A stretch of 64,000 nucleotides of DNA. Origin: Nocardioides perillae (GTDB lineage Bacteria; Actinomycetota; Actinomycetes; Propionibacteriales; Nocardioidaceae). Made by a program: the position numbers and the translations under genes. The DNA lies in the NCBI RefSeq assembly GCF_013409425.1, contig NZ_JACCAC010000001.1:2294001-2358000 (forward strand), written 5' to 3'. The notes under the pieces were generated by a model. That model made no database searches and was not told where the DNA came from. It saw only the letters and a program-made list of their open reading frames with translations. Positions 1 to 64,000 of the stretch are shown in pieces (the first letter of the stretch is position 1; every line of letters starts with the position of its first letter).

Positions 1-956
1 TGGCGAACTGCCTGGCGTGGGCCCGCGGCGAGCTGCAGCTCGGCGAGGGCGACGAGGTGGTGACCACGGTGATGGAGCACCACTCCAACATCGTGCCGTG
101 GCAGCTGCTGACGCAGCGCACGGGCGCGTCGCTGCGGTGGTTCGACCTCACGCCCGAGGGCGAGCTCGACCTGTCGCAGGTCGACGAGCTCATCACCGAG
201 CGCACCAAGGTGCTCACCTTCACCTGGGTCTCCAACATGCTCGGCACGGTCAACCCGGTCGCCGAGCTGACCCGCCGCGCCCACGAGGTCGGCGCGATCG
301 TCGTCGTCGACGCCTCGCAGGCGGCGCCGCAGCTGCCGATCGACCTGGCCGCGATGGCGCCCGAGGAGCGGCCCGACGCGCTGGTCTTCACCGGGCACAA
401 GGTCGTCGGCCCGACCGGCATCGGCGTGCTGTGGGGGAGCCGGGCGCTGCTCGAGGCGCTGCCGCCCTTCCTCGGCGGCGGCGAGATGATCGAGACCGTG
501 CGCATGGAGGGCTCGACCTACGCCGGCATCCCGCACAAGTTCGAGGCCGGCACCCCGCCGATCACCGAGGCCGTGGGCCTCGGTGCCGCCGTCGACTACC
601 TCGCTGCGATCGGCATGGAGGCCGTGCACCGCCACGAGCAGACGATCACCGCCTACGCGCTCGAGGGCCTGGCCACCGTGCCGGGGCTCCGGGTCGTCGG
701 CCCGCTCGACGCGACGCGGCGCGGTGGGGCCGTCTCCTTCGAGCTCGAGGGGGTGCACCCCCACGACGTGGCGCAGGTGCTCGACTCGCGCGGCGTGGCC
801 GTGCGGGCGGGCCACCACTGCGCGAAGCCGGCCCACCGGTTCTTCGGCGTGCAGTCGACGACGCGGGCCTCGTCCTACCTCTACACGACCCCGGCCGAGG
901 TCGACGCGCTGGTCGAGGCGCTCGAGCACACCCGGTCCTACTTCGCGAGGAGCTGA
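1..956 (+). CDS. sufS: Cysteine desulfurase SufS (5' end outside window)
   Basis: PLP-dependent cysteine desulfurase that takes sulfur from cysteine for Fe-S cluster assembly in the cytoplasm. The reading frame is open from base 3, so the N-terminal part lies upstream. Visible are the substrate-side EHHSNIVPWQ motif, the PLP lysine in FTGHKVVG (codon at 399-401), and the persulfide cysteine in RAGHHCAKP (codon 819-821), which is the typical SufS/CsdA signature. It is followed after 3 nt by sufU and then sufT, an arrangement usual in Gram-positive suf operons, so sufBDC probably lie just upstream of the window. The family is certain; only the N-terminus is missing. Confidence 0.96.
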   Translation, partial: ANCLAWARGELQLGEGDEVVTTVMEHHSNIVPWQLLTQRTGASLRWFDLTPEGELDLSQVDELITERTKVLTFTWVSNMLGTVNPVAELTRRAHEVGAIVVVDASQAAPQLPIDLAAMAPEERPDALVFTGHKVVGPTGIGVLWGSRALLEALPPFLGGGEMIETVRMEGSTYAGIPHKFEAGTPPITEAVGLGAAVDYLAAIGMEAVHRHEQTITAYALEGLATVPGLRVVGPLDATRRGGAVSFELEGVHPHDVAQVLDSRGVAVRAGHHCAKPAHRFFGVQSTTRASSYLYTTPAEVDALVEALEHTRSYFARS

Positions 957-959
957 GCG

Positions 960-1442
960 GTGGACCTCGACTCGCTCTACCAGGAGATCATCCTGGACCA
1001 CTACAAGAACCCCCACCACGCGGGCCTGCGCGACCCCTTCGAGGCCGAGGTGCACCACGTCAACCCGACCTGCGGCGACGAGGTGACCCTGCGGGTCCAC
1101 CTGGAGGGCGAGCCGGGCGCCGAGGTCGTGGCCGACGTGTCCTACGACGCGGAGGGCTGCTCGATCTCGCAGGCGTCGGCCTCGGTCATGACCGACCTGG
1201 TCATCGGCAAGCCGGTGCCCGAGGCGATGCGCCTGCACGAGGAGTTCTTGACCCTCATGCAGGGGCGCGGCAGCGTCGAGCCCGACGAGGACGTGCTGGA
1301 GGACGGCATCGCCTTCGCCGGCGTCGCGAAGTTCCCCGCCCGGGTGAAGTGCGCGCTGCTCGGCTGGATGGCCTGGAAGGACGCCACCGCCTCCGCCCTG
1401 ACGACGACCACCCCCGGCCAGACGACTGGAGACACGGCATGA
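960..1442 (+). CDS. sufU: SufU Fe-S assembly sulfur-transfer protein
   Basis: A 160-residue SufU/IscU-like protein. In Gram-positive bacteria SufU is a zinc-dependent sulfurtransferase that accepts persulfide from SufS. The three conserved cysteines are present in NPTCGDEV (about residue 41), AEGCSIS (about 66) and VKCALLGW (about 128). The N-terminus LYQEIILDHYKNPHHAG is diagnostic. Start is GTG at 960, 3 nt after the sufS stop. The stop overlaps the sufT start (ATGA), so the three genes are translationally coupled. Confidence 0.95.
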   Translation: MDLDSLYQEIILDHYKNPHHAGLRDPFEAEVHHVNPTCGDEVTLRVHLEGEPGAEVVADVSYDAEGCSISQASASVMTDLVIGKPVPEAMRLHEEFLTLMQGRGSVEPDEDVLEDGIAFAGVAKFPARVKCALLGWMAWKDATASALTTTTPGQTTGDTA

Positions 1443-1843
1443 CCGACACCACCCCCAGCACCCCCACGGGCGCAGCGGCGCCCGACCACAGCGACCTGCC
1501 CGACGTCGAGACGGCGGCGGCCGGCGGCACCGCGACCGCCACCGTCGACGACGTGACCGAGGCGATGAAGGACGTCGTCGACCCCGAGCTCGGCATCAAC
1601 GTCGTCGACCTCGGCCTGGTCTACGGCGTGCACGTCGACGAGACGTCCAACGTCGTCATCGACATGACCCTCACCTCGGCCGCGTGCCCGCTGACCGACG
1701 TGATCCAGGACCAGACCAACGCCGCGCTCGAGGGTCTCGCCAACGACGTCGCGATCAACTGGGTCTGGATGCCGCCGTGGGGGCCCGACAAGATCACCGA
1801 GGACGGCCGCGAGCAGCTGCGGGCCCTCGGCTTCAACGTCTGA
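1439..1843 (+). CDS. sufT: SufT-like DUF59 Fe-S cluster maturation protein
   Basis: A 134-residue MIP18/DUF59 (PaaD-like) protein, helper in Fe-S cluster maturation. The first about 40 residues are a T/P/A-rich low-complexity leader. The DUF59 core starts at about residue 38, with VVDPELGINVVDLGLVYGV and the conserved cysteine in TLTSAACPLTD. The C-terminus WMPPWGPDKIT is typical of the actinobacterial branch attached to suf operons. The ATG at 1439 overlaps the sufU stop by 4 nt. A longer in-frame ORF from base 17 is read-through of another frame and not real. Confidence 0.93.
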   Translation: MTDTTPSTPTGAAAPDHSDLPDVETAAAGGTATATVDDVTEAMKDVVDPELGINVVDLGLVYGVHVDETSNVVIDMTLTSAACPLTDVIQDQTNAALEGLANDVAINWVWMPPWGPDKITEDGREQLRALGFNV

Positions 1844-1851
1844 GCCGCGCC

Positions 1852-2226
1852 GTGAGCGAGGTCGCGGGTGAGCCCGGGGACGTCGAGTCCTTCTGGGCCG
1901 ACGCCCGGGTCCACGCTCGCATGAACGCCGCCCCGAGCTACTTCGGCCCGACCACCCTGGAGGTGGTCGTCCCGCCGACCTGGTCGTTCTCCGACGACCC
2001 GGCCGAGGCCGACGCGGGCCTGGCCGCGCTGCTCGACGGCAGCACCACCCGGCTCGAGACCCCGGTCGCCGAGCTCGAGGCGGCCGGTGAGGCCCCGCCG
2101 GCGCCGGGCACGCTCGGCATCGTGCTCGACGGGGCGGGCCGCCCGCGGGCCCTGGTCAGCACCAGCCGCGTCGAGGTCGTCGACGGCGTGCTCGTCGAGC
2201 ACCTCGCCGTGCTGCACCGGGCCTGA
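1852..2226 (+). CDS. Short ASCH-like domain protein
   Basis: A 124-residue protein whose first about 110 residues resemble ASCH-domain (PUA-related, putative RNA-binding) proteins: FWADARVHARMN near the start, YFGPTTLEVV, WSFSDDPAEADAGLAALLDG and GTLGIVLDGAGRPRALV. It ends soon after the strand containing SRVEVV, whereas full ASCH proteins continue for roughly 40-50 residues. The TxK/TT core is also altered (DGSTTRLETP). Start is GTG at 1852, 8 nt after sufT; the next gene follows after 3 nt. It may be a degraded or specialised short member; function unknown. Confidence 0.6.
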   Translation: MSEVAGEPGDVESFWADARVHARMNAAPSYFGPTTLEVVVPPTWSFSDDPAEADAGLAALLDGSTTRLETPVAELEAAGEAPPAPGTLGIVLDGAGRPRALVSTSRVEVVDGVLVEHLAVLHRA

Positions 2227-2229
2227 GCC

Positions 2230-2871
2230 GTGCCCGACCAGCCGGCACCGGCGGCGTCCGAGGTCGCCGTGCCCCTCGAGCGCGTCGAGCGCTGGGTGCT
2301 CAACTTCCAGGGCCGCCACGGTGCCACCGCGCTCGACGTGGTCGACGGCGCGCTGGTCGGGGCCGCGGCCGACGGCTCCAGCTTCACCGCTCGCCTCCCC
2401 TTCGCCCAGCACTACGCCGGACTGCCGGCCGCCGCCGACTTCCGGCTCGCCGCGGACGTGCCCGCCGACTGGGGCGTGCTGCTGGTCCGCAAGGGCGGCT
2501 TCGCCGTCGCCCGGCTCGCCGGTGACCGGGTGGCGGGCAGCAAGGTCGGCAAGCGCCACGTGCAGGGGCGCACCAAGGCGGGCGGGCAGAGCCAGCAGCG
2601 CTTCGCCCGACGCCGCGACAACCAGGCGCGGCAGGCCTACGAGGCGGCCGGCGAGCACGCCGTGCGCCTGCTGGTGCCGGCACCCGCGGGCGGCCTGCCG
2701 ACGGTGGTGGGCGGTGACCGCGGCGCGGTCGAGCAGGTGCTCGACGACCCACGCCTCGCGCGGTGCCGGGTGGTCGAGCCGTGGCTGCCGGTGCCCGACC
2801 CGCGCCGCGACGTGCTCACCTCCGCCGTGGCGGACGCCTGCTCTGCCAGGATGACGGTCGTCAACGCCTGA
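2230..2871 (+). CDS. acVLRF1-family peptidyl-tRNA hydrolase
   Basis: A 213-residue actinobacterial Vms1-like release factor 1 (VLRF1). These eRF1-related proteins are thought to hydrolyse peptidyl-tRNA on stalled ribosomes. The key segment is GRTKAGGQSQQRFARRR (about residues 111-127), matching the GxGGQSxxR catalytic loop, preceded by KVGKRHVQ. The N-terminal half gives a beta-rich fold (LPFAQHYAGL, WGVLLVRKGGFAVARL) usual for this group. GTG start at 2230, 3 nt after the ASCH-like gene, so both are probably co-transcribed. Assignment by family motif; activity not shown by sequence alone. Confidence 0.85.
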   Translation: MPDQPAPAASEVAVPLERVERWVLNFQGRHGATALDVVDGALVGAAADGSSFTARLPFAQHYAGLPAAADFRLAADVPADWGVLLVRKGGFAVARLAGDRVAGSKVGKRHVQGRTKAGGQSQQRFARRRDNQARQAYEAAGEHAVRLLVPAPAGGLPTVVGGDRGAVEQVLDDPRLARCRVVEPWLPVPDPRRDVLTSAVADACSARMTVVNA

Positions 2872-2889
2872 GACGGCCAGGAGGCGCCC

Positions 2890-3804
2890 GTGTGGCAGCC
2901 CGCTCCGGGGTGGCAGCCGCTGCCCGGTGGCGCCTCGGTGTCCACCGTCGGCGTGTGGGCCGCGGTCGAGGACGGGCGCGACGTGGTGGTGAAGCGCCTC
3001 GCGCGCCCCGGGCCCGACGACCCGCCCGAGCTCGATGACCCGCGCAGCAGCGCCTGGTGGCGCCGACCCGCCGAGGTGGGGCTGGCCGGCTCGGTCGCGG
3101 CCTCGCCTGGCCTGCGGGGCCCCGCGCTGGTGCGGTGCGAGGAGGACGACGACGGCCTGGTGCTGGTGCACGAGCGAGCCGCGGGCGCCGTGGCCGTGCC
3201 GGGTCTCTTCGTCGCCGCCTGCCTCGGTCGGTTCGCGGGCGCCCGGGTCGAGGACCCCGGCTGGCTGGCGCGGGGGCAGCTGCGCGAGCGGCTGGCCCGC
3301 GTCGAGCGCCGAGGCGGCTGGCGCTCGCTGGCCCGCACCACGGTCGCCGATGTGGCCGACCACCTGTGGCGGCGGCGCACGTCGATGCTCGCCCGCCTCG
3401 ACGCCCTGCCGCAGGTCGCGCAGCACGGCGACCCGGTCCCGGGCAACCTCGTGGGCGTCGACCCCGGGGACCCGTCGCGCTGCGTCGCGGTCGACTGGGC
3501 CACGCTCGGCACAGGCCCGGTGGGCGCCGACCTCGGCTACTGGTCGCTGAGCTCGCGCGAATCGTTCGAGCCGCTGCTCGAGGCCTACGTCGGCGCCTTG
3601 CCCGCCGGGCTCGCCGACCCCGACGACGCGGCGTACGCCGCCCGCGTGACGGCCGTGCTCACCGTGCTGACCCGCGCGGACTGGGCGCTCGGGCGGGTGG
3701 CCGAGGGGGAGGGGGCGCTGGCGGGGAAGTACACCCACCCCGCGGTCGCGCCGCACCTGCGGGCGATGCAGCGGCAGTTCCCGCAGCTCGAGGCCCTGCT
3801 GTGA
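2890..3804 (+). CDS. Aminoglycoside phosphotransferase-fold kinase
   Basis: A 304-residue member of the APH/choline-kinase fold. The catalytic loop is QHGDPVPGNLVG (Brenner motif HGDxxxxN, about residues 178-188), followed by the metal-binding aspartate in AVDWATLGTGPVGADLG. The N-lobe shows VVVKRLARPG, with the ATP-anchoring lysine. The substrate cannot be read from the sequence; most actinobacterial members phosphorylate unknown small molecules rather than conferring resistance. GTG at 2890 is preceded by AGGAGG (2879-2884) at 5 nt spacing, which fixes the start. It lies 18 nt after the VLRF1 gene. Confidence 0.85.
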   Translation: MWQPAPGWQPLPGGASVSTVGVWAAVEDGRDVVVKRLARPGPDDPPELDDPRSSAWWRRPAEVGLAGSVAASPGLRGPALVRCEEDDDGLVLVHERAAGAVAVPGLFVAACLGRFAGARVEDPGWLARGQLRERLARVERRGGWRSLARTTVADVADHLWRRRTSMLARLDALPQVAQHGDPVPGNLVGVDPGDPSRCVAVDWATLGTGPVGADLGYWSLSSRESFEPLLEAYVGALPAGLADPDDAAYAARVTAVLTVLTRADWALGRVAEGEGALAGKYTHPAVAPHLRAMQRQFPQLEALL

Positions 3805-3809
3805 CGGGC

Positions 3810-3832
3810 CCGGCGACCTCGGTGGTCGCCGG
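3810..3832. terminator. Hairpin between convergent genes
   Basis: A perfect 9-bp stem, CCGGCGACC / GGTCGCCGG, with a 5-nt loop directly after the kinase stop and facing the aldolase remnant on the other strand. There is no T-run, as usual in GC-rich actinobacteria. Likely a bidirectional terminator. Confidence 0.55.
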
Positions 3833-3852
3833 CCGGTGAGGACCGGGGTCGC

Positions 3853-4171
3853 TCAGGCGCGCGCGACGTCGAGGTGCCCGGCGACGGCAGCGCGCAGCGA
3901 CACGGTGTCCACCGCGACGGTCACGATCGTCGCGCCCTCGGCGGCGTACGCCGCGGCCTGCTCGCCGTCGTAGGCGTAGACGCCGACCGGCACCCCGGCT
4001 GCGCGCGCCCGGGCGATGACCGAGGACAGGACGTCGCGCAGCTCCGCCGCGTGCTCGGCGCCGACCAGCTCCAGGGAGAGCGACAGGTCCCCCGGGACCG
4101 ACGTAGATCCTGTCGATCCCGGGCACGGCGAGGACGGCGTCGAGGTCGGGCCGAGGACCGCGAGACGCTGC
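3853..4171 (-). pseudogene. HpcH/HpaI aldolase remnant, truncated and frameshifted
   Basis: Reading on the minus strand, one frame gives DLDAVLAVPGIDRIYVGPG and a second frame continues DLSLSLELVGAEHAAELRD...GVYAYDGEQAAAYAAEGATIVTV, together the C-terminal third of an HpcH/HpaI-type (2-keto-3-deoxy acid) aldolase. The frame changes inside a C5 run at 4089-4093 (G5 on the coding strand); four Gs would restore the reading frame. Upstream, an in-frame TGA at 4172-4174 closes the frame, and the N-terminal two thirds of the family are absent because the MFS gene starts at 4226. So this is a decayed gene; the single-base part could also be a homopolymer sequencing error. Confidence 0.75.
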
Positions 4172-4225
4172 TCACGCGTCCGCAAACCGCATGACGGGTG
4201 TCGGTGACGGAGGGGAGGATGGGCG

Positions 4226-5575
4226 GTGATGCTCACCGCGCTCCGCACCTACGTCACGCCCCCGTCCACCCTCGCCGGCCGCCTGTCGGTCCAGTCGCTG
4301 CTGTTCGCCACCGGCGAGGGCGCGTTCCTGGCGGGATCGGCCGTCTACTTCGGCGTCATCCTGGGGCTCTCACTGGGCCAGGTCGGCATCGGCCTCACCG
4401 TCGCGGCGATCGCCAGCTTCCTCGCGGCCGTGCCGGCCGGCAAGCTCGTCGACCACTTCGGCCCCAAGCGGATGTGGTCGCTGAGCGCGGTGCTGCAGGG
4501 CTCGCTCTTCGTCGCCTGGCCGTTCATCGACAGCGTCGAGCAGTTCGTCGCGCTCGCGGTGGTGATGGAGGTCGCGGGGAGCCTCGGCGGCGCGGCGCAC
4601 GCCGCCTACGTCCTCGACGTCCTGCCGCCCGCCGAGCGCGTGGAGTCGCGGGCCTACATGTACTCCGCTCTCAACGTCGGCTTCAGCCTGGGCGCCTTCC
4701 TCAGCGGCGGCGCCATCGCCTTCGGCGCCGACGTGCTGCGCTGGGCGCCGGTGCTCACCGCGGCGCTCTTCGCGGTCAACGCCGTGGCGATCCTCCGGCT
4801 GCCCGACGCCTCCCACGACGTGCGCTCCACCGAGCCGCGCCGCAGGCCGGAGGGCCCGGCGGCCATCCGCAACCGCAGCTGGCTCGCCGTCACCTTCCTC
4901 ACCGGCGTGCTGTGGTCCAACCAGGTGCTCCTGCACACGGTCATCCCGCTGTGGCTGGTGCTCGAGACCGACGCGCCCCACGAGCTGGTGGCGCTGCTCT
5001 TCGCGACCAACACCGTCATGTGCATCGTGCTGCCGCGCCTGACCTCGCGCGGCATCCGCGACGTCGACACCGCCCTGCGCGCGGTGCGGCTGTCCGCGCT
5101 CTTCTTCGCGCTGACCTGCGTCGTCACCCTGGCCACCCACGAGACCGTCGGCTGGGTCACCGTCGTGCTGTTCTTCCTCGGCCACGTCGTGCTGACGTGG
5201 GCCGAGCTCTACCTCTCGGCCTCGGGCTGGACCTTCGAGGCCGAGCTGATGGACCCGCGCCGGCGCGGCGACTACCAGGGCGTCTCGGAGCTCGGCGGCA
5301 CGCTGGGCCGCTTCTGGGCGCCGGCCGTCTACGGCTTCCTGGCGATGGAGTGGGGCGCCTTCGGCTGGCTCACGATCGCCGCCATCGTCGGTGCCGCCGC
5401 GGCCGCGATGCACCCGGCCACCCGGGCCGGCCGGCGCTTCCTCGAGCAGCACGTGCCGCCCGAGGTGCTCGCCGACGCCCGGGCGGGAGGCTCGCCCGCG
5501 CCGCCCGCCACCACCGACCTGACCGACCCGGTCAACCCGGGCGCCACCGTCACCGACGCACCCCTGCCGCGCTGA
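4226..5575 (+). CDS. MFS transporter
   Basis: A 449-residue integral membrane protein with about 12 hydrophobic segments in two halves separated by a basic loop (HDVRSTEPRRRPEG, about residues 195-212). The cytoplasmic loop between TM2 and TM3 carries VDHFGPKRMW, a form of the MFS signature GxxxDrxGrR. Probably a drug or metabolite efflux permease; substrate not predictable. The C-terminal about 40 residues are a cytoplasmic A/P/T-rich tail. A GTG at 4226 and an ATG at 4229 are both possible; AGGGGAGG at 4211-4218 supports either one. Confidence 0.88.
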   Translation: MMLTALRTYVTPPSTLAGRLSVQSLLFATGEGAFLAGSAVYFGVILGLSLGQVGIGLTVAAIASFLAAVPAGKLVDHFGPKRMWSLSAVLQGSLFVAWPFIDSVEQFVALAVVMEVAGSLGGAAHAAYVLDVLPPAERVESRAYMYSALNVGFSLGAFLSGGAIAFGADVLRWAPVLTAALFAVNAVAILRLPDASHDVRSTEPRRRPEGPAAIRNRSWLAVTFLTGVLWSNQVLLHTVIPLWLVLETDAPHELVALLFATNTVMCIVLPRLTSRGIRDVDTALRAVRLSALFFALTCVVTLATHETVGWVTVVLFFLGHVVLTWAELYLSASGWTFEAELMDPRRRGDYQGVSELGGTLGRFWAPAVYGFLAMEWGAFGWLTIAAIVGAAAAAMHPATRAGRRFLEQHVPPEVLADARAGGSPAPPATTDLTDPVNPGATVTDAPLPR

Positions 5576-5608
5576 GCGCCGCGCCCCCACACGTCGTACG
5601 CCGCGCCC

Positions 5609-6322
5609 TCAGCCCTGCGGCAGACCCGCGCCGTCGCGCTGGAAGCGCACCAGCCGCTCGTTCTCGACGTCGACGCGGGACAAGGTGCCCTCGAGCTCGC
5701 GGAACATCTCCTTGAGCTCGCGCACCCCGCTCGGTGACTGCCGCACGACCGCCGCGGCGAGCTCGAGCGCGGCGGCCTCCGCCTCGGCGGCAGGGGCCAC
5801 CCGGTGCACCAGGCCGAGCGCCAGGGCCTCGTCGGCGTCGACGCGGCGTCCGGTGTAGACGAGCTCCTTCGCTCGCGAGAGGCCCACGAGGGGGGTGAGC
5901 CGGGCGGGCCCCACCGGCACGCCGAGGCGGGCCCCGGCCCAGGCGAGGTGGAGGTTGTCACCGGCCACGCGCAGGTCGCAGCCGGCGGCGACCTCGGCCC
6001 CGGCGCCGACCGTGCTGCCGACGCACACCGCGATCGTCGGGACCGGCACCAGCTCGACGAGGCGGTAGAGCCGGGCGAAGGCCTCCATGCGGGCGACACC
6101 CCCGGCGGCGTCGAGCTGCTCGGAGACGTCGGCACCGGCGCTGAACGCGGTCTCGGACGTCGACGACAGCACCACCACGCGCACGTCGGGGTCGTCGCAC
6201 AGCTCGGTCAGCGCCTGGTTGAGCAGGCCCAGCGTGGCGGTGTCGAAGGCGTTGCGCTTGGCGGGACGGTCGAGGCGCAGCACCTCGACGCCGTCGTCGT
6301 GTCTCTCTCGCTGCAGGCTCAC
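5609..6322 (-). CDS. Enoyl-CoA hydratase/isomerase family protein
   Basis: A 237-residue crotonase-fold protein. The oxyanion-hole motifs are FSAGADVSEQ (about residues 61-70) and the loop around VCVGSTVGAGAEVAAGCDLRVA (about 100-120). The position normally carrying the first catalytic glutamate falls within GARLGVPVGP; a Glu of the classical hydratase pair is not obvious, so the reaction (hydratase, isomerase, or other crotonase activity) is open. Start GTG at 6322. A GAGACT hexamer 7 nt upstream of the start resembles the leaderless -10 seen at many genes here. Confidence 0.85.
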   Translation of the reverse strand: MSLQRERHDDGVEVLRLDRPAKRNAFDTATLGLLNQALTELCDDPDVRVVVLSSTSETAFSAGADVSEQLDAAGGVARMEAFARLYRLVELVPVPTIAVCVGSTVGAGAEVAAGCDLRVAGDNLHLAWAGARLGVPVGPARLTPLVGLSRAKELVYTGRRVDADEALALGLVHRVAPAAEAEAAALELAAAVVRQSPSGVRELKEMFRELEGTLSRVDVENERLVRFQRDGAGLPQG

Positions 6323-6380
6323 GCCCGCGAGTCTCCCGCGGCCAGGAGCTGGCGGGGCGCCGGCGCCAGCCCGTGGACGC

Positions 6381-7370
6381 TCAGGGGTTGCGCACCGCGA
6401 AGGTGTCGCAGGCCTCGACCGTGCCGCGCTCGTAGCCGGTGGAGAACCACCGCACCCGCTGCTCGGCCGAGCCGTGGGTCCAGGACTCGGTGGTGACCTG
6501 GCCCTGGGTGCGCTCCTGGATGCGGTCGTCGCCGATCGCCTCGGCCGCCTCGACGGCGAGCCTCACGTCGTCGCGGGTGAGGTCGGAGATGAGCGGCACG
6601 CCGGAGGCGGTCTCGGTCGAGGTCGCGCCCTTCGCCCAGGCGCCGGCGTAGCAGTCGGCCTGCAGCTCCAGGCGCACGGCGTCGCTGTCGGGCCCCGACT
6701 GCGTGCGGACCTGGCGCATCGTGCCGAGCAGGTTCTGCACGTGGTGGCCGTACTCGTGGGCGAGCACGTAGGCCTCGACGAAGCCGCCGTCGGGCCCGCC
6801 GAGCTGCTGCTCGAGCACCGAGTCGAAGAAGCCGCTGTCGAGGTAGATGCCCTGGTCGCCGGGGCAGTAGAACGGCCCCACGGCCGAGGTGGCCTGGCCG
6901 CAGGCGGTCTGCACCGAGCCCGAGAACGTCGTGAGGGTGGTGGGGGAGAAGTCGGCCCGGGTCTGGGCCGGCAGCGCCTCGGACCAGTAGTCGTGCAGCG
7001 AGTTCTCCACCGCCACGCGGGCGCAGTCGGCCGAGGCGTTGGCGTCGGCGCCGGTCTCGCACGCCGCGTAGCGCTCGGTCGCCGTGAACCGGCTGCTGTC
7101 CAACCCGCTGCCGACCCCGCTGCCCAGGCCACCCAGGCCACCGCCGCCACCGCCGCCGAAGAGCTGGATGCCGACGATGATCAGCACCACGACCAGGCCG
7201 AGGCCGCCACCGCCGACCGCGCCCCCGGGGATGGGGAGGCCGCCGCCGCGCCCGCGCCCTCCGCCCAGGCCACCGCCGAGGCCACCTCCGAGCCCGCCGC
7301 CGAAGCCACCGCCCCCGCGCCGGTCGCCGACGCGGCTGGTGTCGAGCCGGGCCTTGGGGTTGAACCTCAT
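6381..7370 (-). CDS. Neutral zinc metallopeptidase, YpfJ/KPN_02809 family
   Basis: A 329-residue protein. Residues 18-55 are an almost pure Gly/Arg segment (repeated GGGLGGGLGGG), followed by one transmembrane helix (LGLVVVLIIVGIQLFGG, about 57-73) and an extracytoplasmic peptidase domain. The zincin motif is HEYGHHVQNLLG with a downstream ELQADCYAG, matching the HExxH...E arrangement. Substrate and role are unknown for the family. The start ATG at 7370 has AGGAG at good spacing. The Gly-rich stretch before the helix is longer than in most relatives. Confidence 0.9.
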   Translation of the reverse strand: MRFNPKARLDTSRVGDRRGGGGFGGGLGGGLGGGLGGGRGRGGGLPIPGGAVGGGGLGLVVVLIIVGIQLFGGGGGGGLGGLGSGVGSGLDSSRFTATERYAACETGADANASADCARVAVENSLHDYWSEALPAQTRADFSPTTLTTFSGSVQTACGQATSAVGPFYCPGDQGIYLDSGFFDSVLEQQLGGPDGGFVEAYVLAHEYGHHVQNLLGTMRQVRTQSGPDSDAVRLELQADCYAGAWAKGATSTETASGVPLISDLTRDDVRLAVEAAEAIGDDRIQERTQGQVTTESWTHGSAEQRVRWFSTGYERGTVEACDTFAVRNP

Positions 7371-7465
7371 CGTCGCTCCTGGTGTCGGGGGTGTGCGGCG
7401 TCACCCGGTATCCCGCGCACGGCGATTCTGCACCCACCCCGCGGCGTTCCTAGACTGGGCCGGAC

Positions 7466-9036
<1,571 letters not shown>

Positions 9037-9064
<28 letters not shown>

Positions 9065-10596
9065 AGCGCCACCCGCGTCTCGCGGGCGCGACCGCGCAGC
9101 TGCACGGTCTCGACGACCTCCCAGTGCGCGGCCTCCGCGACCCCGGCTGCCTCGACGGTCTCGGCCGAGACCGCGACGCGGCCGGGCCGGTCCTTGGCGA
9201 GCTCGGTCAGGCGGGCCGCGGCGTTCACGGCGTCGCCGATGACGGTGTACTCGAAGCGCCGCTGGTCGCCGACGTTGCCCGCCACGGCCTCGCCGGTCGC
9301 GACCCCGATCCCGGCGCCCACCTCGGGCACCTCCTGCGCCAGCCGCGCCGCCACGCAGCGGGCCGTCTCCAGCGCCGCGCGCGCGTGGTCGTCCTGGTCG
9401 ACCGGGGCGCCGAAGACCGCGAGCACCGCGTCACCCATGAACTTGTTGACCAGGCCGCCGCGGCGGTCGACCTCGTCGACCACCACGCCGCAGAAGCGGT
9501 TGAGCAGCGCGACGACGTCGGTGGCCGGCCGCTCCTCGGCGTACGTCGTGGAGCCGACGAGGTCGACGAAGAGCACCGAGACGCACCGCACCTCGCCCCC
9601 GAGCTCGACGCTGCGCAGCAGGGCGGCCCGCGCCACGTCGTGCCCCACGTGGCGCCCGAAGATGTCGCGGATGCGCTCCCGCTCGCCGAGCCCCTCCGCC
9701 ATCCGGTTGAAGCCGGCCTGAAGCGCGCCGAGCTCGGTGCCGTCGTAGACCTGCAGCCGCACGTCGAGGTCGCCGCCCTCGACGCGGTGCAGCGCGTCGC
9801 GCACGTCGAGGATGGGGGAGACCACCGCGCGGGCGTCGAGCACCGCGATCAGCAGGCCGGGCACGAGCACGACGGTGCCGAGCACGAGCACGACCACCGC
9901 CAGCCGGGTGCGGCCGATGTCGTCGCCGGCCAGCGCCAGCACCGCGACGACCATGAGCCCGGCGACCGGCACCCCGGAGCCGAGCACCCAGAAGAGCAGC
10001 ATGCGCCGCTTGACGCCGGAGCCCGCCGTCGGGCGGTCGGTGAGCACGCGCGCGTCGTCGGTGAGGGCCCGTGCGGCGATCGGGCGCAGCCCGAACTCGG
10101 CGAGCAGGTAGGACACGGCGCACACGAGCACGCCGGCGATCGCGACCGACAGCAGCACCGTCGTGGTGAGGGCAGGCTGCAGCCACACCGCGAGGCCGGT
10201 GAGCAGCGCGACCCCGCCGGCCCACAGCACCGCCTGCATGACCGTCAGCCGCAGCGGCACCCGCAGCGCCGTGCGCCGCTCCTCGTCGCTGGGCACCCGC
10301 TGGTCGGTGGCCCAGCGCAGCGCCCGCAGGGTGACGGTGGTGCCCCACGCCGCGCCCACGAGGACCGCCACCCCGACGTAGGTCGGCACCGCGACCGCCG
10401 CCGCCAGCACCCCGGCGGCGCCCAGCGGCTCGGCGGGCCGCACCAGCCAGAAGACCCCGGCGACGACGAGCGCGCCGACGACGTTGGTGGTCACGATGAG
10501 GACCGTGAGGAGCAGCTGCACCCGCACGCGCAGCTGTCGCCGGCCCTGGTCGGCGGGCCCCAGGAGCCAGGAGCCGAAGGGCTGAGCGCTGCTCAC
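9037..10596 (-). CDS. Membrane-bound class III adenylate/guanylate cyclase with HAMP
   Basis: A 519-residue signalling protein: about six N-terminal transmembrane segments (residues about 20-230), a HAMP linker (SPILDVRDALHRVEGGDLDVRL), and a class III catalytic domain (FVDLVGSTTYAEE with metal Asp; NKFMGDAVLAVFG with substrate Lys and second Asp; YTVIGDAVNAAARL). This is the arrangement of the Rv1318c-Rv1320c group of mycobacteria. I chose GTG at 10596, which has TAGGGT 7 nt upstream; the longer ORF extending to 10935 would run through the divergent gene. Stop TAG at 9037-9039 lies inside the convergent ABC-F gene. Confidence 0.9.
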
Positions 10597-10603
10597 CGGC
10601 CCG

Positions 10604-10623
10604 ACCCTACTGGTCCGTATGCT
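10604..10623. promoter_or_regulatory. Back-to-back leaderless promoters (cyclase / enoyl-CoA hydratase)
   Basis: On the minus strand TAGGGT (10609-10604) lies 7 nt before the cyclase GTG; on the plus strand TATGCT (10618-10623) lies 7 nt before the hydratase ATG at 10631. The two -10-like hexamers are 8 bp apart and the whole intergenic gap is only 34 bp, so RNA polymerase could serve only one direction at a time. Inferred from sequence pattern only. Confidence 0.6.
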
Positions 10624-10630
10624 GCGCGGC

Positions 10631-11431
10631 ATGACTCCCGACGAGCTGGCCCAGGTCGGCCTCCGCTTCGAGGTCGACGGACCCGTCGCCACCCTCACCC
10701 TCGACCGGCCGGAGCGCCGCAACGCCCAGACGCCGGCGATGTGGCGTGCCATGGCCCGCCTGGGCGCCGAGGTCCCCGACGAGGTGCGGGTCGTCGTCGT
10801 GCGCGGCGCCGGCGTGTGCTTCTCCGCCGGCCTGGACCGCACCATGCTCGACCCGGCGCGCTCCGCAGCCGACGGGGGAGGCGACGAGACCGTCGTCGGC
10901 CTGCTCGCGCAGGACGACGAGGCGATCGTGCGCACGATCGGGGACTACCAGCAGGGTTTCCTGTGGCTGCGCGACCCGCGCTTCGTCTCGGTCGCCGCCG
11001 TGCACGGGCACGCCATCGGCGCGGGCTTCCAGCTCGCGCTGTCGTGCGACCTGCGGGTCGTCGCGGCCGACGCGCAGTTCTCCATGCGCGAGGCCGCGCT
11101 CGGGCTCGTGCCCGACCTCACGGGAACAAAACCGCTGGTCGAGGCCGTTGGCTACGCGCGGGCACTGGAGCTGTGCACCACCGCCCGCACCTTCGGCGCC
11201 GAGCAGGCGGCGGCGTACGGCCTGACGACGGTCGACTGCGCCGCCGACGGCCTCGACGCCGCGCTGGAGGAGCTGGTCGGCGCGCTGACCGCCCCGATGG
11301 CGGGTGCGGTGCGGGCGACCAAGCAGGTCGTGCAGCAGGCGTCCGCGAACGACCTGGCCACCCAGTGCCTGGTCGAGCGCACCGCCCAGGTCGGCCGCTT
11401 CCGCGAGCTGGCCGCCCTGGCCGGCGCCTGA
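10631..11431 (+). CDS. Enoyl-CoA hydratase/isomerase family protein
   Basis: A 266-residue crotonase-fold protein with the CoA-binding entry LDRPERRNAQTPAMW, oxyanion motif FSAGLDRTML and the second loop HGHAIGAGFQLALSCDLRV. REAALGLVPDLTG contains the Glu/Asp region used for acid-base chemistry, so hydratase activity is plausible. It is distinct in sequence from the crotonase-fold gene at 5609. ATG at 10631 is preferred over an in-frame ATG at 10619 because TATGCT (10618-10623) would be the -10 of a leaderless transcript. Confidence 0.88.
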   Translation: MTPDELAQVGLRFEVDGPVATLTLDRPERRNAQTPAMWRAMARLGAEVPDEVRVVVVRGAGVCFSAGLDRTMLDPARSAADGGGDETVVGLLAQDDEAIVRTIGDYQQGFLWLRDPRFVSVAAVHGHAIGAGFQLALSCDLRVVAADAQFSMREAALGLVPDLTGTKPLVEAVGYARALELCTTARTFGAEQAAAYGLTTVDCAADGLDAALEELVGALTAPMAGAVRATKQVVQQASANDLATQCLVERTAQVGRFRELAALAGA

Positions 11432-11495
11432 GCGGGGCCGCCCGGCCCGCACCCCGCGGGACCGGGCGAGGTGGGGCGAGGCGGGAGGAGACCCG

Positions 11496-13382
11496 GTGTC
11501 GATGTCAGGGATGGGGCCGGCCTTCCGGACGCTGCGCACGGACCGCAGCGTGGCCCAGCAGCGGCTCGACCGCAGCACCGTGCGCCGGGTCCTGCGCTTC
11601 GCGCGCCCGCACCGCCGGCTGATCGCGCTCTTCCTCGTCCTCACGGTCGTCGACGCCGGTCTGGTCGTCGTCAACCCCCTGCTGATCCAGCGCATCATCG
11701 ACGACGGCATCCTCGGCGGCGACCCGACGCTCATCACCCTCCTCGCGCTCGCCATGGTCGCCACCACCCTGGTGAGCGGGGTGCTGATGGTGCTGATGGG
11801 CCTGCTGTCGTCCCGCATCGGCGAGGGCCTGATCTTCGACCTGCGCACGCAGGTCTTCGCCCACGTGCAGCGCCAGTCGTTGGCCTTCTTCACCCGCACC
11901 CAGACCGGCGCGCTGGTCTCCCGGCTCAACAACGACGTCATCGGCGCCCAGCGTGCCTTCACCTCGACGCTGTCCGGCACGGTGTCCAACGCGATCGCCG
12001 TGGTCGTCGTCGGCATCACGATGTTCGCGCTCAGCTGGCAGGTCACGCTGCTGTGCCTGGCGACCTTCCCGTTCCTCTTCCTCGCCTCCCGCGTCGTCGG
12101 CGCCACGCTCTCCGGCCTGACCCGGCAGCAGATGGACGGCAACGCCGACCTGGGCAACGCGATGACCGAGCGCTTCAACGTCGGCGGCGCGACCCTCCTC
12201 AAGCTCTTCGGGCGTCGCGAGGACGAGGACGCGCTCTTCGCCCGCAAGGCCGCCAACGTGCGCGACCTGGGCATCCGCATCGCCTTCGTCACCCGCCTCT
12301 TCACCACGGCGATGATGACGGTGCCGGCGCTCGCCACGGCCCTCGTCTACGGCGTCGGCGGCCACCTCGCGCTGCGCGACCAGCTGACCATCGGCACGCT
12401 CGGCGCCCTGGCCACCCTGCTGCTGCGCCTGCTCGGCCCGCTGCAGGGCCTGTCCAACGTGCGCATCGACGTGATGACCGCGCTGGTGAGCTTCGAGCGC
12501 GTCTTCGAGGTGCTCGACCTGCCCTCCACCATCCAGGAGCGTCCCGGCGCGCGACCGCTGCCCGCCGGCAGCGCCTCGCTGGAGTTCGACGGCGTCGGCT
12601 TCACCTACCCCCGCGCCGACGAGGTCTCGCTCGCCTCGCTCGAGACCGTGGCCCGCACCGACGGCCGCGTCAACGAGCAGGTCCTGCACGACGTCACCTT
12701 CTCGGCCGCGCCGGGGGAGATGGTGGCGCTGGTCGGCCCGTCGGGCGCGGGCAAGACCACCGTCACCCACCTCGTCGCGCGCCTCTACGACGTCACCGAG
12801 GGCGTCGTGCGGGTCGGTGGCCACGACGTGCGCGACCTGACGCTGCAGTCGCTCGAGGACGCCGTCGGCTACGTCACCCAGGACGCCCACATGTTCCACG
12901 ACACCGTGCGCGCCAACCTCGCCTACGCCAAGCCCGACGCCGAGGACACGCTGGTGTGGGCCGCCCTCGACGCGGCACGCATCGGCGACCTGGTGCGCTC
13001 GCTGCCCGACGGCCTCGACACCGTCGTCGGCGACCGCGGCTACCGCCTCTCCGGCGGTGAGCGCCAGCGCCTCGCGATCGCCCGGCTGCTGCTCAAGGCG
13101 CCGCCGATCGTGGTGCTCGACGAGGCCACCGCACACCTGGACTCCGAGTCGGAGACCGCCGTCCAGCGTGCCCTCGACGCGGCGCTCGCGGGCCGCACGT
13201 CCCTGGTGATCGCCCACCGCCTCTCGACCGTGCGCCACGCCGACCGCATCCTGGTGCTCGACGGCGGCCGGGTCGTGCAGAGCGGCACCCACGCCGAGCT
13301 GCTGGCGGAGGGCGGGCTCTACGCCGACCTCTACCGCACCCAGTTCCTCGACGACACCCCGAAGGCGGGCGCCGGGGTCTGA
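11496..13382 (+). CDS. ABC transporter, fused membrane and ATPase domains
   Basis: A 628-residue half-transporter of the type I exporter (MsbA/Sav1866-like) family. Six transmembrane helices occupy about residues 45-330, followed by a nucleotide-binding domain with Walker A GPSGAGKTT (about 415), Q-loop YVTQDAHMFHD, signature LSGGERQR, Walker B IVVLDEATAHLD and H-loop IAHRLST. It would work as a homodimer; substrate unknown. The GTG at 11496 has GGGAGGAG at 5 nt spacing. An in-frame ATG at 11502 is the alternative. Confidence 0.93.
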   Translation: MSMSGMGPAFRTLRTDRSVAQQRLDRSTVRRVLRFARPHRRLIALFLVLTVVDAGLVVVNPLLIQRIIDDGILGGDPTLITLLALAMVATTLVSGVLMVLMGLLSSRIGEGLIFDLRTQVFAHVQRQSLAFFTRTQTGALVSRLNNDVIGAQRAFTSTLSGTVSNAIAVVVVGITMFALSWQVTLLCLATFPFLFLASRVVGATLSGLTRQQMDGNADLGNAMTERFNVGGATLLKLFGRREDEDALFARKAANVRDLGIRIAFVTRLFTTAMMTVPALATALVYGVGGHLALRDQLTIGTLGALATLLLRLLGPLQGLSNVRIDVMTALVSFERVFEVLDLPSTIQERPGARPLPAGSASLEFDGVGFTYPRADEVSLASLETVARTDGRVNEQVLHDVTFSAAPGEMVALVGPSGAGKTTVTHLVARLYDVTEGVVRVGGHDVRDLTLQSLEDAVGYVTQDAHMFHDTVRANLAYAKPDAEDTLVWAALDAARIGDLVRSLPDGLDTVVGDRGYRLSGGERQRLAIARLLLKAPPIVVLDEATAHLDSESETAVQRALDAALAGRTSLVIAHRLSTVRHADRILVLDGGRVVQSGTHAELLAEGGLYADLYRTQFLDDTPKAGAGV

Positions 13383-13412
13383 GGGCCCTCGGCCGCGAGG
13401 CCGGGTCCCGGC

Positions 13413-14249
13413 TCAGCCCGACGAGCGCACGGCGCGCCGCCGGGCGCGCTCGCGGGCCTGCTGCAGCGCCCGCTCGTCGGGGCTCAGCCGCGGCGCGGGC
13501 GGCGCCTTGCGGCCCGTGGCGCGACGCCACTCGTCGTAGGCGAGGTAGCCGAAGCCGACGAGGGCCAGCAGGCCGAAGAACCACCACTGGAGGCCGTAGA
13601 AGAAGTGCGGTCCGTCGTCGAGGTCGGGCAGCTCGGCCGCGGCCAGCGGGTCCTCGGGCGCGGGGGACTCCTCGACGAGGTCGACGAAACCGGCGTAGAC
13701 CTGCCGGTCGAGCGCGTCGCCGATGGCCTCGCTCGACACCGCGCGGGTCGACTGCGCGGTCACCGACGTGGCGTCGCCGGTCGCGTCTCGCCGCACCCAG
13801 CCGGTGATCGTCACCTCGCCGGCCGGCGGTGCGGGCAGGGCGTCGAGGTCGGAGCCGTCGATGCCGCTGTTGCGGGTCGCCAGCCAGCCGCGGTCGACCA
13901 GCAGCGCCGTGCCGTCGTCGGTCACGAGCGGCACGACGAGGTCCACTCCGGAGCGGCCCTCGCGGGTGCGGTAGCGGACGACGACGGTGTCGGACACGGC
14001 GTACTCGCCGGTGGCGGTGACGCGGCGCCACTCGTCCTCCGGCGCGACCGGCTCGTCCACCGACATGAGGTCGTCGACCGGCACCGGCGGTGCGTCCTCG
14101 GCGGCGCGCACCAGGGCGTTGCGGTCCCGGCGCTCGTCGAGCCGGCCGAACTGCCACTCGCCGAGGTACCACGCCAGCGAGGCCAGCAGTGCGACCACGA
14201 GGCCGAAGAGCACCCACCGGCGGGAGAGGAGGAAGCGCAACGAGCCCAC
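13413..14249 (-). CDS. SURF1 family protein
   Basis: A 278-residue SURF1/Shy1-like protein, an assembly factor of cytochrome c oxidase. It has one transmembrane helix at each end (RRWVLFGLVVALLASLAWYLG, about residues 10-30, and FFGLLALVGFGYLAY, about 230-245) enclosing an extracytoplasmic domain with the family signatures LGEWQFGRLDERRDRN and VDRGWLA. The C-terminal basic tail is cytoplasmic. GTG start at 14249 has TAGCCT 6 nt upstream. It is divergent from moaA. Confidence 0.92.
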   Translation of the reverse strand: MGSLRFLLSRRWVLFGLVVALLASLAWYLGEWQFGRLDERRDRNALVRAAEDAPPVPVDDLMSVDEPVAPEDEWRRVTATGEYAVSDTVVVRYRTREGRSGVDLVVPLVTDDGTALLVDRGWLATRNSGIDGSDLDALPAPPAGEVTITGWVRRDATGDATSVTAQSTRAVSSEAIGDALDRQVYAGFVDLVEESPAPEDPLAAAELPDLDDGPHFFYGLQWWFFGLLALVGFGYLAYDEWRRATGRKAPPAPRLSPDERALQQARERARRRAVRSSG

Positions 14250-14322
14250 GCTCCGAGGCTAGCCCGCGCGACGCGGCCGTCGACGCGCCGGCGGTGTCGG
14301 GTGCGCCACCTATGCTGGGCGT

Positions 14323-15345
14323 GTGACCGCGACGACACAGGCAGGCACGGACCCCCGCGTGCTCGGCGACCGCTTCGGGCGGGTCGCGACCGACCTGCGC
14401 GTGTCGCTCACCGACCGGTGCAACCTGCGCTGCTCCTACTGCATGCCGGCCGAAGGCCTCGACTGGCTGCCGACCGAGCAGGTCCTCACCGACGACGAGG
14501 TCGTGCGGCTGATCCGCATCGGCCACGACCTGCTCGGGATCCGCGAGGTCCGCTTCACCGGCGGTGAGCCGCTCGTGCGCCGCGGGCTCGTCGACATCGT
14601 GCGTCGCACGCGCGAGGTGGGCCCGGACCTCGAGATCTCGCTCACGACCAACGCGCTGGGCCTGGCCCGCACCGCCCACGCCCTCGCCGAGGCCGGCCTC
14701 GACCGGGTCAACGCCAGCCTCGACAGCGTGCGTGCAGAGACCTTCGCGACCATCACCCGGCGCGACCGGCTGCAGGACGTGCTCGACGGCCTGGCGGCGG
14801 CGCGCGACGCCGGCCTGGGCCCGATCAAGGTCAACGCGGTGCTGCTGCGCGGCCACAACGACGACCAGGCCGCGGAGCTGCTGCGCTGGGCGGTCGCCGA
14901 GGGTTACCAGCTGCGCTTCATCGAGCAGATGCCGCTCGACGCCCAGCACGACTGGTCGCGTGCCGAGATGATCACCGCCGAGGAGATCCTGGCCCGCCTG
15001 GAGGCCGAGTTCACGCTCACGCCGGCCTCCGAGCCGCGGGGGAGCGCTCCTGCCGAGCTGTGGCAGGTCGACGGGGGGCCGGCCACCGTCGGCGTGATCG
15101 CGTCGGTGACCCGGCCCTTCTGCGGTGACTGCGACCGGGTGCGGCTCACCGCTGACGGTCAGGTGCGCAACTGCCTGTTCGCACGCGAGGAGTCCGACCT
15201 GCGCGGCGCGATGCGTGCCGGTGCCACCGACGACGAGCTCGCTGATCGCTGGGTCGCCGCGATGGCGGTGAAGCGCGCCGGCCACGGCATCGACGACGTG
15301 ACCTTCCTGCAACCCGACCGCCCGATGTCGGCGATCGGCGGCTGA
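14323..15345 (+). CDS. moaA: GTP 3',8-cyclase MoaA
   Basis: A 340-residue radical SAM enzyme of molybdenum cofactor biosynthesis, converting GTP to the 3',8-cyclo intermediate. The N-terminal cluster ligands are C33, C37 and C40 in RCNLRCSYCMP. The C-terminal [4Fe-4S] cluster motif is FCGDCDRVRLTADGQVRNC (CxxC-13-C). The protein ends in the conserved GG tail needed by MoaA. The GTG at 14323 has TATGCT at 14311-14316, 6 nt upstream. Other moa genes are not in this window. Confidence 0.97.
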   Translation: MTATTQAGTDPRVLGDRFGRVATDLRVSLTDRCNLRCSYCMPAEGLDWLPTEQVLTDDEVVRLIRIGHDLLGIREVRFTGGEPLVRRGLVDIVRRTREVGPDLEISLTTNALGLARTAHALAEAGLDRVNASLDSVRAETFATITRRDRLQDVLDGLAAARDAGLGPIKVNAVLLRGHNDDQAAELLRWAVAEGYQLRFIEQMPLDAQHDWSRAEMITAEEILARLEAEFTLTPASEPRGSAPAELWQVDGGPATVGVIASVTRPFCGDCDRVRLTADGQVRNCLFAREESDLRGAMRAGATDDELADRWVAAMAVKRAGHGIDDVTFLQPDRPMSAIGG

Positions 15346-15362
15346 CCGCCCGCTGCGCCCGC

Positions 15363-15608
15363 CTAGTCGGCCCCGGCCTCCGGCAGGTCGTCGGGCCGGT
15401 CCTCGGGCTGGTCCTGGGGGAGGTCGGCGAAGGCGACGGTCTCCCGCAGGAAGCCGCGGGCGCCCAGGAAGTCGCCCAGGCTGTCCCGGTGCGTCTCGCA
15501 GGCCAGCCAGGTCTTGCGCCGCTCGGGCGGGTGCAGGCGCGGGTTGTTCCACTGCAGCGCCCAGACGGCGTCGGCGCGGCAGTCGCGCGCGGAGCAGGTG
15601 GGGGTCAC
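15363..15608 (-). CDS. Small conserved cysteine/histidine protein
   Basis: An 81-residue protein of an actinobacterial family of unknown function. Its core contains CSARDCRADAVWALQWNNP followed by ERRKTWLACETHRDSL, i.e. a C-x4-C and C-x2-H pair that could bind a metal. The C-terminus is an acidic D/E/P-rich tail. I chose GTG at 15608 because GAGGTGA sits just upstream; a TTG at 15683 would add 25 P/R-rich residues of no clear homology. Transcribed downstream of the DUF3099 gene on the same strand. Confidence 0.7.
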   Translation of the reverse strand: MTPTCSARDCRADAVWALQWNNPRLHPPERRKTWLACETHRDSLGDFLGARGFLRETVAFADLPQDQPEDRPDDLPEAGAD

Positions 15609-15801
15609 GGGCTCACCTCGCGGCACGGGCTCGGGATCGGGGCGTCGCGGCGCCGGCCGGGCAGGCCGGGTGGTGCCGGACAACCACGGGGGAAGCCGTC
15701 CGGCACCACGGCCGACGGGCAGCGCGAGCGCGCCCGTCGGTTGATTCTTGCACGACCACCCGCGAGCGCGTCCACGGTCCGGGTGGGGCCGCGTGCCGCC
15801 C

Positions 15802-16176
15802 TCAGTCCAGCGGTCGGTAGACCGTCGAGCCGCCGCCCGGGGGGAGCTGCCGACGGTCGCTCGTGGGCTGCCGGAGCCGGAACCCGTCGGTGCGCGGACC
15901 GGCCACGTTGGCGATGATCACCGCGACGTAGGGCAGCACGACCGCGCCGAGCAGCGCCAGCGAGAACGCCCAGACGCTGACGTTGACGGTGAAGACGGCG
16001 GCGACGACGCAGATGGTGCGCAGCGCCATCGAGAAGAGGTACTTGTTCTGCCGCGACCGGATGTCGTCGGCAGCGCTCGAGGGCGCCTCGGTGATGCGCA
16101 CCGGCTCGGTGCCGCGGCGCTGCCGCGCCTGCCCGCCCGGGCGGACCGCTCCACGACCTGCTCCGCGCGCTGCCAT
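15802..16176 (-). CDS. DUF3099 membrane protein
   Basis: A 124-residue protein with a basic N-terminus, the DUF3099 hallmark VRITEAPSSAADDIRSRQNKYL, and two transmembrane helices (about residues 50-68 and 71-90; the second includes ALLGAVVLPYVAVIIAN). The C-terminus is polar. Function unknown; widespread in actinobacteria and often near small conserved genes like the one at 15363. The ATG at 16176 has TACGCT 7 nt upstream, suggesting a leaderless transcript. Confidence 0.88.
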   Translation of the reverse strand: MAARGAGRGAVRPGGQARQRRGTEPVRITEAPSSAADDIRSRQNKYLFSMALRTICVVAAVFTVNVSVWAFSLALLGAVVLPYVAVIIANVAGPRTDGFRLRQPTSDRRQLPPGGGSTVYRPLD

Positions 16177-16262
16177 GACCTCGAGCGTACGTCGCTACCA
16201 TCGCAGAACCCAGCGGCCCCGGAGCGGGCTGCGCCACGTCTCGCCGAACCCCAGGAGCACCC

Positions 16263-16475
16263 GTGACCGACCGCACCTACCGCGTCTCCGAGATCGTCGG
16301 CACCTCGCCCGACGGGATCGACCAGGCGATCCGCAACGGCATCGCCCGCGCCAGCAAGACGCTGCGCCACCTCGACTGGTTCGAGGTGACCCAGGTCCGC
16401 GGCCACGTCAAGGACGGCGCCGTGGACCACTTCCAGGTCGGGATGAAGATCGGCTTCCGCCTCGAGGACGAGTGA
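16263..16475 (+). CDS. Dodecin family flavin-binding protein
   Basis: A 70-residue protein matching dodecins, which form dodecamers that store or buffer flavins (riboflavin, FMN) and CoA. The pattern TYRVSEIVGTSPDGIDQAIRNG...LDWFEVTQVRGHV is characteristic, including the conserved tryptophan that stacks on the isoalloxazine ring. GTG at 16263 has AGGAG (16253-16257) at 5 nt. The gene is convergent with the GDPD gene, 10 nt apart. Confidence 0.93.
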   Translation: MTDRTYRVSEIVGTSPDGIDQAIRNGIARASKTLRHLDWFEVTQVRGHVKDGAVDHFQVGMKIGFRLEDE

Positions 16476-16485
16476 CGTCCGGCAG

Positions 16486-17442
16486 CTAGGTGGCCCGGTC
16501 GCCCGGGGCGGTCCGGGCGGCCCGCCGCTCCGCGCGCAGCCGCCGCCGCTCCGCCCGGGCGCGCGCGGCGCGGTGGTAGCGTTCCTCGACCTCGGCGCGC
16601 ACCCGCAGCGCGAGCTCGGGCTCGTTGGTCGTGACGAGCCACGCGCGGCCCGGCCGCATCCAGTAGCGCAGTGCCTCCTCGTCGTCGACCGTCCACACCA
16701 GGAGCGGCAGGTCCACGCGCCGCGCGAAGGAGCGGACCCCCGCCCGGGCCAGGCGCTGGTGGGCCACGACGACGTTGGCCCGTGAGTCGCGCACCCGCGG
16801 GCGGGCGACGACCTCCGAGGTGCGGATGCGGACCTTCTCGGCCACCGGCAGGCCCACGGTGCTGCGCCCGAGCGACAACCCCACCAGCAGCGGCAGTCCC
16901 TCGCCCTCCGCCCAGTCGCGCACGGCGCGCACGGAGTCGTCGTCGAGCGTGGTCACGACGAGGTCGTGCGGGCCCAGGCGCTCGACCGCGAGCCGCGCCG
17001 CCGCCACCTCCGCAGTGCTCGCCGGGTCGGCGTACGCCGCCGCGGGGGAGCGGAACTTGAGGTCGACGTGCGCCTGCTTGCCGGTGCCGGCGAGGGCGTC
17101 GAGGACCTCGTCGTAGCGCAGCACCTCCGACACCGCCCCGGCGTACGTCGCGAGGTCGAGGTGCGCGAGCGGGCGCAGCGCGCCGCCGACCTCCACCACG
17201 TCGTCGTGGTGGAGCACGAACGTGCCGTCGCCGAGGAGCTGCACGTCGAACTCGACGAAGTCGACCTCGAGCCCGAGCGCGCGGTCGAGCGCCACCCGGG
17301 TGTTCTCGAGGTGGGTCGCCGTGCCGGCCCCGCACCGGTGGGCACTGACCAGCACCGGCGGCGCGGGGCGACGGGCGCGCCCCGGGGCGAGGCGTCGAGG
17401 CGGCGTCGGTCGGGGCGCCTCGGCCGGCGCGTCTCGTGTCAC
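16486..17442 (-). CDS. Glycerophosphodiester phosphodiesterase family protein
   Basis: A 318-residue GDPD-fold (TIM barrel) protein. Core motifs are VSAHRCGAGTATHLENT, where the usual HRG is HRC, EVDFVEFDVQLLGDGTFVLHHDD (catalytic Glu/Asp/His), and HVDLKFRSP. The C-terminal about 35 residues are a highly basic R/A-rich helix. It would hydrolyse glycerophosphodiesters from phospholipid turnover. The window's longer ORF to 17682 has an unstructured extension; GTG at 17442, with CAGACT 6 nt upstream, is the better start. Confidence 0.85.
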   Translation of the reverse strand: MTRDAPAEAPRPTPPRRLAPGRARRPAPPVLVSAHRCGAGTATHLENTRVALDRALGLEVDFVEFDVQLLGDGTFVLHHDDVVEVGGALRPLAHLDLATYAGAVSEVLRYDEVLDALAGTGKQAHVDLKFRSPAAAYADPASTAEVAAARLAVERLGPHDLVVTTLDDDSVRAVRDWAEGEGLPLLVGLSLGRSTVGLPVAEKVRIRTSEVVARPRVRDSRANVVVAHQRLARAGVRSFARRVDLPLLVWTVDDEEALRYWMRPGRAWLVTTNEPELALRVRAEVEERYHRAARARAERRRLRAERRAARTAPGDRAT

Positions 17443-17581
17443 CGCTCCAGTCTGGGGCGCGGAGCGGCCGGGGCCGCAGCGGCACGCTGGTTTGAGCGCC
17501 GTCACCGGGGGGAACACCCCTCTCGGCGAGCCGTGTCCCGGGGCGGCGTCGCCCTCCGCCCCGCTCGACTCGAGGAGTCCC

Positions 17582-18676
17582 GTGCCACCGCACCTCCCCA
17601 CCCGCCCCGTCCGTGCGCGAGCCGCGGCTGCCGCCACCCTCGCGTCGCTGGCCGTCGTCGCCGCCGGTGCTGCACCCGCCACGGCTGCCGGCCGAGGTCA
17701 CGAGGAGCGACCCGGTGGCGGGGGGGAGCGCGGCACCGGCTCTGCCGCGGCACCGGCGCCGGGCGAGCGCTCGAGTGGGCGCGGCAGCGACCGCGGAGGC
17801 GACGACCGCGGCAGCGTCCGCGGAGGCGACGACCGAGGCCCGCGTGCAGACGGCCCGGGTGCCGGAGACGACGGCGACCGCGGCCCCGACGACCGCTCCC
17901 AGGACCGCGACCGCTCCCAGGACCGCGACGACCGCGACCGCGGCGACCGGGGCACGGACCGCGACCGCGGCGCACCGGCCGCTGCTGAGCGAGATCGCGG
18001 CGGTGAGCGCGGCGGTGAGCGCGGCGGTGAGCGCGGCACTGGGCGCGGCAGCGAGCGCGGTAGGGGCGCCGAGGGCGAGCGCGCGCCCGGCCCCGAGCGC
18101 GGGCGTCCCGCCACGTCCGGGCAGCCCGGCACCGCCGAGCAGCCACCCGCCGCGCCGGGCACGACCGATCCCGGTCCTGGCGACGCCTCCACGGGCTCGG
18201 AGCCGACCGCCGGACCCGCCGAGGGCCCGGCCGACGGCGACGCCGACGAGTCCGTCGCCGCCGCGGCCCCGACGACCGCGGCGACCGCCGCCGCCGCGGT
18301 GCGGACGCCGGTCGCAGCGCGGGTCAGCGCGGCGGGCGGGGTCGGCCGCGCGAGCAGCGAGGGCCCGCAGTCGCCGCAGGCCGCGGCCCAGGTGTGGGAG
18401 CTCGGTCCCGGCGCCCAGCGCGACATGGCCGAGCCCACCTGGTCGACCGCCGACGACATGCCGCTGTGGTGGTGGCGGGGCGAGGCCCCGGCGTCCGTGG
18501 CAGCCGGCCTCGGCCCGGCCGCGCCGCTCGCGGTGGCGCAGGCGGCCCTGCCCGGCTCCGCGACGGAGCGGGAGGTCGCCTTCCTGCTGCTCGTCGGGGC
18601 CGGCGGCGGTGCTGCGCTGCTCGGCGCTGCGGCTCGCCGCCGTCCCGCCCGAGCACGGGTGCGCACGCCGCGCTGA
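17582..18676 (+). CDS. Secreted Asp/Arg/Gly-rich surface protein
   Basis: A 364-residue protein: basic N-terminus plus hydrophobic stretch (AAAAATLASLAVVAAGAAPATAA) as signal peptide, then about 130 residues of charged low complexity built from D, R, G and E (DRSQDRDRSQDRDD, repeated GGERGGERG at about 17999-18040), then A/P/T/G-rich sequence. Near the end LPGSATERE precedes a hydrophobic helix (VAFLLLVGAGGGAALLGAAA) and RRR, the layout of a cell-wall sorting tail without a canonical LPXTG. It lies two genes upstream of a sortase. GTG at 17582 with GAGGAG 4 nt upstream. Function unknown. Confidence 0.7.
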   Translation: MPPHLPTRPVRARAAAAATLASLAVVAAGAAPATAAGRGHEERPGGGGERGTGSAAAPAPGERSSGRGSDRGGDDRGSVRGGDDRGPRADGPGAGDDGDRGPDDRSQDRDRSQDRDDRDRGDRGTDRDRGAPAAAERDRGGERGGERGGERGTGRGSERGRGAEGERAPGPERGRPATSGQPGTAEQPPAAPGTTDPGPGDASTGSEPTAGPAEGPADGDADESVAAAAPTTAATAAAAVRTPVAARVSAAGGVGRASSEGPQSPQAAAQVWELGPGAQRDMAEPTWSTADDMPLWWWRGEAPASVAAGLGPAAPLAVAQAALPGSATEREVAFLLLVGAGGGAALLGAAARRRPARARVRTPR

Positions 18677-18708
18677 GCCTGACCGCGCGCCCGAAGCCTC
18701 ACCGCCTC

Positions 18709-18740
18709 GACGCCCCCGGGACCCGGTCCCGGGGGGCGTC
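18709..18740 (+). terminator. GC-rich hairpin after surface-protein gene
   Basis: GACGCCCCCGGGACC pairs with GGTCCCGGGGGGCGTC (one bulge), 32 nt after the stop of the preceding gene. No T-run follows. Probably a terminator separating the two surface-protein genes. Confidence 0.5.
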
Positions 18741-18945
18741 CCTGTGCGCGCACCGGGGTGGCGCCCTCACCCCTGCGGGGGGCCACAGGGTTACGCACGT
18801 CGCTGCCGGGACCACCCTCGAGGGTGGTTTTGACGCCGTTTGTTGGCTGGCGCGTTTGTGCAGGTCAGACCGGAGGAACAGTGTTCCCGCCGGGCTCGGG
18901 CCGGCGCCACCACCCGTCGCGTCGACCCCTCCCAGGAGATCCCCC
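18741..18945 (+). promoter_or_regulatory. Long leader of the second surface protein with hairpin and palindrome
   Basis: About 205 nt without a gene. It contains a short hairpin followed by a T4 run (18811-18831, stem ACCACCC/GGGTGGT), a TTGACG (18830-18835) that could be a -35 element, two GTTTGT repeats (18838 and 18854), and a perfect 13-bp palindrome GGAACAGTGTTCC (18875-18887). GC content is visibly lower than around it. AGGAG at 18934-18938 serves the ATG at 18946. A GGTTTTGACGCCGT stretch resembles GGTTTGAGCGCCGT upstream of the other surface gene (from 17490). No known riboswitch recognised. Confidence 0.45.
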
Positions 18946-20346
18946 ATGGCTGCTCAGACACCCCTTCGCCCGGCCGGCGACCGGCCGCGTCGCACCTCGC
19001 GCACCCCGGGCCTCGCTGCGGCCGCCGTCCTCACCGCAGCCGCGCTCTCCGTCAGCTCCTCCGGCGCCGCGCTCGCCGCGCCCGTCGCGGTGGCCGCCGC
19101 CGACCAGGGCAAGGGCCAGGGCAAGGGCCAGGACAAGGGCCAGGGCCAGGACAAGGGCCAGGGCCAGGGCCAGGGCGGGAGCCGGGGCAACACGGGAGGC
19201 GAGCGCGCCCAGGGCGGGTCCGCCGGCACCAGCAGGGCCTCGCAGCCGAGCGCACAGGGGCCCGGCGCCGCCCAGGAGAAGCGCGAGGAGAAGGACGACA
19301 AGAAGGCAGCCAAGGCCGAGAAGAAGGCCGAGAAGAAGGCCGGGAAGGGTTCCGGCTCCGCCGGCTCGCGTGGCGGGTCCGGTGCCGGCAGCCCGGGCAC
19401 GCCGCAGACCACGTCGCCGGGCCGCTCCAGCACCGCCCCGAGCAGCAGCGGCGGCAAGGGCGGCGGCAAGGCCGGCGGCAAGGGCGGCGGCAAGGCCGGC
19501 GGTGCCGGTGACCCCGCCGGGAACAACGGCACCGTGAAGATCGCGCCCTACGGCGAGATGGACGGCATCCCGCAGAACAGCCCCCACCCCGGCTGCACCT
19601 TCCAGGTCGAGTGGTACGGCTTCGACGAGGGCGAGGACGTCGTCTCGACGGTGTCCTTCGCGATGCACGCCCCGACCGCCGACGTCGGCCTGAGCGTGGC
19701 CGGCGACACCACGGTGCCGGTCGGCGGCGACCCGGCATCCGGCGCGGGCACCGACACCGGCCTCGACGGCGTCGAGACCTACACCCTTTCCTTCGACGGC
19801 GAGCCGCACCCGCAGCAGGGCTACCACGTCAAGCTGACGGTCAGCACGCCGCGCTCGCAGGGCAACGACACGAAGACCAAGGTCTTCTGGGTCGAGCCGT
19901 GCACGACCGAGGCCCCCGGGACCGAGACCCCCGGCACCGAGACCCCCGGCACCGAGACCCCCGGCACCGAGACCCCCGGCACCGAGACCCCCGGCACCGA
20001 GACCCCCGGCACGGAGACCCCCGGCACGGAGACCCCCGGCACGGAGCTGCCCGGCACCGTGGACACCGGAACCGGCCTGGACACCGGCACCGACTCGGGC
20101 ACGGTCACCGAGGAGGGCGTCGTCGCGGGCTTCACGGAGTCGCAGGACGCCGAGGCGAGCGCCGACCTCGCCGCGGCCGGCGGTGCCGGCAGCGAAGCCG
20201 GCACGACCGCCGCGGTGCCGACCTCGGTCGACGCCGGTCTGACCACCGGCGAGCAGGTCGGGCTGGCGGCACTGGTCGCCACGCTCCTCGGCGGCGCGGC
20301 CGCGCTCGTCGGCATCCTCGCGAGGCGGCGTACTGTCCGGTCGTGA
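18946..20346 (+). CDS. Secreted repeat-rich surface protein with membrane tail
   Basis: A 466-residue protein: signal peptide (about residues 20-50), KGQGKGQDKGQ repeats, Lys/Glu-rich (KKAAKAEKKAEKK) and GGK repeats, then a folded beta-rich domain (about 187-320; NNGTVKIAPYGEMDG, CTFQVEWYGFDEGED, HPQQGYHVKLTVSTP, TKVFWVEPC) that I recognise from other actinobacterial surface proteins but cannot name. A ten-unit TETPG stalk follows, then a C-terminal helix (LAALVATLLGGAAALVGIL) and RRR. No clear LPXTG. Its stop overlaps the sortase start (GTGA), so it is very likely a sortase substrate. Confidence 0.75.
   Translation: MAAQTPLRPAGDRPRRTSRTPGLAAAAVLTAAALSVSSSGAALAAPVAVAAADQGKGQGKGQDKGQGQDKGQGQGQGGSRGNTGGERAQGGSAGTSRASQPSAQGPGAAQEKREEKDDKKAAKAEKKAEKKAGKGSGSAGSRGGSGAGSPGTPQTTSPGRSSTAPSSSGGKGGGKAGGKGGGKAGGAGDPAGNNGTVKIAPYGEMDGIPQNSPHPGCTFQVEWYGFDEGEDVVSTVSFAMHAPTADVGLSVAGDTTVPVGGDPASGAGTDTGLDGVETYTLSFDGEPHPQQGYHVKLTVSTPRSQGNDTKTKVFWVEPCTTEAPGTETPGTETPGTETPGTETPGTETPGTETPGTETPGTETPGTELPGTVDTGTGLDTGTDSGTVTEEGVVAGFTESQDAEASADLAAAGGAGSEAGTTAAVPTSVDAGLTTGEQVGLAALVATLLGGAAALVGILARRRTVRS
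19906..20055 (+). repeat. 15-bp tandem repeat encoding TETPG stalk
   Basis: Ten 15-bp units: one TEAPG, eight TETPG, one TELPG. The first TETPG units use ACCGAG and the last ones ACGGAG for Thr-Glu, showing spread by local duplication. Length 15 keeps frame, so copy number could vary between strains and change stalk length. Confidence 0.9.
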
Positions 20347-21020
20347 CCTCCTCGACGCAGCGCAGCTCGCCCGGTCGCCCGTCGGCGGCCGGGCGGCTGC
20401 GCGACGTCGTCACCACCCTGCTCGTGGTCGGCGGCCTGGCGGTCGCCGGCACCGGCCTGTGGCAGTGGTACGCCGACGGCGCACCCACCCCGTCCCGCGC
20501 GGCCACCGGCCCGGTCGAGCAGGAGTCGTCCAGCGCGACCGCCGCGCCGCCGGCCGAGCTGCCGCAGGCGCAGCCCGCACGCACGCGCCCCGGCGCGCCG
20601 TTGCGGGTGCGGGTGCCCCGCCTGGGGGTGGACGCACCCGTCGACCCGGTCGGCGCACCCGGTGGCACCTTGACCCCGCCGTCGGACGCCACCCGACTCG
20701 GGTGGTGGGCGGCGGGCGCCCGGCCCGGACAGCGCGGCAGCGTGCTGGTCGCGGGCCACACGGTCAGCACGGGCGGTGGTGCGCTCGACGACCTCGAGCT
20801 GCTGCGCCGCGGTGACGACGTGGTGGTGCGCACCACCACGGGCAGGCGCAGCTACGAGGTGGTGTCGGTGCAGGTGCTCGGCAAGGGCGTGCTCGCCCGG
20901 CGGGCACAGCAGCTCTTCGACCAGCGGGTGCCGTCGCGGCTCGTGCTCGTGACGTGCGAGGACTGGGACGGGACGGCCTACCGCAGCAACGTCGTGGTCA
21001 CCGCGCGCCCGCGACGCTGA
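20343..21020 (+). CDS. Class F sortase
   Basis: A 225-residue membrane-anchored transpeptidase: cytoplasmic basic start, one transmembrane helix (VVTTLLVVGGLAVAGTGLWQWY, about residues 21-42), a P/A/Q-rich linker and the sortase barrel. Catalytic triad: His in VLVAGHTVS, Cys in LVLVTCEDW, Arg in AYRSNVVV. The TCEDW...YRSNVVV layout matches class F enzymes of actinobacteria, which attach proteins to the cell wall. Start GTG overlaps the previous stop by 4 nt, coupling it to the surface protein. Confidence 0.9.
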   Translation: MTSSTQRSSPGRPSAAGRLRDVVTTLLVVGGLAVAGTGLWQWYADGAPTPSRAATGPVEQESSSATAAPPAELPQAQPARTRPGAPLRVRVPRLGVDAPVDPVGAPGGTLTPPSDATRLGWWAAGARPGQRGSVLVAGHTVSTGGGALDDLELLRRGDDVVVRTTTGRRSYEVVSVQVLGKGVLARRAQQLFDQRVPSRLVLVTCEDWDGTAYRSNVVVTARPRR

Positions 21021-21062
21021 CGCGGCGCGGGCGGCGGGCGCAGACCCCGGACGAGACCCCGA

Positions 21063-21587
21063 TCAGTGCTGGTAGGTGCCGTGCAGCACGGCCCGCCCGA
21101 GGGTCTTGAAGGCCAGGTTGAACGACACGACGGCCGGGCTGGCGTCGGCGTCGACGCCGAGCGTCTCCTCGCCGACGGCGTGGACGACGAAGTAGTAGCG
21201 GTGGACCTGGTCGCCCTGCGGCGGCGCGGCGCCCATGAAGCCGGCCTGGCCGGCGTCGTTGCGCACGTGGAAGGCGGACCCCGGCAGCTCGCCCGACGCC
21301 GCGCCGGCCTCGAGCGAGGTGACGTCGGCGGGCAGGTCGACGAGCACCCAGTGCCAGAACCCGCTGGGGGTCGGGGCGTCGGGGTCGAAGCAGGTCACCA
21401 CGAAGGACTTCGTGCCCTCCGGGGCGCCCGCCCACGACAGCTGCGGCGAGGTGTTGCCGCCGTCGGCCACCTGCGCGTCGTCGAGGGGCTGGCCGTCGTG
21501 CACGTCGGTGCTGGTGACCTGGAACGACGCCGTGGCCGGCAGCAGGTCGTAGGGGTTCGGGCTGACGGGTCGGTCGAGCTGGCTCAT
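21063..21587 (-). CDS. YbhB/YbcL family (PEBP-like) protein
   Basis: A 174-residue phosphatidylethanolamine-binding-protein fold. Signatures: [27 protein letters not shown] (DPDAP ligand-site motif), [10 protein letters not shown] and HRYYFVVHA. The role in bacteria is unclear (kinase-inhibitor-like in name only). ATG at 21587 has TATGTT (21600-21595) 7 nt upstream, which favours it over an ATG at 21599 that would overlap this hexamer. Convergent with the sortase. Confidence 0.92.
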
Positions 21588-21654
21588 GCCGGTGAACATA
21601 GCCCCGGGGCGAACACCCGTCGGCCGTCCGGACGGGCTGGGGGAGACTAGGCGC

Positions 21655-22752
21655 ATGCTCGCCACGACGACGGACGCCGACCACCGCGACCCCGAGGACG
21701 CCCTGGCCGCGCTGCGTGCCGCCGTCGGTCCCGGCGACGACGGCGCGGCCCGCGACGCCCGCGAGCGGCAGGCCCAGCTCACCAAGCCCGCGGGTGCCCT
21801 CGGGGCGCTGGAGGACGTCTCGGTGCAGCTGTCGGCGATCGCCGGCAGCTGCCCGCCGCCGGTGCCGGCGCGACCGGCCGTCGCCGTCTTCGCGGGTGAC
21901 CACGGGGTGCACGCCGCGGGCGTCTCGCCGTGGCCGCAGGAGGTCACCGCCGGGATGGTGGAGAACTTCCGGGCCGGGGGAGCGGCGGTCAACGTGCTGG
22001 CGCGCGCGTGCGGCGCGCGCGTCGTCGTGGTCGACGTCGGCGTCGCGAGCCCGGTCGAGCCGGGGCCCGACGTGCTGGTCCGCAAGGTGCGGGCCGGGAC
22101 CGCGGACCTGAGCCGCGGGCCGGCCCTGACGCGCGAGGAGGCGCTCGCGGCGCTCCTGGTGGGGGCACAGGTGGCCGCGGACCTCGTGGCCCAGGGCCAC
22201 GACCTGCTGCTGACCGGTGACATGGGCATCGGCAACACGACACCCTCGGCCTGCCTCGTGGCCGCCCTGACCGGGGTCGCCGCACGCACGGCGACCGGCC
22301 GCGGCACGGGCGTCGACGACGCGACCTTCGCCCGCAAGGTGGGCGTGGTGGAGCGCGCGGTCGCCCGCCTCGCGCCCGACGCCGACCCCGTGGCGGTGCT
22401 CGCCGAGGTGGGCGGGCTCGAGCACGCCGCGCTGGCAGGCTTCGTCCTGGGCGGCGCGGCCGCCGGGGTGCCCGTGCTCCTGGACGGCGTCATCGCCGGC
22501 TCCGCCGCGCTCGTGGCCGTGGCCCTCGCGCCGCACGCCGCGGCGTACCTGCTCGCGGGGCACCGCTCCGTCGAGCCCGGGCACACCGCCGCGCTGCGGC
22601 ACCTCGGGCTGCGGCCCCTCGTCGACCTCGACCTCCGCCTCGGCGAGGGCAGCGGCGCCGCGCTCGCCGTGCCCCTCGTGCGGGCCGCTGCGCTGCTGCT
22701 GGGCGAGATGGCCACCTTCGACGGCGCGGGCGTCGCCCGCAAGCAGGGCTGA
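21655..22752 (+). CDS. cobT: Nicotinate-nucleotide--dimethylbenzimidazole phosphoribosyltransferase CobT
   Basis: A 365-residue CobT, which makes alpha-ribazole phosphate for the lower ligand of cobalamin. Seen: [12 protein letters not shown] (substrate loop), [58 protein letters not shown] and [12 protein letters not shown] with the catalytic glutamate. GAGACT 6 nt before the ATG resembles the local -10 pattern. Its TGA overlaps the ATG of the next gene by 1 nt. Confidence 0.95.
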
Positions 22753-23996
22753 TGGGCGCCGAGACGCCCGAGGGCGCACCCGCCCCCTACCCCGTCGGGC
22801 TGCGCCTGGCCGGTCGCCGCGTCGTCGTCGTCGGTGGCGGTCAGGTGGCCCAGCGCCGCGTGCCCGCGCTCATCGCCGCGGGTGCGCGCGTCACCGTGGT
22901 CGCGCCCGAGGTCACGCCCGCCCTGGAGGGCCTCGGCGGGGAGGTCACCCTCGAGCTGCGCCGCTTCGAGCCGGCCGACCTCGACGACACCTGGTACGCG
23001 ATCGCGGCCACCGACGACCCGGCGGTCAACGCCGCCGTCGCCGCCGCGGCGGAGGAGCGACGCACCTTCTGCGTGCGTGCCGACGACGCCTCGCAGGCCA
23101 CCGCGTGGACCCCGGCGGTGGGACGCCACGCCGGTGTCACGGTGGCGGTCCTGGGCAACCGGGAGCCGCGGCGGTCCTCCGCCGTGCGCGACGAGATCAT
23201 GGCCGCGCTGCAGGACGGCACCATCGCCGCCCGGGGCGCGCGCGACCGCACGCCCGGCGTGGTGCTGGTCGGCGGCGGCCCCGGTGACCCGGAGCTCGCC
23301 ACCGTCGCCGCGCGGCACGCGCTCGCGTCGGCCGACGTCGTGGTCGCCGACCGGCTCGCCCCGCGCGAGCTGCTCGACGGGCTCGACCCCGACGTCGAGC
23401 TGGTGGACGTGGCCAAGCTGCCCCGGGGACGCTCGGCCACCCAGGAGGAGATCAACCGCGTCCTCGTCGAGCGCGCCCGGGAGGGCAAGCGTGTGGTGCG
23501 GTTCAAGGGCGGCGACGGCTTCGTCTTCGGCCGCGGCTACGAGGAGGTCCTGGCCTGCCAGGAGGCGGGGGTGCCCGTCACGGTGGTGCCCGGGCTGTCC
23601 TCCTCGATCTCGGTGCCCGGGCTCGTCGGCATCCCGGTGACCCACCGCGGCGTGGCCCACGAGTTCACCGTCGTCTCGGGCCACCTGCCGCCCGACCACC
23701 CCGAGTCGCTGGTGGAGTGGTCGGCGCTGGCCCGCCTGCGCGGGACCCTCGTGCTGCTGATGGCGGTCCAGAACGCCGGCGCGATCGCCGCGGCGCTGGT
23801 CGCGGGTGGTCGCCCCGCGGGCACCCCGGTGGCCGTGGTCGCGGAGGGCTCCATGCCCGCGGAGCGCACGGTGCTCAGCACCCTGGGCACCCTGGACGCC
23901 GACCTCGCCCGGCAGCAGGTGCGCCCGCCGGCGATCATCGTCGTCGGCGAGGTGGTCGCCGTGGCCCGGCCCGAGCACTACGCCCGCGCCCACTGA
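22752..23996 (+). CDS. cobA: Uroporphyrinogen-III C-methyltransferase / precorrin-2 dehydrogenase fusion
   Basis: A 414-residue two-domain enzyme. Residues about 15-165 form a CysG-N/Met8-like dehydrogenase ([17 protein letters not shown] site; [10 protein letters not shown]). From about 168 is a SAM-dependent uroporphyrinogen-III methyltransferase ([49 protein letters not shown]). It makes precorrin-2 and sirohydrochlorin for siroheme or cobalamin. A full CysG would carry chelatase activity too; whether this one does is open. Coupled to cobT upstream and the RNA methylase downstream (1-nt overlaps). Confidence 0.92.
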
Positions 23997-24799
23997 TGGC
24001 CGAGCTGGTCACCGTCGACGACCCCGCCGACCCCCGGCTCGCCGACTACCGCGACCTGCGCGACGTCCAGCTGCGGCGTCACCTCGAGGCCGAGCACGGG
24101 CTCTTCCTCGCCGAGGGCGAGAAGGTGGTGCGGCGGGCGGTCGAGGCCGGCTTCGCGCCGCGCTCCTTCCTCGTCGCGCCGCGCTGGCTCGACGGCCTCG
24201 CCGACGTGCTGGCGGCCTCCGACGCCCCCTGCTACGTCGTGTCCGAGGCGCTCGCGGAGCAGGTGACGGGCTTCCACGTCCACCGCGGCGCGATCGCCTC
24301 GCTCGAGCGGCGCCCGCTCCCGACGGTCGCCGAGGTGCTGGAGGGCGCCCGCTCGGTCCTCGTGCTCGAGGACGTCGTCGACCACACCAACGTCGGGGCG
24401 ATCTTCCGCTCCGGTGCCGCGCTCGGCTTCGACGCCGTGCTGCTCTCGCCGCGGTGCGCCGACCCGCTCTACCGCCGCTCGGTGAAGGTCGCGATGGGCG
24501 CGGTCTTCTCCGTGCCCTGGACCCGCCTCCCGGACTGGCACGACGCCCTCCCGGCGCTCTCGGCGGCCGGGTTCACCACCGTCGCGCTCACGCTCGCGGC
24601 CGACGCCGTGCCGGTGGAGGACGCCGTCGCCGGCGTCGACCGGATCGCCCTCGTGCTCGGGACCGAGGGCCACGGGCTGTCGCCGCGCTGGCAGTCCGCG
24701 GCCGACCGCCGCGCCGTCATCCCGATGCGCGCGGGCGTCGACTCCCTGAACGTCGCCGCCGCCACGGCGGTCGCGTGCTACGTCGCCGCGGCGCGCTGA
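23996..24799 (+). CDS. TrmH/SpoU family RNA 2'-O-methyltransferase
   Basis: A 267-residue SPOUT methyltransferase. The N-terminal domain ([24 protein letters not shown]) is the RNA-binding part; the SPOUT knot has motif 1 [22 protein letters not shown], motif 2 [12 protein letters not shown] and motif 3 [21 protein letters not shown]. The target could be 23S rRNA or tRNA; the resemblance to TsnR-type proteins does not settle it. ATG overlaps the previous stop by 1 nt, so it is co-translated with the cobalamin genes without an obvious functional link. Confidence 0.9.
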
Positions 24800-24899
24800 G
24801 TCGCCGCGCGCGGAGCCGCCGCGCCGGGGCCGGCCCAGACCAGGGGGCGCTGGGGCCGGCCCACCCGTGACCCGCGGTCGCGCCCCTCGTTGAGCAGGC

Positions 24900-25373
24900 A
24901 TGACCACGACCCCTCCGGCGCCGCAGGTGCCGCACCAGCGCGTCGGCGCCGGGGCGCGGCCGGCCCAGCCGGCGCAGGTCGTCGACATCGACGCCGAGGT
25001 GCTCGCCGCCAGCCGGCAGCGCCCGCTCATCACCCTGGACCACCTGGACGAGCACGCGACCGCCGTGCTCCTGGGCGTGCTGCTCGACGGTCGCGCCGGC
25101 CACCCGGGGGCGGAGGCCCGCGCGCTGCGCGGCGAGGCGCTGGTGCACCACCTGGTGACCCGCAGCAGCCCGGCCGACCTCGTGCGCCACGGCGTCCGCG
25201 TGGGTCGCATGGTCCGCGCCCTCGACCCAGAGGCCCGCGCCGAGGTGCTCGACGAGCTCGGCCCCCACGGCAGCCCGCGGCGGGCGCTGGTCGAGCGCCT
25301 GGCCACCGCCGGCGACGCGACCGCCCGCGCCTACGCGGTCGGGTTCACCGGCTGGTCCGCGCCCACCGCCTGA
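24900..25373 (+). CDS. Hypothetical alpha-helical protein
   Basis: A 157-residue protein I do not recognise. It has a P/Q-rich N-terminus (about 25 residues) and then a helical, charged body (DIDAEVLAASRQRPLITLDHLDEHATAVLLGVLLDG; LVHHLVTRSSPADLVRHGVRVGRM). No signal peptide or membrane helix. No strong ribosome binding site precedes the ATG. Its 3' end overlaps the convergent deformylase by 43 nt. Coding potential is supported by codon-position composition in this frame, but the call is moderate. Confidence 0.5.
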   Translation: MTTTPPAPQVPHQRVGAGARPAQPAQVVDIDAEVLAASRQRPLITLDHLDEHATAVLLGVLLDGRAGHPGAEARALRGEALVHHLVTRSSPADLVRHGVRVGRMVRALDPEARAEVLDELGPHGSPRRALVERLATAGDATARAYAVGFTGWSAPTA

Positions 25374-25993
25374 GCCCCCTCGGCGACGCCCGCCGGCCAG
25401 TCCGCGGGGTAGTCCTCGGCCGCCTTCTCGTGCTGCTTGCCCAGCTTCTTGCGCAGCTTGGTGGGCAACCGGTCGCCGAAGACCGTGCCGAGGGTGTGGT
25501 CGGTCTCGTGCTGCAGGCACCGCGCCAGCAGGCCGTCGCCCTCGAAGGAGACCGGCTCGCCGTCGAGGCCGGTGCCGTCGACGCGCGCGTGGTCGGGCCG
25601 CGCGCACTCGACGAAGGCGCCGGGGAAGGACAGGCAGCCCTCGTCGTCGGCGTCCAGCCGGCGGTCGCGGCCCTCCGGCAGCGTCAGCACGGGGTTGCAC
25701 ACGACGCCGACGGTGCGGCGACCGCTCGCGTCGGGGCAGTCGAAGACGAAGACGGCCAGGTCGACGCCGACCTGGCAGGCGGCGAGCCCGACGCCGTCCG
25801 CGGCGTACATCGTCGCCACCATGTCGGCGACGAGCGAGCGCAACCCCTCGTCGTACGTCGCGACGCGCTGCTGCGCCCGGTGCATGACCGGCGTGCCCCA
25901 GCGGGTGATCGGCCGGACCCGCCCGCCCGCGGGCAGCGGGCCGTGGGGGGCGAGGACGTCGTCGGGCGCGGCGGTCTCAGCAGGGTCGGCCAT
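25331..25993 (-). CDS. def: Peptide deformylase
   Basis: A 220-residue deformylase removing N-formyl groups from nascent proteins. All three motifs are present: GVGLAACQVG (motif 1), EGCLSFPG with the metal cysteine (motif 2), and QHETDHTLGTVF with the HExxH metal site (motif 3). The C-terminal about 40 residues (KLRKKLGKQHEKAAEDYPADWP...) are an extended tail, as in other actinobacterial Def. ATG at 25993 has TAGGCT 8 nt upstream. The last 43 nt overlap the convergent hypothetical gene. Confidence 0.95.
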   Translation of the reverse strand: MADPAETAAPDDVLAPHGPLPAGGRVRPITRWGTPVMHRAQQRVATYDEGLRSLVADMVATMYAADGVGLAACQVGVDLAVFVFDCPDASGRRTVGVVCNPVLTLPEGRDRRLDADDEGCLSFPGAFVECARPDHARVDGTGLDGEPVSFEGDGLLARCLQHETDHTLGTVFGDRLPTKLRKKLGKQHEKAAEDYPADWPAGVAEGAQAVGADQPVNPTA

Positions 25994-26057
25994 GGTGGGC
26001 AAGCCTAGTCCGCGCACCCGGGTGACCCGCACCACCGCGCGGTCTGTAGCGCGCTGT

Positions 26058-26078
26058 GCAACTCACAGTTACAGTTGC
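26058..26078 (+). promoter_or_regulatory. Candidate operator over the fadE -10 element
   Basis: GCAACT and AGTTGC form an inverted repeat with a 9-nt centre. Inside are AACTCACAGTT (itself a palindrome with a 3-nt centre) and a tandem ACAGTTACAGTT. TACAGT at 26070-26075, 6 nt before the ATG, fits a leaderless -10, so a repressor bound here would block transcription. The AT content stands out locally. TetR-like regulators of fatty-acid genes use sites of this shape; which regulator acts here is unknown. Confidence 0.5.
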
Positions 26079-26081
26079 GGC

Positions 26082-27446
26082 ATGTCCCTGACCAAGAGCC
26101 TCCGCCCCGGCGGCAAGCACGGTCTGTCCAGCTCGGAGTCGCGCGACCCGATCGGCTACGCCGTCGCTGCGCTCAACGTGCTGGCGCAGAGCGAGCTGAT
26201 CGACCGCCTCGGCCTGCGGCGCACCGCCGAGCAGACCGTCTTCACCGCGACCCGCAACGGCTTCAAGGTGGCGGGTGCCGCCAGCCGCACCTTCGCCCGG
26301 AAGGGGGCGACCGGCCAGCCCGGCGTCCGCGTCCGCCCCGCCGATCCCGCCGGCACCTTCGACCTCACCCCGACCGAGGACGAGCAGATGCTCGTCGACG
26401 TCGTGACCGAGCTGGCCGACGAGGTGCTGCGCCCCGCCGCCTCGGAGGCCGACGCGGCCTGCGTCGCGCCCGACACCGTCCTGAAGGCCGGTCTCGAGGT
26501 GGGCCTGCCGCTCCTGGGCGTCCCCGAGGCGCTCGGCGGCATCTCCGAGGAGCGCTCGGCGATGGCCGGCGCCCTGGTCGCCGAGGCGCTCGCGCGTGGC
26601 GACATGGGCCTGGCCGTGGCGAGCCTCGCTCCCGGTTCCGTCGCCACGGCGCTCTCGCTGTGGGGCACCGAGCAGCAGCAGCAGACCTACCTGCCCGCCT
26701 TCACCGGCGACGAGGTCCCGGCCGCGGCGCTCGCGCTGAGCGAGCCGACGGTGCTCGCCGACGTGCTGGCACCGGCCACCACCGCGCGCCGCGAGGGCGG
26801 CGAGCTGGTGCTCGACGGCCTGAAGTCCGCCGTCGTGCGCGGCGCCGAGGCGGAGCTCTTCGTCGTCGGCGCGCTGCTCGACGGGGCGCCCGTGCTCGTG
26901 CTGGTGGAGTCCTCCGCCGCCGGGTTGAGCGTCGAGGCCGACCCCGCCATGGGCGTGCGCGCCGCCTCGCTCACGCGGCTGCGCCTCGACGGCGTCCGGG
27001 TGCCCGTCGACGCCGTCCTCGGCGCCACCGACGGCACGACGTACGCCGAGTGCGTGCGGCTCTCGCGCCTCGCCTGGTGCGCCCTGGCGGTCGGCACCGG
27101 TCAGGCCGTGCTCGACTACGTCACGCCCTACGTCAAGACCCGCGAGGCCTTCGGCGAGCCGGTCGCCCACCGCCAGTCGGTGGCCTTCATGGTGGCCAAC
27201 ATCGCGATCGAGCTGCAGGCGATGCGGCTGCTGACCTACCGCGCCGCCTCCCGCGCGGCGCAGGGCAAGGACTTCGCCCGCGAGGTGGCGCTGGCCCGCA
27301 AGGCCTGCACCGACCGCGGGATGCAGATCGGCCTCGACGGCGTCCAGCTGCTCGGGGGACACGGCTTCGTCAAGGAGCACCCGGTCGAGCGGTGGTACCG
27401 CGACCTGCGTGCGATCGGCGTCATGGAAGGTGCGGTGCTCGTCTGA
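26082..27446 (+). CDS. Acyl-CoA dehydrogenase, FadE24-like
   Basis: A 454-residue acyl-CoA dehydrogenase homologue, similar in layout to mycobacterial FadE24. The N-terminal about 100 residues include the SRDPIGYAVAALNVLAQSELIDRLGLRR region peculiar to this group, then the ACAD fold (PLLGVPEALGGISEE; AALALSEPTVLADV; VKTREAFGEPVAHRQSVAFMVANIAIELQA; LLGGHGFVKEHPVERWYRDLRAI). The C-terminus lacks the usual FEGT catalytic-Glu segment and ends MEGAVLV. It likely pairs with the next gene as a two-subunit enzyme (inference). Confidence 0.85.
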   Translation: MSLTKSLRPGGKHGLSSSESRDPIGYAVAALNVLAQSELIDRLGLRRTAEQTVFTATRNGFKVAGAASRTFARKGATGQPGVRVRPADPAGTFDLTPTEDEQMLVDVVTELADEVLRPAASEADAACVAPDTVLKAGLEVGLPLLGVPEALGGISEERSAMAGALVAEALARGDMGLAVASLAPGSVATALSLWGTEQQQQTYLPAFTGDEVPAAALALSEPTVLADVLAPATTARREGGELVLDGLKSAVVRGAEAELFVVGALLDGAPVLVLVESSAAGLSVEADPAMGVRAASLTRLRLDGVRVPVDAVLGATDGTTYAECVRLSRLAWCALAVGTGQAVLDYVTPYVKTREAFGEPVAHRQSVAFMVANIAIELQAMRLLTYRAASRAAQGKDFAREVALARKACTDRGMQIGLDGVQLLGGHGFVKEHPVERWYRDLRAIGVMEGAVLV

Positions 27447-27519
27447 ACACCCCACGCTGTCGCTCGTTCCCCCCGCTCCGCTCCTCCCACTCCCGACACC
27501 GAGGGGACCCCGAAAGACC

Positions 27520-28731
27520 ATGATCAACCTCGAGACTCCCAAGAAGCACCGGGCCCTGGTCGACCAGGCGCACCAGGTGGCGATGAACATGCTCCGGCCG
27601 ATCTCCCGCAAGTACGACCGCGAGGAGCACGCCTACCCCAAGGAGCTCGACATGCTGGCGGCCATGGTCGACGGCCTGTCGGACTCCGGCGCCTCGGAGG
27701 GCGCCGGCGCCGCCGGCGTCAAGCGCGACGAGAAGGCCGCCGACACCGGCGTCAGGAACGGCGCCAACCTCGCCTCGGTGCTCTCCATCGCCGAGATGTG
27801 CTGGGGCGACACCGGCCTGCTGCTGTCGATGCCGCGTCAGGGCCTCGGCAACTCCGCGATCGCCTCGGTGGCCGACGAGGAGCAGCAGGAGCGGTTCAAG
27901 GGCACGTGGGCCGCGATGGCCATCACCGAGCCCGGCACCGGCTCCGACTCCGCCAACATCTCGACCACGGCGCGCCTCGACGGCGACCACTACGTCATCA
28001 ACGGCGAGAAGATCTACGTCACCTCCGGCGACCGGGCCGACTCCGTGGTCGTGTGGGCCACGCTCGACAAGAGCCTCGGTCGCGCCGCCATCAAGTCCTT
28101 CGTCGTCGAGAAGGGCACTCCGGGCATGCGGGTGGAGCGGCTCGAGCACAAGCTCGGCATCCGCGCCTCCGACACCGCGGTCATCATCTTCGAGGACTGC
28201 CGCGTGCCGGCCGAGAACCTCCTCGGCAGCCCCGAGATCGACGTCAAGCAGGGCTTCGCCGGCGCGATGGCGACCTTCGACAACACCCGGCCCCTGGTGG
28301 CGGCGATGGCGGTCGGCTGCGCCCGCGCCTCCCTCGACCTCACCCGGGAGCTCCTCGAGCGGGCCGGCGTCGAGATCGACTACGACCGCCCGGCGCTGTC
28401 GCAGGCGGCCGCGGCGGCGAAGTTCCTCCAGCTCGAGAGCGACTGGGAGGGCGCGCGTCTGCTCACCATGCAGGCGGCGTGGATGGCCGACAACCGCCAG
28501 CCCAACTCGCTCGAGGCCTCGATGGCGAAGGCGAAGGCCGGCCGGGTGGGCTCCGACGTCACCCTCAGCTGCATCGAGCTGTGCGGCACGCTCGGCTACT
28601 CCGAGGTCGAGCTGCTGGAGAAGTGGGGCCGCGACTCGAAGATCCTCGACATCTTCGAGGGCACCCAGCAGATCCAGCAGCTCATCGTCGCCCGCCGGGT
28701 GCTCGGCCTGAGCAGCGCCGAGCTCAAGTAG
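27520..28731 (+). CDS. Acyl-CoA dehydrogenase, FadE23-like
   Basis: A 403-residue acyl-CoA dehydrogenase similar to mycobacterial FadE23. Motifs: WAAMAITEPGTGSDSANISTTAR (FAD/substrate), GEKIYVTSGDRAD, and the catalytic glutamate segment LDIFEGTQQIQQLIVARRVLG near the C-terminus. The unusual N-terminus NLETPKKHRALVDQAHQVAMNMLRPISRKYDREEHAYP is typical of this branch. It follows the FadE24-like gene by 73 nt in the same order as in mycobacteria, and supplies the catalytic base that the partner seems to lack. Confidence 0.88.
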   Translation: MINLETPKKHRALVDQAHQVAMNMLRPISRKYDREEHAYPKELDMLAAMVDGLSDSGASEGAGAAGVKRDEKAADTGVRNGANLASVLSIAEMCWGDTGLLLSMPRQGLGNSAIASVADEEQQERFKGTWAAMAITEPGTGSDSANISTTARLDGDHYVINGEKIYVTSGDRADSVVVWATLDKSLGRAAIKSFVVEKGTPGMRVERLEHKLGIRASDTAVIIFEDCRVPAENLLGSPEIDVKQGFAGAMATFDNTRPLVAAMAVGCARASLDLTRELLERAGVEIDYDRPALSQAAAAAKFLQLESDWEGARLLTMQAAWMADNRQPNSLEASMAKAKAGRVGSDVTLSCIELCGTLGYSEVELLEKWGRDSKILDIFEGTQQIQQLIVARRVLGLSSAELK

Positions 28732-28759
28732 CACGAGAGCGGCCCAGCCTCCGCACGCA

Positions 28760-28797
28760 CGAGCGGCCGGCACCCCCGCGGGGGCGCCGGCCGCTCG
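28760..28797. terminator. Strong hairpin terminator
   Basis: A 12-bp perfect stem (CGAGCGGCCGGC / GCCGGCCGCTCG) with an internal CCCCCGCGGGGG in the loop, located between the end of the fadE pair and the convergent hypothetical gene. Suitable for both directions. Confidence 0.75.
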
Positions 28798-28824
28798 TCG
28801 TACGTCGTGAGGTGCCGTGGTGCG

Positions 28825-29388
28825 TCAGTCGCCGAAGCGCGGGTCGGCCGCCCGGGCCATCGTCTCGGCCTCGGACTGCAGCGCGGCCGCGGTGGCGGGG
28901 TCGAGCACCCCGCCCTGGTCGCCGCCCGCGCCGGGGCCGGTGCCGGCGCCCGGCTCGGCGCCCTCGGGCGTCGTCGAGGAGTAGACGACCTCGGCCTCGG
29001 GCTCCGGGGTCCGCTCCGGCGGCGGCGCCGGGACAGGCGTGGCCACCGAGCCGGGTGCGGTGCGCTCGGGCTCCGGGGTGGGCTCGGGGTCCGGGGCGGG
29101 CGGCTCGGGCTCGAAGGGCACGGGCTCGAAGGTCGGCTCGTCCACGGCGGCGTCGACCGCTGCCTCGGTGCCGGTCGAGCCGGCCCGCTCGGCCTCGGGA
29201 GCGCCGGGTGCCCGCGAGGTGCTGTCGGTGGAGGCGTCGGACCCGCCTCGCACGACGTGCACGAGCCCCGCGGCGGTGCCGCGGGCGAGCCCGACACCGT
29301 GCGCGACGGTCGCGACGGGGTGCGTCGCGGCGCTGAACGCCGTGGTGACGAGGCGCCGGGGGAGGGCGGTCAGGGTCGAGAGCGACAT
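28825..29388 (-). CDS. Hypothetical Pro/Glu-rich protein
   Basis: A 187-residue protein of unknown function. The first about 45 residues form a mildly amphipathic helix (LSTLTALPRRLVTTAFSAATHPVATVAHGVGLARG). The middle (about 75-135) is dominated by P, E and T (FEPEPPAPDPEPTPEPE), predicted disordered, and the end (DPATAAALQSEAETMARAADPRFGD) is a short helix. No signal peptide or clear membrane segment. The ATG at 29388 has GGAAGGA upstream. Neighbours give no functional hint. Confidence 0.55.
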   Translation of the reverse strand: MSLSTLTALPRRLVTTAFSAATHPVATVAHGVGLARGTAAGLVHVVRGGSDASTDSTSRAPGAPEAERAGSTGTEAAVDAAVDEPTFEPVPFEPEPPAPDPEPTPEPERTAPGSVATPVPAPPPERTPEPEAEVVYSSTTPEGAEPGAGTGPGAGGDQGGVLDPATAAALQSEAETMARAADPRFGD

Positions 29389-29469
29389 GGGTCGTCCTTC
29401 CGTTCGGTCAGTGGCCGGTCGGTACCCACGACGGCGGCGCCCACCCGTGCCGGCGACGTGAGCAGGACC

Positions 29470-29757
29470 TCAGGAGACGGCCCGGAAGGGGTCGTGCTCG
29501 GCGAGGATCCGCTCGACGCGCGCCTGGTCGAGGCGCTGCACCACGGTGGAGGCCTCCTGGGCGTCGCGCACGCACTTGGCGAGCGTGAAGGCCGAGGTGG
29601 TGAGGTAGAGGGTGCCGAGGCCGAGGAAGGCCCGGACCCAGGGGTCGACCGGCAGGTAGAGCACGGCGAAGACCATGGAGACGAGCGCCAGGCCGAACGA
29701 GATGGCGGCCTGGGCGTAGAAGGCGTTGGTGTTCTTGGCGGCAGTGGGGTTGTCCAT
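29470..29757 (-). CDS. YiaA/YiaB family inner membrane protein
   Basis: A 95-residue membrane protein with two transmembrane helices (about residues 17-34 and 39-57), matching the YiaA/YiaB domain: KNTNAFYAQAAISFGLALVS, YLPVDPWVRAFLGLGTLYLTTSAFTLAKCVRD. The last about 35 residues are a cytoplasmic charged tail. Role unknown. ATG at 29757 has GAGGCT 6 nt upstream, close to the local -10 pattern. Divergent from the DUF2252 gene. Confidence 0.88.
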   Translation of the reverse strand: MDNPTAAKNTNAFYAQAAISFGLALVSMVFAVLYLPVDPWVRAFLGLGTLYLTTSAFTLAKCVRDAQEASTVVQRLDQARVERILAEHDPFRAVS

Positions 29758-29860
29758 GCCCCGAGCCTCCCGTGGCCGTGGCCGGGCCGGCACCGGTCGC
29801 CGTGCTCGACCTGCCTGAGCACGGGTGCTCAGGGCGACGTGGGGCGGCACACTCGGAGCC

Positions 29861-31201
29861 GTGACCACCGACCTGCCGACCGCCCTGTCCGACGAGGCAC
29901 GCTCCGAGCACATCGTCACCGTGCTCGAGCAGGCCTTCGCGCCGCTGGTGGCGGCCGACCCCGCGGCCTTCCGCACGAAGTACCGCAAGATGGCGCGCGA
30001 CCCGCACGCCTTCTACCGCGGGACCGCCTGCCTGTTCTTCGCCGACGTGACCGCCGCCCCGGACCCGTGGGCGCGCCACGGCGCCGACCGGATCTGGGTG
30101 CACGGCGACCTCCACGTCGAGAACTTCGGCACCTACCTGTCCTCCGACGGCCGGCTGGTCTTCGACGTCAACGACTTCGACGAGGCCTACCTCGGCCACT
30201 TCACCTGGGACGTCCAGCGCTTCGCCGCGTCGCTGGCGCTGACCTGCTGGCAGAAGGCGCTGCCCGAGGACGCCGTGCGCGCGCTGGTGGGCACCTACGT
30301 CGACGCCTACCTCGACCAGGTCGACCGCTACCGCGCCACCGACGACGACGAGGACTTCGGGCTGCGCCTCGACAACACGACCGGCCACGTGCAGGCGGCC
30401 CTCGCCGCGGCCCGGCTGCGCCGGCGCGGCGACGTGCTCGACCCGATGACCCGGCAGGAGGGCGACAGCCGGGTCTTCCGCGACGACGCGCCGCGGCGCC
30501 GCCTCGACGACGCCGAGCGCGAGCGGGTGCTGGAGGCGTTCGCGCACTACCTGACCACGATCCCGCCCGACAAGCGCATCGACCGCGACCTCTTCTACCA
30601 GGTCAGGGACGTCGTCGGCGTCTCCGGCTTCGGCATCGGCAGCGCCGGCCTCCCGGCGTACAACGTGCTGGTCGAGGGCCGCAGCGAGGCGCTCGACGAC
30701 GACGTCGTCCTCAGCCTGAAGCAGGCCAACGTCCCGGCCGTGAGCCGTTTCGTCGACGCCGCGGGCATCGAGGGCTACTTCGAGCACGAGGGTCACCGCA
30801 CGGTGGTCTCGCAGCGCGCGCTGCAGGTGCACACCGACCCGCTGCTGGGCCACACGGCCGTCGACGGCGTCGGCTACGTCGTCGCCGAGCTCTCGCCCTT
30901 CGAGGTGGACCTCGAGTGGCACGGGATCACCGAGCCCGACGACATCCGCGAGGTGGTGGTCAGCCTCGGCCGCGCGACCGCCAAGGTGCACTGCGCCAGC
31001 GACGAGGACAGCGACCAGGACCTCGTCGACATCCAGGTCGAGGACGCCGTCGCCGCCTCGGTCGAGGGCCGCCGCGAGGAGTTCCGCGCCTGGGTCACCG
31101 ACTTCGCCGTCGAGTACGCCGCGCGGGTGCGGCGCGACCACACGCTCTTCGTCGAGGCCTTCCGCTCCGGACGGACGGGGATCTCCGCCACGCGGGCCTG
31201 A
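29861..31201 (+). CDS. DUF2252 family protein (kinase-like fold)
   Basis: A 446-residue DUF2252 protein, a family distantly related to APH/HipA-type kinases. Motifs: FYRGTACLFFADV, IWVHGDLHVENFGTY (kinase-like HGDxHxxN loop), VFDVNDFDEAYLGHFTWDVQRFAASLAL (metal Asp region) and KQANVPAVSRF. The biochemical function is unknown; the motifs suggest phosphotransfer. GTG at 29861 chosen; CACACT 7 nt upstream may serve as a weak -10. An upstream TTG would add 12 residues. Confidence 0.88.
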   Translation: MTTDLPTALSDEARSEHIVTVLEQAFAPLVAADPAAFRTKYRKMARDPHAFYRGTACLFFADVTAAPDPWARHGADRIWVHGDLHVENFGTYLSSDGRLVFDVNDFDEAYLGHFTWDVQRFAASLALTCWQKALPEDAVRALVGTYVDAYLDQVDRYRATDDDEDFGLRLDNTTGHVQAALAAARLRRRGDVLDPMTRQEGDSRVFRDDAPRRRLDDAERERVLEAFAHYLTTIPPDKRIDRDLFYQVRDVVGVSGFGIGSAGLPAYNVLVEGRSEALDDDVVLSLKQANVPAVSRFVDAAGIEGYFEHEGHRTVVSQRALQVHTDPLLGHTAVDGVGYVVAELSPFEVDLEWHGITEPDDIREVVVSLGRATAKVHCASDEDSDQDLVDIQVEDAVAASVEGRREEFRAWVTDFAVEYAARVRRDHTLFVEAFRSGRTGISATRA

Positions 31202-31275
31202 TCGCGGACCGGGGCGTGACCTCCGGTGGTCTGGACCGTTGAGGGAGGCAACCCCTACTCGGAGGAGGACCCCCC

Positions 31276-32811
31276 ATGCGCCGTCCCGCGCGCCTGTCCC
31301 TCGCCTGTGCCGCCGCCGCCGCGCTGCTCGCACCGGCCCTGCCCCTCGCCCTCGCCGGCTCGGCCACCGCCGAGCCCGCGGGTGCCCGCGTCCAGGACTT
31401 CCTGGCCGACCAGCTCGCCGACCTCGGTGCCGGCGAGGCCGTCGTGATGGTGCACGGCACCGACCTCGCCGCGGCCGAGGCCGCCGTGGACGCCGCCGGT
31501 CTCACGCGCGGCACCGCCTTCGAGCGGATCGGCGTCGTCGTGGCCCGCGGCACCGCAGCGGAGATCGAGGCCGCCCGCACCCAGCCGGGCGTCACCTACC
31601 TCGAGGGCAACCGGCCGATCACCTTCCAGCAGGAGACCTCGAACGTCGCCACCCGCGGCGCCGAGGCGGTCGCGACGCTGAAGGGCGCCGACGGCAGCGC
31701 CCTGGACGGCTCGGGCGTCAGCGTCGGCGTCATCGACTCCGGCATCGACCCGACCCACCCCTACTTCCGCGAGGCCGTCGGCTCCTCCGCCGTGGTCAGC
31801 AACCAGAAGGTGGTCTGCGACCTCTTCGAGATCGCCTGCACGGTCCAGGACGTCGGGCCGCTCGTCGACACCGACACCCTCGCCGCCGGCGGCCACGGCA
31901 CGCACGTGTCCGGCATCGTCGCCGGCCGACCCACCACGCTCAGCGACGGCGCGCAGCTGCAGGGCGCCGCTCCCGGCGCCAAGCTCGTCTCGCTCGCCAC
32001 CGGCGCGGTGCTGTTCATCGTCGGGGCCGACACGGCGCTGGAGTGGGTGCTGGAGAACCACGAGGCCCCCTGCGGCGAGGGCGTCCCCGCCACCGTCTGC
32101 CCGCCGATCAAGGTCACCAACAACTCCTACGGCCCGTCCGGCGGCGGCGAGTTCGACCCCGAGTCCGCCACCGCCAAGCTGCAGCGGGCGCTCGCGGCCG
32201 AGGGTGTGCTCACCGTGTGGGCCGCCGGCAACGACGGCGGCGACGGCTCCGCCAACGTGGTCAACCCCGACAGCCAGGACCCGACCCCCGGCATCCTCTC
32301 CGTCGCGTCCTACTTCGACCAGGACACCGGCACCCGTGACGGCGTCGTGAGCGACTACTCCTCGCGCGGCGAGGCGGGTCGCCAGGCGACCTACCCCGAC
32401 CTCTCCGCGCCCGGCGAGGCCATCACCTCCTCGTGCCGCCTCACCATGCCGATCTGCGGCACGGGCCTCGACCCGCGCAACGGTCCCGGCCTGCTCGACG
32501 TCGGCACCTTCAACACGATCAGCGGCACCTCGATGGCGGCGCCGCACGTCGCGGGCATCGTGGCGCAGCTGTTCGAGGCGAAGCCGACCGCGACGCCGGC
32601 CGAGATCGAGGCGGCGCTGAAGGGCACGACCTACAAGTTCACCGACGGCGCGGCCTACGAGCCGACCGACGGCGGCCTCACCACGTCCTTCGACAAGGGC
32701 ACGGGTCTCGTCGACGTGGTCGCGGCGGTGCAGGCGCTGGTCGGAGCCACCGCGGAGCCGACCACGGTCCGCACCAAGCCGGGTCTCGGGAAGGGCCGCA
32801 CCAAGCCCTGA
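31276..32811 (+). CDS. Secreted subtilisin-like serine protease (S8)
   Basis: A 511-residue secreted protease. Residues 1-36 are a signal peptide with a long hydrophobic core (SLACAAAAALLAPALPLALAGSATA). An I9-type propeptide follows (AVVMVHGTDLAAAEAAVDAAG...GVTYLEGNRP). The catalytic triad is Asp in VIDSGIDPTHP, His in GGHGTHVSGIVAG and Ser in ISGTSMAAPHVAG; the oxyanion Asn is in AAGNDGG. The catalytic domain has extra cysteine-containing loops, and the C-terminus is a short basic tail. ATG has GGAGGAGG upstream. Confidence 0.95.
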   Translation: MRRPARLSLACAAAAALLAPALPLALAGSATAEPAGARVQDFLADQLADLGAGEAVVMVHGTDLAAAEAAVDAAGLTRGTAFERIGVVVARGTAAEIEAARTQPGVTYLEGNRPITFQQETSNVATRGAEAVATLKGADGSALDGSGVSVGVIDSGIDPTHPYFREAVGSSAVVSNQKVVCDLFEIACTVQDVGPLVDTDTLAAGGHGTHVSGIVAGRPTTLSDGAQLQGAAPGAKLVSLATGAVLFIVGADTALEWVLENHEAPCGEGVPATVCPPIKVTNNSYGPSGGGEFDPESATAKLQRALAAEGVLTVWAAGNDGGDGSANVVNPDSQDPTPGILSVASYFDQDTGTRDGVVSDYSSRGEAGRQATYPDLSAPGEAITSSCRLTMPICGTGLDPRNGPGLLDVGTFNTISGTSMAAPHVAGIVAQLFEAKPTATPAEIEAALKGTTYKFTDGAAYEPTDGGLTTSFDKGTGLVDVVAAVQALVGATAEPTTVRTKPGLGKGRTKP

Positions 32812-34323
<1,512 letters not shown>

Positions 34324-34348
34324 GCCGCGTGGCGGTCGGGGTGCGGCG

Positions 34349-35071
34349 TCAGCGACGCCCGCGACCGGGCCGGCGCTGAGCGCCTCGGCCCGCGGCCGGG
34401 CGGGCGTCTCCCCGCCGCCGCGGGGGCGCGGCTGACCGGGGCGCGGCTGACCGGGCAGGGTCGGGGGCGGCGCCGCGCGAGCTCCGGGCGGTGCGCCCGC
34501 GCACGACGCCGACGAGCTCCTGGGAGCGCTCGTCGTCGTGCTCGCGCAACCACACCAGCGCCACCTCGGAGACGGGCCCGTCGACGACGGGGCGCACCAC
34601 GGTGTCCTTGCGGGCGTGCAGGCGCGCGACGGAGGCCGGCACGACCACGACGCCGGTGCCCGAGGCGACCACCTCGACGGCCTCGCGCACACCCATGGCG
34701 GGGAAGGGCAGCCGCTCCACGGTCGAGACCTCCGTCCAGCCGGGCACGGTGTCGGGCGGGAGCACCAGCTGCTCCTCGGCGAGGTCGGCCAGGCTCACCT
34801 CGTCGGCGGCCGCCACGAGGTGGTCGGCGGGTGCCACGACGACGGCGGGGTCGTCGTACAACCGGACGACGTGGCAGCGCTCCGGCACCGGGAGGCGCGC
34901 GATGCACGCGTCGACCCGCCCGCTGTCGAGGGCCTCGAGCTGCTCCTCCGGCAGCAGCGGCACCAGCTCGATCGGTTCCTGGCGCCGCTCGCGCCAGCGG
35001 CGGGCCCACTTGTCGGGGGTGGCGCCCTCGACGAAGCCGAGCCGGTAGGGCGGCAGGGGAGCGGGGGTCAC
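34349..35071 (-). CDS. Stand-alone LysR-type substrate-binding domain protein
   Basis: A 240-residue protein resembling only the effector-binding half of LysR regulators (YRLGFVEGATPDKWARRWRER; LDSGRVDACIARLP; HVVRLYDDPAVVVAPADHLV; GTGVVVVPASVARLHARKD). No helix-turn-helix precedes it. After about residue 200 it ends in a disordered R/A/P/G tail. The GTG at 35071 overlaps the stop of the dehydrogenase gene (GTGA), so the two are co-translated. It may bind a small ligand related to that enzyme; this is inference. Confidence 0.75.
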   Translation of the reverse strand: MTPAPLPPYRLGFVEGATPDKWARRWRERRQEPIELVPLLPEEQLEALDSGRVDACIARLPVPERCHVVRLYDDPAVVVAPADHLVAAADEVSLADLAEEQLVLPPDTVPGWTEVSTVERLPFPAMGVREAVEVVASGTGVVVVPASVARLHARKDTVVRPVVDGPVSEVALVWLREHDDERSQELVGVVRGRTARSSRGAAPDPARSAAPRSAAPPRRRGDARPAAGRGAQRRPGRGRR

Positions 35072-38000
35072 CGGGACAGTGTGTCGCCCCCGTCGCCGCC
35101 CCCGTCGCCGCCCGCGCCGTGCGGCACGCACGGGCCGACGCGGTTGCCGTCGACGCAGAGCCAGACCGGGGCGCTCAGGCTGGTCCACCCGCTGCTGTCG
35201 GTGGCGCGGGCGGTGAGCCGCATCAGCACCCGGCCGGGGGCGTGGACGCCGTCGGCCCGCACCGAGCCGGAGCGCCCGGGCCGGACCGCCGCGGGGTGAC
35301 TGTGGGGCGTGCTGGTGGCGCCGCCCGCGACGGGGTAGTGCACGGTCTCCGCGAGAACCTCGACCGCGTCGTCGCCGAGCGGGCCGTCCTCGGCGTCGCT
35401 CGCGACCGCGGTGTAGTCGACCGTCTCGCCGTCGAGCAGGGTGAGGCCGCTCCAGGGTGCGGTGAGCCGGACCGTCGGGGCCGTGCCGACGCGGTCGCGG
35501 GTCAGCGCGAGGGAGGCCTCGCCGGAGACGTGGGCGTACTCCACGACGACGCGGTGCTGGCCCGACCCGAGCCGCACCGGCTCGGAGGTGGTCGCGGTCG
35601 GGCCGGAGGTCGCGGCCCGTTCGAGCACGGTGCGGCCGTCGACCTCGACCCGCAGGGCGCCGTCGGTGGTCGCCGAGAAGCGGTAGGTGCCGCCCGGCAG
35701 CGTGGGCCGACCGGTCCAGCGCACGGCGAAGCCGTCGGCGGGCAGCGCCGGGTCGGGGGCACCCGCGCCCCAGCTGCCGCCCGGCTCCCGGTCACACCGG
35801 CGCGCGGCGGGCGTGCCGGTGGGGGTGCCGGTGGGGGTGGTCGAGGCGAAGAGCTCCGTGACGTACTCGCCGGGCTGGCACCCCGCGGCGTACCGCAGTC
35901 GGCGCAGCTGGCCGCTGCCGGGCTCGAAGCCGCCGATCGCGACGTACCAGAGCCGGCCGTCGGGGCCCATCTCGAAGGCGACGGGCGCCCCGCTGGCCTC
36001 CGGGGAGACGAGCGGGACGGGCTCGCCGACGAGGCGGTCGCGCGCGTCCCAGCGCAGCTGCGACACGAAGCCCTGCGCGTAGTCGCCGACCACGTGGGTG
36101 CCGTCCCACGAGGGTGGGTACTCGCCGCCGGTGTAGAACGCACCGCCCACCACCGACCCGCCGCGCTCGGTGTGGGGGTAGGACCACGCGGGGGCCGTGA
36201 CCGAGCGCGGGTCGGCCTGCAGGGCGGCGCAGACGGGGCCGTCGACGTCCTGGGGCACGGTGCCCTCGAAGCACGGCCAGCCGAAGTTGGCGCCGGGGCG
36301 CACGACGTCGACCTCCTCCGTGGCGCCGTTGCCGACGTCGCCGACGTAGAGCCGGCCGGTGCGGGGGTTGCGGGTCATGCGGAAGGGGTTGCGCAGGCCG
36401 TAGGCCCACACGCGGGCGCGGTGGCTCGTGAGGGGGGTGCCGGAGCGCACGAAGGGGTTGCCGCGCAGCCCCCGACCGGTGGCGGGGTCGATGCGCAGCA
36501 CCTTGCCGAGGGCGGTGTCGAGGTCCTGCGCGCGCAGGTTCAGCGATGAGTCACCCTCGACGAGGATGCCGTCGCCGACGGAGACGAAGAGCGAGCCGTC
36601 GGGCGCGAAGAGCAGGTCGTCGACGGTGTGGCCCGTGCCGAGGGCGGGCAGGCAGCCGGGGCGGCGGGCGTCGGCGTCGTCCTCGCACTGCGCCGCGGGC
36701 GCGCCGCCCAGCAGCACGCGCTCGCTCCTGGGGTCTGCCACGCCGTTGCGCACGACGAAGCGCGACACCCGCTGGTTCTGCACGGTCGGGAAGGTGGTGG
36801 GGCGGCCCTCGTCGTGGTGCACCCAGCCGAGGTAGAGGTCGCCGCTCACCCGCGCGCGGTCGAAGCGCGGGCCGACCGCCATCGCCACGAGGCCCATGTC
36901 GCCCTCGGTGACGACGCGGTCGCCGAGGTCGAGCACCGGCCGCGGGTCGATCCGCCCGTCGCGGACCAGGCGGACGGTGCCGCCCTTCTCGGCGACGAGG
37001 GCGCTGTCGCCGGTGAGCACCTCGACCTGGGTCGGCAGGGTGAACCCGCTCGCCACCGTCTCGAGGCTGAAGCCCTCCGGCAGCCCGGTGGGCACGGCGT
37101 CGGGGACCGCGTTCAGCACGGTGACGCGCACGGAGTCGGCGAGGCGGCCGTGGCGGCCTGCGGTGCGGGCGGTGAAGTCGTGCGGACCGTTGGGCACGAG
37201 CGTGGTGTCCCAGGCGAAGGTGTGGCGCAGCAGCGCGTCGGGGTCGGTCGGGTCCCCGCCGCTGGCGCACGGCTCGGTCTCGGCACTGGCGGGGCAGCGC
37301 GTCGCCCGGCCGAGCCGCACCCCGTCGAGGAACACCTCGACCGGGCCCTCGAGCTCCTGCGGCACGTCGACGACCGTGACCTGCGTGCGGTTGACGGGGA
37401 AGGCCTCCTGCGGCCAGCCGACGCGGGGCAGCGCCCGCGGCGCCCGGTCCAGGGTGCGCTCGGGCGAGGTGGTGGCCGGCGCGCCGCGCCAGGGCAGCGC
37501 GGTGACGCGCAGCAGGTCGGTGCGGGTGGTGCCGCCCGGCAGGGTGTACGCCGCGGCGCCCGCCGCTCCCGAGCGCAGCGTCGCGACCTCGGCCCAGGTG
37601 CCGCCGCGCAGCTGCTCGAGCAGCAGCGGGCGCCCGGCCCGGGCCGGCAGCGCGACGACGCGCAGGGGGACCTCCTCGCCGACGAGCGTCGCCGGGCGCA
37701 CCTCGAGCGCGGCCGACTGCGTCGCGTGCACGGTGCGGACCCGGCTGGCGCGGCGCGGGAGGCGACGGCCGCCGGCCCGGGTCGCCGGGGCGACGACGCG
37801 GTAGGCGGTGGCACCGGGGCGCGCTCGCAGCGTGACGGCCCACCGGCCGCGGCGCACCGGCGTGCGCGCCACCCCCACCCACCGGCTGCCCCGCAGGCGC
37901 TGCAGCTGCACCGGGCGGTCGGGGCCCGCCAACCGGCCCGAGAGCGTCGTCCGCTCGGCGGGGAGCGGCCGTGCCGGACGGGCGCTCGGCGCCGGGAGGA

Positions 38001-38229
38001 GCGGACCGCGGGCGGCCACGGTTGAGGTGACGGCCCGGACCGAGGTGTCGGCCCGGGCCGGGCTGTCGGCCCTGGTCGGGACGGGAGTGGGCTGGTGCGC
38101 CGGCGCGGGGCCGGCGGTCAGGAGCAGGGCGGTCGTCACCGAGCCCGCCAGCAGCCTGACCGCGACGCGCCGCCGTGCGCTCGCGCCCGTCGACCCGGTC
38201 CCCGTCCCCGTCCCCGTCCCCGTCCCCAT
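35068..38229 (-). CDS. Large secreted PQQ-dependent sugar dehydrogenase with PA14 domain
   Basis: A 1053-residue secreted protein. Signal peptide at about residues 20-45 (VAVRLLAGSVTTALLLTAGPAPA), then about 330 residues of beta-rich filler with Cys pairs, a glucose/sorbosone dehydrogenase propeller from about 385 (GFTLPTQVEVLTGDSALVAEKGG; YGLRNPFRMTRNPRTGRLYVGDVG; ANFGWPCFEG), a PA14 module (about 800-880) and a C-terminal Ig-like part. Catalytic use of PQQ is known for the propeller family; substrate unknown. ATG at 38229 has TACGGT 6 nt upstream. The longer ORF beyond it crosses another gene and a tRNA. Confidence 0.85.
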   Translation of the reverse strand: MGTGTGTGTGTGSTGASARRRVAVRLLAGSVTTALLLTAGPAPAHQPTPVPTRADSPARADTSVRAVTSTVAARGPLLPAPSARPARPLPAERTTLSGRLAGPDRPVQLQRLRGSRWVGVARTPVRRGRWAVTLRARPGATAYRVVAPATRAGGRRLPRRASRVRTVHATQSAALEVRPATLVGEEVPLRVVALPARAGRPLLLEQLRGGTWAEVATLRSGAAGAAAYTLPGGTTRTDLLRVTALPWRGAPATTSPERTLDRAPRALPRVGWPQEAFPVNRTQVTVVDVPQELEGPVEVFLDGVRLGRATRCPASAETEPCASGGDPTDPDALLRHTFAWDTTLVPNGPHDFTARTAGRHGRLADSVRVTVLNAVPDAVPTGLPEGFSLETVASGFTLPTQVEVLTGDSALVAEKGGTVRLVRDGRIDPRPVLDLGDRVVTEGDMGLVAMAVGPRFDRARVSGDLYLGWVHHDEGRPTTFPTVQNQRVSRFVVRNGVADPRSERVLLGGAPAAQCEDDADARRPGCLPALGTGHTVDDLLFAPDGSLFVSVGDGILVEGDSSLNLRAQDLDTALGKVLRIDPATGRGLRGNPFVRSGTPLTSHRARVWAYGLRNPFRMTRNPRTGRLYVGDVGNGATEEVDVVRPGANFGWPCFEGTVPQDVDGPVCAALQADPRSVTAPAWSYPHTERGGSVVGGAFYTGGEYPPSWDGTHVVGDYAQGFVSQLRWDARDRLVGEPVPLVSPEASGAPVAFEMGPDGRLWYVAIGGFEPGSGQLRRLRYAAGCQPGEYVTELFASTTPTGTPTGTPAARRCDREPGGSWGAGAPDPALPADGFAVRWTGRPTLPGGTYRFSATTDGALRVEVDGRTVLERAATSGPTATTSEPVRLGSGQHRVVVEYAHVSGEASLALTRDRVGTAPTVRLTAPWSGLTLLDGETVDYTAVASDAEDGPLGDDAVEVLAETVHYPVAGGATSTPHSHPAAVRPGRSGSVRADGVHAPGRVLMRLTARATDSSGWTSLSAPVWLCVDGNRVGPCVPHGAGGDGGGDGGDTLSR
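38197..38226 (-). repeat. GGGACG hexamer repeat directly after the start codon
   Basis: Five 6-bp units encode Gly-Thr repeats as residues 2-11 of the dehydrogenase (MGTGTGTGT...). Six bases keep frame, so slippage would change only the N-terminal length before the signal peptide. Confidence 0.8.
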
Positions 38230-38346
38230 GGGCGGACCGTAGTGCACCGCCCGCGCGGCCCCGGCGTGTCGGACGTCGTGCCGCGACCGCTGGGTAGGGT
38301 CGCGCCACACCCGCGGGTGGCCGCGGCGCGACGTGAGGAGCAGGGG

Positions 38347-39450
38347 TTGCAGATCACCGGAGCCGTGCTGGACGAGATCGGTCGGAAGCGGCCGTACGCC
38401 GGGTCCCGCCCGCTCACGGTCGGGTCGCTGGAGCTCGACGACCCGGGTCCTGGCGAGGTGCTCGTGCGGATCGAGGCGGCCGGGCTGTGCCACTCCGACC
38501 TCTCGGTCGTCGACGGCAACCGTGTGCGGCCCGTGCCGATGCTGCTGGGCCACGAGGCGGCGGGCCGCGTCGAGGCGCTCGGGCCGGGGGTCACCGACCT
38601 CGAGGTCGGGCGCCGCGTCGTCATGACCTTCCTGCCCCGCTGCGGGGAGTGCGAGGGCTGCCGCACCGACGGGCGCCGGCCCTGCGTGCCGGGGTCGGTC
38701 GCCAACGGGGCCGGGGAGCTCCTCGGCGGTGGGCGGCGGCTGCACCGCGACGGGTCCGACGTGCACCACCACCTCGGTGTCAGCGCCTTCGCCACCCACG
38801 CCGTGGTCGACACCCGCTCGCTGGTGCCGCTCGACGACGACGTGCCGCCCGACGTCGCGGCCCTGCTCGGCTGCGCCGTGCTCACCGGCGGTGGCGCGGT
38901 GCTCAACGACGGCCACGTCGAGCCCGGCCAGACCGTGGGCGTCGTCGGCCTCGGCGGCGTGGGCATGGCGGCGGTGCTCACCGCCCTCGCCTCGCCCGAC
39001 GTGCGGGTCGTCGCGGTCGACGCGCTGCCTGCCAAGCTGGCGACGGCCCGCGACCTCGGTGCCCACGCGGCGTACACCCCCGAGGAGGCGGCCGCGGCGG
39101 GCGTGCGTGCCGACGTCGTCGTCGAGGCCGCCGGGCACGTGCGCGCCTTCGAGACCGCGCTCGCGCTCACCCAGGCCGGCGGTCGCACCATCACCGTGGG
39201 GCTGCCCGCGCCCGACGCCTTCGCACAGGTCTCGCCGCTGCTGCTGGTCGCCGAGGCCCGGACGATCGTGGGCAGCTACCTCGGCTCGGCGGTGCCGCAG
39301 CGCGACGTGCCCGTCTTCGTCGACCTGTGGCGCGACGGCCGGTTGCCGGTCGAGCGGCTCGTCTCCGGCCGGATCGGGCTCGACGAGGTGAACGCCGGGA
39401 TGGACGCCCTCGCCGACGGCACCGCGCTGCGCCAGGTCATCGAGCTCTGA
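38347..39450 (+). CDS. Zinc-dependent alcohol dehydrogenase
   Basis: A 367-residue medium-chain dehydrogenase. Catalytic zinc ligands: Cys in AAGLCHSDLSV and GHEAAG; structural zinc cysteines in CGECEGCRTDGRRPC. NAD(P)-binding GLGGVG lies in VGVVGLGGVGMAAVL. This class III-like branch includes enzymes acting on formaldehyde or mycothiol adducts, but the substrate is not evident. The TTG at 38347 is supported by GAGGAG (38335-38340) at 6 nt; no ATG or GTG fits the family start (QITGAVLDEIGRKRPYA). TAGGGT at 38295-38300 could be its promoter. Confidence 0.88.
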   Translation: MQITGAVLDEIGRKRPYAGSRPLTVGSLELDDPGPGEVLVRIEAAGLCHSDLSVVDGNRVRPVPMLLGHEAAGRVEALGPGVTDLEVGRRVVMTFLPRCGECEGCRTDGRRPCVPGSVANGAGELLGGGRRLHRDGSDVHHHLGVSAFATHAVVDTRSLVPLDDDVPPDVAALLGCAVLTGGGAVLNDGHVEPGQTVGVVGLGGVGMAAVLTALASPDVRVVAVDALPAKLATARDLGAHAAYTPEEAAAAGVRADVVVEAAGHVRAFETALALTQAGGRTITVGLPAPDAFAQVSPLLLVAEARTIVGSYLGSAVPQRDVPVFVDLWRDGRLPVERLVSGRIGLDEVNAGMDALADGTALRQVIEL

Positions 39451-39462
39451 GGCCCAGGACGC

Positions 39463-39494
39463 CGACAGGGCCCCGCGCGTGCGGGGCCCTGTCG
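39463..39494. terminator. Bidirectional hairpin between adh and tRNA-Leu
   Basis: A 14-bp perfect stem CGACAGGGCCCCGC / GCGGGGCCCTGTCG with a GCGT loop, 12 nt after the alcohol dehydrogenase stop and 7 nt beyond the 3' CCA of the tRNA on the other strand. Confidence 0.85.
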
Positions 39495-39501
39495 GTGCTG
39501 C

Positions 39502-39590
39502 TGGTGTCCGAGGGGGGACTTGAACCCCCACGCCCTAATACGGGCACTAGCACCTCAAGCTAGCGCGTCTGCCTATTCCGCCACCCGGAC
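39502..39590 (-). tRNA. tRNA-Leu (anticodon GAG)
   Basis: On the minus strand the acceptor arms GTCCGGG and CTCGGAC pair (one G-U). The anticodon stem is CTAGC/GCTAG with loop TTGAGGT, anticodon GAG, which reads CTC/CTT leucine codons. A long variable arm (TGCCCGTATTAGGGCG) is typical of class II tRNA-Leu, and the T-arm is GGGGGTTCAAGTCCCCC. Discriminator A and CCA are encoded (39505 and 39504-39502). TAACGT lies about 19 nt upstream of the 5' end. Confidence 0.97.
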
Positions 39591-39686
39591 GAGTGCGGAG
39601 GGAACGTTAGCAGCCGGCGGGGGTGCACGTCGCATCGGGGGTGCGCGCACCTCGAGGGTGAGCCGGTCGGGTGCCACCATGGGCCC

Positions 39687-41003
39687 ATGACGACCGACGA
39701 CCCGCGCCACGACCCCGCCCACGAGGTGGTCGAGCTGTGCCGCGACCTGATCCGGATCGACACGAGCAACTACGGCGACGCCGACGGCCCGGGGGAGCGC
39801 AAGGCGGCCGAGCACGTCGCCGCGCTGCTCGACGAGGTGGGCATCGAGGCGGAGCTCGTCGAGGGTGCGCCCGGTCGCACCAACGTCGTGGCCCGCTGGG
39901 GCGGCGAAGGGTCCGACCGCCCGCCGCTGCTGCTGCACGGGCACCTCGACGTCGTCCCGGCGGCAGCCGAGGACTGGCAGGTGCACCCGTTCTCCGGCGA
40001 GGTGCAGGACGGCTACGTCTGGGGTCGCGGCGCGGTCGACATGAAGGACTTCGACGCGATGCTGCTCTCGGTGGTCCGGGCGCGCACCCGTGCCGGTCGG
40101 CTGCCGGAGCGTCCGACGGTCCTGTGCTTCACCGCCGACGAGGAGGCGGGCGGTCACCAGGGCGCGGAGGTCCTGGTGCGCGACCACCCCGACCTGTTGG
40201 CCGACTGCACCGAGGCGGTCGGCGAGGTCGGCGGCTTCAGCGCCACCGTGCGTGGTCGTCGGGTCTACCTGATCGAGGCCGCCGAGAAGGGCATGGCCTG
40301 GATGAAGCTGACCGCGCGCGGCAAGGCCGGCCACGGCTCGATGATCAACCCCGACAACGCCGTCACCACGCTGACCTCCGCCGTGGCGCGCATCGGCGCA
40401 CACCAGTGGCCGGTGCGCCTCACCCCCACGATGGAGGTGCTGCTGGCGAGCGTGGGCGAGCTGGCGGGCGTCGAGGCGACGCCGGAGAACGCCGACGCGC
40501 TCATCGAGGAGTTCGGTGGTGCGGCGCGGATGCTCGGCGCGGTCATCCGCAACACCGCGAACCCGACCATGCTCGGCGCCGGCTACAAGGTCAACGTGGT
40601 GCCGACCGAGGCCACCGCGCACGTCGACGGTCGCTTCCTGCCGGGCTTCGAGGACGAGTTCTTCGCCACCCTCGCCGAGCTCACCGGTGAGGGGGTCGAG
40701 GTGGAGCACGTCAGCCACCAGCAGCCCTGGGAGACGCCCTACGACGGCGACCTCGTCGACGCCATGTCCCGGTCGATCCTCGCCGAGGACCCCGAAGCCG
40801 TGGTCGCGCCCTACCTGATGAGCGGCGGCACCGACGCCAAGCACTTCCGCAAGCTCGGCATGCGGTCCTACGGTTTCGCGCCTCTGCGGCTGCCGGCCGA
40901 CCTCGACTTCACCGCGCTCTTCCACGGTGTGGACGAGCGGGTGCCCGTCGACGCCCTCGAGTTCGGCGCGCGGGTCTTCGACCGCTTCCTCGACGACGTC
41001 TGA
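39687..41003 (+). CDS. M20 family metallopeptidase
   Basis: A 438-residue dizinc amidohydrolase/peptidase. Metal and catalytic motifs: LLLHGHLDVVP (His, Asp), WGRGAVDMKD (bridging Asp), FTADEEAGG (catalytic Glu and Glu ligand), and HVDGRFLPG plus FALFHGVDERV regions for the lid and last His (here ALFHGVDERVP). The M20/M25/M40 grouping covers dipeptidases and deacylases; substrate open. CACCAT 6 nt before the ATG might be a -10. The 3' side is the repeat-rich gap before the HNH gene. Confidence 0.92.
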   Translation: MTTDDPRHDPAHEVVELCRDLIRIDTSNYGDADGPGERKAAEHVAALLDEVGIEAELVEGAPGRTNVVARWGGEGSDRPPLLLHGHLDVVPAAAEDWQVHPFSGEVQDGYVWGRGAVDMKDFDAMLLSVVRARTRAGRLPERPTVLCFTADEEAGGHQGAEVLVRDHPDLLADCTEAVGEVGGFSATVRGRRVYLIEAAEKGMAWMKLTARGKAGHGSMINPDNAVTTLTSAVARIGAHQWPVRLTPTMEVLLASVGELAGVEATPENADALIEEFGGAARMLGAVIRNTANPTMLGAGYKVNVVPTEATAHVDGRFLPGFEDEFFATLAELTGEGVEVEHVSHQQPWETPYDGDLVDAMSRSILAEDPEAVVAPYLMSGGTDAKHFRKLGMRSYGFAPLRLPADLDFTALFHGVDERVPVDALEFGARVFDRFLDDV

Positions 41004-41059
41004 GGCAGGCCGGACGGGCGGGCCGCCGGCCCCGGTGGTCGGGCAAGTCCGCCGGCCCC

Positions 41060-41096
41060 GGTGGTCGAGCAGGGCCGCCAGGCCCGTGTCGAGACC
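41060..41096 (-). repeat. TCGA-ended palindromic element, copy 1
   Basis: Read on the minus strand it begins GGTCTCGACACG and ends TGCTCGACCACC, with a hairpin GGGCC-TGGC-GGCCC between. Same layout as the copies at 41209, 42053 and 43015, but with its own arm sequence. Confidence 0.75.
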
Positions 41097-41208
41097 CCCG
41101 CACCCGGACGCCCACTCTGTTCGGGCAGCACGACGAGCCCGTCACCCCGGTGTCGGGTGCGGGCTGTCGTCGAACAGATGGCTGAAGAGGACCGGACGCC
41201 CCTGTTCG

Positions 41209-41244
41209 TTGTTCGAGCAGGGCCGTCAAGCCCGCGTCGAGACC
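41209..41244 (-). repeat. TCGA-ended palindromic element, copy 2
   Basis: Minus-strand reading begins GGTCTCGACGCG and ends TGCTCGAACAA; arms are GGGCT-TGAC-GGCCC, with one G-U type mismatch. Located just before the stop of the HNH gene. Confidence 0.65.
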
Positions 41245-41266
41245 CGGGTGACGCACGCGCGTGGCG

Positions 41267-42898
41267 TCAGTCCGCGGGTGCGGGTGGGCCGGTGTCGTCG
41301 TGGTGCGGCGGGTCGCCATCGCGCGGCGGCCCGGTGTTGTAGGCCGGTCCGGAGTCCGGGGGCGCTGGTCCAGCATCGAGCGGTGCGGTGTCGTGGGCGA
41401 GGGGCCCGTCGAGGGATCCGTCGAGTGGTCGGGTGCCGGTGTGGTCGCGCAGGTAGTGCGCCCCGTGGGGACTGCGCCACAGCCACGCGCCGGCACCTGC
41501 TGGGGTGAGGGTCCACCTGGTGGCGGCGTGGCCGTGGGTCTTCAGCCGGTGGTGCGGCCGGCACAGCGGCGCGATGTTGCACGAACATGTCGGCCCGCCC
41601 GCGGGCCCAATGGTTGCCTCGCCCGCCTCGCCCGCCGCGTCCGCTTCGCCAGCACGGTCGACCGGGTTGTAGGGGACGGCGTGGTCGTGGTCGCACCTGC
41701 GGGCGGCACGGCCGCACCACGGGAACATGCACGTCAGGTGGGTCAGAGCGCTGTGGTGGGCGAGGCGGCGTGGGACTTCGTAGGCCTCGGTGTGCACCGC
41801 CTCGGCGAGGTCGAGCACCGGCAGCACCGTCACGTGGGGTGCGACCCCGTCGATCCCGGCGGTGGTGAGCCAGTCGCGGATCGCGGCCGCCGACACCGGT
41901 GCCCGGGTCTCCTCCACCCGACCCACCGCCCCGTCACCGGCAGCCAGACGGCCGGGGAACATAGATGAGCGCAGCACCGCGTCGGACACGTGCAGGTGCA
42001 GCAGGTAGCGCCGTCGGTGCCGCGGCGACGACCGACCCGCAGGAGTCTCGGGGGTCTCGACACGCTCGCCGGGGCTCGCTGCTCGACCCCCGTCCACGGT
42101 CACCAGGTCGAGGGTGGCCTGCGCCGACGCGCCGTCGGAACCCCGCACGACGAGGTTCAACAGGGCTTGCGCCGACAACGGCCCCGACTCAGCCGTAACG
42201 CCCAGGGCACGCAGCCGCTGCTTCTCCTCGACCACGGCGTCGTGGATGGTGATGCCGTCGGGCAGGTCGAAACACCCGCTCGCGTCCACCGTCCCTGTCA
42301 AGTCATCGCCGGGTCGACCGTCGAGGTGGACGTCGAAGCGGCGCTGCTCGCGGGCCTCGGCCTGGGCGAGCTCGGCCTCGTCGGGCATGAACCGCGCGAG
42401 CGCTTCGGCGACGAGGCGTTCGAGGGTGGTGGCGCCGATGGTCTGCGCCACGGGTGTCACGTGCCGGTCCACCCAGGCCGCGGCCTCAGGAGTGAGGTCT
42501 CTGCCGAGCACCATCCGCGCGACCAGGCGGGCACGCCACCCGTCCACCCGATGCGCCTGCACCACGTCCCACAACCGCGGCAGCAGGTGACGACACACCA
42601 GGGCCTGGCCGAGATAGGCGGCACCCGAGGCAGTGGACCGCCCCAACCGGGACGCGAACTCCGCCACCGCGAACTCCGTCACCCCCGGCGCCCAGGCCCC
42701 AGCCACCCGCAGGGCGGTGTCGCCGTAGGTACCGGCCACCGTCGCCGCATCGAGGGCGTCGGCGGGGTGCAGATCAGCCCAACAGCACGCAGCCCGCATC
42801 AGCTCCGCGTCGACCACGCGGGCGTCGGCGACCAGCGCGCCGGCACGGTCGAGCACCGCGATCGCGGTATCGAGCTCGGGTGCCGGGCTGGTGGTCAT
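41267..42898 (-). CDS. DUF222 / HNH endonuclease (13E12 repeat family)
   Basis: A 543-residue protein with an N-terminal DUF222 domain (about residues 25-350, helical: FASRLGRSTASGAAYLGQAL; VDGWRARLVARMVLGRDL; CHxx-type region FDLPDGITIHDAVVEEK) and an HNH nuclease (CMFPWCGRAARRCDHDHAVPYNP ... CNIAPLCRPHHRLKTHGH), followed by a D/G/P-rich tail. This is the mycobacterial REP13E12 type, multicopy and suspected to be mobile. Residues about 271-282 (RAASPGERVETP) are encoded by a palindromic element inserted in frame. ATG at 42898. Confidence 0.88.
   Translation of the reverse strand: MTTSPAPELDTAIAVLDRAGALVADARVVDAELMRAACCWADLHPADALDAATVAGTYGDTALRVAGAWAPGVTEFAVAEFASRLGRSTASGAAYLGQALVCRHLLPRLWDVVQAHRVDGWRARLVARMVLGRDLTPEAAAWVDRHVTPVAQTIGATTLERLVAEALARFMPDEAELAQAEAREQRRFDVHLDGRPGDDLTGTVDASGCFDLPDGITIHDAVVEEKQRLRALGVTAESGPLSAQALLNLVVRGSDGASAQATLDLVTVDGGRAASPGERVETPETPAGRSSPRHRRRYLLHLHVSDAVLRSSMFPGRLAAGDGAVGRVEETRAPVSAAAIRDWLTTAGIDGVAPHVTVLPVLDLAEAVHTEAYEVPRRLAHHSALTHLTCMFPWCGRAARRCDHDHAVPYNPVDRAGEADAAGEAGEATIGPAGGPTCSCNIAPLCRPHHRLKTHGHAATRWTLTPAGAGAWLWRSPHGAHYLRDHTGTRPLDGSLDGPLAHDTAPLDAGPAPPDSGPAYNTGPPRDGDPPHHDDTGPPAPAD
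42053..42088 (+). repeat. TCGA-ended palindromic element, copy 3, inside the HNH coding region
   Basis: Plus-strand reading begins GGTCTCGACACG and ends TGCTCGACC, 36 bp; the central arms contain GCTCGCC and GGCTCGC. It is a multiple of three long and leaves the HNH reading frame open, adding about 12 residues between DUF222 and the nuclease part. Confidence 0.75.
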
Positions 42899-43014
42899 GA
42901 GAGGAGTCAAGCAGCCACCACCGACACTCACCGGCGGCCCGGATCCGGCTGTGGACAACGGATCCACGCCGTCGACCTGTGCACGACCAGTGGCCCACGG
43001 CCCGCCTGGACTCC

Positions 43015-43050
43015 GGTCTCGAGACGGCACTGCGTGCCTCCTCGACCACC
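43015..43050 (+). repeat. TCGA-ended palindromic element, copy 4
   Basis: Begins GGTCTCGAGACG and ends CCTCGACCACC, 36 bp, arms GGCAC-TGC-GTGCC. The arm sequence differs from the other copies but still pairs, while the ends are conserved. It lies 10 bp before the tandem array. Confidence 0.75.
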
Positions 43051-43059
43051 CGAGTGCCC

Positions 43060-43480
43060 CAGCGCGTGACCCCTCGACGCGAACGCAGCGCGTGACCCCT
43101 CGACGCGAGCGCAGCGCGTGACCCCTCGACGCGAGCGCAGCGCGTGACCCCTCGGCGCGGGCGCAGCGCTCGGCGGGTGAACAGCGCGCGACCCCTCGGC
43201 GCGAGCCCAGCGCGTGACCCCTCGACGGGTGAGCAACGCGTGACCCCTCGACGGGAGCCCAGCGCGTGACCCCTCGGCGCGAGCGCAGCGCGTGACCCCT
43301 CGGCGCGAGCGCAGCGCGTGACCCCTCGGCGCGGGCGCAGCGCTCGGCGGGTGAGCAGCGCGCGACCCCTCGACGCGAACGCAACGCGCGACCCCTCGAC
43401 CCGAGCCCAGCGCGTGACCCCTCGACGCGAGCGCAGCCCGCGACCCCTCGACCGGAGAGCAGTGCGTGACCCCTCGGGCT
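43060..43480. repeat. 15-copy tandem array, 26-bp unit
   Basis: The 9-mer GACCCCTCG recurs 15 times (first at 43068, last at 43468). Twelve intervals are exactly 26 bp and two are 44 bp; both long intervals contain the same extra CGCTCGGCGGGTGA(A/G)CAG stretch, so a larger block has been duplicated. A typical unit is CTCGACGCGAGCGCAGCG plus CGTGACCC. Each unit can form a short ACGCG/CGCGT hairpin. There are no unique spacers. The unit shares the CTCGA(C) core with the neighbouring palindromic elements. Confidence 0.92.
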
Positions 43481-43489
43481 CGGGTCGAG

Positions 43490-44104
43490 TCAGCGGGGGT
43501 GGGGGTCGTGGGGGTGGGCGGGGTCTGCGGCGAAGGCACGCTCGTAGACGTCGTACACGAGCGCGGCCTTGTGGTTGTTGTAGTCCATCCCGTCGGTGAA
43601 CCCGCGCCGGCCGAGAGCGAGCTTGAGGGCGGCGTACGCCTCGCGGTCGACTGCGTCCCGGCGCAGCCAGTCGCGGAAGAGCACGTGGCGTGCCGGCTCC
43701 GGGGCGCCGGGCGGCCACACGTGGAGGTTCGTGACGGGGGACTCCAGCGTCAGCACCCGGTGCTCGTCCCAGCCGGGCTCGCGCACTCGCAGCACGAAGC
43801 CGGCCCGCTCGAGTGGCGGCAGCCAGGAGGCCTCGTCCGCCGGGTCGGCGACCGTGAGGTCGACGTCGACCACCGCCTTCGCGGCCAGGCCCGGCACCGC
43901 GGTCGAGCCGACGTGCTCCAGGGTCAGGACGGCGTCGCCGAGGGCGGAGCGCACGCGGGCGGCGACCTGCTCGTAGGCCTCGGGCCAGGCGGGGTCGTAG
44001 GGGACGACGGTGACCAGGCGCGGCGGTGGCGCGCCGACGCGGGCCTGGGCGACCTCGGCGAGGTCGGCCAGCGCGAAGGGGCGCCACAGCGGGTGGGTCC
44101 GCAC
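43490..44104 (-). CDS. GrpB family protein
   Basis: A 204-residue GrpB/UPF0157 protein, a nucleotidyltransferase-fold family of unclear activity. Hallmarks: VTVVPYDPAWPEAYEQVAARVRSALGD, LEHVGSTAVPGLAAKAVVDVDLTV (GS...D-x-D nucleotidyltransferase motif), NLHVWPPGAPEPARHVLFRDWLR, YNNHKAALV. GTG at 44104 starts 4 nt after the DUF5703 stop, so the two are coupled. In Gram-positives GrpB proteins sometimes act on CoA or antibiotics; nothing here decides that. Confidence 0.88.
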   Translation of the reverse strand: MRTHPLWRPFALADLAEVAQARVGAPPPRLVTVVPYDPAWPEAYEQVAARVRSALGDAVLTLEHVGSTAVPGLAAKAVVDVDLTVADPADEASWLPPLERAGFVLRVREPGWDEHRVLTLESPVTNLHVWPPGAPEPARHVLFRDWLRRDAVDREAYAALKLALGRRGFTDGMDYNNHKAALVYDVYERAFAADPAHPHDPHPR

Positions 44105-44108
44105 CCGC

Positions 44109-44336
44109 TCAGGCGACCCACGTCGGACGGAGCTGGCGGATGATCTTGCGCCGGAGGACGACGCGGCGGGTGCCGTCGGCGCCGATGCGCACGCGGTCGA
44201 GCTCCCAGCCGCCGTGCTCGGCGCGCTCGACGAGCAGCTTGGTGACCACGCCCCGCGGGTGCTCGCGGGAGTAGGTGACGTGCTCGAACTCCCACTCGAC
44301 CCCACGGCCGGGGGCCCGTCGCTCCGCTCGTCCCAC
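44109..44336 (-). CDS. DUF5703 family protein
   Basis: A 75-residue basic protein found throughout actinobacteria and of unknown function. The family pattern is WEFEHVTYSREHPRGVVTKLLVERAEHGGWELDRVRIGADGTRRVVLRRKI. It is a single small alpha/beta domain with no membrane segment. GTG at 44336 is preceded by GGAGGAG. It lies between the aldo/keto reductase and GrpB on the same strand. Confidence 0.85.
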   Translation of the reverse strand: MGRAERRAPGRGVEWEFEHVTYSREHPRGVVTKLLVERAEHGGWELDRVRIGADGTRRVVLRRKIIRQLRPTWVA

Positions 44337-44369
44337 GGTGCTCCTCCTCTCCCGCCGCTGCGGCGGGCC

Positions 44370-45320
44370 TCAGTCGGCCGACACGTCGTCCAGCGCGGCC
44401 ACGATCTCGGCGGGCAGCTCCAGCTCCTCGACGCCGAGGGAGCCGCGCAGCTGCGCCGCGGTGCGCGCGCCGACCACGGGCGCCGTGACGCCCGGGCGGT
44501 CGCGCACCCACACCAACGCCACCTCGAGCGGAGTCCATCCCAGCCCGTCGGCGGCCCGGGCCACGGCCTCGACCACGCGGGCCGCGCGGTCGTCGAGGTA
44601 GGCGCCGACGAAGCCGGCGAAGTGGGGCGAGGCGCCGCGCGAGTCCGACGGCGTGCCGGAGCGGTACTTGCCGGTGAGCACGCCGCGGCCCAGCGGCGAC
44701 CACGGCAGCACCCCGAGCCCGAGGGCGGCCGCCGCCGGCAGCACCTCGGCCTCGACACCGCGGTTGAGCAGGGAGTACTCGACCTGGGTGGACGCGAGCG
44801 GCGCCCGTCCGGGCACCGCCCGCTGCCACGTGGCCGCCTGAGCCGTCTGCCAGCCGGAGTAGTTCGAGACACCGACGTAGGACGCGCGCCCCGAGGTCAC
44901 GGCGGTGTCGAGCGCCGCCAGCGTCTCCTCGAGCGGGGTGGCACCCGACCACAGGTGGACCTGCCACAGGTCGACGTGGTCGACGCCGAGCCGGCGCAGC
45001 GACGCGTCGAGCGCGGGGAGCAGGTGGCCCCGCGAGGTGTCGTGGCGCCGCGACCCGTCGGGCCGGGCACTGATGCCGGCCTTCGTCGCCAGCACGACGT
45101 CGTCGCGTGCCACCACGTCGCCGAGCAGCTGGCCCAGCAGCGTCTCGGAGGCGCCCGCGCCGTAGCCGGCCGCCGTGTCGAGCAGCGTGCCGCCGGCCTC
45201 GACGAAGGCGACGAGCTGGTCGCGCGCCTCGTGCTCGTCGGTGTCGCGACCCCACGTCATCGTGCCGAGCCCCAGCCGGGAGACGGTGAGGCCGGTGCTC
45301 CCGACCGCGCGCTGCTGCAT
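44370..45320 (-). CDS. Aldo/keto reductase
   Basis: A 316-residue (alpha/beta)8 NADPH-dependent oxidoreductase. The catalytic residues are visible: Asp and Tyr in LDTAAGYGAGASE, Lys in VLATKAGIS and His in DLWQVHLWSG. The cofactor-binding C-terminal motif is TAPVVGARTAAQLRGSL. Substrate unknown; similar to YghZ/PdxI-like general AKRs. ATG at 45320 has TACGGT 7 nt upstream. Divergent from uppP. Confidence 0.93.
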   Translation of the reverse strand: MQQRAVGSTGLTVSRLGLGTMTWGRDTDEHEARDQLVAFVEAGGTLLDTAAGYGAGASETLLGQLLGDVVARDDVVLATKAGISARPDGSRRHDTSRGHLLPALDASLRRLGVDHVDLWQVHLWSGATPLEETLAALDTAVTSGRASYVGVSNYSGWQTAQAATWQRAVPGRAPLASTQVEYSLLNRGVEAEVLPAAAALGLGVLPWSPLGRGVLTGKYRSGTPSDSRGASPHFAGFVGAYLDDRAARVVEAVARAADGLGWTPLEVALVWVRDRPGVTAPVVGARTAAQLRGSLGVEELELPAEIVAALDDVSAD

Positions 45321-45420
45321 GGGCAGCACCGTAGCGACCGGCGCCGACCCCACCCGTCGCGGCTCGCCGCGCGCACCGCGGTCCCCGTGGTGGGCGCCGC
45401 GCCCCGTAGGCTCCCCGGCC

Positions 45421-46245
45421 GTGGTGGACCTCCTCAAGGCCGTGGTGCTCGGCACGCTGCAGGGACTGACCGAGTTCCTGCCGATCTCCAGCAGCGCGCA
45501 CCTGCGGATCTTCCCGGAGCTCTTCGGCTGGGGTGACCCGGGCGCAGCCTTCACGGCGGTCGTGCAGCTCGGCACCGAGGTGGCGGTGCTCCTCTACTTC
45601 CGCCACGACATCTGGCGCATCGCCTCGACGTGGCTGCGCTCGCTCTTCCGCGCGGAGTACCGCGGCACCCTCGACGCCCGGATGGGCTGGTTCATCATCG
45701 TGGGCTCCGTGCCGATCGTCGTGCTGGGCGTGCTGCTCAAGGACGTCATCGAGTCAGACTTCCGCAACCTGTGGGTCATCGGCACGACCCTGGTCGTGCT
45801 CGGCGTCGTGCTCGGCGTCGCCGACCGCGTCGGCCGCACCGACCGCACGATCAAGCAGCTCCGGCTCCGCGACGCCGTGCTCATGGGCCTGGCGCAGGCG
45901 GCCGCGCTCGTGCCCGGCGTCTCCCGCTCCGGCGCCACCATCTCGATGGGCCGCTTCCTCGGCTTCGACCGCGAGGCCGCCACCCGCTTCGCCTTCCTGC
46001 TCGCCATCCCCGCCGTCGTGGGGGCCGGGCTGTTCACGCTCCCCGACATCGGCGCAGGCGACAACGACTACGGCTGGGGCCCGACGATCGCCGCCACCGT
46101 CGTCAGTTTCCTCGTCGGGTACGCCGCGATCGCCTGGCTGCTGCGCTACGTCTCGACCCACAGCTACCTGCCGTTCGTGCTCTACCGCATCGGGCTGGGC
46201 AGCCTCACGCTCGCCCTCGTGGCCGGCGGCGTGCTGCAGGCCTGA
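45421..46245 (+). CDS. uppP: Undecaprenyl-diphosphate phosphatase UppP
   Basis: A 274-residue multi-pass membrane enzyme recycling the undecaprenyl carrier of peptidoglycan synthesis; confers bacitracin tolerance. Active-site motifs: LQGLTEFLPISSSAHL (Glu, His) and PGVSRSGATISMGRFLGFDR (catalytic Arg). About 8 transmembrane helices. GTG at 45421 (or the next GTG codon) has TAGGCT (45407-45412) 8 nt upstream. It heads the same gene block as in mycobacteria (uppP to mshC). Confidence 0.96.
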   Translation: MVDLLKAVVLGTLQGLTEFLPISSSAHLRIFPELFGWGDPGAAFTAVVQLGTEVAVLLYFRHDIWRIASTWLRSLFRAEYRGTLDARMGWFIIVGSVPIVVLGVLLKDVIESDFRNLWVIGTTLVVLGVVLGVADRVGRTDRTIKQLRLRDAVLMGLAQAAALVPGVSRSGATISMGRFLGFDREAATRFAFLLAIPAVVGAGLFTLPDIGAGDNDYGWGPTIAATVVSFLVGYAAIAWLLRYVSTHSYLPFVLYRIGLGSLTLALVAGGVLQA

Positions 46246-46258
46246 CCCGGGTCCGGCA

Positions 46259-46284
46259 AGCGGCCCTCGACCCCCCGGGCCGCT
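46259..46284. terminator. Hairpin between convergent uppP and corA
   Basis: AGCGGCCC pairs with GGGCCGCT around a 10-nt loop. The right arm overlaps the stop codon of corA (TAG at 46283-46285 on the minus strand). Confidence 0.6.
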
Positions 46285-47263
46285 ACAGCCACCCCGCACG
46301 GCGCGCGACGAGCCACACCACCAGCGAGCTGAGCGCCATCACCGCCAGCGCGAAGGGGTAGCCGAAGCGCCACCCGAGCTCGGGCATCTGCTCGAAGTTC
46401 ATCCCGTAGACCGACCCCACCAGGGTGGGCGCCGCGATCAGGCCGACGCTGGCCGAGATGCGGCGCATGTCGTCGTTCTGCTGCACCTGCACCCGCGCGA
46501 CGTAGGCGTCGAAGGCGGTCGACAGCAGCGCGTCGAGGCTGTCGACCACCTCCGCGACCCGCTGCAGGTGGTCCGCGACGTCGCGGAAGTACGGCGCGGT
46601 CTCGCCTGCCACGCCCGACACCTCGCCGCCGGCGAGCCGGCGCATCGGCTCGCGCAGCGGCAGCACCGCTCGGCGGACCTCGGCGAGCTCGCGCTTCAGG
46701 GTGTAGATGCGCGCGGCGTCGTCGGTGCGCTCCGGGGAGAACACCGAGGCCTCGACCTCGTCGACGTCCTCCTCGAGCGCAGCGCCGACCGCCTCGTACT
46801 CGTCGACGACCTGGTCGCACACGGCGTAGAAGACGGCCGCCGGGCCGTGGGCGAGCACCTGCTGGTGCCGCTCGAGGTCGCGCCGCGAGCGCGACAGGGA
46901 GCCACCGTGGCCGTGGCGCACAGTCACGACGAAGTCCGCGCCGAGGAAGAGGTTGACCTCGCCGGTCTCGACGGCGTCGTCCTCGTCGACGTACCACAGC
47001 GTCTTCAGGACGAGGAAGAGCGAGTCGTCGTAGCGCTCCAGCTTGGGGCGCTGGTGGGCGTGCAGGGCGTCCTCGACGGCCAGCTCGTGCAGCCCGAAGA
47101 CCGCCCGGACCTCCTCGAGCTCGGGCCCGGTCGGCTCGTGCAGGCCCACCCAGACGAAGTCGCCCTCGCCGGCGCACGCCCGCAGGGCGCGGAGGTCGCC
47201 GGGCGAGTGGTCGGCGACATCGACCCGCTGGCCGGCCCGGTAGAGCGCGCTGTCGACGATCAC
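46283..47263 (-). CDS. corA: CorA family magnesium/divalent cation channel
   Basis: A 326-residue CorA protein. The long N-terminal cytoplasmic domain is alpha/beta then helical (RLRDLERHQQVLA-like region; LKRELAEVRRAVLPLREPMRRL; VDSLDALLSTAFDAYVARVQVQQNDDMRRISA). Two C-terminal transmembrane helices flank the selectivity motif YGMN (VYGMNFEQMPE). GTG at 47263 has TACCCT (47275-47270) 6 nt upstream. It sits inside the uppP-mshC block on the opposite strand, which is not the usual arrangement. Confidence 0.94.
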   Translation of the reverse strand: MIVDSALYRAGQRVDVADHSPGDLRALRACAGEGDFVWVGLHEPTGPELEEVRAVFGLHELAVEDALHAHQRPKLERYDDSLFLVLKTLWYVDEDDAVETGEVNLFLGADFVVTVRHGHGGSLSRSRRDLERHQQVLAHGPAAVFYAVCDQVVDEYEAVGAALEEDVDEVEASVFSPERTDDAARIYTLKRELAEVRRAVLPLREPMRRLAGGEVSGVAGETAPYFRDVADHLQRVAEVVDSLDALLSTAFDAYVARVQVQQNDDMRRISASVGLIAAPTLVGSVYGMNFEQMPELGWRFGYPFALAVMALSSLVVWLVARRAGWL

Positions 47264-47269
47264 CGGGCG

Positions 47270-47288
47270 AGGGTAGCCCCGCTACGCT
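47270..47288. promoter_or_regulatory. Back-to-back leaderless promoters (corA / histidine phosphatase)
   Basis: Minus-strand TACCCT (47275-47270) is 6 nt before the corA GTG. Plus-strand TACGCT (47283-47288) is 7 nt before the phosphatase ATG at 47296. Only 7 bp separate the two hexamers and only 32 bp separate the start codons. The two polymerase footprints must overlap. Confidence 0.6.
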
Positions 47289-47295
47289 CCGCCGC

Positions 47296-48012
47296 ATGGC
47301 CACCGTCGTCCTGCTGCGCCACGGGCGCACCTCGGCCAACGCCAGCGGCACCCTGGCGGGCCGCACGGCCGGCGTGCGGCTGGACCCCACGGGGCAGGAC
47401 CAGGCGCGCCGCGCCGGTGAGCGCCTCGGCGCCGTCCCGCTCGCGGCCGTCGTGAGCAGCCCGCTCGAGCGGTGCAAGCAGACGGCCCGCGCGGTGCTCG
47501 CCGCCCAGGCGGACCCGCCCCCGCTGGCGACCGACCGCGGGCTGCTCGAGTGCGACTACGGCGAGTGGCAGGGCCGCTCCCTGAAGGAGCTCGCGGAGGA
47601 GCCGCTGTGGCGCACCGTGCAGGCGCAGCCGTCCGCGGTCACCTTCCCGGGTGGGGAGTCGATGCGCACCATGCAGGCGCGCAGCGTGGAGGCGGTGCGC
47701 CGCCACGACGCCGCGGTCGAGGCCGAGCACGGACCGCACGCGGTGTGGGTCGCGGTGTCGCACGGCGACGTCATCAAGTCGGTGCTGGCCGACGCCCTCG
47801 GCATGCACCTCGACGCCTTCCAGCGCCTCCACGTCGACCCGGCGTCGCTGTCGGTCGTGCGCTACACCGAGACCAGGCCCTTCGTGCTGGCCACCAACAC
47901 CCACGCCGGCGACCTGTCCTGGCTCGCGGTCCGGCCGGGGGAGGAGCGCTCCCAGGACGCGGCGGTGGGCGGGGGCGCGGGCCCGCAGTCGGCTCCTGGT
48001 GAGCACCCCTAG
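47296..48012 (+). CDS. Histidine phosphatase, MSMEG_4193 (Rv2135c-like) family
   Basis: A 238-residue phosphoglycerate-mutase-like phosphatase. LLRHGRTSAN holds the phospho-His, SSPLERCKQTA the second Arg, LECDYGEWQG the Glu, and AVSHGDVIKSVLADALG the second His. The last about 30 residues are disordered. Substrate unknown. In mycobacteria the homologue lies in the same order between uppP and mshC. ATG at 47296 has TACGCT 7 nt upstream. Its stop codon TAG (48010-48012) is the start of the next gene's TAGGCT. Confidence 0.9.
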   Translation: MATVVLLRHGRTSANASGTLAGRTAGVRLDPTGQDQARRAGERLGAVPLAAVVSSPLERCKQTARAVLAAQADPPPLATDRGLLECDYGEWQGRSLKELAEEPLWRTVQAQPSAVTFPGGESMRTMQARSVEAVRRHDAAVEAEHGPHAVWVAVSHGDVIKSVLADALGMHLDAFQRLHVDPASLSVVRYTETRPFVLATNTHAGDLSWLAVRPGEERSQDAAVGGGAGPQSAPGEHP

Positions 48013-48021
48013 GCTGGCGGC

Positions 48022-48597
48022 ATGGCACCCCTCGTGCACGGTTTCGACCCTCCCGAGCGCTTCGTCGCGGGCACCGTCGGCGAGCCCGGGGCGCGCACCT
48101 TCTTCCTGCAGGCACGCAGCGGCACCCGGGTGACCAGCGTGGCGCTGGAGAAGCAGCAGGTCGCGGCGCTGGCCGAGCGCGTCGACCAGCTGCTCGACGA
48201 GGTGATGGCCGCCTCGCCGACCACCGTCGTGCCCGCCGTCGCCCCGCTCGACCTGGAGGACACCGACCCGCTCGACCAGCCGATCGAGGAGGAGTTCCGC
48301 GCCGGCACGATGACGCTGTCGTGGGACCCCGCCGACGAGCGGGTCGTCATCGAGGTCTTCCCCTTCAGCGAGACGGCGGTCGTCGGCCCCGACGACCTGG
48401 AGGAGGACGTCGAGGAGCCCGAGCCCGACGAGGTCTTCCTCGTGCGCATCACCGCCGGCACCGCCCGTGCCTTCGTCAAGCGCGCCGCCTCGGTGCTCGG
48501 CGCCGGGCGCCCCGACTGCCCCTTCTGCGGCGGCCCCGTCGACCCGTCCGGTCACCTGTGCCCCCGCGCCAACGGCTTCCGACGCCGCGACCCGTGA
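48022..48597 (+). CDS. DUF3090 family protein
   Basis: A 191-residue protein, homologue of mycobacterial Rv2134c. The beta-rich body has GTVGEPGARTFFLQARSG and LEKQQVAALAERVDQLLDEV; the C-terminus has a zinc-ribbon-like CPFCGGPVDPSGHLCPRANG, probably metal binding. An acidic stretch (DDLEEDVEEPEPDE) lies in the middle. Function unknown. TAGGCT at 48010-48015, including the preceding stop codon, is 6 nt before the ATG. The stop overlaps the next start (GTGA). Confidence 0.9.
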   Translation: MAPLVHGFDPPERFVAGTVGEPGARTFFLQARSGTRVTSVALEKQQVAALAERVDQLLDEVMAASPTTVVPAVAPLDLEDTDPLDQPIEEEFRAGTMTLSWDPADERVVIEVFPFSETAVVGPDDLEEDVEEPEPDEVFLVRITAGTARAFVKRAASVLGAGRPDCPFCGGPVDPSGHLCPRANGFRRRDP

Positions 48598-49352
48598 GCG
48601 ACCTCCTCACCGGCGAGCTGGTCCTGCACGGGCGGGTCATGCCCGCCTCCAACGCCACCTTCCTCGGCGAGGTCGGCGACACCCGCGTCGTCTACAAGCC
48701 GGTCGCGGGGGAGCGGCCCCTGTGGGACTTCCCCGAGGGCACGCTCGCGGGCCGCGAGGTCGCCTCCTACCTCGTCTCCGAGGCGCTCGGCTGGGACGTC
48801 GTCCCGCGCACCTTCCTGCGCGACGGCCCGCACGGGCCCGGCATGGTGCAGCTGTGGCAGGAGCCCGACGAGGAGGTCGTCGCCGTCGACATCGTGCCCG
48901 CGGGGGAGACGCCGCCGGGCTGGCGGCCGGTCTTCGACGGCGTGGACGCCGAGGACCGCGCGGTCTCCCTCGTGCACGAGGACACCGCCCCGCTGCGCCG
49001 CATGGCGGTCTTCGACGCGGTGGTCAACAACGCCGACCGCAAGGGCGGCCACGTGCTGGCCATGGCCGACGGCCACCGCTACGGCGTGGACCACGGTGTC
49101 TCCTTCCACGTCGAGGACAAGCTGCGCACCGTGCTGTGGGGCTGGCACGACGAGCCCCTCCTCGACGACGAGCGCGCCGGGCTGGCCCGCCTCGTCGACG
49201 TGCTCGACGGCGACCTCGGCACCGCCCTCGTCGAGCACGTCGCCCCCCGCGAGGTCGCCGCGTGCCGCCGTCGCTGCACCCGCCTGCTCGAGGCGGGCCG
49301 GCTGCCGAGCCCGTCGGGCGGGTGGCCGGCCATCCCCTGGCCGCCCTTCTGA
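48594..49352 (+). CDS. SCO1664 family protein (kinase-like)
   Basis: A 252-residue protein of the SCO1664/Rv2133c family, distantly related to phosphatidylinositol-3/4-kinases and HipA-like folds. Motifs: LHGRVMPASNATFLGEV (glycine-rich entry), RVVYKPVAGERPLWDFPEGTLAGREVA (nucleotide-contacting Lys), AVFDAVVNNADRKGGHVL (catalytic N/D) and YGVDHGVSFH (metal Asp). Substrate unknown. Start GTG overlaps the DUF3090 stop by 4 nt; mshC follows after 24 nt. Confidence 0.9.
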   Translation: MSDLLTGELVLHGRVMPASNATFLGEVGDTRVVYKPVAGERPLWDFPEGTLAGREVASYLVSEALGWDVVPRTFLRDGPHGPGMVQLWQEPDEEVVAVDIVPAGETPPGWRPVFDGVDAEDRAVSLVHEDTAPLRRMAVFDAVVNNADRKGGHVLAMADGHRYGVDHGVSFHVEDKLRTVLWGWHDEPLLDDERAGLARLVDVLDGDLGTALVEHVAPREVAACRRRCTRLLEAGRLPSPSGGWPAIPWPPF

Positions 49353-49376
49353 CCGGCCGCGGCTAGGCTGCGCCGC

Positions 49377-50615
49377 ATGCGCGCGTGGTCAGCCCCGGAC
49401 GTCCCCCGCCTGCCCGTGACCGGGCCGGCGGTCGCCCTCCACGACACCTCCTCGGGCCGCCTGCGCACCACCAGCCCGCGGGGTCCGGCGCGGCTCTACG
49501 TCTGCGGCATCACGCCCTACGACGCCACCCACATGGGCCACGCCGCGACGTACGTCGGCTTCGACCTGCTCGTGCGCGCCTGGCGCGCCGCGGGCCACGA
49601 GGTCACCTACGTGCAGAACGTCACCGACGTCGACGACCCGCTGCTCGAGCGGGCGGCGAAGGTCGGCGGCGACTGGACCGAGATCGCCCAGCGCGAGACC
49701 GAGCTCTTCCGCCAGGACATGCAGGCGCTGCGGGTGCTGCCGCCCGACCACTACGTCGGCGCGGTCGAGTCGATCCCGCTCGTCGTGGCCATGGTCGAGG
49801 AGATGCAGCGCGCCGGCGCGGTCTACGAGGTCGACGGCGACCTCTACTACTCCGTCACCGCCGACCCCGCCTTCGGCACGGTCTCGGGCTGGGAGCGGGC
49901 CCGCATGCTCGAGGTGTGGCCCGAGCGCGGCGGCGACCCCGACCGGGCCGGCAAGCGGGACCCGCTCGACTGCGTCGTGTGGCGCGGTGAGCGCCCGGGC
50001 GAGCCGTCGTGGCCCAGCCCCTTCGGCCCCGGTCGTCCCGGCTGGCACGTCGAGTGCACCGCCATCGCCCGCGAGCACCTCGGCGGCGGCTTCGACGTGC
50101 AGGGCGGCGGCTCCGACCTGGTCTTCCCGCACCACGAGATGTGCGCCGGCCACGCGCAGGTGCTCGACCACGACGAGCCGTTCGCGCAGCTCTACGCCCA
50201 CGCCGGCATGGTCGCCTACGACGGCGAGAAGATGTCGAAGTCGCGCGGCAACCTGGTCTTCGTCTCGGCGCTGCGCAACAGCGACGTCGACCCCGCCGCG
50301 ATCCGCCTGACGCTGCTGCGCCACCACTACCGCAGCGACTGGGAGTGGACCGACGACCAGCTCTGGGACGCCGTCGACACCCTCGCCACCTGGCGCAAGG
50401 CGCTCGCGCTCGGCGCCGGCGCCCCGTCGGGCCCGGTGGTCGAGCAGGTGCTCGCCGCGCTGGCCGACGACCTCGACGCGCCCACCGCGCTCGCGGTCGT
50501 GCAGGCGTGGGTCGACGCCACCGTCGGCACCGACGGGCTGGCCGACACCTCCGACCGCGAGGCGGGCGCCGTCATGCACGCGCTGCTCGACGCGTCGCTG
50601 GGGCTGTCGCTGTGA
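49377..50615 (+). CDS. mshC: Cysteine--glucosaminyl-inositol ligase MshC (mycothiol biosynthesis)
   Basis: A 412-residue class I ligase related to cysteinyl-tRNA synthetase but shorter, lacking the tRNA-binding C-terminal domain. It joins cysteine to GlcN-Ins in the mycothiol pathway. Motifs: [19 protein letters not shown] (zinc Cys and HIGH-like), [31 protein letters not shown], and [12 protein letters not shown] at 49377 has TAGGCT 7 nt upstream. The product thiol, mycothiol, marks the host as an actinobacterium. Confidence 0.96.
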
Positions 50616-50628
50616 GCGGCCCCGTCAG

Positions 50629-50664
50629 CGACCTCGTCAGCGACCTCGTCAGCGACCTCGTCAG
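50629..50664. repeat. Three 12-bp direct repeats at the mshC/PAC2 junction
   Basis: CGACCTCGTCAG repeated three times, with a partial fourth before it. The last copy contains the stop codon of the PAC2 gene (minus strand), and each earlier copy repeats the same TGA in that frame. It fills the 45-bp gap between two convergent genes. Confidence 0.85.
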
Positions 50665-51521
50665 GCGGGGCCGGGCGTGTCGTCGCCACGGCGCTTGAGG
50701 TAGCGCTCGAACTCCCGCGCGATCGCCTCGCCCGACGCCTCGGGCAGGTCGGCGGTGTCACGGCTCTCCTCGAGCGCCCGGACGTAGTCGGCGATGTCCT
50801 CGTCCTCCTCGGCGAGCTCGTCGACCCCGCGCTCCCACGCGCGGGCGTCCTCGGGGAGCTCGCCGAGGGGGATGCTGACCTCGAGCAGGTCCTCGAGCTG
50901 GCCGAGCAGCGCCAAGGTGGCCTTCGGGCAGGGCGGTTGCGCGACGTAGTGCGGCACCGCCGCCCAGTAGGACACCGCCGGCACGTCGAGGCGCACGCAG
51001 GCGTCCTGGAAGACACCGACGATGCCGGTCGGCCCCTCGTAGGTCGACTGCTCCAGCTTGAGCCGGTCGACCAGGTCGGGCTCGGTCGCGGTGCCCGTGA
51101 CGGGGATCGGCCGGGTGTGCGGCGTGTCGGCGAGCAGGGCACCGAGCGTGACCACCAGCCGCCCGCCCAGCTCGTCGCAGGCGGCGAGGAGCTCGGCGCA
51201 GAACTGCCGCCACCGCATGTTGGGCTCGATGCCGCGCACCAGGATGACGTCGCGGTCGAGGCCAGGCGGCGAGGCGACCGACACCTGCGTGCTCGGCCAG
51301 GTGATGCGGCGCTGGCCGTCGGCGTGGGAGCCGACCACCGGGCGGTTGACCTGGAAGTCGTAGAAGTCCTCGGGGTCGACCGCCCCGACGACGCGGGCCT
51401 CCCACACCTCGACGAGGTGGTCGAGCACCGAGGACGCCGCGTCCGCGGCGTCGTTCCAGCCCTCGAAGGCCGCGATCACCACGGGGTCCCTCAGCTCGGG
51501 CAGGTCCTCGATCTCGATCAC
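50661..51521 (-). CDS. PAC2 family protein (proteasome-assembly-chaperone-like fold)
   Basis: A 286-residue PAC2 protein, similar to Rv2125 of mycobacteria. Seen: [77 protein letters not shown] and a C-terminal helical part KRRGDDTP. The bacterial role is unknown despite the eukaryotic name; the Pup-proteasome gene arc is about 10 kb further on in this window. GTG at 51521 has TAGGCT 6 nt upstream. Divergent from metH. Confidence 0.93.
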
Positions 51522-51533
51522 GTCACCAGCCTA

Positions 51534-51664
51534 GGTGCACGCGGGGATTTCGCCCGCCGACCGGGCCGGTGCCACGATCTGGGAAACGAGTCCACCCCTC
51601 GGACAGGGCGCGCAGACTGGATGCAGCCGCCCGGCCGGGAGGCTGCTCCGGCGAGAGGAACCGC
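51534..51664 (+). promoter_or_regulatory. metH leader region
   Basis: About 130 nt between the PAC2 promoter and metH. A hairpin GCAGCC/GGCTGC (51624-51646) lies close to the ribosome-binding site AGAGGA (51654-51659). Several shorter GC stems are possible. I looked for a cobalamin, SAM or SAH riboswitch consensus and did not find one with confidence. Confidence 0.3.
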
Positions 51665-55411
<3,747 letters not shown>

Positions 55412-55412
55412 C

Positions 55413-56102
55413 GTGACCGGGGCACCCGCGCCCACGCTGCCCGCCGCGGTGCTGTGGGACATGGACGGCACGCTCGTCGACACCGAGCCCTACTGGATCG
55501 CCACCGAGTTCGCCCTGGTCGAGCGCTGGGGTGGCACGTGGTCGCACGAGCACGCACTGGCGCTGGTGGGCAACGACCTGCTCGTGTCGGGCGCCTACAT
55601 CCGCGAGCACGCCGGCATCGACCGCACGCCGCACCAGATCGTCGACGAGCTGCTCGACGGGGTGGTGGCACGGGTGCGCGAGGCCGTGCCGTGGCGCCCC
55701 GGCGCGCGCGAGCTGTTGGCCGCCACCGCGGCGGCCGGGGTGCCGCGCGCGCTGGTGACGATGTCGTGGCGCCGCTTCGTCGACCCGGTCCTGGCGGCGC
55801 TGCCGGAGGGCAGCTTCGACGCGGTCGTCACCGGCGACCAGGTCGACGACGGCAAGCCGCACCCGGAGCCTTATCTCCTGGCGGCCCGGGCACTGGGCGT
55901 CGACCCGGCCGACTGCGTCGCGATCGAGGACTCCGGCACGGGTGCGACCTCGGCGGCGGCCGCGGGGTGCACGGTGCTCGTGGTGCCCCACCACGTGCCG
56001 GTCGACGCGGGGGAGCGACGGGTCTTCCGCGACAGCCTGGTGGGTCTCGGCCTCGACGACCTGGCCGCCGTGCACCGTTCCGTGCGGGGCGAGCGGGCCT
56101 GA
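55413..56102 (+). CDS. HAD family hydrolase
   Basis: A 229-residue beta-phosphoglucomutase-like HAD phosphatase. Motif I LWDMDGTLVDTEPYW, motif II ALVTMSWRR, motif III KPHPEPYLLAARALG, motif IV VAIEDSGTGATSAAAAG. The four-helix cap lies between motifs I and II. Substrate unknown. GTG at 55413, two bases after the metH stop, indicates co-transcription; a link to methionine metabolism is not evident. Confidence 0.92.
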   Translation: MTGAPAPTLPAAVLWDMDGTLVDTEPYWIATEFALVERWGGTWSHEHALALVGNDLLVSGAYIREHAGIDRTPHQIVDELLDGVVARVREAVPWRPGARELLAATAAAGVPRALVTMSWRRFVDPVLAALPEGSFDAVVTGDQVDDGKPHPEPYLLAARALGVDPADCVAIEDSGTGATSAAAAGCTVLVVPHHVPVDAGERRVFRDSLVGLGLDDLAAVHRSVRGERA

Positions 56103-56103
56103 C

Positions 56104-56132
56104 CCGGGACCTCCGGCCCACGCGGGTCCCGG
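56104..56132 (+). terminator. Hairpin after the HAD gene
   Basis: CCGGGACC pairs with GGTCCCGG around a 13-nt loop, starting 1 nt after the stop. Likely ends the metH-HAD transcript. Confidence 0.6.
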
Positions 56133-56253
56133 CGTTCGCTGGCGCAGGTCGTAGTACCACCGGACAAGGGACGCTCCGACCCACCCACACCCAGACTGGA
56201 GGCACCTCGGGGGGACCTGCTCCCGACTGCCGCCCAGGAGGAAGCAGGTACGC

Positions 56254-56632
56254 ATGCCGACCCGGCTTGGTCTCGTCGTCTCGCTCGGCCTCGTGCTGAG
56301 CACAGCGGCCTCCGTCTCCGCCCACGCGGCGGCGGAGGACGACGTGACCAAGCGGGCCGGCACGTGCAACCGCGACGTCAGCAGCTGGCGGCTGCGGGTC
56401 GTCGACGACGGGGGCGTCCTCGAGGTGGCGGCACGCATCGACGGCGGCCGGCCCGACGAGCGCTTCGACTGGGAGCTGCGCCACGACGGCGAGCGCAGCT
56501 TCTCCGGCGCGCGAGACGCGTGACGCCACGGGCGCCTTCACGGTCGTGCGGCGCATGGTCGACCACATCGGGGTCGACGACGTCGTGCTGCGAGCGGAGA
56601 ACACCGACTCCGGAGAGGTCTGCGGCGCGAGA
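56254..56632 (+). pseudogene. Small secreted protein gene, frameshifted and fused at its 3' end
   Basis: Signal peptide (LGLVVSLGLVLSTAASVSAHA), then TCNRDVSSWRLRVVDDGGVLEVAARIDGGRPDERFDWELRHDG and FSGAR, ending at TGA 56521. In the next frame the protein continues ETRDATGAFTVVRRMVDHIGVDDVVLRAENTDSGEVCGAR, completing a known type of small actinobacterial secreted protein (single disulfide, about 120 residues). A 1-nt insertion near 56512 explains the shift. The usual last residues after EVCxG are missing; coding for a histidine kinase begins here in another frame. ATG at 56254 has AGGAGG upstream. Confidence 0.75.
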
Positions 56633-56634
56633 CC

Positions 56635-57792
56635 GTGCTCCTCGCCGAGACGCTGGTCGAGCCCAACATCCCGCGGCGGCTGCACCTCGGCGCCAGCGGC
56701 GACGCGCTGCTCGACAACTTCTCCGGTGTCCGGCTCCGCGACGTCGAGCGGGTCTCGATCTGGTCCCCGTCGGGTCGCCTGGACTTCTCGTGGTTCCCCA
56801 ACGCCGAGGGCGGCCTCGAGGTCGACGTGCCGCTGACGCCGCGCGAGCGCGAGGTGCTGCAGCGCGGCGGCGTGGTCTCGGAGCCCGCCGACCCGGACCG
56901 TCCCGACAACCGGCTGCTGGCCGACCTCACCGACCGCGACGTCACCGGCCAGCTGCGCACCTACACGCGCGTCGTCGACCGGCGCGGCAACCCGATGCTG
57001 CTCGAGGTCTACTACGACCCCGGCGACATCGAGGAGAGCGGGGAGCAGATCGGCTCGTCCTTCCGCTGGATCACCCTCGGCGGGCTCGGGGCGCTGATGC
57101 TGCTGACGCTGCCGCTGCTGCAGGTGCTCACCCGGCGACTGACCCGGGCGGGCCGCGAGCGCGCCCGGGCGCTGCAGTCGGCGATCGTCTCCTCGGACCG
57201 CGAGCGGCGCCGCATCGCCCGCGACCTGCACGACGGGGTCGTCCAGGACCTCGCCGGCACCGCGTTCGCGCTCACCGCCGTGGCCCGCGACCCGCGGGTG
57301 CCCGCGGACGCGCAGGACGTGCTCGAGGGTGCCGGCTCGGCGGTGCGCGACAGCCTGCGCGGGCTGCGCAGCCTGCTCGCCGAGATCCACCCGCCCGACC
57401 TCAAGGCCGCGGGCCTCGAGGCGGCGCTCGCCGACCTGACGACGCCCGCGGCGGCGGCCGGGGTCGCCGCGAGCGTCGAGGTCGAGCGGGTCGACCACGC
57501 CTCCGACCGCACGGCGGCCGTCGTCTGGCGGGTCGCCCAGGAGGCGGTGCGCAACGTGCTGCGCCACGCCGAGGCCGAGACGCTGCTGGTGAGCGTGCGC
57601 GGCGTCGACGAGCGGGTCCGCCTCGACGTCGTCGACGACGGCCGCGGCTTCGACCCCGCGGCCGGGCGCGACGGAGCACACTACGGGCTGCGCGGCCTCG
57701 ACGGCCTGGTCGCCGACCACGGCGGTCGGCTCGAGGTGGTCTCCGCACCCGGCGGCGGCACGCGCGTGACGGTGGAGGTGGACGCCCGGTGA
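56635..57792 (+). CDS. Sensor histidine kinase, NarL-type (5'-truncated)
   Basis: A 385-residue HisKA_3 kinase as it stands. Residues 1-140 look like the extracytoplasmic sensor (LAETLVEPNIPRRLHLGASGDALLDNF; VERVSIWSPSGRLDFSWFP), then one transmembrane helix (ITLGGLGALMLLTLPLLQVL), a coiled linker, H-box RRRIARDLHDGVVQDLAGTAF, N-box VAQEAVRNVLRHAEA and ATP-lid DDGRGFDPA / GGGTRV. A normal kinase would have an N-terminal helix before the sensor; it is missing. GTG at 56635 is the first usable start after the stop at 56521. Coupled to the regulator (GTGA). Confidence 0.8.
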   Translation: MLLAETLVEPNIPRRLHLGASGDALLDNFSGVRLRDVERVSIWSPSGRLDFSWFPNAEGGLEVDVPLTPREREVLQRGGVVSEPADPDRPDNRLLADLTDRDVTGQLRTYTRVVDRRGNPMLLEVYYDPGDIEESGEQIGSSFRWITLGGLGALMLLTLPLLQVLTRRLTRAGRERARALQSAIVSSDRERRRIARDLHDGVVQDLAGTAFALTAVARDPRVPADAQDVLEGAGSAVRDSLRGLRSLLAEIHPPDLKAAGLEAALADLTTPAAAAGVAASVEVERVDHASDRTAAVVWRVAQEAVRNVLRHAEAETLLVSVRGVDERVRLDVVDDGRGFDPAAGRDGAHYGLRGLDGLVADHGGRLEVVSAPGGGTRVTVEVDAR

Positions 57793-58409
57793 GCACCAGC
57801 ATCCGCGTCGTGCTCGTCGACGACCACGCGGTCGTGCGGGCCGGTCTCGCGCAGTTCCTCACCGCGAGCGGCGACATCGAGGTCGTCGGCACCGCCAGCG
57901 ACGGCGCGCAGGCGGTGGCGGTGGTCAGCGAGACCCGCCCCGACGTCGTGCTGATGGACCTGCAGATGCCCGGCACCGACGGGGTGGAGGCGACGCGCGC
58001 CATCTGCCGCGACGTGCCGGGCACCGACGTCCTCGTGCTCACCAGCTTCTCCGACAGCGAGCGCATCCACGGCGCGCTCGACGCCGGCGCCGTGGGCTAC
58101 CTGCTGAAGGACGCCGACCCCGACGACGTGCTCGCCGGCATCCGCGCGGTCAGCCGCGGGGAGTCACCGCTGCACCCCAAGGCCGCCCGCGCCCTGCTCG
58201 GCCGGCGCGCCGAGGTGCGCCCCACCCTCACGGTGCGCGAGACCGAGGTGCTCGGGCTGCTGCAGGCCGGGCTCAGCAACAAGCAGATCGCCACCCGCCT
58301 CGGGATCAGCGACCGCACCGTCAAGGCCCACCTCGGCAGCGTCTTCGCCCGCATCGGCGTGCAGGACCGCACCCAGGCCGCCCTCTGGGCCGAGCGGCAC
58401 GGTCTCTGA
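57789..58409 (+). CDS. NarL/FixJ-type response regulator
   Basis: A 206-residue two-component regulator. Receiver domain: VVLVDDHAVVR (acidic pocket), VVLMDLQMPGTDG (phosphorylated Asp about 56), VLTSFSDSE and YLLKDADP (Lys). C-terminal LuxR-type DNA-binding domain: LTVRETEVLGLLQAGLSNKQIATRLGISDRTVKAHLGSVFARIGVQDRTQAA. Start GTG overlaps the kinase stop by 4 nt. The last 246 nt are overlapped by the convergent nuclease reading frame. Confidence 0.95.
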   Translation: MSTSIRVVLVDDHAVVRAGLAQFLTASGDIEVVGTASDGAQAVAVVSETRPDVVLMDLQMPGTDGVEATRAICRDVPGTDVLVLTSFSDSERIHGALDAGAVGYLLKDADPDDVLAGIRAVSRGESPLHPKAARALLGRRAEVRPTLTVRETEVLGLLQAGLSNKQIATRLGISDRTVKAHLGSVFARIGVQDRTQAALWAERHGL

Positions 58410-59273
58410 CCCGGACAGCGGCGGCGGGGTGCCGCCCCACTCCGGGCACAGCGCCTGGTGCGCGCACCAGCCGCAGAGGCGGCTGCGGCGCGGGCGCCAG
58501 TCGCCGGACTCCTCGGCCGCACGGATGGCGCGCCAGACCGCCTCGACCTTGCGCTCGGTGGCGAGCAGGTCGGCCTCGTCGGGCTCGTAGCGCAGGACCT
58601 CGCCGCTGCCGAGGTAGACCAGCTGCAGGACCGCGGGGACGACCCCGCGGGTGCGCCACAGCACGAGGCCGTAGAACTTGAGCTGGAACAGCGCCTTGCC
58701 CTCGAAGCCCGGCCCCGGCGCGCGACCGGTCTTGTAGTCGACGACCCGCAGCATGCCGTTGGGCGCCACGTCGAGCCGGTCGACGAAGCCGCGCAGCAGC
58801 AGGCGGGAGTCGAGGACGGTCTCGACGTAGAGCTCGCGCTCGGCCGGCTCGAGGCGGCGCGGGTCCTCGAGGGTGAACCAGCGGTCGAGGACGGTCGCGC
58901 ACGACGCGAGCCACCGGCCCACCTCGGGGCCGCCGTCGGCGTCGAACATGCCGGCCAGCGTCGGGTCGGCCTCCAGCACCTGCTCCCATGCGGGCTCCAG
59001 CATCGCGCGCGCCCGGTCGGGGGTGCGCTCGGCCGCGGGCACGTCGAAGAGCTCCTCGAGCACGCGGTGCACGACGGTGCCGCGCACCGCGTCGGGCGAC
59101 GGCGGCTCAGGCAGCCGGTCGACCGAGCGGAAGCGGTAGAGCAACGGGCACGTCATGAAGTCGCCGGCGCGGCTCGGGGAGAGCGCGCCCAGCACGTGCA
59201 CGCCGTCGACCCGGGTCGAGCGCGCCTCGGCGGGCGAGACCGGCGGCGGCGGGGGAGCGGTGCTGACGTCCAC
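58164..59273 (-). CDS. RecB family exonuclease with read-through C-terminus
   Basis: A 369-residue protein; the first about 285 residues form a PD-(D/E)XK nuclease of the RecB/AddB type: LSPSRAGDFMTCPLLYRFR, RGTVVHRVLEELF, LRVVDYKTGR (catalytic D...K), and RLCGWCAHQALCPEWGG with the cysteines that, with TCPLL, would hold an Fe-S cluster. Relatives end just after CPEWGGTPPPL. Here no stop occurs and the frame runs 246 nt antisense through the response regulator gene. GTG at 59273 has TAGGGT (59286-59281) 7 nt upstream. Confidence 0.85.
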   Translation of the reverse strand: MDVSTAPPPPPVSPAEARSTRVDGVHVLGALSPSRAGDFMTCPLLYRFRSVDRLPEPPSPDAVRGTVVHRVLEELFDVPAAERTPDRARAMLEPAWEQVLEADPTLAGMFDADGGPEVGRWLASCATVLDRWFTLEDPRRLEPAERELYVETVLDSRLLLRGFVDRLDVAPNGMLRVVDYKTGRAPGPGFEGKALFQLKFYGLVLWRTRGVVPAVLQLVYLGSGEVLRYEPDEADLLATERKVEAVWRAIRAAEESGDWRPRRSRLCGWCAHQALCPEWGGTPPPLSGSETVPLGPEGGLGAVLHADAGEDAAEVGLDGAVADPEAGGDLLVAEPGLQQPEHLGLAHREGGAHLGAPAEQGAGGLGVQR

Positions 59274-59340
59274 GAGGAGGACCCTAGGCGGGACCGGCGA
59301 CGACCGCGGCGCGGCCCGGGGCGTCGGCTAGCCTCGTGAG

Positions 59341-60486
59341 GTGTCCGAGACCGACCGCCGTCCTGCCGCGCGACGCCCCCCGGGCACCTTCCGGATCGGC
59401 AGCGTCGCGGGCAGCGACGTCCTGGTCTCCTCCTCGTGGTTCCTCGTCGCTGCGCTGATCGCGGTCGTCGTCGCGCCGCGGGTGGAGCAGGTGCAGCCCG
59501 GGCTCGGCGCCTGGAAGTACGTCGCGGGCGTGGTCTTCGCGGTCGTCCTCTACGGCTCGGTGCTGCTGCACGAGGCCTCGCACGCCGTGGTGGCCAAGCG
59601 GCTCGGCTTCCCGGTCACCTCGATCACCCTGCACTTCCTCGGCGGGATGACGGCCGTCGAGGGCGAGGCGCGGCGCCCGCGCGAGGAGTTCTGGATCGCG
59701 GTGGTGGGGCCCCTGGCCTCGATCGCCGTCGGCGCCGCAGCCGTCGGGCTCTGGTTCGTCACGCCCGACGGGCTGCTCAAGCTGGCGGTCGAGGGCCTCG
59801 CCGGCGCCAACCTGCTCGTCGGCGTGCTCAACCTCGTGCCCGGCCTGCCGCTCGACGGCGGCCGGGTCCTCAAGGCGGGCGTGTGGAGCCTCACCGGCAG
59901 CCCGCACCGCGGCACGCTCGCCGCCGGGTGGGGTGGCCGAGCCGCCGCGGTCCTCGTGCTGCTGTGGCCCCTCGCGCAGGAGCGGTTCCTCGGCGTGCCT
60001 CCCGAGCTGCTCGACTTCGTCCTCGCCTTCGTGGTGGGACTCTTCCTCTGGACCGCCGCCGGCGCGGCGATGGCCTCGGCGCGGGTGCGCAGCCGCCTGC
60101 CCGCGCTCGTGGCCCGCGAGCTGGCCCGCCGCACCGTCAGCGTCCCCGCCGACCTGCCGCTGGCCGAGGCGGTGCGGCGGGCCCAGGAGCAGCGGGCCGG
60201 CAGCATCGTCACCCTCGACCCCGACGGGCGGCCGGTGGGCCTCGTCAACGAGGCCGCGGTGCTCGCCACGCCCGAGGAGCGGCGGCCGTGGCTGCCGGTC
60301 TCCGCGGTGGCCCGCACGCTCGACGACGACCTCCGGCTGCCGGTGGGTCTCGCCGGCGAGCAGCTCGTGCTGGCGCTCGGTCGACGCCCCGCGCCGGAGT
60401 ACCTCCTCGTGCACGACGACGGCTCCCTCTACGGCGTGCTGACCACGGCCGACGTCGATGGCGCCTTCCGGGCGGCCCGCCACTAG
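59341..60486 (+). CDS. Site-2 protease family (M50) with CBS-like domain
   Basis: A 381-residue intramembrane metalloprotease. Zinc motif HEASH in VLLHEASHAVVAKRLGFPV; second site NLVPGLPLDGGRVLKAG; about six transmembrane helices in residues 30-240. The C-terminal part (about 255-381) has CBS-like halves (AGSIVTLDPDGRPVGLVNEAAV; EYLLVHDDGSLYGVLTTADV), perhaps sensing nucleotides. Such proteins cut membrane-anchored regulators; target unknown. GTG at 59341 has TAGCCT 6 nt upstream. Stop TAG 60484-60486 is shared with the next gene's TAGGGT. Confidence 0.92.
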   Translation: MSETDRRPAARRPPGTFRIGSVAGSDVLVSSSWFLVAALIAVVVAPRVEQVQPGLGAWKYVAGVVFAVVLYGSVLLHEASHAVVAKRLGFPVTSITLHFLGGMTAVEGEARRPREEFWIAVVGPLASIAVGAAAVGLWFVTPDGLLKLAVEGLAGANLLVGVLNLVPGLPLDGGRVLKAGVWSLTGSPHRGTLAAGWGGRAAAVLVLLWPLAQERFLGVPPELLDFVLAFVVGLFLWTAAGAAMASARVRSRLPALVARELARRTVSVPADLPLAEAVRRAQEQRAGSIVTLDPDGRPVGLVNEAAVLATPEERRPWLPVSAVARTLDDDLRLPVGLAGEQLVLALGRRPAPEYLLVHDDGSLYGVLTTADVDGAFRAARH

Positions 60487-60496
60487 GGTCTCGGCC

Positions 60497-61495
60497 ATGC
60501 CGGACCCCTCCGACGACCTCGACCCCAGCGCCACCAGCACCCCCTCGTCCGCCCTCGGCGAGGTGCCCCCCGAGGCCTGGGGCGGCGTGCAGCGCGGACC
60601 GCTCCGCGAGGGCGAGTGGGTGCGGCTGACCGACAGCAAGGGACGGCGGCACAACCTCGAGCTCGTCGCCGGCAAGCGGTTCTTCTCCAACCGCGGCCAC
60701 CTCGAGCACGACGACCTGATCGGGCGCGAGGAGGGCTTCACCGTCACCTCGTCCGCCGGGGGCACCTACCTCGTCTTCCGACCGCTGCTGGCGGAGTTCG
60801 TCGTCTCGATGCCGCGGGGCGCGGCGGTGGTCTACCCCAAGGACGCCGCGCAGATCGTCGCGATGGCCGACGTCTTCCCCGGCGCGACCGTGGTCGAGGC
60901 CGGTGTCGGGTCGGGCGCGCTGACCTGCTCGCTGCTGCGCGCCGTCGGCCCGCACGGCCGGGTGCTGTCGTGGGAGAGGCGCGAGGAGTTCGCCGACGTC
61001 GCCCGGCGCAACGTGCGGCAGTTCTTCGGCGGGGACCACCCCGCCTGGACCCTCCACCTGGGCGACCTCGCCGAAGGCCTCGTCTCGTCCGGCGAGCGCG
61101 CCGACCGCATCGTGCTCGACATGCTCGCCCCGTGGGAGTGCGTGCCCGCGGTCGCCGACGCCCTCGTGCCCGGCGGCATCGTCTGCGCGTACGTCGCCAC
61201 CACCACCCAGCTGAGCCGGGTCGTCGAGACGCTGCGCGCCCACGGCGGCTTCACCGAGCCGCAGCCGTGGGAGTCGCTCGTGCGCGACTGGCACGTCGAG
61301 GGACTCGCGGTGCGCCCGGGCCACAAGATGATCGGCCACACGGCCTTCCTGGTCACCGCCCGCCGGATGGCGCCCGGGGAGCGCGCGCCCCGCAAGTCGC
61401 GGCGTCCCGCACCCGGTGCGTACGGCGTGGACTACTCCGGTCCGCGCCCCGACTGGCTGCCCCCGCAGTCGGCCGAGGAGCAGCTCGACGGGTAG
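60497..61495 (+). CDS. trmI: tRNA (adenine-58-N1)-methyltransferase TrmI
   Basis: A 332-residue class I SAM methyltransferase forming m1A58 in tRNA. An N-terminal beta-domain (LREGEWVRLTDSKGRRHNLELVAGKRFF) precedes the SAM fold: VVEAGVGSGALTCSLLRAVG (motif I), DRIVLDMLAPWECVPAVADAL (catalytic Asp), GHKMIGHTAFLVTARRM near the end. The first about 30 residues are disordered. It is the usual neighbour of arc in actinobacteria. ATG at 60497 has TAGGGT (60484-60489) 7 nt upstream. Confidence 0.95.
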   Translation: MPDPSDDLDPSATSTPSSALGEVPPEAWGGVQRGPLREGEWVRLTDSKGRRHNLELVAGKRFFSNRGHLEHDDLIGREEGFTVTSSAGGTYLVFRPLLAEFVVSMPRGAAVVYPKDAAQIVAMADVFPGATVVEAGVGSGALTCSLLRAVGPHGRVLSWERREEFADVARRNVRQFFGGDHPAWTLHLGDLAEGLVSSGERADRIVLDMLAPWECVPAVADALVPGGIVCAYVATTTQLSRVVETLRAHGGFTEPQPWESLVRDWHVEGLAVRPGHKMIGHTAFLVTARRMAPGERAPRKSRRPAPGAYGVDYSGPRPDWLPPQSAEEQLDG

Positions 61496-61559
61496 GCGCG
61501 CGTCGCTCCCGCACCACCCGGCGTGTGGGTAGGGTCGTGACCACACAGGAGGTGACGCG

Positions 61560-63326
61560 ATGTCGACGTACGACGGTGCGGGGCACGGCCCGCAGGAGCT
61601 GCAGGACCAGGTGCGCTACCTCGAGGCAGAGGTCGCCGACCTCCGCCGCCGGCTGGGGGAGTCCTCGCGCCCCGTGCCGGGCGCTCACGGCCTCGAGCTG
61701 CGGCTCGCCGACACGCAGCGCTCGCTCGCCGCGGTCACCAGCCAGAACGAGCGCCTCGCCCAGACGCTGCGCGAGGCCCGCGACCAGATCACGCGGCTGA
61801 AGGACGAGGTCGACCGGCTAGCGCAGCCCCCGGCCGGCTTCGGCACCTTCCTCGCCCGCAACGAGGACGACTCGGTGGACGTCTTCACCGGCGGGCGCAA
61901 GCTGCGGGTCAACGTCAGCCCCACCGTCGACCTCGACACCCTGCGCCGCGGCCAGGAGGTCATGCTCAACGAGGCCCTCAACGTCGTCGCCGCGCTCGAC
62001 TTCGAGCAGGTCGGCGAGGTCGTGATGCTCAAGGAGGTCCTCGCCGACGGCGACCGCGTCCTGGTCATCGCCAACGCCGACGAGGAGCGCGTGGTGCGCA
62101 TCGCCGAGCCGCTGCGCGACGACGTGCTGCGCGCCGGCGACTCGCTGCTGCTCGACTCCCGCGCCGGCTACGTCTACGAGAAGGTCCCGAAGTCGGAGGT
62201 CGAGGAGCTGGTCCTCGAGGAGGTCCCCGACATCGCCTACGAGTCGATCGGCGGCCTCGCCGGTCAGATCGACCTGATCCGCGACGCCGTCGAGCTGCCC
62301 TACCTCCACCCCGAGATGTTCCAGGAGCACCAGCTCAAGCCCCCGAAGGGCGTGCTCCTCTACGGCCCGCCGGGCTGCGGCAAGACGCTCATCGCGAAGG
62401 CGGTCGCCAACTCGCTCGCCAAGAAGGTCGCGGCCCGCACCGGCAGCACCGGGCAGCCGCACGAGGCCCGCGCGTACTTCTTGAACATCAAGGGCCCCGA
62501 GCTGCTCAACAAGTACGTCGGCGAGACCGAGCGGCACATCCGCCTGGTCTTCCAGCGGGCGCGCGAGAAGGCCAGCATGGGCACCCCGGTGATCGTCTTC
62601 TTCGACGAGATGGACTCGCTCTTCCGCACCCGCGGGTCGGGGGTCTCCTCCGACGTCGAGAACACCATCGTCCCGCAGCTGCTCAGCGAGATCGACGGCG
62701 TCGAGACCCTCGAGAACGTGCTCGTCATCGGCGCGTCGAACCGCGAGGACATGATCGACCCCGCGATCCTGCGACCGGGCCGCCTCGACGTGAAGATCAA
62801 GATCGAGCGCCCCGACGCCGAGTCCGCGCGCGACATCTTCTCGAAGTACCTCGTGCCGAGCCTGCCGCTGCACGCCGACGACCTCGCCGAGTTCGGCGGC
62901 GACCGGGAGGCGACCGTCGCCGGGATGATCCGCGCCACGGTCGAGCGGATGTACTCCGAGACCGAGGACAACCGCTTCCTCGAGGTCACCTACGCCAACG
63001 GCGACAAGGAGGTCCTCTACTTCAAGGACTTCAACTCCGGCGCGATGATCCAGAACATCGTCGACCGCGCGAAGAAGATGGCGATCAAGGACCTCCTCGA
63101 CCACGACCAGAAGGGTCTGCGCGTGCAGCACCTGCTGCAGGCGTGCGTCGACGAGTTCAAGGAGAACGAGGACCTCCCCAACACCACCAACCCCGACGAC
63201 TGGGCCCGCATCTCCGGCAAGAAGGGCGAGCGGATCGTCTTCATCCGCACGCTGATCACCGGCAAGCAGGGCACCGAGCCGGGCCGCTCCATCGACACCG
63301 TCGCCAACACCGGTCAGTACCTCTGA
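61560..63326 (+). CDS. arc: Proteasome-associated AAA ATPase ARC/Mpa
   Basis: A 588-residue ATPase unfolding pupylated proteins for the 20S proteasome. N-terminal coiled coil (about residues 12-80; [19 protein letters not shown]) that captures Pup, tandem OB domains (about 90-230), and an AAA module: Walker [14 protein letters not shown], Walker [17 protein letters not shown], sensor [18 protein letters not shown]. It ends GQYL, the gate-opening tail. ATG has AGGAGGTG (61547-61554) upstream, and TAGGGT at 61530-61535 fits a leadered promoter. Confidence 0.97.
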
Positions 63327-63351
63327 CCGGCCGATCCCCTCAGGAGTCCCC

Positions 63352-63429
63352 GTGGTCCGCATCCTCGTCATCGTCGTGCTGGTGCTCGTCGCGATCTACG
63401 TCGCCCGGATGGTGCTCGCCAAGCGGTGA
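63352..63429 (+). CDS. 25-residue single-span membrane miniprotein
   Basis: A small ORF between arc and dop encoding VVRILVIVVLVLVAIYVAR then MVLAKR: a single hydrophobic helix flanked by Arg at position 3 and Lys-Arg at the end, as expected for a membrane-spanning peptide. GTG at 63352 is preceded by AGGAG (63342-63346) at exactly 5 nt. It starts 25 nt after the arc stop and ends 25 nt before dop. No relative known to me. It is shorter than common gene-prediction limits. Confidence 0.6.
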   Translation: MVRILVIVVLVLVAIYVARMVLAKR

Positions 63430-63454
63430 CCGGCCCCGTGGGTAGGCTCGCCGC

Positions 63455-64000
63455 ATGAGCGTGCGCCGGGTGATGGGCGTCGAGGTGGAGTACGGCATCT
63501 CGGTGCAGGGGCAGCCCCAGGCCAACCCGATGGTGGCCTCGTCCCAGGTCGTCAACGCCTACGCCTCCGCGACGCTGCGCGCGCGCCGGGCGCGGTGGGA
63601 CTTCGAGGAGGAGTCCCCGCTGCGCGACGCGCGGGGCTACGACGTCTCGCGCCAGGTCGCCGACCCCTCGCAGCTCACCGACGAGGACCTCGGCCTAGCC
63701 AACGTCATCCTCACCAACGGCGCGCGGCTCTACGTCGACCACGCCCACCCGGAGTACTCCACGCCCGAGGTCGTCACCCCGCGCGACGTGGTGCTGTGGG
63801 ACAAGGCCGGCGAGCAGGTGATGCACGACGCCGCGGTGCGGGCCGCCCAGCTGCCCGGTGGCCAGCAGATCGCGCTCTACAAGAACAACACCGACGGCAA
63901 GGGCGCCTCCTACGGCGCGCACGAGAACTACCTGATGCGCCGCTCCACCCCGTTCGCCGACATCGTGCGCCACCTGACGCCGTTCTTCGTCAGTCGCCAG
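63455..64000 (+). CDS. dop: Depupylase/deamidase Dop (3' end outside window)
   Basis: First 182 residues of Dop, the glutamine-synthetase-like enzyme that deamidates Pup and removes it from proteins. Visible: [18 protein letters not shown] (ATP/Mg Glu), [41 protein letters not shown] and [21 protein letters not shown], which are characteristic of Dop rather than PafA. ATG at 63455 has TAGGCT (63443-63448) 6 nt upstream. The reading frame is open to the window end. Confidence 0.96.

Follow-up and report, generated by a model that had tools for sequence, protein, structure and literature searches.

REP elements are among the commonest repeats of bacterial genomes, and where their biology is understood they go together with a Y1 transposase. 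What defines the REP/REPIN systems is a palindrome with a GTAG tag together with a Y1 RAYT, and the CGTC-tagged REPs have been described as being without a dedicated transposase, some of them lying inside genes (PMC3733652). The REP13E12 (DUF222) repeats of Mycobacterium tuberculosis have been described as repetitive elements located close to insertion sequences (PMC10589994), and the DUF222-HNH genes of the '13E12 repeat family' in the same species as multi-copy genes with frequent gene conversion (PMC13061034). Within the limited literature set that we searched, no paper was found that links DUF222-HNH or GIY-YIG genes to hairpins of the kind analysed here.

The DNA that we analysed is a stretch of 64,000 nucleotides from Nocardioides perillae, the whole of which we call the window. 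The original prediction was of four hairpins with conserved ends and covarying arms between 41060 and 43050, around and inside a DUF222-HNH gene. All four copies are present where they had been placed, and their ends, GGTCTCGA/TCGACC, are conserved in every one. The features of the locus are the following.

41062-41096, minus strand: hairpin D2, GGTCTCGACACGGGCCTGGCGGCCCTGCTCGACCA; the sequence common to eight of the ten genome copies has its right boundary at the outer end of this hairpin
41117-41177, no strand assigned: long dyad CTGTTCG...AGCCCG...CGGGCT...CGAACAG between D1 and D2, terminator-like, with no T run
41210-41244, minus strand: hairpin D1, directly 3′ of the stop codon in ten of ten copies
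41267-42898, minus strand: DUF222-HNH nuclease gene, 543 aa, with HNH residues D405/H406...N441...H449/H450
42053-42088, plus strand: internal element of the GCTCGC type, an in-frame insert in the DUF222-HNH linker that encodes GGRAASPGERVETP, its inner stem not formed
42949-42967, no strand assigned: leader motif CTGTGGACAACGGATCCAC, common to the two divergent DUF222-HNH families of the genome (L041-L050 and L070-L077)
43015-43048, plus strand: hairpin U, GGTCTCGAGACGGCACTGCGTGCCTCCTCGACCA, upstream of the DUF222-HNH gene and inverted relative to D1 and D2
43058-43477, no strand assigned: 26-bp tandem array of about 16-17 units of CAGCGCGTGACCCCTCGACGCGAGCG, preceding the majority of the DUF222-HNH copies in this genome

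The elements are imperfect palindromes of REP-like type, in which an outer stem GGTY/RACC adjoins a conserved TCG and a variable inner stem mostly pairs. A loose form of the end pattern has 11 matches in the window against 0.6 expected, and the seven that are not among the four copies look like ordinary chance or coding matches. Across the 3.61-Mb genome the end pattern is enriched, with 264 matches against four for the reversed control, and exact copies of the window hairpins also lie at the distant genome sites 832333, 1230475 and 2093407. A covariance model (R1), built from 26 copies, recovered at least 105 elements in a scan of the genome with a cutoff of E<=1, and 85 when the cutoff was tightened to E<=0.01; because scoring was confined to 150 candidates, the number of weak copies is an underestimate.

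Selection on the fold, which the original prediction had proposed, is supported by covariation of both the inner arms and the outer stem. Pairing of the inner arms was better than in shuffled sequences both within the N. perillae genome (covariation score 0.220 against 0.077 shuffled, 0/500; slid structures 0.006-0.095) and across species (0.316 against 0.077 shuffled, 0/500). For the upstream type GGTYTCGNGACGG-stem-CCTCCTCRACC, 94% of cells are paired across species and both sides vary at five pairs. The conserved ends can themselves pair as an outer stem GGTC/GACC that covaries to GGTT/AACC, the outermost stem of 45 distinct elements being C4/G in 13, T4/A in 29 and mixed in three (Fisher p 1.9e-8). 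Covarying arms are a property of three of the four window copies, because the internal copy is of the GCTCGC type, which has unpaired inner arms and shows no folding advantage over shuffled sequence (z +0.79); some GGTT types likewise do not beat shuffles. The observation from which we started was thus partly confirmed. Chance or base composition as the source of the repeats is ruled out by the shuffles and the reversed controls.

GCTCGC types excepted, the elements are palindromes of 20-40 bp with a conserved end and a covarying stem, and they resemble the RAYT-type REP, BIME and REPIN elements in their imperfect palindromy, invariant end tag and variable stems. The likeness extends to their organization in inverted pairs and arrays, to their many copies and to the presence of a repeat-flanked single-copy nuclease gene. 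In other genomes, solo elements form −/+ pairs of two element types (isolated pairs are all −/+) and alternating arrays of up to 14, and the suggestion of a REP/BIME-like system is to that extent supported. Unlike the RAYT-type REPs, however, the Nocardioides elements carry the tag GGTYTCG/TCRACC, neither GTAG nor CGTC, and are strongly tied to a multi-copy gene family. They differ from the CGTC REPs in tag and taxa, and in the association of two nuclease families with them in Nocardioides.

The predicted clustering of hairpins near DUF222-HNH genes was borne out within the genome and across named loci. Sixty-five of the 105 N. perillae elements lie within 1 kb of a DUF222/HNH gene, where chance would give 2.5; in 20-kb segments of eight congeneric genomes, hairpins occur at 0.75 per kb within 300 bp of DUF222-HNH genes against 0.03 per kb beyond 3 kb; and concentration at these genes is seen in 26 of 45 genomes. 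A single-protein query of genome contigs for DUF222-HNH loci gave no match, but an alignment query succeeded and supplied 80 named loci, mostly from Nocardioides and a few of them from genomes already sampled. At these loci the density is 2.07 per kb in the 300 bp upstream and 0.46 per kb downstream, against 0.009-0.035 per kb at 1.5-6 kb, and the reversed control gave none outside genes. The GGTYTCG end faces the DUF222-HNH gene on both sides, in 66 of 73 upstream cases (66:7) and 13 of 17 downstream cases (13:4). Exact end patterns show the enrichment near genes, and a one-mismatch pattern, which is too loose, shows it slightly. Per-genome R1 counts do not rise together with DUF222 counts, probably because R1 favours the N. 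perillae types.

Such an association could arise if the hairpins were regulatory RNA or DNA structures (terminators, attenuators or insulators) of the nuclease genes, duplicated along with these and retained through selection acting on expression. Their fixed positions, directly after the stop codon and in the leader, would agree with this, as would their covariation, but no nuclease gene lies near many of the solo pairs and arrays, tandem copies number up to 14, and some copies sit in frame within coding sequence: an element of the species' own type occupies the DUF222-HNH linker in the window, N. potassii, N. lacusdianchii, N. daeguensis and Nocardioides sp. 503. Moreover, the gene is already followed by a conserved dyad distinct from the hairpins, its core kept in 10/10 copies and in the diverged copy L051. 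We therefore regard a regulatory origin as very improbable.

Pfam and NCBIfam searches with the window protein gave no usable match; homologues at 39-43% identity match DUF222 (PF02720) at 3e-12 and 5e-8, with a weak HNH match, and the HNH residues are invariant in an alignment of 19 proteins, which places the protein in the DUF222-HNH (13E12) family. One predicted structure was poor (pLDDT 47.5) and the model of a compact homologue is good (83.5). In the PDB, the HNH domain of this modelled homologue resembles an HNH nickase and McrA enzymes at E-values that are not significant, and no convincing match was found for its DUF222 domain.

The genome holds ten copies of the gene at 86-92% amino acid identity (counting the window gene as reference), and two further copies are at 68% and 32%. 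The ten are all intact and under purifying selection (median dN/dS 0.21). The nearest neighbour of each copy shifts along the gene; this mosaic similarity suggests gene conversion, which could account for part of the sharing among the ten. A second multi-copy family of about nine genes has the same layout, with a 26-bp array upstream and this same leader motif; a hairpin is present in most cases, and an inverted array is frequent downstream. The leader motif contains a DnaA-box-like TTGTCCACA. The 26-bp array GTCGAGGGGTCRCGCGYTGSGCTCGC precedes most copies of both families (L041-L050, L070-L077 and L079) and is inverted downstream of the second; as a folding element it was ruled out (z −0.09). 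Multiple DUF222-HNH copies and signs of gene conversion are shared with REP13E12, but in Nocardioides REP-like hairpins and a 26-bp array bound the repeated unit, and the descriptions of REP13E12 consulted mention no such hairpins.

The HNH cassette is clearly delimited by hairpins. When the regions downstream of the ten copies are aligned, the common block contains D1, the dyad and D2, although D2 has decayed in some copies; in eight of the ten the block extends exactly as far as the outer end of D2, and hairpin U lies upstream in opposite orientation in nine of ten, degenerate in a few. In the tenth copy, L043, the left part is displaced by foreign sequence. At this copy (genome 3358100) the upstream hairpin and array are split from the gene by an IS110-type-looking insertion. 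Inverted repeats at a boundary, as in MITEs and IS elements, are thus found at the right end of the cassette; the left end is variable because of the 26-bp array.

Comparison with relatives indicates that the cassettes are lineage-specific insertions at the two loci compared, since the flanking genes are adjacent in relatives. Alignments to the M20 peptidase and DUF5703 genes lie 24-280 bp apart in genomes G002, G003, G004, G005, G006, G009 and G010 and 3.1 kb apart in N. perillae, where the extra DNA is made up of the cassette and a GrpB-type gene; at the second locus, DUF4229 and ccsB are close in several relatives as against 2.3 kb apart in N. perillae. The relatives are distant, with intergenic sequence too diverged for the insertion ends or a target-site duplication to be read to the base. 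The GrpB-type gene (window 43490-44090) stands between the array and DUF5703; relatives lack it here but have it at other positions, and so it may have come with or after the cassette.

Several IS elements in other bacteria insert preferentially at REP arrays, and DUF222-HNH cassettes and GIY-YIG genes might similarly prefer existing arrays as landing sites, the repeats then being outside the mobile unit. Consistent with this, hairpin type tracks the genome rather than the HNH lineage, solo copies are numerous and hairpins are found outside some cassettes. However, the block common to the ten copies takes in hairpins at either side and reaches no further than the outer one, hairpin polarity is constant, and in-frame hairpins also lie inside genes. 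On balance, we consider landing sites to be quite an unlikely explanation.

As to the enzyme involved, the original prediction of movement by a single-strand (RAYT/IS200-type) transposase was not upheld. No Y1 transposase (PF01797) was found in any of 40 genomes, N. perillae included, in a search in which the positive controls matched; a RAYT/IS200 mover is ruled out for these genomes, and the nucleases nearby are, unlike in RAYT-type REPs, of the GIY-YIG and HNH families.

A solo cluster in the N. perillae genome (3060089-3060962, locus L259) surrounds a small GIY-YIG nuclease gene. Small single-domain GIY-YIG genes stand among hairpins, mostly on both sides, in ten of ten cases in the genus sample and in one in N. 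pelophilus (L255-L258, L259, L260, L261, L263, L281, L282 and L186), with 13 alternating elements at L255; UvrC-type GIY-YIG genes of the same genus do so in none of nine. The GIY-YIG tree separates the GGTC...GACC from the GGTT...AACC types (1/462 label permutations), although this split nearly coincides with one clade and may be a single event. Hairpins are present without a small GIY-YIG gene in genomes G001 (30 matches) and G006 (67), and in genome G012 and N. pelophilus the hairpin type of the GIY-YIG gene differs from that of the HNH genes. The Ssn family comprises small GIY-YIG nucleases that act on ssDNA and, in Neisseria, have repeated genomic sequences as targets. The Nocardioides protein is likewise a small single-domain GIY-YIG protein adjoining a short genomic repeat, but its gene is embedded in the repeats and these are palindromic.

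The DUF222-HNH protein could instead mobilize its own cassette, binding and nicking the flanking hairpins in a transposase-like or homing manner, with solo hairpins as non-autonomous derivatives. The ten intact copies and their purifying selection, the hairpin at the homology boundary, the concentration of hairpins at DUF222-HNH genes and the resemblance of the HNH domain to an HNH nickase and McrA enzymes (not significant, as noted) all point in this direction. Against it, hairpin types are not separated in the HNH tree (permutation 1746/10000), and proteins about 80% identical carry different end types (L222/L207 and L250/L246); the GIY-YIG tree does follow type, and the HNH protein is weakened as the acting enzyme. 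Furthermore, the sampled DUF222 genes of genomes G015 and G001 lack nearby hairpins though these genomes hold many, and a 44-match family in Nocardioides sp. zg-DK7169 has mostly short or weak elements. We judge this explanation unlikely. The family of strain zg-DK7169 (G018, L100-L112) begins with a LexA-box-like TCGAACNNNNGTTCGA promoter, and palindromes that are short, GGTCGAGC..GTCGAGNCC, lie some 70 bp upstream. The proposal that the HNH nuclease acts on the elements is accordingly weakened, the HNH cassette is nevertheless clearly delimited by the hairpins, and the interpretation first offered is partly supported.

Our data are consistent with a model, to which we assign a probability of roughly 0.55, where the hairpins form a RAYT-free REPIN system that spreads within genomes as inverted pairs and arrays, and the window cassette, made up of the upstream hairpin, the DUF222-HNH gene, the two downstream hairpins and the upstream 26-bp array, is an insertion delimited by them. 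In this model, a site-specific nuclease would cut the element in its single-stranded or extruded form, and the DNA between two inverted elements would then be copied by repair or replication, the possible cargo ranging from a short spacer to a GIY-YIG or HNH gene. For the cutting nuclease, we infer that the single-copy GIY-YIG protein is a better candidate than the HNH protein, whose gene may be a selfish passenger or helper. More tentatively, the elements may represent a mobile class of palindromic repeats of actinobacteria, REPIN-like in kind and copied by a small GIY-YIG nuclease instead of an HUH transposase, with DUF222-HNH genes as cargo between inverted repeats; we hold this broader proposal to be somewhat less than evenly probable.

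Overall, our work describes a large REPIN-like population that has no Y1 enzyme and is found around other nucleases, and with it the question of how RAYT-less REPs spread can be put to a direct test. A possible reason is also given for the abundance in actinobacteria of DUF222-HNH genes, which form an orphan multi-copy family with REP13E12 of M. tuberculosis among its members.

Follow-up and report, generated by a model that had tools for sequence, protein, structure and literature searches.

From its homologues and from the selection acting on them, we can say with high confidence that a 25-codon open reading frame between arc and dop of Nocardioides perillae is a real protein-coding gene. 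It would encode a membrane microprotein of a gene family whose main home, in the genomes searched, is the arc-dop interval in Nocardioides and its near relatives, and it was apparently overlooked in annotation. The reading we favour as a whole, a real gene residing mainly in this interval whose product, by analogy, assists or regulates a larger membrane protein, is given a probability of roughly 0.55. In the window, by which we mean the whole 64,000-nucleotide stretch of DNA analysed, the relevant features are these:

61560–63326, plus strand: arc, the proteasomal ATPase Mpa/ARC, with Pfam OB and AAA domains and a TGA stop at 63324–63326.
63342–63346, plus strand: Shine-Dalgarno sequence AGGAG, with the five bases TCCCC between it and the GTG.
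63352–63429, plus strand: the 25-codon putative membrane microprotein gene, with a GTG start at 63352–63354 and a TGA stop at 63427–63429, assigned on homologues and selection.
63361–63405, plus strand: predicted membrane helix, codons 4–18 (ILVIVVLVLVAIYVA), from hydropathy.
63443–63448, plus strand: TAGGCT, a -10-like box 6 bases before the dop ATG, in the geometry of the TAGGTT-N6-ATG arrangement of leaderless homologues.
63455–64000, plus strand: 5' part of dop (Pup deamidase/depupylase), with Pfam Pup_ligase on 63455–63999; the gene runs beyond the window.

The product of 63352–63429 is MVRILVIVVLVLVAIYVARMVLAKR. Its gene is separated by 25 bases from the end of arc and by another 25 bases from the dop ATG at 63455, within an arc-dop interval of 128 bases (63327–63454). 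Coordinates, frame, the length of 25 codons and the 5 nt between AGGAG and GTG are all as the initial annotation had given them, and the Pfam domains of arc and dop bear out its view of the flanks as two Pup-proteasome genes; that the frame sits alone in its gap is true of the window and fails as a general rule, as the interval elsewhere holds unrelated genes. The dop transcript in the window is probably leaderless and started from the TAGGCT box, which a sigma-70 consensus scan missed. Boxes resembling it precede dop in several relatives too. Just upstream of arc, 59341–61495 of the window encodes a CBS-domain membrane protease of the M50 type and a tRNA methyltransferase resembling TrmI.

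The family consists of single-helix microproteins of 24–27 residues, the window member having 25. All of 50 distinct peptides carry K or R at residues 2–4 and at least two K/R among the last seven residues, none contains D, E or C, and residues 5–18 are 98% I, L, V, F, M or A. In the window peptide the basic residues are R3 on the N-terminal side of the helix and R19, K24 and R25 on its C-terminal side; the earlier description of a single hydrophobic helix with basic ends agrees both with hydropathy and with the distinct peptides. The frame shows what is expected of a membrane microprotein, namely fewer than about 50 codons with a start signal and what appears to be coding-type selection in its homologues, and a hydrophobic helix of about 15–20 residues that is predicted to insert, and a membrane location of the peptide is very likely. 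According to the positive-inside rule, the basic flank of a membrane helix stays cytoplasmic. Because the larger basic charge lies at the C end (mean K/R of 3.1, against 1.0 at the N end, over the 50 distinct peptides), the C-terminus would be cytoplasmic. Searches of Pfam, NCBIfam, PHROGs, PADLOC, PDB and Rfam returned nothing above a cut-off, and PDB sequences gave no match to the microprotein profile. In the open-licence literature, covered by titles and abstract openings and with most subscription papers outside its scope, we found no description of the peptide or of a Pup-proteasome membrane microprotein.

A search with the single peptide was not strong enough, as 3 of 39 genomes gave a match at E<=10 and one of these lay off-locus within a frame of 2522 residues; profiles were used for this reason. 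Profile A1, built from 14 peptides of arc-dop intervals, was searched in 147 genus genomes and matched 37 of them at E<=0.01, with a single match each; the other 110 gave no match at this threshold. Of the 37 matches, 35 fall within arc-dop in the orientation of the two genes, so that the check proposed earlier, a search of related arc-dop intervals for a conserved short hydrophobic ORF, came out in favour of the gene. Thirty of the 37 came with their loci, all 30 in arc-dop on the same strand; the remaining seven are the window, four further arc-dop matches (G247, G216, G211, G174), a match some 45 bases upstream of dop for which the fetched stretch did not include arc (G195), and one located away from arc-dop (G204). 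The best 25 matches from genomes that had not contributed to the profile all fall in arc-dop. Profile A2, from 21 peptides, was searched in 294 family genomes and matched 77, never more than once per genome at E<=0.01: 59 matches are in arc-dop, 1 is beside dop only and 17 are elsewhere, 16 of these 17 having been checked and the last (G085) assigned because its score and frame are nearly identical to those of G019. At E<=1e-5, 53 of 57 A2 matches are in arc-dop. In the window's own genome a second profile match is absent even at E<=10. A class-wide search of 393 genomes gave 14 matches, of which the 3 outside the family (E 0.003–0.009) were rejected as homologues, being parts of longer proteins.

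That the frame is a chance ORF, an untranslated run of hydrophobic codons in GC-rich intergenic DNA, deserves attention since 25 codons carry little information by themselves. Among 126 arc-dop intervals of at least 20 bases, a profile score of at least 10 bits was reached in 23 on the sense strand, many of which had contributed to the profile, while the nulls, which that does not affect, gave none on the antisense strand and none in 2520 dinucleotide-preserving shuffles. Shuffling destroys codon structure, which makes the antisense strand and the genome-wide searches the harder controls. One of the 23 (L070, 12.6 bits, MLYTIL...) is a doubtful member, its peptide resembling what we take to be another short hydrophobic family. 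The pattern of substitution points the same way as the controls: pN/pS, computed as raw proportions over 23–24 codons, is 0.23 in a group of 5 leadered loci, 0.28 in one of 4 leadered loci and 0.37 in 23 leaderless loci, and in two small groups the pairwise differences at codon positions 1/2/3 number 22/6/50 and 23/3/41, most at the third position and fewest at the second. These close groups are under purifying selection. A ratio near one had been named as grounds for discarding the gene, and the close groups stay well clear of it, whereas the window with its 3 nearest relatives reaches only 0.64 over 24 codons and a broader leadered set of 8 loci 0.82; both of these groups contain diverged pairs whose changes are largely among I, V and L. 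The selection signal thus reads as weak for the window alone, which is the one further point in favour of a chance ORF, and as good for the family. With the clean nulls, the location of all 25 non-seed loci in this interval, and conserved start signals and codon-position pattern, a chance origin is barely credible.

The start signals, claimed as real in the initial annotation, recur in related loci in two forms. Half of the 62 distinct loci (31) carry TAGGTT at a spacing of exactly 6 nt from the ATG, seemingly a -10-like box in the position expected for a leaderless transcript, N. furvisabuli JCM 13813 (L194) being an example with this box; 27 of 62 have a Shine-Dalgarno-like motif under a permissive rule, most leadered homologues showing a purine-rich stretch of this kind upstream of the start, and 4 of 62 have neither. 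Retention of the same peptide design under two initiation modes indicates that the protein rather than the DNA is kept. That small ORFs can be translated without a leader is established for mycobacteria (PMC4633059), and half of the microprotein family seems to resemble the unannotated small ORFs described there, which start at the mRNA 5' end directly after a -10 box. Those proteins come from M. smegmatis and M. tuberculosis, and the window copy differs from them in being leadered, with a Shine-Dalgarno sequence.

The gene is far from universal. We fetched 60 arc-dop stretches of the family, dropped three for want of arc (L038, L049, L067) and, with the window, obtained 58 intervals, a subset of which holds sense-strand ORFs of the same design of about 22–27 residues. 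A profile-scoring microprotein is present in 16 of the 58 (8 of 20 within the genus and 8 of 38 outside it, the doubtful L070 included). Two further intervals contain short hydrophobic ORFs that have basic ends but no profile score, at +3 (L034) and +100 (L045) after arc; these are possibly diverged family members. Of 80 named records, which we assigned to groups by their titles, 8 lacked arc in the stretch and were dropped; the ORF is found in 7 of 15 Nocardioides arc-dop intervals (e.g., N. furvisabuli, N. flavus, N. iriomotensis), in none of 52 from Streptomyces, Streptosporangiaceae, Actinomadura and similar, and in none of the other 5 (Nocardioidaceae, Aeromicrobium, Kribbella). dop itself is present in 118 of 120 family genomes, and the ORF is not conserved wherever arc and dop occur (37/147 genus genomes, 16/58 family intervals, 0/52 outside). 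Mapped on a tree of ARC+Dop with 61 rows, the presence of the ORF takes 11 changes, against a shuffled mean of 14.3 and with 10 of 500 shuffles as low; presence is clustered, only modestly, with repeated loss, gain or relocation. As most genomes give no match, the gene is dispensable.

The interval around it is often rebuilt, with a two-helix protein, a methyltransferase and a YbaK-like gene in many combinations, the latter two labels being our assumption by eye from sequence. The microprotein occurs with several of these combinations and, in the window, L052, L070, L073 and L084, with none of the three. The two-helix protein has 115–122 residues and two predicted membrane helices, and lies directly after arc in L039 (3–362 after arc), L042, L043, L046, L053, L057, L060, L063, L072, L078 and L083; two copies were scanned and hit no Pfam family. 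It was rejected as an obligate partner, since 4 of 58 intervals contain it and lack the microprotein, and in 9 of 58 the reverse holds. Other genera of the family have a similar peptide beside different genes, e.g., MRILLIILVILAIIYVAQLVLKKR in G019. Off-locus peptides of the same design, about 22–30 residues long, were seen at L176, L166 and L174 (G019, G264 and G048, respectively), L167–L169 and L175, L170–L173, and L164; those of L166 and L174 are flanked by an alcohol dehydrogenase-like gene on one side and by the gene of a small membrane protein with several helices on the other. Off-locus copies would be either a moved gene or the product of repeated origin by convergence, the sequence being so short that relocation and convergence cannot be told apart.

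We favour an accessory role because the microprotein is independent of any single neighbour, dispensable, and conserved in its physics more than in its letters. The window copy would be translated from the arc transcript by means of its own Shine-Dalgarno sequence, and the peptide would insert into the cytoplasmic membrane as one helix, its strongly basic C-terminus in the cytoplasm. There it may assist or regulate, as a small partner in the manner of KdpF, CydX or AcrZ, a larger membrane protein whose gene lies elsewhere. Its place between arc and dop may bring co-expression with proteostasis genes, and the gene could function from other places and be lost.

Location suggests a different role: a proteasome anchor is possible, in which the helix would keep ARC, Dop or an adaptor for membrane substrates at the bilayer, where pupylated membrane proteins would then be processed. 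We know of no membrane link of the actinobacterial Pup-proteasome, and a link to ARC or Dop, if true, would to our knowledge be the first. Consistent with such a tether, 59 of 77 family matches stay in arc-dop though the interval is otherwise repeatedly rebuilt, and despite inserted genes the ORF often abuts dop (within 60 nt in 10 of 62 loci, the arc distance there being 25–1788 nt) or follows arc (within 140 nt in 15 of 62), with the window and L052 in both sets. We consider the tether unlikely all the same: most genus genomes are without a match, 17 of 77 family matches lie elsewhere, and other actinobacterial families have arc and dop with no such ORF between them (0/52). The suggestion in the initial annotation that the peptide anchors or modulates the proteasomal ATPase is unsupported, given the 110 of 147 genus genomes without a match despite the near-universal dop of the family, the turnover of unrelated genes in the interval, and the similar peptides off-locus in other genera. 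A bolder and quite unlikely reading is that Nocardioides and close relatives have a dedicated 25-residue tether, produced from the arc-dop locus, which recruits the Pup-proteasome or the depupylase to the cytoplasmic membrane, with relocated copies serving the same pathway. A precedent is provided by the Pup ligases of Plesiocystis and Rhodopirellula, which carry membrane segments (PMC2588565); the likeness lies in a membrane helix in the gene neighbourhood of the Pup pathway, and the difference in that those helices are inserted in the ligase itself whereas here a separate 25-residue peptide would be involved.

A self-contained membrane-active peptide, acting on the bilayer itself as a stress peptide or in the manner of a type I toxin, is highly doubtful. 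Such peptides resemble the microprotein in size, single helix and basic ends, and the gene's frequent absence is compatible with this. Against it, no antisense promoter-like site was detected in 63100–63700 by consensus scans, which miss many promoters, RNA folding of the interval is unremarkable (z +1.2), Rfam holds no family for it, PADLOC and PHROG gave no convincing match, each genome has a single match, and the leaderless starts in half of the family leave no leader for an antisense RNA. We give next to no credence to the idea that the ORF is a leader peptide or a cis-regulatory element through whose translation dop is controlled: the ORF does lie 25 bases from dop in the window and 28–50 bases from it in nine other loci, but a leaderless start box that seems to belong to dop itself lies downstream of the ORF, the leaderless set is mostly 613–731 nt from dop, an opposite-strand methyltransferase gene intervenes in the 4 leaderless loci checked (L039, L042, L053, L072), the constraint resembles protein-level selection, and the RNA is not specially folded.

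What emerges is a testable family of genes so short, at about 25 codons, that they are easily missed by annotation, in one of the best-studied actinobacterial loci for protein degradation; without a link to ARC or Dop, it would still be a clean example of a conserved microprotein maintained under two kinds of start signal, leadered and leaderless. Among named families, DLW-39 (NF038356), a short actinobacterial protein with a hydrophobic N-terminal part, bears some likeness to it, and one homologue has it as its top NCBIfam match (E 0.0077, 16.1 bits). Membership was rejected, the score lying below the 24-bit cut-off and the window peptide giving no match at all; the DLW-39 model also differs in having 38 positions. 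The favoured accessory role has its closest parallels in KdpF, CydX, AcrZ, MgtS and Prli42, bacterial single-helix accessory microproteins with known partners, which are likewise very short, with one hydrophobic helix and no catalytic residues. They differ in that their partners are known, whereas the partner role of the present microprotein is proposed by analogy with them. A further likeness is the sequence plasticity of such a helix, which is reported for CydX (PMC6005532).
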